10,614 nucleotides of DNA from contig JAFGIH010000591.1 in NCBI GenBank assembly GCA_016929985.1, positions 1-10,614 of the forward strand, in the 5' to 3' direction. The position numbers were made by a program, and so were the translations under genes. Origin of the DNA: Thermoleophilia bacterium (GTDB taxonomy: Bacteria > Actinomycetota > Thermoleophilia > RBG-16-64-13). The notes under the pieces were generated by a model that was not told the DNA's origin, ran no database searches, and was given only the letters and a program-made list of their open reading frames with translations. Positions 1-10,614 of the stretch are shown in pieces. How positions within the stretch are numbered: the stretch's first letter is position 1; the number at the start of each line of letters is the position of its first letter.

Positions 1-15
1 CATCACCGGGTGGCG

Positions 16-264
16 TCAGTCATGCGAGCGCGCGCTTCCGCGCTCGTGGATCTCGTCACGGGTCGGATACCTGCCGGAGGCGCTCAGCACCCGCGGTGCT
101 ACCGAGAGGTACTGTTGCATGGCCGCCTCGTAACCCTGCTCCTCGAGCATGCGCTCTCGTAGCAGTTCACCCAGAACCCGAGACACGCTCATCCCATGGC
201 GCGCTGCGTACACGCGTGCCCAGAGGGCGACATCCTCATCGAGAGTGACTGTGACGTTCTTCAC
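16..264 (-). CDS. Ribbon-helix-helix (CopG/VapB-like) antitoxin
   Basis: An 82-residue protein beginning VKNVTVTLDEDVALWARV. A short beta strand (KNVTVTLDE) followed by two helices (VALWARVYAARHG and SVSRVLGELLRERM) is the usual ribbon-helix-helix pattern, in which the strand pairs in a dimer to bind DNA. The C-terminal half (about residues 45-82) would be the toxin-neutralising tail. I chose the GTG at 264 because a near-perfect promoter ends at 272, placing transcription initiation at or beside this codon (leaderless). A GTG at 270 and a TTG at 300 are in frame, but the TTG lies inside the -35 box. After the TGA at 16, a GTG at 6 and an ATG at 3 (minus) could start the partner toxin off the left edge; too little is present to name it. 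An orphan regulator is the alternative. Confidence 0.72.
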   Translation of the reverse strand: MKNVTVTLDEDVALWARVYAARHGMSVSRVLGELLRERMLEEQGYEAAMQQYLSVAPRVLSASGRYPTRDEIHERGSARSHD

Positions 265-271
265 GTCCACA

Positions 272-300
272 ATTCTAGTGTTACACGAACTTCGTGTCAA
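272..300 (-). promoter_or_regulatory. Promoter of the RHH antitoxin gene
   Basis: On the minus strand TTGACA (300-295) is followed by exactly 17 bp and then TAGAAT (277-272). This is a full -35 consensus and a five-of-six -10 box at optimal spacing. Initiation 6-7 bases past the -10 box would fall at about 265, at the GTG start at 264, so the transcript is predicted to be leaderless. Confidence 0.75.
283..297. promoter_or_regulatory. Palindromic operator, probable autoregulation site
   Basis: ACACGAA-C-TTCGTGT is a perfect inverted repeat with 7-bp arms around one central base. It overlaps the -35 box and fills most of the spacer of the antitoxin promoter. A dimer bound here would block RNA polymerase. 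VapB/CopG-type antitoxins commonly repress their own operon, so the product of 16-264 is the natural candidate. Binding is inferred. Confidence 0.65.
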
Positions 301-442
301 CCGCGCCCTCCTATTGGGGTGTCAACAACTACGGCGTGCAGGCTACGCTCTGACTCGTCCCGTGTCCTTAGGACCAAAGATGTATCTTGGCGCCCCAGCG
401 CCTCCGGCGGCGGCTTCGCTACAGCGTGGGCGCAGGGCCGGC

Positions 443-1348
443 CTAGCCTCCAGCGGAGGGAGCGACCGCCTCAGGTTCGATGAGTTTGAAGCTGACCAGC
501 TCGCCCTGCGCCACGATGCGCTGCTTGGCGCTGTAGATGGGGTGGCACGCCGCCAGCGATATCTGCTCTCTGCCCTTCTGGGCCACCGTCTCCACCTCGT
601 CGGGGTAGACGATGAACACTGAGGTCACCGCGTAACGGATGACGGCGTACGGCAGCACGAGGTCGATGTGATCGCCGGGATCGAGTTCGTTCAGCTTGAA
701 GAAGGGCGCCCCATAGGTTGTCCGGTGACCCGAGACCACGAAGTTGCCCCCCTGGCCCGGGTAGGGAGTCTCTTCCCAGTGACCCGGTCCCTCCTTGAGA
801 TCGCGGACGCTCGTCCCTTCCACGACCACCACGTCCACTCCGATCTTCGGGATGAGGATCTTGCCGACCGGCTCACCGATCTTACCGCTGACCGTGAGGG
901 CATACTCGGTAGCAGCAGCCTTGAACGCGGCCAGTTTGGCATCGCGCTCCGCCTTCGCCGCCGCTATGGCCGCCTCCACCTCGTCGATCTCTTCCACGGT
1001 AGCGTCGGGATCGATGGTGGTAGTGGTGGTGGAGGTCTCCACGACAAAGAGTTCACCGGAGGTGAGGGCCTCCTCGGCCACCGCCAGTTGGGGGTTGGCG
1101 GCCTCGAGATCCTCCCGGAGCCTGTTCTGCTCGATGGCGGTACAGGCGCAGGTGCCGCCGTAGTAGGCCGGGATGGCGAGGACTCCCGCGACGATCAACA
1201 GGTTGGCCACCCGGCGTATCCACCTGCGGCGCTTGTCGCGATTGTCGCGCGCGACCGCGGCTCCTCCGTCCGGTGGCGCTTCTGGAGAGCCCGTTCCACC
1301 GGAGGGCTCGACTGGGGGAACGGAGCTGTCGGTGCGCTCGTCGGTCAT
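443..1348 (-). CDS. Class E-like sortase, membrane-anchored
   Basis: A 301-residue transpeptidase expected to cleave a C-terminal sorting signal and attach proteins to the cell envelope. Residues 1-45 are Pro/Gly-rich then basic (RDKRRRWIRR). A membrane segment at about 46-63 is followed by two cysteines (C67, C69). Residues 75-150 form a charged Ala/Glu-rich, possibly coiled-coil stalk with a run of threonines (about 107-111). The catalytic domain begins near 162 (GKILIPKIGVD). The putative triad is H208 (VVSGHRTTYG), C268 (SLAACHP) and R277 (KQRIVA). The residue before the active Cys is Ala rather than the usual Thr of the TLxTC motif. The frame stays open to 1543, but the upstream part lacks family features; ATG 1348 has a possible -10 box just upstream and no Shine-Dalgarno. 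No LPxTG-like substrate is encoded in the window. Confidence 0.85.
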   Translation of the reverse strand: MTDERTDSSVPPVEPSGGTGSPEAPPDGGAAVARDNRDKRRRWIRRVANLLIVAGVLAIPAYYGGTCACTAIEQNRLREDLEAANPQLAVAEEALTSGELFVVETSTTTTTIDPDATVEEIDEVEAAIAAAKAERDAKLAAFKAAATEYALTVSGKIGEPVGKILIPKIGVDVVVVEGTSVRDLKEGPGHWEETPYPGQGGNFVVSGHRTTYGAPFFKLNELDPGDHIDLVLPYAVIRYAVTSVFIVYPDEVETVAQKGREQISLAACHPIYSAKQRIVAQGELVSFKLIEPEAVAPSAGG

Positions 1349-1358
1349 AGCGCGGCAC

Positions 1359-1364
1359 AGTATA
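1359..1364 (-). promoter_or_regulatory. Possible -10 box of the sortase gene
   Basis: TATACT (1364-1359, minus strand) lies 10 bp before the ATG at 1348, so a transcript would have a leader of only about 4 bases. No convincing -35 box is visible at the right distance. The absence of a Shine-Dalgarno fits near-leaderless expression. Confidence 0.35.
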
Positions 1365-1450
1365 TCCGAGGCCCGCTCCGGCGTGTGCGGCAACCGGCGA
1401 TCCTCCGGCTGAGACGCACCCGGCAGACAGTATGCACCCATGCGGTCTTT

Positions 1451-1459
1451 TGATACACT
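1451..1459 (+). promoter_or_regulatory. Possible extended -10 promoter of the first precursor-peptide gene
   Basis: TGATACACT (TG at 1451, hexamer TACACT at 1454-1459) fits an extended -10 element. Initiation near 1466 would give a leader of about 40 bases that includes the purine-rich GAGAGG at 1498-1503 before the GTG at 1507. No good -35 box is seen. Confidence 0.35.
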
Positions 1460-1506
1460 CGCTATGCGCACATCCCTGTACCGTGTAAACAGAATCCGAG
1501 AGGTCG

Positions 1507-1713
1507 GTGACGGCGTTGGGGACGGGGAAGAGCCCTGCGACACCCCGGGGGATAAGAGGTTGGGTCAAGCCGGAGTTGATCGTGCTTGCTCGGTCCAAGC
1601 CTGAGGAAGCCGCGCTGGATGCGTGCAAGACCACCTACATCCAGATTCTGGGTTCAACCGGCAACCAATGCTATACCCTGTTTGTCCTGTGCATGCAGAA
1701 CTCTAGTTCGTAG
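1507..1713 (+). CDS. Putative RiPP precursor peptide 1
   Basis: A 68-residue peptide without a signal sequence or membrane segment. Residues 1-18 are a basic, low-information stretch. Residues 19-41 form a leader-like block starting at W19, with PELIVLARSKPEE in the middle and ending at C40-K41. This aligns without gaps to residues 8-30 of the peptide at 6420-6623, with 12 of 23 identities. The tail after K41 (27 residues) holds C55 and C62 and ends in NSSS; it is fairly hydrophobic (Tyr, Ile, Leu, Phe, Val). A conserved leader with a variable Cys-bearing core is the signature of a modified ribosomal peptide, and the radical SAM enzyme at 5355-6413 is the only candidate maturase in the window. 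The GTG start has GAGAGG three bases upstream, a short spacing; TTG 1516 is the alternative. The gene is divergent from the sortase and 95 bp upstream of manC. Modification is inferred. Confidence 0.7.
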   Translation: MTALGTGKSPATPRGIRGWVKPELIVLARSKPEEAALDACKTTYIQILGSTGNQCYTLFVLCMQNSSS

Positions 1714-1781
1714 GCCGGCCCCGTCTCATCTCGCGGCCCCACGCCGCCCCGTCGCACTCTACCGGCCTCACGCGCGGCACG

Positions 1782-1790
1782 TGATAGTCT
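1782..1790 (+). promoter_or_regulatory. Possible extended -10 promoter of manC
   Basis: TGATAGTCT (TG at 1782, hexamer TAGTCT at 1785-1790) resembles the element before precursor 1. It would start a transcript near 1797, about 12 bases before the ATG at 1809. No -35 box is convincing, and read-through from precursor 1 is equally possible. Confidence 0.25.
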
Positions 1791-1808
1791 GCTACCGAGA
1801 CTCATCCA

Positions 1809-3323
1809 ATGCCTCGTGGAGGTCGCAAATCCGTGAGTGGCTCGTCGATCATCCAACCCGTCATACTGGCCGGCGGCTCCGGCACCAGACTCTGGCCGGC
1901 TTCCCGCCGGGCCCATCCAAAGCAACTGCTCGCTCTCGCGGGCGAGAACACGCTCCTACAGGAGACGGTCCTTAGGCTGCGCGCCTTGGACGGCGTTCCC
2001 GGCGCCGGTCCGCGGGTAGCCGAACCGGCTGTGGTGACCAACGAGGAGTACCGCTTCGTGGTGGCCGCTCAGCTGCAGGAGGTAGGGGTCACGGCTCCGC
2101 GGATCATCCTCGAGCCTGTCGGCCGTAACACCGCCCCGGCGCTGACTCTGGCCGCGGTCGCGCTCCCCGACTCCGAAGAAGACCCCATCCTGCTGGTTCT
2201 CCCCTCCGATCACTTGATCAAGGACCTTGCCGCGTTTCTTGCCGCCGTGGACGAGGGCGTGCAACACGCGGAGGCCGGATCGGTGGTCACGTTCGGCATA
2301 ACGCCCGACCGGGCCGAGACCGGCTACGGATACATCATGGCGGGTGACCCGGTGCCCGGGGCGCCGACCGCCCGGGTCTTGGTCAGCTTCACCGAGAAGC
2401 CGGGCGCTGAGACCGCGCAGCGCTACCTGGACTCTGGTGACTACCTCTGGAACAGCGGCATGTTCATGGTGAAGCGTTCTGCGTGGTTGACGACGCTCGA
2501 TCGCTACCAGGCCGAGATCCTGACTTCCTGCCGGGCGGCCGTCGCCGTGACGAAGACCGACGGCGTATTCACGCGAGTCGGAGGGGCCGAGTTCGGTTCG
2601 TGCCCCGCCGTTTCCATCGACTACGCGGTCATGGAGCAACTGGGCTCTCCGAATGTGCCCGGGCCCTCCGCGGGCGCGCAGGCGGTGGTGATACCTCTGG
2701 ACGCCGGTTGGTCAGACGTAGGTGCTTGGGCATCCCTGTGGGAAGTCCTAGCGCATGACGAGGCGGGCAACGCCTGCTGCGGAGACGTCGTTCTGGAGAG
2801 CAGCCGGAGCACACTGGTGCACGCCGACTCCCGCCTGGTCGCGGTGCTCGGCGTGGACGATCTGGTGGTGGTGGAGACCGCCGACGCGGTGCTGGTGGCC
2901 TCCAAGGAGCGGACGCAAGACCTGAAGACGCTCGTGGCCCTGGTTCAGGAAAGAGACGAGAGTCTCACCACCTACCACCGCCAGGTGCACCGCCCCTGGG
3001 GGCGCTTCGACTCCATCCACAAGGGCGAGCGCTTCCATGTCAAGCATATCGTCGTCAGCCCCGGAGCCAGTCTGAGCCTGCAGCTGCACAGGCACCGTGC
3101 GGAGCACTGGGTGGTGGTCAGAGGTGTCGCCGAGGTCACCTGCGGGAACGAGACGTTCCCTCTGATCGAGAACGAGTCGACCTACGTTCCGCTCGGAATG
3201 CCCCACCGGCTCGTGAACCCCGGACCTGAACCATTGGAGATCATCGAAGTCCAGTCGGGCGACTACTTGGGCGAGGATGACATCGTCCGGCTGGAAGACA
3301 CCTACGGCCGCGTCGAAGAGTGA
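1809..3323 (+). CDS. manC: Mannose-1-phosphate guanylyltransferase / mannose-6-phosphate isomerase (type II)
   Basis: A 504-residue two-domain enzyme making GDP-mannose for surface polysaccharide; length is normal for the AlgA/ManC family. The N-terminal nucleotidyltransferase domain carries the signature VILAGGSGTRLWPASR (about residues 18-33), PKQLLAL just after it, and later FTEKPG and WNSGMFM. The C-terminal cupin isomerase domain starts near residue 394 (HRPWGRFDSI). It contains the histidine-rich motif QLHRHRAEHW with probable metal ligands H427, H429 and H466 (MPHR), and ends with IIEVQSGDYLGEDDIVR. ATG 1809 is the first start; GTG 1833 (VSGSSIIQPV) is a real alternative because GGAGG lies 10 bases before it. 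The gene converges on the epimerase gene with 54 bp between. Whether the isomerase half is active cannot be judged. Confidence 0.93.
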   Translation: MPRGGRKSVSGSSIIQPVILAGGSGTRLWPASRRAHPKQLLALAGENTLLQETVLRLRALDGVPGAGPRVAEPAVVTNEEYRFVVAAQLQEVGVTAPRIILEPVGRNTAPALTLAAVALPDSEEDPILLVLPSDHLIKDLAAFLAAVDEGVQHAEAGSVVTFGITPDRAETGYGYIMAGDPVPGAPTARVLVSFTEKPGAETAQRYLDSGDYLWNSGMFMVKRSAWLTTLDRYQAEILTSCRAAVAVTKTDGVFTRVGGAEFGSCPAVSIDYAVMEQLGSPNVPGPSAGAQAVVIPLDAGWSDVGAWASLWEVLAHDEAGNACCGDVVLESSRSTLVHADSRLVAVLGVDDLVVVETADAVLVASKERTQDLKTLVALVQERDESLTTYHRQVHRPWGRFDSIHKGERFHVKHIVVSPGASLSLQLHRHRAEHWVVVRGVAEVTCGNETFPLIENESTYVPLGMPHRLVNPGPEPLEIIEVQSGDYLGEDDIVRLEDTYGRVEE

Positions 3324-3331
3324 TGCGACAC

Positions 3332-3367
3332 GCCCGATAGGATCCGGGGGGCCCGATAGGAATCCGC
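3332..3367. repeat. Short direct repeat between convergent genes
   Basis: GCCCGATAGGATCCG (3332-3346) recurs as GCCCGATAGGAATCCG (3351-3366), with starts 19 bp apart and one extra A in the second copy. The pair fills the gap between the stop codons of manC and the epimerase gene. Confidence 0.6.
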
Positions 3368-3372
3368 GGGCC
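3350..3372. terminator. Possible bidirectional hairpin between manC and the epimerase gene
   Basis: GGCCCG (3350-3355) can pair with CGGGCC (3367-3372), with GG/CC (3359-3360 with 3364-3365) able to extend the fold inside the loop. It lies between two convergent genes, where a shared terminator would be expected. There is no T-tract on either strand, so the call rests on position and pairing only. Confidence 0.35.
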
Positions 3373-3377
3373 GAAGG

Positions 3378-4355
3378 TCAGTCCTCGGTATCCACGTCCT
3401 TGGCCCAGTCGCGATTCTCGCGGTACCACTTGCAGAGCCGGGCCACGCCCTCCTTCAGAGAGACCCGGGGTTCCCAGCCCAGCAGGCGCTGCGCCTTTCC
3501 CACGTCGGCCCAGGTGGCCATGACGTCGGCGGCATGCATGGGATGCTGCTCTATGCGGGCCTTGGCGCCCGCCTCGGCCTCCACCAGCGCGATGAGCTCC
3601 AGCAGGTCGTGCGGGCTATCGCCGCCCAGGTTGATGACCTCGTAACCCACAGGCTTCAGACCCAGGATGGTGCCCCTGGCCACGTCGTCCACATAGGTGA
3701 AATCGCGCGACTGGCTGCCATCGCCGTAGAGCCGCAGGGGACGCTCCTCGTGGATCCACTGGCAGAAGCGGAAGAGGCTCATGTCGGGACGGCCGGCGGG
3801 ACCGTAGACGGTGAAGTAGCGGAACACGGTCACGTCGATGCCGTAGAGATGGTGATACGTGAAGCAGAGCGCCTCGGCCCCCTTCTTGGAGGCGGCGTAG
3901 GGCGACAGGGGCCGGTTTGTGTCGGCGTCTTCGGAGAACGGCACCGGGTTGTCCGCCCCGTAGAGGCTGGAGGTGGAGGCCAGCACGAACTTGCCTACTC
4001 CGTCGCGGCGGCAGAGCTCGAGCAGATTCAGGGTGCCGGTCATATTGGTCTCTACGTAGACCCAGGGGTTCTCCACACTCTGGCGCACGCCCGCGCGGGC
4101 GGCCAGGTTGATGACCGCGTCGAAGGGGCCGCACTCGTCCCAGAGGGCCGTGATGGACTCCCGCTCGGCGATGTCGGCCAGGTGGAAGTCGAGCCCGGGC
4201 AGGCCTTTCAGTCGCTCCAGGCGGTAGTGCTTGAGCCGCAGGTCGTATGCGGGGCACAGGTTGTCGACGCCGCAGACCTGATGCCCCTGCTCGAGGAGCA
4301 TCTCGGCCACGCGGCTGCCGATGAAGCCGGCCGTGCCTGTTGCTAGAATCTGCAT
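3378..4355 (-). CDS. NAD-dependent sugar epimerase, UDP-glucuronate 4-epimerase-like
   Basis: A 325-residue extended short-chain dehydrogenase, of normal length for UDP-sugar epimerases. The Rossmann dinucleotide motif is GTAGFIGS (7-14), with D31 placed to bind the adenosine ribose. Catalytic residues are the Ser/Thr of STSSLYG (about 127-133) and the YxxxK pair Y153/K157 (YAASK). FRYFTVYGPAGRPDMSLFRF (178-197) matches the form typical of UDP-glucuronate 4-epimerases more than UDP-glucose 4-epimerases, so UDP-galacturonate is the likeliest product; specificity is inferred. ATG 4355 has AAGGGG six bases upstream. It lies 36 bp after the vanZ-like gene on the same strand and is probably the last gene of the operon that begins at the second precursor peptide. 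It would supply a uronic acid to a cell-surface glycan. Confidence 0.88.
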   Translation of the reverse strand: MQILATGTAGFIGSRVAEMLLEQGHQVCGVDNLCPAYDLRLKHYRLERLKGLPGLDFHLADIAERESITALWDECGPFDAVINLAARAGVRQSVENPWVYVETNMTGTLNLLELCRRDGVGKFVLASTSSLYGADNPVPFSEDADTNRPLSPYAASKKGAEALCFTYHHLYGIDVTVFRYFTVYGPAGRPDMSLFRFCQWIHEERPLRLYGDGSQSRDFTYVDDVARGTILGLKPVGYEVINLGGDSPHDLLELIALVEAEAGAKARIEQHPMHAADVMATWADVGKAQRLLGWEPRVSLKEGVARLCKWYRENRDWAKDVDTED

Positions 4356-4391
4356 GTATCGCCCCTTGGTCGATGTCTCCCCGCCGGTTCA

Positions 4392-4934
4392 TCATATCTC
4401 ATGGTTGTGCTTCGCCCGCCGCCTCCGCAAAATGAGCCACGCCGCGCCCAGCCCTACCACGAGCCCCGCCACGTCGATGAGGGCGTCTCCGGGAGACCCC
4501 GTCCGGGAAGCCACGAAAGTCTGATGGAATTCGTCGGTAGCGGCGACCACGACGCCGAGGGGGAGCACCACAAGGGCCAGCCTCCTCAGGGTTTCACCAC
4601 CGCTTGTGCCCGGTCGGGCGGCACCCCAGCCAGGGTGGAGACCCCACAGCGTCCAGGAGAGCAGCAGCGCCAGCACGGTGTACTCGACGAAGTGCGCCAG
4701 TTTGCGCACAACCAGGGAGAGGAGGGAGAACTCCGCGTCAGAAGGGCCTGGCTCCCAGCCGAAGATCCAGTCCAGCAGCCTCTCGAGGACGGAGCCCGTG
4801 TGCACCTCCGAGCCGATATCCGTGGACGCCAGGGCGATCACCACCAGCCAGACGATCACCGGCAGGCAAAACCAGGCGGCGCGAGCCAGATGCCGCGCCC
4901 GCGGACGCGGCTTGGGGGACGTCTCCTCATCCAT
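4392..4934 (-). CDS. VanZ-family integral membrane protein
   Basis: A 180-residue membrane protein with hydrophobic segments at about 21-37, 84-100, 119-133 and 151-169. Conserved VanZ-family features are RKLAHFVEY (77-85) after the first loop and TDEFHQTFVASRTGSPGDALIDV (split here as TDEFHQTFVASRTGSP, 133-148, then GDALIDV, 149-155) before the last helix. The family is named after the teicoplanin-resistance accessory protein VanZ, but most members have no established function. Such genes are common in exopolysaccharide and cell-envelope loci, and the neighbouring epimerase gene 36 bp downstream fits that. The ATG at 4934 lacks a clear Shine-Dalgarno; it follows the broken nucleotidyltransferase gene by 28 bp and may be translated by coupling. 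Nothing suggests a resistance role here. Confidence 0.85.
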   Translation of the reverse strand: MDEETSPKPRPRARHLARAAWFCLPVIVWLVVIALASTDIGSEVHTGSVLERLLDWIFGWEPGPSDAEFSLLSLVVRKLAHFVEYTVLALLLSWTLWGLHPGWGAARPGTSGGETLRRLALVVLPLGVVVAATDEFHQTFVASRTGSPGDALIDVAGLVVGLGAAWLILRRRRAKHNHEI

Positions 4935-4962
4935 CGTCTACGTCGGGTGAGGCGGACCCGAG

Positions 4963-5322
4963 CTACAGCTCGCCGTCGACCGAGTCAGGGTGCGCTCGGA
5001 CCCACTCCAGCAGAGCATCGAGCAAAGAGCGGACATCATCCATCTGGCTCGAACCAATGTCGTAGAGCTCCTGCTCCGACATTTCATCGTAGAGTCACGG
5101 GTCGCTCCCCACCAGCTCTTTCCATTGTTGCTTGCAGAACGGAGTCAGATCGCCGGCACGCCGCAGATGATAGAGCCGGCTCTCGCTTTCAGCATAGGCG
5201 TCTTCCGTGTATAGAGACTCACCTCTTACCACCTCCGCCGCTCGGCTGCCGAAAACGTAGATCGACTCGAGCCGGTAGCGACGGGCAATGGCAGTCAAAC
5301 GGCTTTGCAGGACCTCTTCCAT
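4963..5322 (-). pseudogene. Remnant of a MNT-type nucleotidyltransferase gene with internal loss and a premature stop
   Basis: From ATG 5322 the frame encodes 75 residues. The start (LESIYVFGSRAAEVVRGE) has the GSRA motif of minimal nucleotidyltransferases. The following SDxD metal-binding core is missing: after RGE the protein continues directly with SLYTEDAYAESESRLYHL and RRAGDLTPF, which resembles the C-terminal end of this family, where a second RGE-LLY motif usually occurs. A TGA at 5095-5097 then interrupts the frame, which stays open for 43 more codons (LYDEMSEQELYDIG ... to TAG at 4963). Read as CGA, the TGA would rejoin both parts. So about 50 residues seem to be lost, perhaps by recombination between the two RGE-coding segments, plus a nonsense change. 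The rSAM stop is 32 bp upstream. A translated 75-residue remnant, or a separate 39-residue ORF from ATG 5082, cannot be excluded. Confidence 0.6.
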
Positions 5323-5354
5323 CGGTCCGTGTCGCACCGGCGCACGGTTCCGAG

Positions 5355-6413
5355 TCACGCGGTCGTAGCGGAGGCGGAGCTTGTGCGTTCGTGCTTGAAG
5401 CGCCTGGTCTCCCGGGCCACCCGGCAGAGATAGTCCACCTTCGCCGAATAGCGACCGTGCTCCAGATACGCGTAGACCGCACACCAACGGCAATCCCCGC
5501 GCAGGTCGCAGGAGCCGCAACCGGCGCGGTACTCTTCGCTGGCCCGCACTACATCGGCCAGAGACGGGATGAACTCGTCCCACGCCTCCTGGAAGGTGCC
5601 TCGGCGGAGATCGTAGCGTAAGGCCGGGTCTTTGACGAAGCTACAGAAGCTCATGAGGCCGTAGGGGTCTATATGGAAGTCGCGCCGGGCCTCTATGCAC
5701 ACGGCGAAGAGGCGGTCGTCGGCCGGCCCGGCCTCGTTGCCGACACCGGGAGATTCCGCCTGGTCGTCACCCGGCGGGTCAAGGGCCACCACCTCAGCGG
5801 GATCCAGTCGCTGCCGGGCGATCTCCTGGTTGCGCGCGTCGGAACGGCACGCGGTGAACAACAGCCAGGCCGCCCCCACCCTGTAGTGGGAACTCAGCGA
5901 GCGCGCCAACTCCACCATCTGCCCGTACTGGTGATAATTGTCACGCATGGGGACGATCTGGACGATGAAGCCGGCCCCGGCCTCCTTGAGATAGGCCAGG
6001 CCGCGCATGGTGGCCTCGAAGGAGCCGGGAGTGCGGGTCACGTGATCGTGGACGTCGGCGGTGGCTCCGTACAAGGCAACCATCTTCGCGCCGCGGCGGG
6101 TCATGAGCCGCGCGATCTGGGGAGTGATGAGCGACCCGTTGGTGTTGAGCGAATACCCGACCGCTTTGCGCGTGATGTACGCGAAGATATCGGCGAAATC
6201 GGGCCGCAGCATCGGCTCACCGCCGGAGATAGCCCAGGACCGGCATCCCATGCGGCGGGCTTGGTCGACTACGTCCTTGATTTCATCGAAAGACAGCTCT
6301 TCGGCCGCCTCCGACGCGCCGGGCGGCAGGCGCAGCCAGCAGTGGCGACAGTCGTTGTTGCAGCGGTAGGTGAGATCGAGATTGCCTTCGAGAGGGAGTC
6401 GCGGCAGATCCAC
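5355..6413 (-). CDS. Radical SAM/SPASM enzyme, putative RiPP maturase
   Basis: A 352-residue radical SAM enzyme. The SAM-binding [4Fe-4S] motif is C18, C22, C25 (YRCNNDCRHCW); GGEP follows at 64-67 and LNTNGSLIT at 89-97. The C-terminal SPASM domain has a full cysteine set: C239, C257, then C299-x2-C302-x5-C308-x2-C311, and C330, enough for two auxiliary clusters. SPASM enzymes typically act on peptides, forming thioether or carbon-carbon crosslinks, or on protein side chains. No separate peptide-recognition (RRE) domain is visible; the protein starts directly at the barrel's first strand. The GTG at 6413 begins 6 bp after the stop of precursor 2, strongly suggesting that peptide is a substrate, with coupled translation. 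Heme or cofactor-peptide processing enzymes share this architecture, so the exact reaction is unknown. The Ser/Thr/Ala-rich C-terminus is dispensable-looking. Confidence 0.9.
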   Translation of the reverse strand: MDLPRLPLEGNLDLTYRCNNDCRHCWLRLPPGASEAAEELSFDEIKDVVDQARRMGCRSWAISGGEPMLRPDFADIFAYITRKAVGYSLNTNGSLITPQIARLMTRRGAKMVALYGATADVHDHVTRTPGSFEATMRGLAYLKEAGAGFIVQIVPMRDNYHQYGQMVELARSLSSHYRVGAAWLLFTACRSDARNQEIARQRLDPAEVVALDPPGDDQAESPGVGNEAGPADDRLFAVCIEARRDFHIDPYGLMSFCSFVKDPALRYDLRRGTFQEAWDEFIPSLADVVRASEEYRAGCGSCDLRGDCRWCAVYAYLEHGRYSAKVDYLCRVARETRRFKHERTSSASATTA

Positions 6414-6419
6414 ACGCGC

Positions 6420-6623
6420 CTAGCTCTGCCAGCGGCTGCTGCAGGACTGTCTGCACCTGTTGTGTTCCTGATCTGCGGCCTTGCAGTCGGCGTAGGTCAC
6501 ACCCTGGCTGCCCGACCCAGACGCACCGTCCACTTTGCAGCCCTGCAGCACGTTCTCTTCGGGCCTTCCGCGTGTGAGTACGACCATCTCGGGGGTCTTC
6601 CAGTGCGCCTTGGGCGACGGCAT
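6420..6623 (-). CDS. Putative RiPP precursor peptide 2
   Basis: A 67-residue peptide immediately upstream of the radical SAM gene (6-bp gap). Residues 8-30 form the leader-like block shared with the peptide at 1507-1713: W8, then PEMVVLTRGRPEE, ending C29-K30. The tail of 37 residues is polar and Gly/Ser-rich, with C47, C57 and C61 and the ending CSSRWQS. The two tails share no obvious similarity beyond Cys and terminal Ser. The frame is open to 6767, but the upstream part is promoter-like. ATG 6623 is chosen because GGAAGGGA (6638-6631) sits 7 bases before it; ATG 6629 is in frame but only one or two bases from that site. No signal peptide or membrane segment is present. The product is predicted to be modified by the downstream enzyme; whether the Cys residues form thioether, disulfide or metal ligands is not determinable. 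Confidence 0.75.
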   Translation of the reverse strand: MPSPKAHWKTPEMVVLTRGRPEENVLQGCKVDGASGSGSQGVTYADCKAADQEHNRCRQSCSSRWQS

Positions 6624-6735
6624 CTTCATGTCCCTTCCGCGCGACACCGAGCGGTCGTGCCGACTCGGCGTTTCCACACAACAAACGCGTTCGGGCTCAA
6701 AATAGCACAAGATGTCCCCGCGCGCGTCGCTACGA

Positions 6736-7176
6736 CTATTGAGTCCAGGAGTGCAACTTGAGACCATCGAAGCGCGAGTAGTGCTTCACGTCGAAGGTGG
6801 CCACGTGATCCAGACCGCGGCTCTTCATCCAGCAGGCGTTGTAGCCATCAACGAAATCCACATTCGAGTCCACGTAGGCGAACAGGGCGTCGACTACGAT
6901 GTCAGACTCCCACATGACCAAGCCGTCCATGGATGCCACGGCCACGACGTGTTCAACCACTTGCGGCCGCGACAGGCGATAGTAGGATTCGAGCACCCAT
7001 ACCAACTCGGCAAGCACCATGGTGTTCGTCACCAACTGAAGGTCCCCGGCGGCCGCCCGAAGGAACAGCCTTTCGACCGCGGCCGCCTGGTCGGGCACAT
7101 CGTTGGTGAAGAACCGCAGAAAGACGTTCGTGTCCACGAAAACCGGACCCTGTTCGGGGGAATCACCTGGGGTCAC
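6736..7176 (-). CDS. vapC: PIN-domain toxin (VapC-like ribonuclease)
   Basis: A 146-residue PIN-fold endoribonuclease, typical length for VapC toxins. Acidic metal-binding residues are in place: D15 (VFVDTNVFLRFF), E57 (VLAELVWVLE), D107 and D110 (NVDFVDGYNACWMKSRG) and D129 (VATFDVKHYSRF). VapC toxins cleave specific RNAs, often tRNA, and are held inactive by the antitoxin. The GTG start at 7176 overlaps the end of the AbrB-type antitoxin gene by 14 bp, and GAGG lies about 7 bases upstream, so the two are translationally coupled in the usual antitoxin-first order. All catalytic residues are present, so it is probably functional. The gene ends 112 bp before the start of precursor 2, with no obvious terminator between. 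Confidence 0.9.
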   Translation of the reverse strand: MTPGDSPEQGPVFVDTNVFLRFFTNDVPDQAAAVERLFLRAAAGDLQLVTNTMVLAELVWVLESYYRLSRPQVVEHVVAVASMDGLVMWESDIVVDALFAYVDSNVDFVDGYNACWMKSRGLDHVATFDVKHYSRFDGLKLHSWTQ

Positions 7177-7447
7177 TGCTCGTCCTCAGAGCGCGTTCAC
7201 CCCGCACTTGGGCTCTGATCGCCTCGAAGTCCTGGGGAGCCTCCACCGGTATGCTGCCGCGAAGCGCCTGCAAAGAGCGGCCGGTCGGTCGGAGCACCAA
7301 CTGGCCGTCTCGCACCTGCACCATCAGCTGTTGTCCTTCTTCGAGCCGCAACTGACGCCGAAGTGCGCTTGGGATGGTTATCTGACCTCGACGGCCGATC
7401 CGAAGTGCGGGCATCGGAGCCTCCCGTGTCTGACTGCCTCCTATCAT
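7163..7447 (-). CDS. vapB: AbrB/SpoVT-type (VapB/MazE-like) antitoxin
   Basis: A 94-residue protein, or 83 residues if it starts at ATG 7414. The swapped-hairpin AbrB domain is plain: ALRIGRRGQITIPSALRR, followed by LRLEEGQQLMVQVRDGQLVLRP. The remaining 35 or so residues would wrap around the PIN toxin encoded next. Two starts are credible. ATG 7447 has a perfect AGGAGG five bases upstream. ATG 7414 has GGGAGG five bases upstream and puts the DNA-binding domain at the N-terminus, as is usual in the family. If the promoter-like element at 7448-7477 is real, initiation would fall after 7447 and the 7414 start would be the one used. The protein likely represses its own operon. Confidence 0.88.
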   Translation of the reverse strand: MIGGSQTREAPMPALRIGRRGQITIPSALRRQLRLEEGQQLMVQVRDGQLVLRPTGRSLQALRGSIPVEAPQDFEAIRAQVRGERALRTSSDPR

Positions 7448-7477
7448 ATTATCCTCCTAATCTCTTTCCATCGGCAA
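7448..7477 (-). promoter_or_regulatory. Strong Shine-Dalgarno and/or promoter of the AbrB antitoxin gene
   Basis: On the minus strand AGGAGG (7458-7453) lies five bases before ATG 7447. The same stretch reads TTGCCG (7477-7472), 18 bp, GATAAT (7453-7448), a plausible sigma-70 promoter whose transcript would begin near 7441 and favour the start at 7414. Both readings cannot hold for one transcript, and the sequence does not decide between them. Confidence 0.4.
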
Positions 7478-7540
7478 TTGTCGCGTCTGTCCGCATCATG
7501 GAGAATATCCGAACTGTCGACACATGCCGTACAACAAAGG

Positions 7541-7570
7541 TTGGACACGGCCGCAACACTTGACTACGAT
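7541..7570 (+). promoter_or_regulatory. Possible promoter of the MBOAT gene, near-leaderless
   Basis: TTGGAC (7541-7546), an 18-bp spacer and TACGAT (7565-7570) precede the ATG at 7579. Initiation would fall around 7577, leaving almost no leader, and there is no Shine-Dalgarno. The -35 match is weak (three of six). Confidence 0.35.
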
Positions 7571-7578
7571 TCAGTCAG

Positions 7579-9015
7579 ATGCTGTTCACGAGTTACACGT
7601 TCGCTCTCTTCGTGGTGGCTGCGTTCGGCGTCTACTACCTGGCCGTTCGGCTCTCCCGGGGCAGGCGCCTGCAGAACCTGGCTCTGCTCGCCCTGAGCTA
7701 CGCCTTCTACGCACTGTGGGACTGGCGTTGGTGTCTCCTGCTGCTGTGCGTCACGGCGAGCGGGTTCGGGGCCGGCCTCCTACTCGATCGCCCGGGCGCC
7801 CGCCGCCGCACCATCCTCGTGGTGGTGCTGGTGATCGACCTTGCGATCCTGGCCGCCTTCAAGTACCTGGGGTTCTTCGCCCAGTCGTTCGCGTCGTTCT
7901 TCGAGTCCATCGGGCTGCAGGCCGACTGGGTGACGCTGCATCTCGCCTTGCCGGTGGGCCTCAGCTACTACGTCTTCCAGAATCTGTCATACGTTATCGA
8001 CGTGTACCGGCGGCAGCTGCCCGCGACCACGGGCGTGATCGAGTACGCGACGGCGCTCAGCTTCTTCCCCCAGCTTCTGGCCGGCCCCATCACCCGTCCG
8101 CGCGACCTGCTGCCGCAGCTCTTCGAGCGTCGCGGTTTCGACGACCAGCGCGCCCGGGATGGGCTCCGGCAGATACTCTGGGGTCTCACCAAGAAGATGC
8201 TCATCGCCGACAACATCGGCGCCCAGGTAGACCAGGTGTGGGCGAACATCGGTGAGGCAGACGGCGTCACGTTGGCCATCACCACCGTACTCTACTCGTT
8301 CCAGATCTACTGCGACTTCTCCGGATACGCCGACATGGCCATCGGCACCGCGAAGCTCTTCAACCTGCGTCTGTCGAAGAACTTCGACTATCCCTATTTC
8401 TCCACATCCATACGGGATTTCTGGCGGCGCTGGCACATCACGCTGGCCGGCTGGATGAGGGACTACCTCTACATCCCCCTGGGCGGGAGCCGCTGCGGGG
8501 TGCTCCGCCACACCTTCAACGTGCTGGTGACCTTCGTGGTGGTGGGACTGTGGCACGGGGCCAACCCCACCTACCTGGTGTGGGGGCTCTTTCACGGCGT
8601 GTGTCTGTCGGTGGAGAACATCTTCCGCCGGGCCCGTCGCTCGAAGCAGGTGGGCGAAGCTGAGACGGGGGCCCGCGGCCTGCCGGGGCGCGCCTTGGCC
8701 GGGGTGGTGGTCTTCGTGCTCGTGACCTTCGCCTGGATCTTCTTCCGCGCGCCCTCTCTCACGGCGGCGGCGGATTTCCTGGTGCAGGGCGTCACTCATC
8801 CGGTCTCGGGCGGGGAATACGTGCAATACCTGCCCATGCTGGTGGTTTCGGGCGCGCTTCTGGTCTATGAACGGTTGACGCGTCGCTGGGAGCACGGCTT
8901 CGCTTTCGCGCGGGCGCCCGTATCAGTCCGCTGGGCCGTCTACCTGGTGGCCTGCGTCGTTCTGCTGCTCTTCGGGCAGTTCGGCGGGCAGCAGGGCATC
9001 TACGTGCAGTTCTAG
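7579..9015 (+). CDS. AlgI/DltB-family membrane-bound O-acyltransferase (MBOAT)
   Basis: A 478-residue polytopic membrane enzyme of normal AlgI length, expected to pass acetyl groups across the membrane for O-acetylation of an extracellular polymer. Hallmarks are LSYYVFQNLSYVIDVYR (128-144), FFPQLLAGPITR (162-173), YCDFSGYADMAIG (244-256), DFWRRWHITLAGWMRDYLYI (280-299) and GLWHGANPTYLVWGLFHG (323-340), where H326 is the presumed catalytic histidine. Many hydrophobic segments run from residue 3 to about 470. The C-terminus (GQQGIYVQF) is the usual family ending, so the last 93 bp, overlapped by the convergent gene, are truly coding. ATG 7579 has no Shine-Dalgarno but follows a possible promoter closely. 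The substrate is unknown; with manC and the epimerase nearby, an exopolysaccharide is plausible, alginate itself unproven. Confidence 0.93.
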   Translation: MLFTSYTFALFVVAAFGVYYLAVRLSRGRRLQNLALLALSYAFYALWDWRWCLLLLCVTASGFGAGLLLDRPGARRRTILVVVLVIDLAILAAFKYLGFFAQSFASFFESIGLQADWVTLHLALPVGLSYYVFQNLSYVIDVYRRQLPATTGVIEYATALSFFPQLLAGPITRPRDLLPQLFERRGFDDQRARDGLRQILWGLTKKMLIADNIGAQVDQVWANIGEADGVTLAITTVLYSFQIYCDFSGYADMAIGTAKLFNLRLSKNFDYPYFSTSIRDFWRRWHITLAGWMRDYLYIPLGGSRCGVLRHTFNVLVTFVVVGLWHGANPTYLVWGLFHGVCLSVENIFRRARRSKQVGEAETGARGLPGRALAGVVVFVLVTFAWIFFRAPSLTAAADFLVQGVTHPVSGGEYVQYLPMLVVSGALLVYERLTRRWEHGFAFARAPVSVRWAVYLVACVVLLLFGQFGGQQGIYVQF

Positions 9016-9972
9016 ACCGCCCTGCGCGCCCTGCGCGGCCTGCGCAGCCCGGGCACCCACGATCTGCGCCAGTTTCTCCGCCACGTCGGCGCTGAACAGC
9101 TCCGCTCCCGCCTTGTTCATGTGCTGGGAGTTGTAGAAGTAGGTGGTGTCGAGGCAGATGGGGTCGATCGAGTAGTCGAGGAACTCGACGCCGTACTTCC
9201 CGGCCAGCCGCTCGTAGACGGCGAGGATCTCTTCCCTATTGTTCACCAGTTCTTGGCCCTTGTAATACTCGGGCGGATAGACAAGCACCACCAGGATCCC
9301 CTCGCGCCCACAGTCGGCCAGGAAGGCGTCCAAGTCGTTCTCCGCCGACTCGAGGTGCACCATATCCACGCCATCCGGGTGATCCCGCGCGTACTGCTCG
9401 AACTCGCCGGTCCAGTCCATGTCGATGCCCTCGTAGCCACGGTCTTTGGCGCTGGTGTAGTGCCGCAGACCGAGGGCTTCCATGGCGCCTGCATACGCCA
9501 GACCGGACTCCCCTCTGTAGCGGACGAGCGGCAGGTAGTAGTCGTACCACTTGAAGTAGTCATACGGGCGTACGCCCTCCCTGACGGCGTCCTCGCTCAG
9601 GTAGGGCAAGAACTGCTCGGCTTCGTAGATGTCGCTCCGGACGTTCAGCGACGACACGTCGAGCGCCTGAACGACGACCTTGGGCTTCTGGTTGTACTCG
9701 CGGTACAGCCTGTAGCGGGCCAACTGCATGTCCAAGTCGTAGCCGTCGACGCCGAGGTTGTAGCAGGTCATGCCCAAGCGATCGCCGATGATGCCGGGCG
9801 AGAAATGCACCCAGGCTCGCGAGCTGCCCTGGATGATGACGTCCGAGGCCGCGGCCCCACTGCGGATGTCGTTCCAGACCACATACTGCTCCGACCCGGA
9901 CTTCCGCAGGCCTGCAGTCACCAGGTAGTCGATGCCGGAGCACAACGCCCCCAGCACGACAACGAACAACAC
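8923..9972 (-). CDS. Membrane-anchored SGNH-hydrolase-like protein (AlgX/AlgJ/DltD-like role)
   Basis: A 349-residue protein with an N-terminal hydrophobic anchor (about residues 1-20) and an extracytoplasmic domain. IIQGSSRAWVHFSP (46-59) holds the nucleophile-block serine (S51 probable) and DTTYFYNSQHMNKAG (275-289) the D/H block (D275, H284) of the SGNH fold. Such proteins pair with MBOAT enzymes to complete polysaccharide or teichoic acid acylation; the convergent MBOAT gene fits. The GTG at 9972 has no ribosome-binding site. A CTG at 9996 is preceded four bases upstream by GGAGGG and would add LKRYLWHA, giving the basic N-terminus expected before an anchor, so it may be the real start. 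The last 31 codons lie antisense to the MBOAT gene, and residues from about 313 on (Ala/Gln repeats, then an acidic tail) look like non-homologous run-on. Confidence 0.82.
   Translation of the reverse strand: MLFVVVLGALCSGIDYLVTAGLRKSGSEQYVVWNDIRSGAAASDVIIQGSSRAWVHFSPGIIGDRLGMTCYNLGVDGYDLDMQLARYRLYREYNQKPKVVVQALDVSSLNVRSDIYEAEQFLPYLSEDAVREGVRPYDYFKWYDYYLPLVRYRGESGLAYAGAMEALGLRHYTSAKDRGYEGIDMDWTGEFEQYARDHPDGVDMVHLESAENDLDAFLADCGREGILVVLVYPPEYYKGQELVNNREEILAVYERLAGKYGVEFLDYSIDPICLDTTYFYNSQHMNKAGAELFSADVAEKLAQIVGARAAQAAQGAQGGLELHVDALLPAELPEEQQNDAGHQVDGPAD
9019..9045. repeat. Three-copy 9-bp tandem repeat
   Basis: GCCCTGCGC occurs twice in a row (9019-9036) followed by GGCCTGCGC (9037-9045). It encodes the Ala-Ala-Gln-type repeats in the tail of the SGNH-like protein and starts 4 bp past the MBOAT stop. 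In-frame copy number change by slippage is possible. Confidence 0.8.
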
Positions 9973-10095
9973 GGCGTGCCACAGATAGCGCTTCAGTGGG
10001 CCCTCCGGAAACGAGGAGACCTCTCCACGATAGTAGACCTACGGCGGGCCGCTGTATACGGGCGCGGATGCGGCGCCGCCCAATGAGACCGTCTG

Positions 10096-10614
10096 CTACA
10101 GGTGGGCGCCGAAGATGTCGCGCGCGGTCACCACGAGTGTGCCGGGGGGCGCGTCCACAACCCGAGTGCGCGCGCCGACCGCATAGGCAAAGGGGTCCCG
10201 GCGCTGGGGCAGTCGCTGAGCCTTGGCCTCCAGTCCCCGGACGATCCTCGTCCCACTCGCAGAACGCGCCCATCTTGCTTCCCCGGCGAGAACTGCCTCC
10301 CGCCCGCGACCGCTCAACACCACTGCATCGATCTGGGCCGGATCGCTACCCTCGGTCCACCACGGCCCAACCGCCACCACCTCCGGTCCCAGAAGTCCTG
10401 CCGTTGCCATTCTCCTCAGATGCATCCGAAACGCTTCCTCCCAGGTGCCGCCCATCGCGTCGTCCAGGTTCTGTTCCAAGACGCGCGCGATAGGACTACC
10501 CAAGCCACGTTCTATCTCTGATCGATACCGCTCCACCCAGCCCAACCAGAACCGAAGGAAGTTGTCCATCACGCGGTAGACGCGTCTACGCGTGCGCGCC
10601 GGATCCTCGGTGAC
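10096..10614 (-). CDS. C-terminal part of an archaeal-type ATPase with a DUF234-like domain (5' end outside window)
   Basis: The frame is open to the right edge; the residues before GTG 10572 (RRRVYRVMDNFLRFW) are conserved-looking family sequence, so the gene starts beyond the window. What is present is 172 residues. DNFLRFWLGWVERYRSEIE is typical of the region after the ATPase winged-helix in AAA proteins carrying DUF234. IDAVVLSGRGREAVLAGEARWA then resembles a PD-(D/E)xK nuclease-like core (D of QID, then E-x-R where E-x-K is common). The P-loop ATPase part would lie to the right. Cellular roles of this family are poorly known. It is about 100 bp upstream of the SGNH-like gene on the same strand, with no evident functional link. 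The stop is TAG at 10096. Confidence 0.75.
   Translation of the reverse strand, partial: VTEDPARTRRRVYRVMDNFLRFWLGWVERYRSEIERGLGSPIARVLEQNLDDAMGGTWEEAFRMHLRRMATAGLLGPEVVAVGPWWTEGSDPAQIDAVVLSGRGREAVLAGEARWARSASGTRIVRGLEAKAQRLPQRRDPFAYAVGARTRVVDAPPGTLVVTARDIFGAHL

What the first reader, a model, noticed from the sequence alone, without database searches (positions are those of the whole stretch)
1507..6623. Two distant small peptides share one leader block but have different Cys-bearing cores
Residues 19-41 of the peptide at 1507-1713 and 8-30 of the one at 6420-6623 align with no gap: 12 of 23 positions identical (W, P, E, V, L, R, P, E, E, L, C, K), with further I/V, L/M and K/R conservative pairs. 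The tails diverge completely except for two or three cysteines and a Ser-rich end. Conserved leader plus variable core is diagnostic of RiPP precursors, and here the copies lie on opposite strands about 5 kb apart. That spacing implies duplication and core diversification within one locus. I see the similarity directly; the RiPP reading follows from family logic.
Basis: partly seen in the sequence, partly recalled or inferred. Interest (0 to 1): 0.82.

Follow-up and report, generated by a model that had tools for sequence, protein, structure and literature searches.

The report
Widespread modified-peptide family with dispersed precursors
Two small genes in this stretch look like starting peptides for a poorly known family of enzyme-modified peptides shared by bacteria and archaea, in which relatives pair radical enzymes with a kinase-like domain and almost every peptide ends in the same amino acid.

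Summary
In detail: the two peptides share a leader, WxxPE(L/M)xVLxRx(K/R)PEExxLxxCK, far beyond chance. It marks a large family: 916 protein clusters match a 23-member profile, and neither window peptide matches NCBIfam or Pfam. The RiPP reading holds. Peptide 2 lies 6 bases upstream of a radical SAM gene, and in 258 sampled genomes precursor and maturase occur together in 14, precursor alone in 1, maturase alone in 0. Relatives' cassettes encode three radical SAM enzymes (one usually fused to an HprK/PEPCK-fold domain), a PqqD-type recognition protein, a signal-peptidase-like protease and sometimes a nucleotidyltransferase and ABC transporter. That is the gene set of paeninodin-type lasso peptides and LPPs, plus radical SAM enzymes. 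I infer radical modification of the Cys-bearing core and phosphorylation of the terminal Ser; no chemistry was tested. Local duplication is not supported: each leader is closer to most listed relatives than to the other. The window's enzyme lacks the kinase domain, and no other cassette gene was found in the window, so a reduced or decaying locus is possible.

The parts
1507..1713 (+). Precursor peptide 1 (68 aa, GTG start). Core has two Cys instead of the usual three; ends CMQNSSS (Cys at -7, Ser at -1). 3.6 kb from the radical SAM gene.
   Evidence: ORF list; leader HMM E 5.5e-14 (the peptide is in the seed set); GC at third codon position 0.74.
1561..1629 (+). 23-residue leader block of peptide 1, WVKPELIVLARSKPEEAALDACK.
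6420..6629 (-). Precursor peptide 2 (69 aa, ATG at 6629). Three core Cys; ends CSSRWQS (Cys at -7, Ser at -1). Its stop codon lies 6 bases before the start of the radical SAM gene.
   Evidence: listed as P0106.
6534..6602 (-). 23-residue leader block of peptide 2, WKTPEMVVLTRGRPEENVLQGCK.
5355..6413 (-). Radical SAM protein (352 aa), here rSAM-A without its usual kinase-like domain. CX3CX2C motif and seven C-terminal Cys in a SPASM-like pattern invariant over 14 aligned relatives.
   Evidence: PF04055 E 3.9e-23; 59-67% identical to 24 loci from several phyla; alignment A3; model pLDDT 77.6, Foldseek best matches BlsE, SkfB, SuiB. SPASM motif recalled, not from a call.

Best explanation
The two peptides are precursors of one radical-SAM RiPP family. 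Shown by comparison: a conserved WxxPExxVLxR-PEE-VLxxCK leader; a variable core with about three Cys; a near-fixed end C-x5-(S/T); strict genome co-occurrence with rSAM-A; and, in relatives, a cassette with rSAM-A (usually fused to an HprK/PEPCK-fold domain), rSAM-B, PqqD, a signal-peptidase-like protease and rSAM-C. Inferred: PqqD binds the WxxPxL part of the leader and presents the precursor; the radical SAM/SPASM enzymes crosslink or otherwise modify the core, probably at Cys; the kinase domain phosphorylates the C-terminal Ser; the nucleotidyltransferase, where present, decorates that phosphate; the protease removes the leader and the ABC transporter exports the product. One maturation cassette can serve several precursors scattered over the genome. 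In the window, the operon peptide 2 plus rSAM-A is a reduced version, and peptide 1 would be a satellite precursor.
Against: No chemistry is shown. The window's rSAM lacks the kinase domain and none of the other cassette genes was found in the window by tblastn. The P-loop is degenerate in 4 of 26 fused copies and missing in the close relative P0122, yet the precursors keep the terminal Ser. The fold match is as good to PEPCK as to HprK. Two of the 24 rSAM-A genomes (G021, G022) gave no precursor match, and one genome (G197) has a precursor without rSAM-A. 10 of 36 precursors lack Cys at -7. In LPPs the HprK-like kinase modifies Ser3 of the core, not the C-terminus.
Confidence: 0.75

Rival explanations
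1. The family is a real radical-SAM RiPP, but this window holds only a decaying remnant: the kinase domain and the rest of the cassette are lost and the two precursors are no longer matured.
For: rSAM-A is 352 aa where the complete relatives in the 24 loci are about 610-730 aa; no PqqD, protease, rSAM-B or rSAM-C found in the window; peptide 1 has two core Cys instead of three; the relative P0122 keeps the kinase domain without its P-loop.
Against: An independent metagenome protein, P0121, is 91% identical with the same short C-terminus; all catalytic Cys are kept; other short forms of about 355-360 aa are listed, such as P0166 on a 55-kb contig with 17 members; peptide 2 and rSAM-A are 6 bases apart; codon third-position GC of peptide 2 and rSAM-A is like that of neighbouring genes. 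The rest of the genome is not held, so genes elsewhere cannot be excluded.
Confidence: 0.25
2. RiPP precursors, but the kinase-fold domain is not a peptide kinase; the terminal Ser serves as a recognition or processing signal and the end product is only a crosslinked Cys peptide.
For: P-loop lost in 4 of 26 fused copies and the domain absent in some while the terminal Ser stays; fold equally close to PEPCK; Hpr_kinase_C score below Pfam's cut-off.
Against: 22 of 26 fused copies keep the P-loop, and most keep the DD and GTWSHG motifs. Genome G023, whose fused P-loop is degenerate, also has a separate copy with an intact one (L084). The terminal Ser/Thr matches what PadeK-type kinases use.
Confidence: 0.3
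3. Small Cys-rich metal-binding or secreted peptides whose link to radical SAM genes is incidental.
For: Cys spacing such as CxxC or CxxxC before the end; one weak zinc-finger hit among 23 members (E 0.051).
Against: Co-occurrence with rSAM-A in 14 of 15 precursor-bearing genomes of 258; precursors inside the cassette in many loci; leader conserved and core variable.
Confidence: 0.05
4. The similarity of the two peptides arose by recent duplication inside this locus.
For: Both lie within 5 kb of each other.
Against: 117 of 120 listed leaders are closer to peptide 1's than peptide 2's is, and 112 are closer to peptide 2's than peptide 1's is (list biased to consensus-like leaders).
Confidence: 0.04

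Closest known systems
LPP, linear polyphosphorylated peptides (lpp clusters, Bacillota; PMC13381572, 2026; abstract, passages and sections 6 and 11 seen)
   Same: Discrete RRE, archaeal-type signal peptidase as leader protease, HprK-like kinase, NTP transferase and MsbA-like transporter; 1-3 precursors with conserved N-terminus and variable C-terminus; leader with (Y/W)xxP. LPP clusters are described as embedded in capsular polysaccharide loci, and the window also looks like an exopolysaccharide locus.
   Different: The word 'radical' does not occur in that paper's main text; here three radical SAM enzymes, one usually fused to the kinase-like domain. Leader is WxxPExxVLxR-PEE-VLxxCK, not YxxPxVLxHQxIxFETxxS. 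The LPP phosphate is on Ser3 of the core; here the conserved Ser is the last residue. Hosts here include archaea, Chlorobiota, Omnitrophota, Chloroflexota and Desulfobacterota.
Paeninodin-type lasso peptides with PadeK/ThcoK/PsmK kinases and PsmN (PMC9266682, passages seen)
   Same: WxxPxL leader motif, discrete RRE, HprK-like kinase, nucleotidyltransferase, conserved C-terminal Ser that is phosphorylated.
   Different: The recurrent gene families of the 24 loci that I identified include no lasso cyclase or B2 peptidase, though no dedicated search for them was run; radical SAM enzymes and Cys-bearing cores instead.
SynChlorMet cassette (NCBIfam TIGR04250, TIGR04251)
   Same: Two radical SAM/SPASM proteins related to those here; that its other genes include a PqqD homologue, and that its precursor was not identified, is recalled, not from a call.
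   Different: Scores far below the curated cut-offs (98.7, 85 and 87 bits against 400), so not the same families.
Sactipeptides and ranthipeptides (SkfB, SuiB-like and PapB enzymes)
   Same: Radical SAM/SPASM maturases on Cys-bearing precursors; the model of the window enzyme matches SkfB and SuiB folds.
   Different: No dedicated sactipeptide or ranthipeptide model reached its cut-off in the rows shown; the kinase domain and the terminal Ser are not part of those classes, as I recall them.

Membership tests
RiPP precursor with radical SAM maturase | Conserved leader and variable core across relatives | tested here: met
   Mean pairwise identity 0.55 in the leader and 0.18 after it, 23 rows.
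RiPP precursor with radical SAM maturase | Precursor linked to a maturase gene | tested here: met
   6 bases apart in the window; 14 of 258 genomes with both, 1 precursor only, 0 maturase only. 4 of the 14 genomes gave rows to the profile (A2).
RiPP precursor with radical SAM maturase | Post-translational modification of the core | not testable with these tools
   Needs mass spectrometry.
LPP (linear polyphosphorylated peptides) | Leader motif YxxPxVLxHQxIxFETxxS | tested here: not met
   Leader here is WxxPExxVLxR-PEE-VLxxCK; LPP motif.
LPP (linear polyphosphorylated peptides) | SpI-like protease, discrete RRE, HprK-like kinase, NTP transferase, MsbA-like transporter in the cluster | tested here: inconclusive
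   In 24 relatives' loci: protease 15, PqqD 18, kinase-like domain 24, NTP_transf_5 7, ABC 8, some of the last two weak. In the window: none found.
Paeninodin-type lasso peptide | Conserved C-terminal Ser with an HprK-like kinase in the cluster | tested here: met
   Relatives: Ser 109, Thr 8 of 120; kinase-like fold. The window has the Ser but not the kinase.
Paeninodin-type lasso peptide | Lasso macrolactam cyclase and B2 peptidase | not tested
   No dedicated search was run; none was noticed among the recurrent ORF families or the ORFs.
SynChlorMet cassette | Radical SAM proteins above the TIGR04250 or TIGR04251 cut-off (400 bits) | tested here: not met
   98.7 bits for the window enzyme; at most 86.9 bits for the six relatives' enzymes scanned.
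Radical SAM/SPASM protein | CX3CX2C and SPASM Cys pattern | tested here: met
   C18, C22, C25 and C239, G252, C257, C299, C302, C308, C311, C330 invariant over 14 rows. Pfam SPASM itself was not reported for the window protein; the motif is recalled.
HprK/P-like kinase (domain fused to rSAM-A in relatives) | HprK fold with P-loop and DD motif | tested here: met

The most novel reading that the evidence does not exclude
A third, radical-SAM-based branch of the paeninodin/LPP group of phosphorylated RiPPs, spread across bacteria and archaea by horizontal transfer: a single enzyme that joins a radical SAM/SPASM maturase to an HprK-like kinase modifies the Cys-bearing core and phosphorylates the terminal Ser, and one cassette serves a genome-wide set of scattered precursors with different cores.
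Probability: 0.45. Interest if true: 0.85.

Novelty: new variant of a known kind. Interest (0 to 1): 0.7.

Why it matters
If right, it links two kinds of peptide tailoring, radical chemistry on the core and HprK-type phosphorylation of the tail, in one pathway and often in one polypeptide. It gives a precursor signature (WxxPExxVLxR-PEE-VLxxCK ... C-x5-S) that finds hundreds of peptides that the public family models used here do not name. It offers a RiPP system in methanogenic archaea and uncultured anaerobes with few described RiPPs, and a case where one cassette may serve several dispersed precursors.

Tried and rejected
Own-genome search: no genome is held for the window, so cassette genes elsewhere in it cannot be sought. 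SynChlorMet membership: considered because of ScmE/ScmF hits, rejected on score; 'SynChlorMet' has no hit in the paper library. Viral origin or spread: the radical SAM protein has no relative in viral contigs and none in plasmids at E 1e-40. Profile scan of viral contigs with A2 could not run (too few conserved columns). Local duplication: rejected. Sequence search of the kinase domain against solved structures gave only P-loop matches to ABC proteins and the like, so the fold search was used. A first regular expression for the P-loop found nothing and was replaced by a profile alignment. A first leader/core identity count used 14 of 23 rows because rows shared labels; repeated on all 23. A small ORF read at 4963-5081 was in the wrong frame and is not used.

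Literature: ten searches of the open-access library listed no paper that I recognised as describing this leader or a radical SAM-HprK fusion; subscription papers and bioRxiv are mostly not held, supplements were not read, and most listed papers were seen as listings only. Passages were read in PMC9266682, PMC12710340, PMC7470986 and PMC4289311, and abstract, passages and sections 6 and 11 in PMC13381572. [quoted passage not shown]
Full report
Observation. The two ORFs and the 23-residue block are as described, 12 of 23 identical. The score is not reached in 2,000 shuffles, though one other, unexamined frame pair of the window scores higher. Neither peptide matches NCBIfam or Pfam at E 1 or better. 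Among the 23 members of A2, only scattered single weak hits appear, one of them to the paeninodin lasso family (E 0.054).

The neighbour. Peptide 2 ends 6 bases before a 352-aa radical SAM gene. That protein finds 24 close relatives (59-67% identity; a 25th locus at 25% was dropped) in a collection with one genome per species: Omnitrophota, Aminicenantes, Desulfobacterota/Deltaproteobacteria, Chloroflexota, Acidobacteriota, Chlorobiota and Methanomicrobiales archaea. In a tree of 29 rows the four archaeal rSAM-A proteins form one clade (100/100) within bacterial ones; the window protein groups with P0121 and P0122 (99/97), the latter from an Armatimonadetes bin. Transfer between phyla is the simple reading, but the tool warns that bins can hold stray contigs.

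The precursor family. The leader was found in 14 of the 24 loci. A profile of 23 precursors matches 916 clusters at E 0.01 or better of 1,092 candidates, 120 listed. The 24 rSAM-A genomes hold 60 matches in 22 genomes, 14 of them with more than one and up to seven, often on contigs other than the cassette's; G021 and G022 have none. Co-occurrence in samples of two orders and one phylum: rSAM-A and precursors in the same 5 of 61 and the same 3 of 80 genomes; in the third sample 6 of 117 have rSAM-A and those 6 plus G197 have precursors. Total 258: both 14, precursor only 1, maturase only 0, neither 243 (Fisher p 3e-22; genomes are related, so the p value overstates). Four of the 14 genomes gave rows to the profile.

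Ends of the peptides. In the 120 listed relatives the last residue is Ser in 109, Thr in 8, Pro in 2 and Leu in 1; Cys is seventh from the end in 113; three core Cys in 112 (the list holds window peptide 2 itself and favours good profile fits). In 36 closed precursors from the fetched loci, window included, it is Ser 32, Thr 1, Ala 1, Val 1, Gly 1, with Cys at -7 in 26. Two of the exceptions look frame-disrupted or run on. Both window peptides have C-x5-S at the end; peptide 1 lacks the middle Cys.

The cassette. Typing by tblastn in 24 loci: rSAM-A and the kinase-like domain 24, rSAM-B 22, PqqD 18, rSAM-C 17, signal-peptidase-like protease 15, precursor 14, ABC 8, NTP_transf_5 7, some of the last two at only 21-32% identity; many loci stop at contig ends. 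Examples scanned: PqqD PF05402 E 8.7e-15, NTP_transf_5 E 5e-46, protease with Peptidase_S24 E 2e-6 and archaeal signal peptidase I below its cut-off. The PqqD protein aligns over its length with the lasso RRE TbiB1 (E 0.006). In the rows shown, no radical SAM protein of the cassette reaches a curated NCBIfam cut-off.

Mechanism. In paeninodin-type lasso peptides PadeK phosphorylates the conserved C-terminal Ser, and PsmN adds hexose to the phosphorylated Ser (PMC9266682, passages). LPP clusters share RRE, SpI protease, HprK-like kinase, NTP transferase and transporter, and the RRE presents the precursor to the protease (PMC13381572). By analogy the pathway here is: WxxPxL of the leader bound by PqqD; core modified by up to three radical SAM/SPASM enzymes; terminal Ser phosphorylated and perhaps decorated; leader removed; product exported. 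The radical SAM step is likely because of co-occurrence and fold (best matches BlsE, SkfB, SuiB); which bond is made is unknown. Placing the two leaders in register on W/YxxP puts PEE where LPP has FET before the cut; a cut there would leave the conserved CK in the core. That is a guess.

The window. Only rSAM-A and the two precursors were found here. The setting, with GMP-PMI, an epimerase, VanZ, MBOAT and a sortase, resembles an exopolysaccharide locus, as reported for LPP clusters. P0121 shows that the short enzyme is shared with another metagenome sequence, so it is not a one-off assembly error. Whether the locus works depends on genes that cannot be seen.

Verdict. The finding is a new variant of a known kind: the paeninodin/LPP gene set joined to radical SAM enzymes, with dispersed precursors and a fixed C-x5-S end. 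Nothing like it was recognised in ten searches of an open-access library; that is weak evidence of novelty.

Noticed in passing
window 6736-7176 (-) and 7163-7447 (-): PIN-domain protein (PF01850) with a MazE/AbrB-type partner (PF04014): a toxin-antitoxin pair just upstream of peptide 2.
   Followed up: no
window 5095-5322 (-): Short frame after the radical SAM gene with a weak nucleotidyltransferase match (PF18765, E 0.067) and lower third-position GC (0.66); possibly a gene fragment.
   Followed up: partly
window 443-1348 (-), 1809-3323 (+), 3378-4355 (-), 4392-4934 (-), 7579-9015 (+), 8923-9972 (-): Sortase, GMP-PMI, epimerase-like, VanZ, MBOAT and a weak GDSL protein: an exopolysaccharide-type locus; MBOAT and GDSL genes overlap at their 3' ends.
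   Followed up: partly
L018 and L024: Cassettes from an Aminicenantes bin and an Acidobacteria bin are nearly identical in rSAM-A (branches 0.03-0.04) and in precursor (L018, L033 of G024): same organism, stray contig or recent transfer.
   Followed up: no
G023 (L058 and L084): Fused kinase domain with degenerate P-loop and a separate copy with an intact one in the same genome.
   Followed up: partly
L006:5676-6728: The signal-peptidase-like protein is fused to a GNAT acetyltransferase domain.
   Followed up: no
L010:3841-4111: A precursor whose leader and core lie in two overlapping frames, so a frameshift or sequencing error.
   Followed up: no
G197:C65:2081-2245: Precursor match in a genome without an rSAM-A match: orphan or incomplete bin.
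   Followed up: no
   Followed up: no
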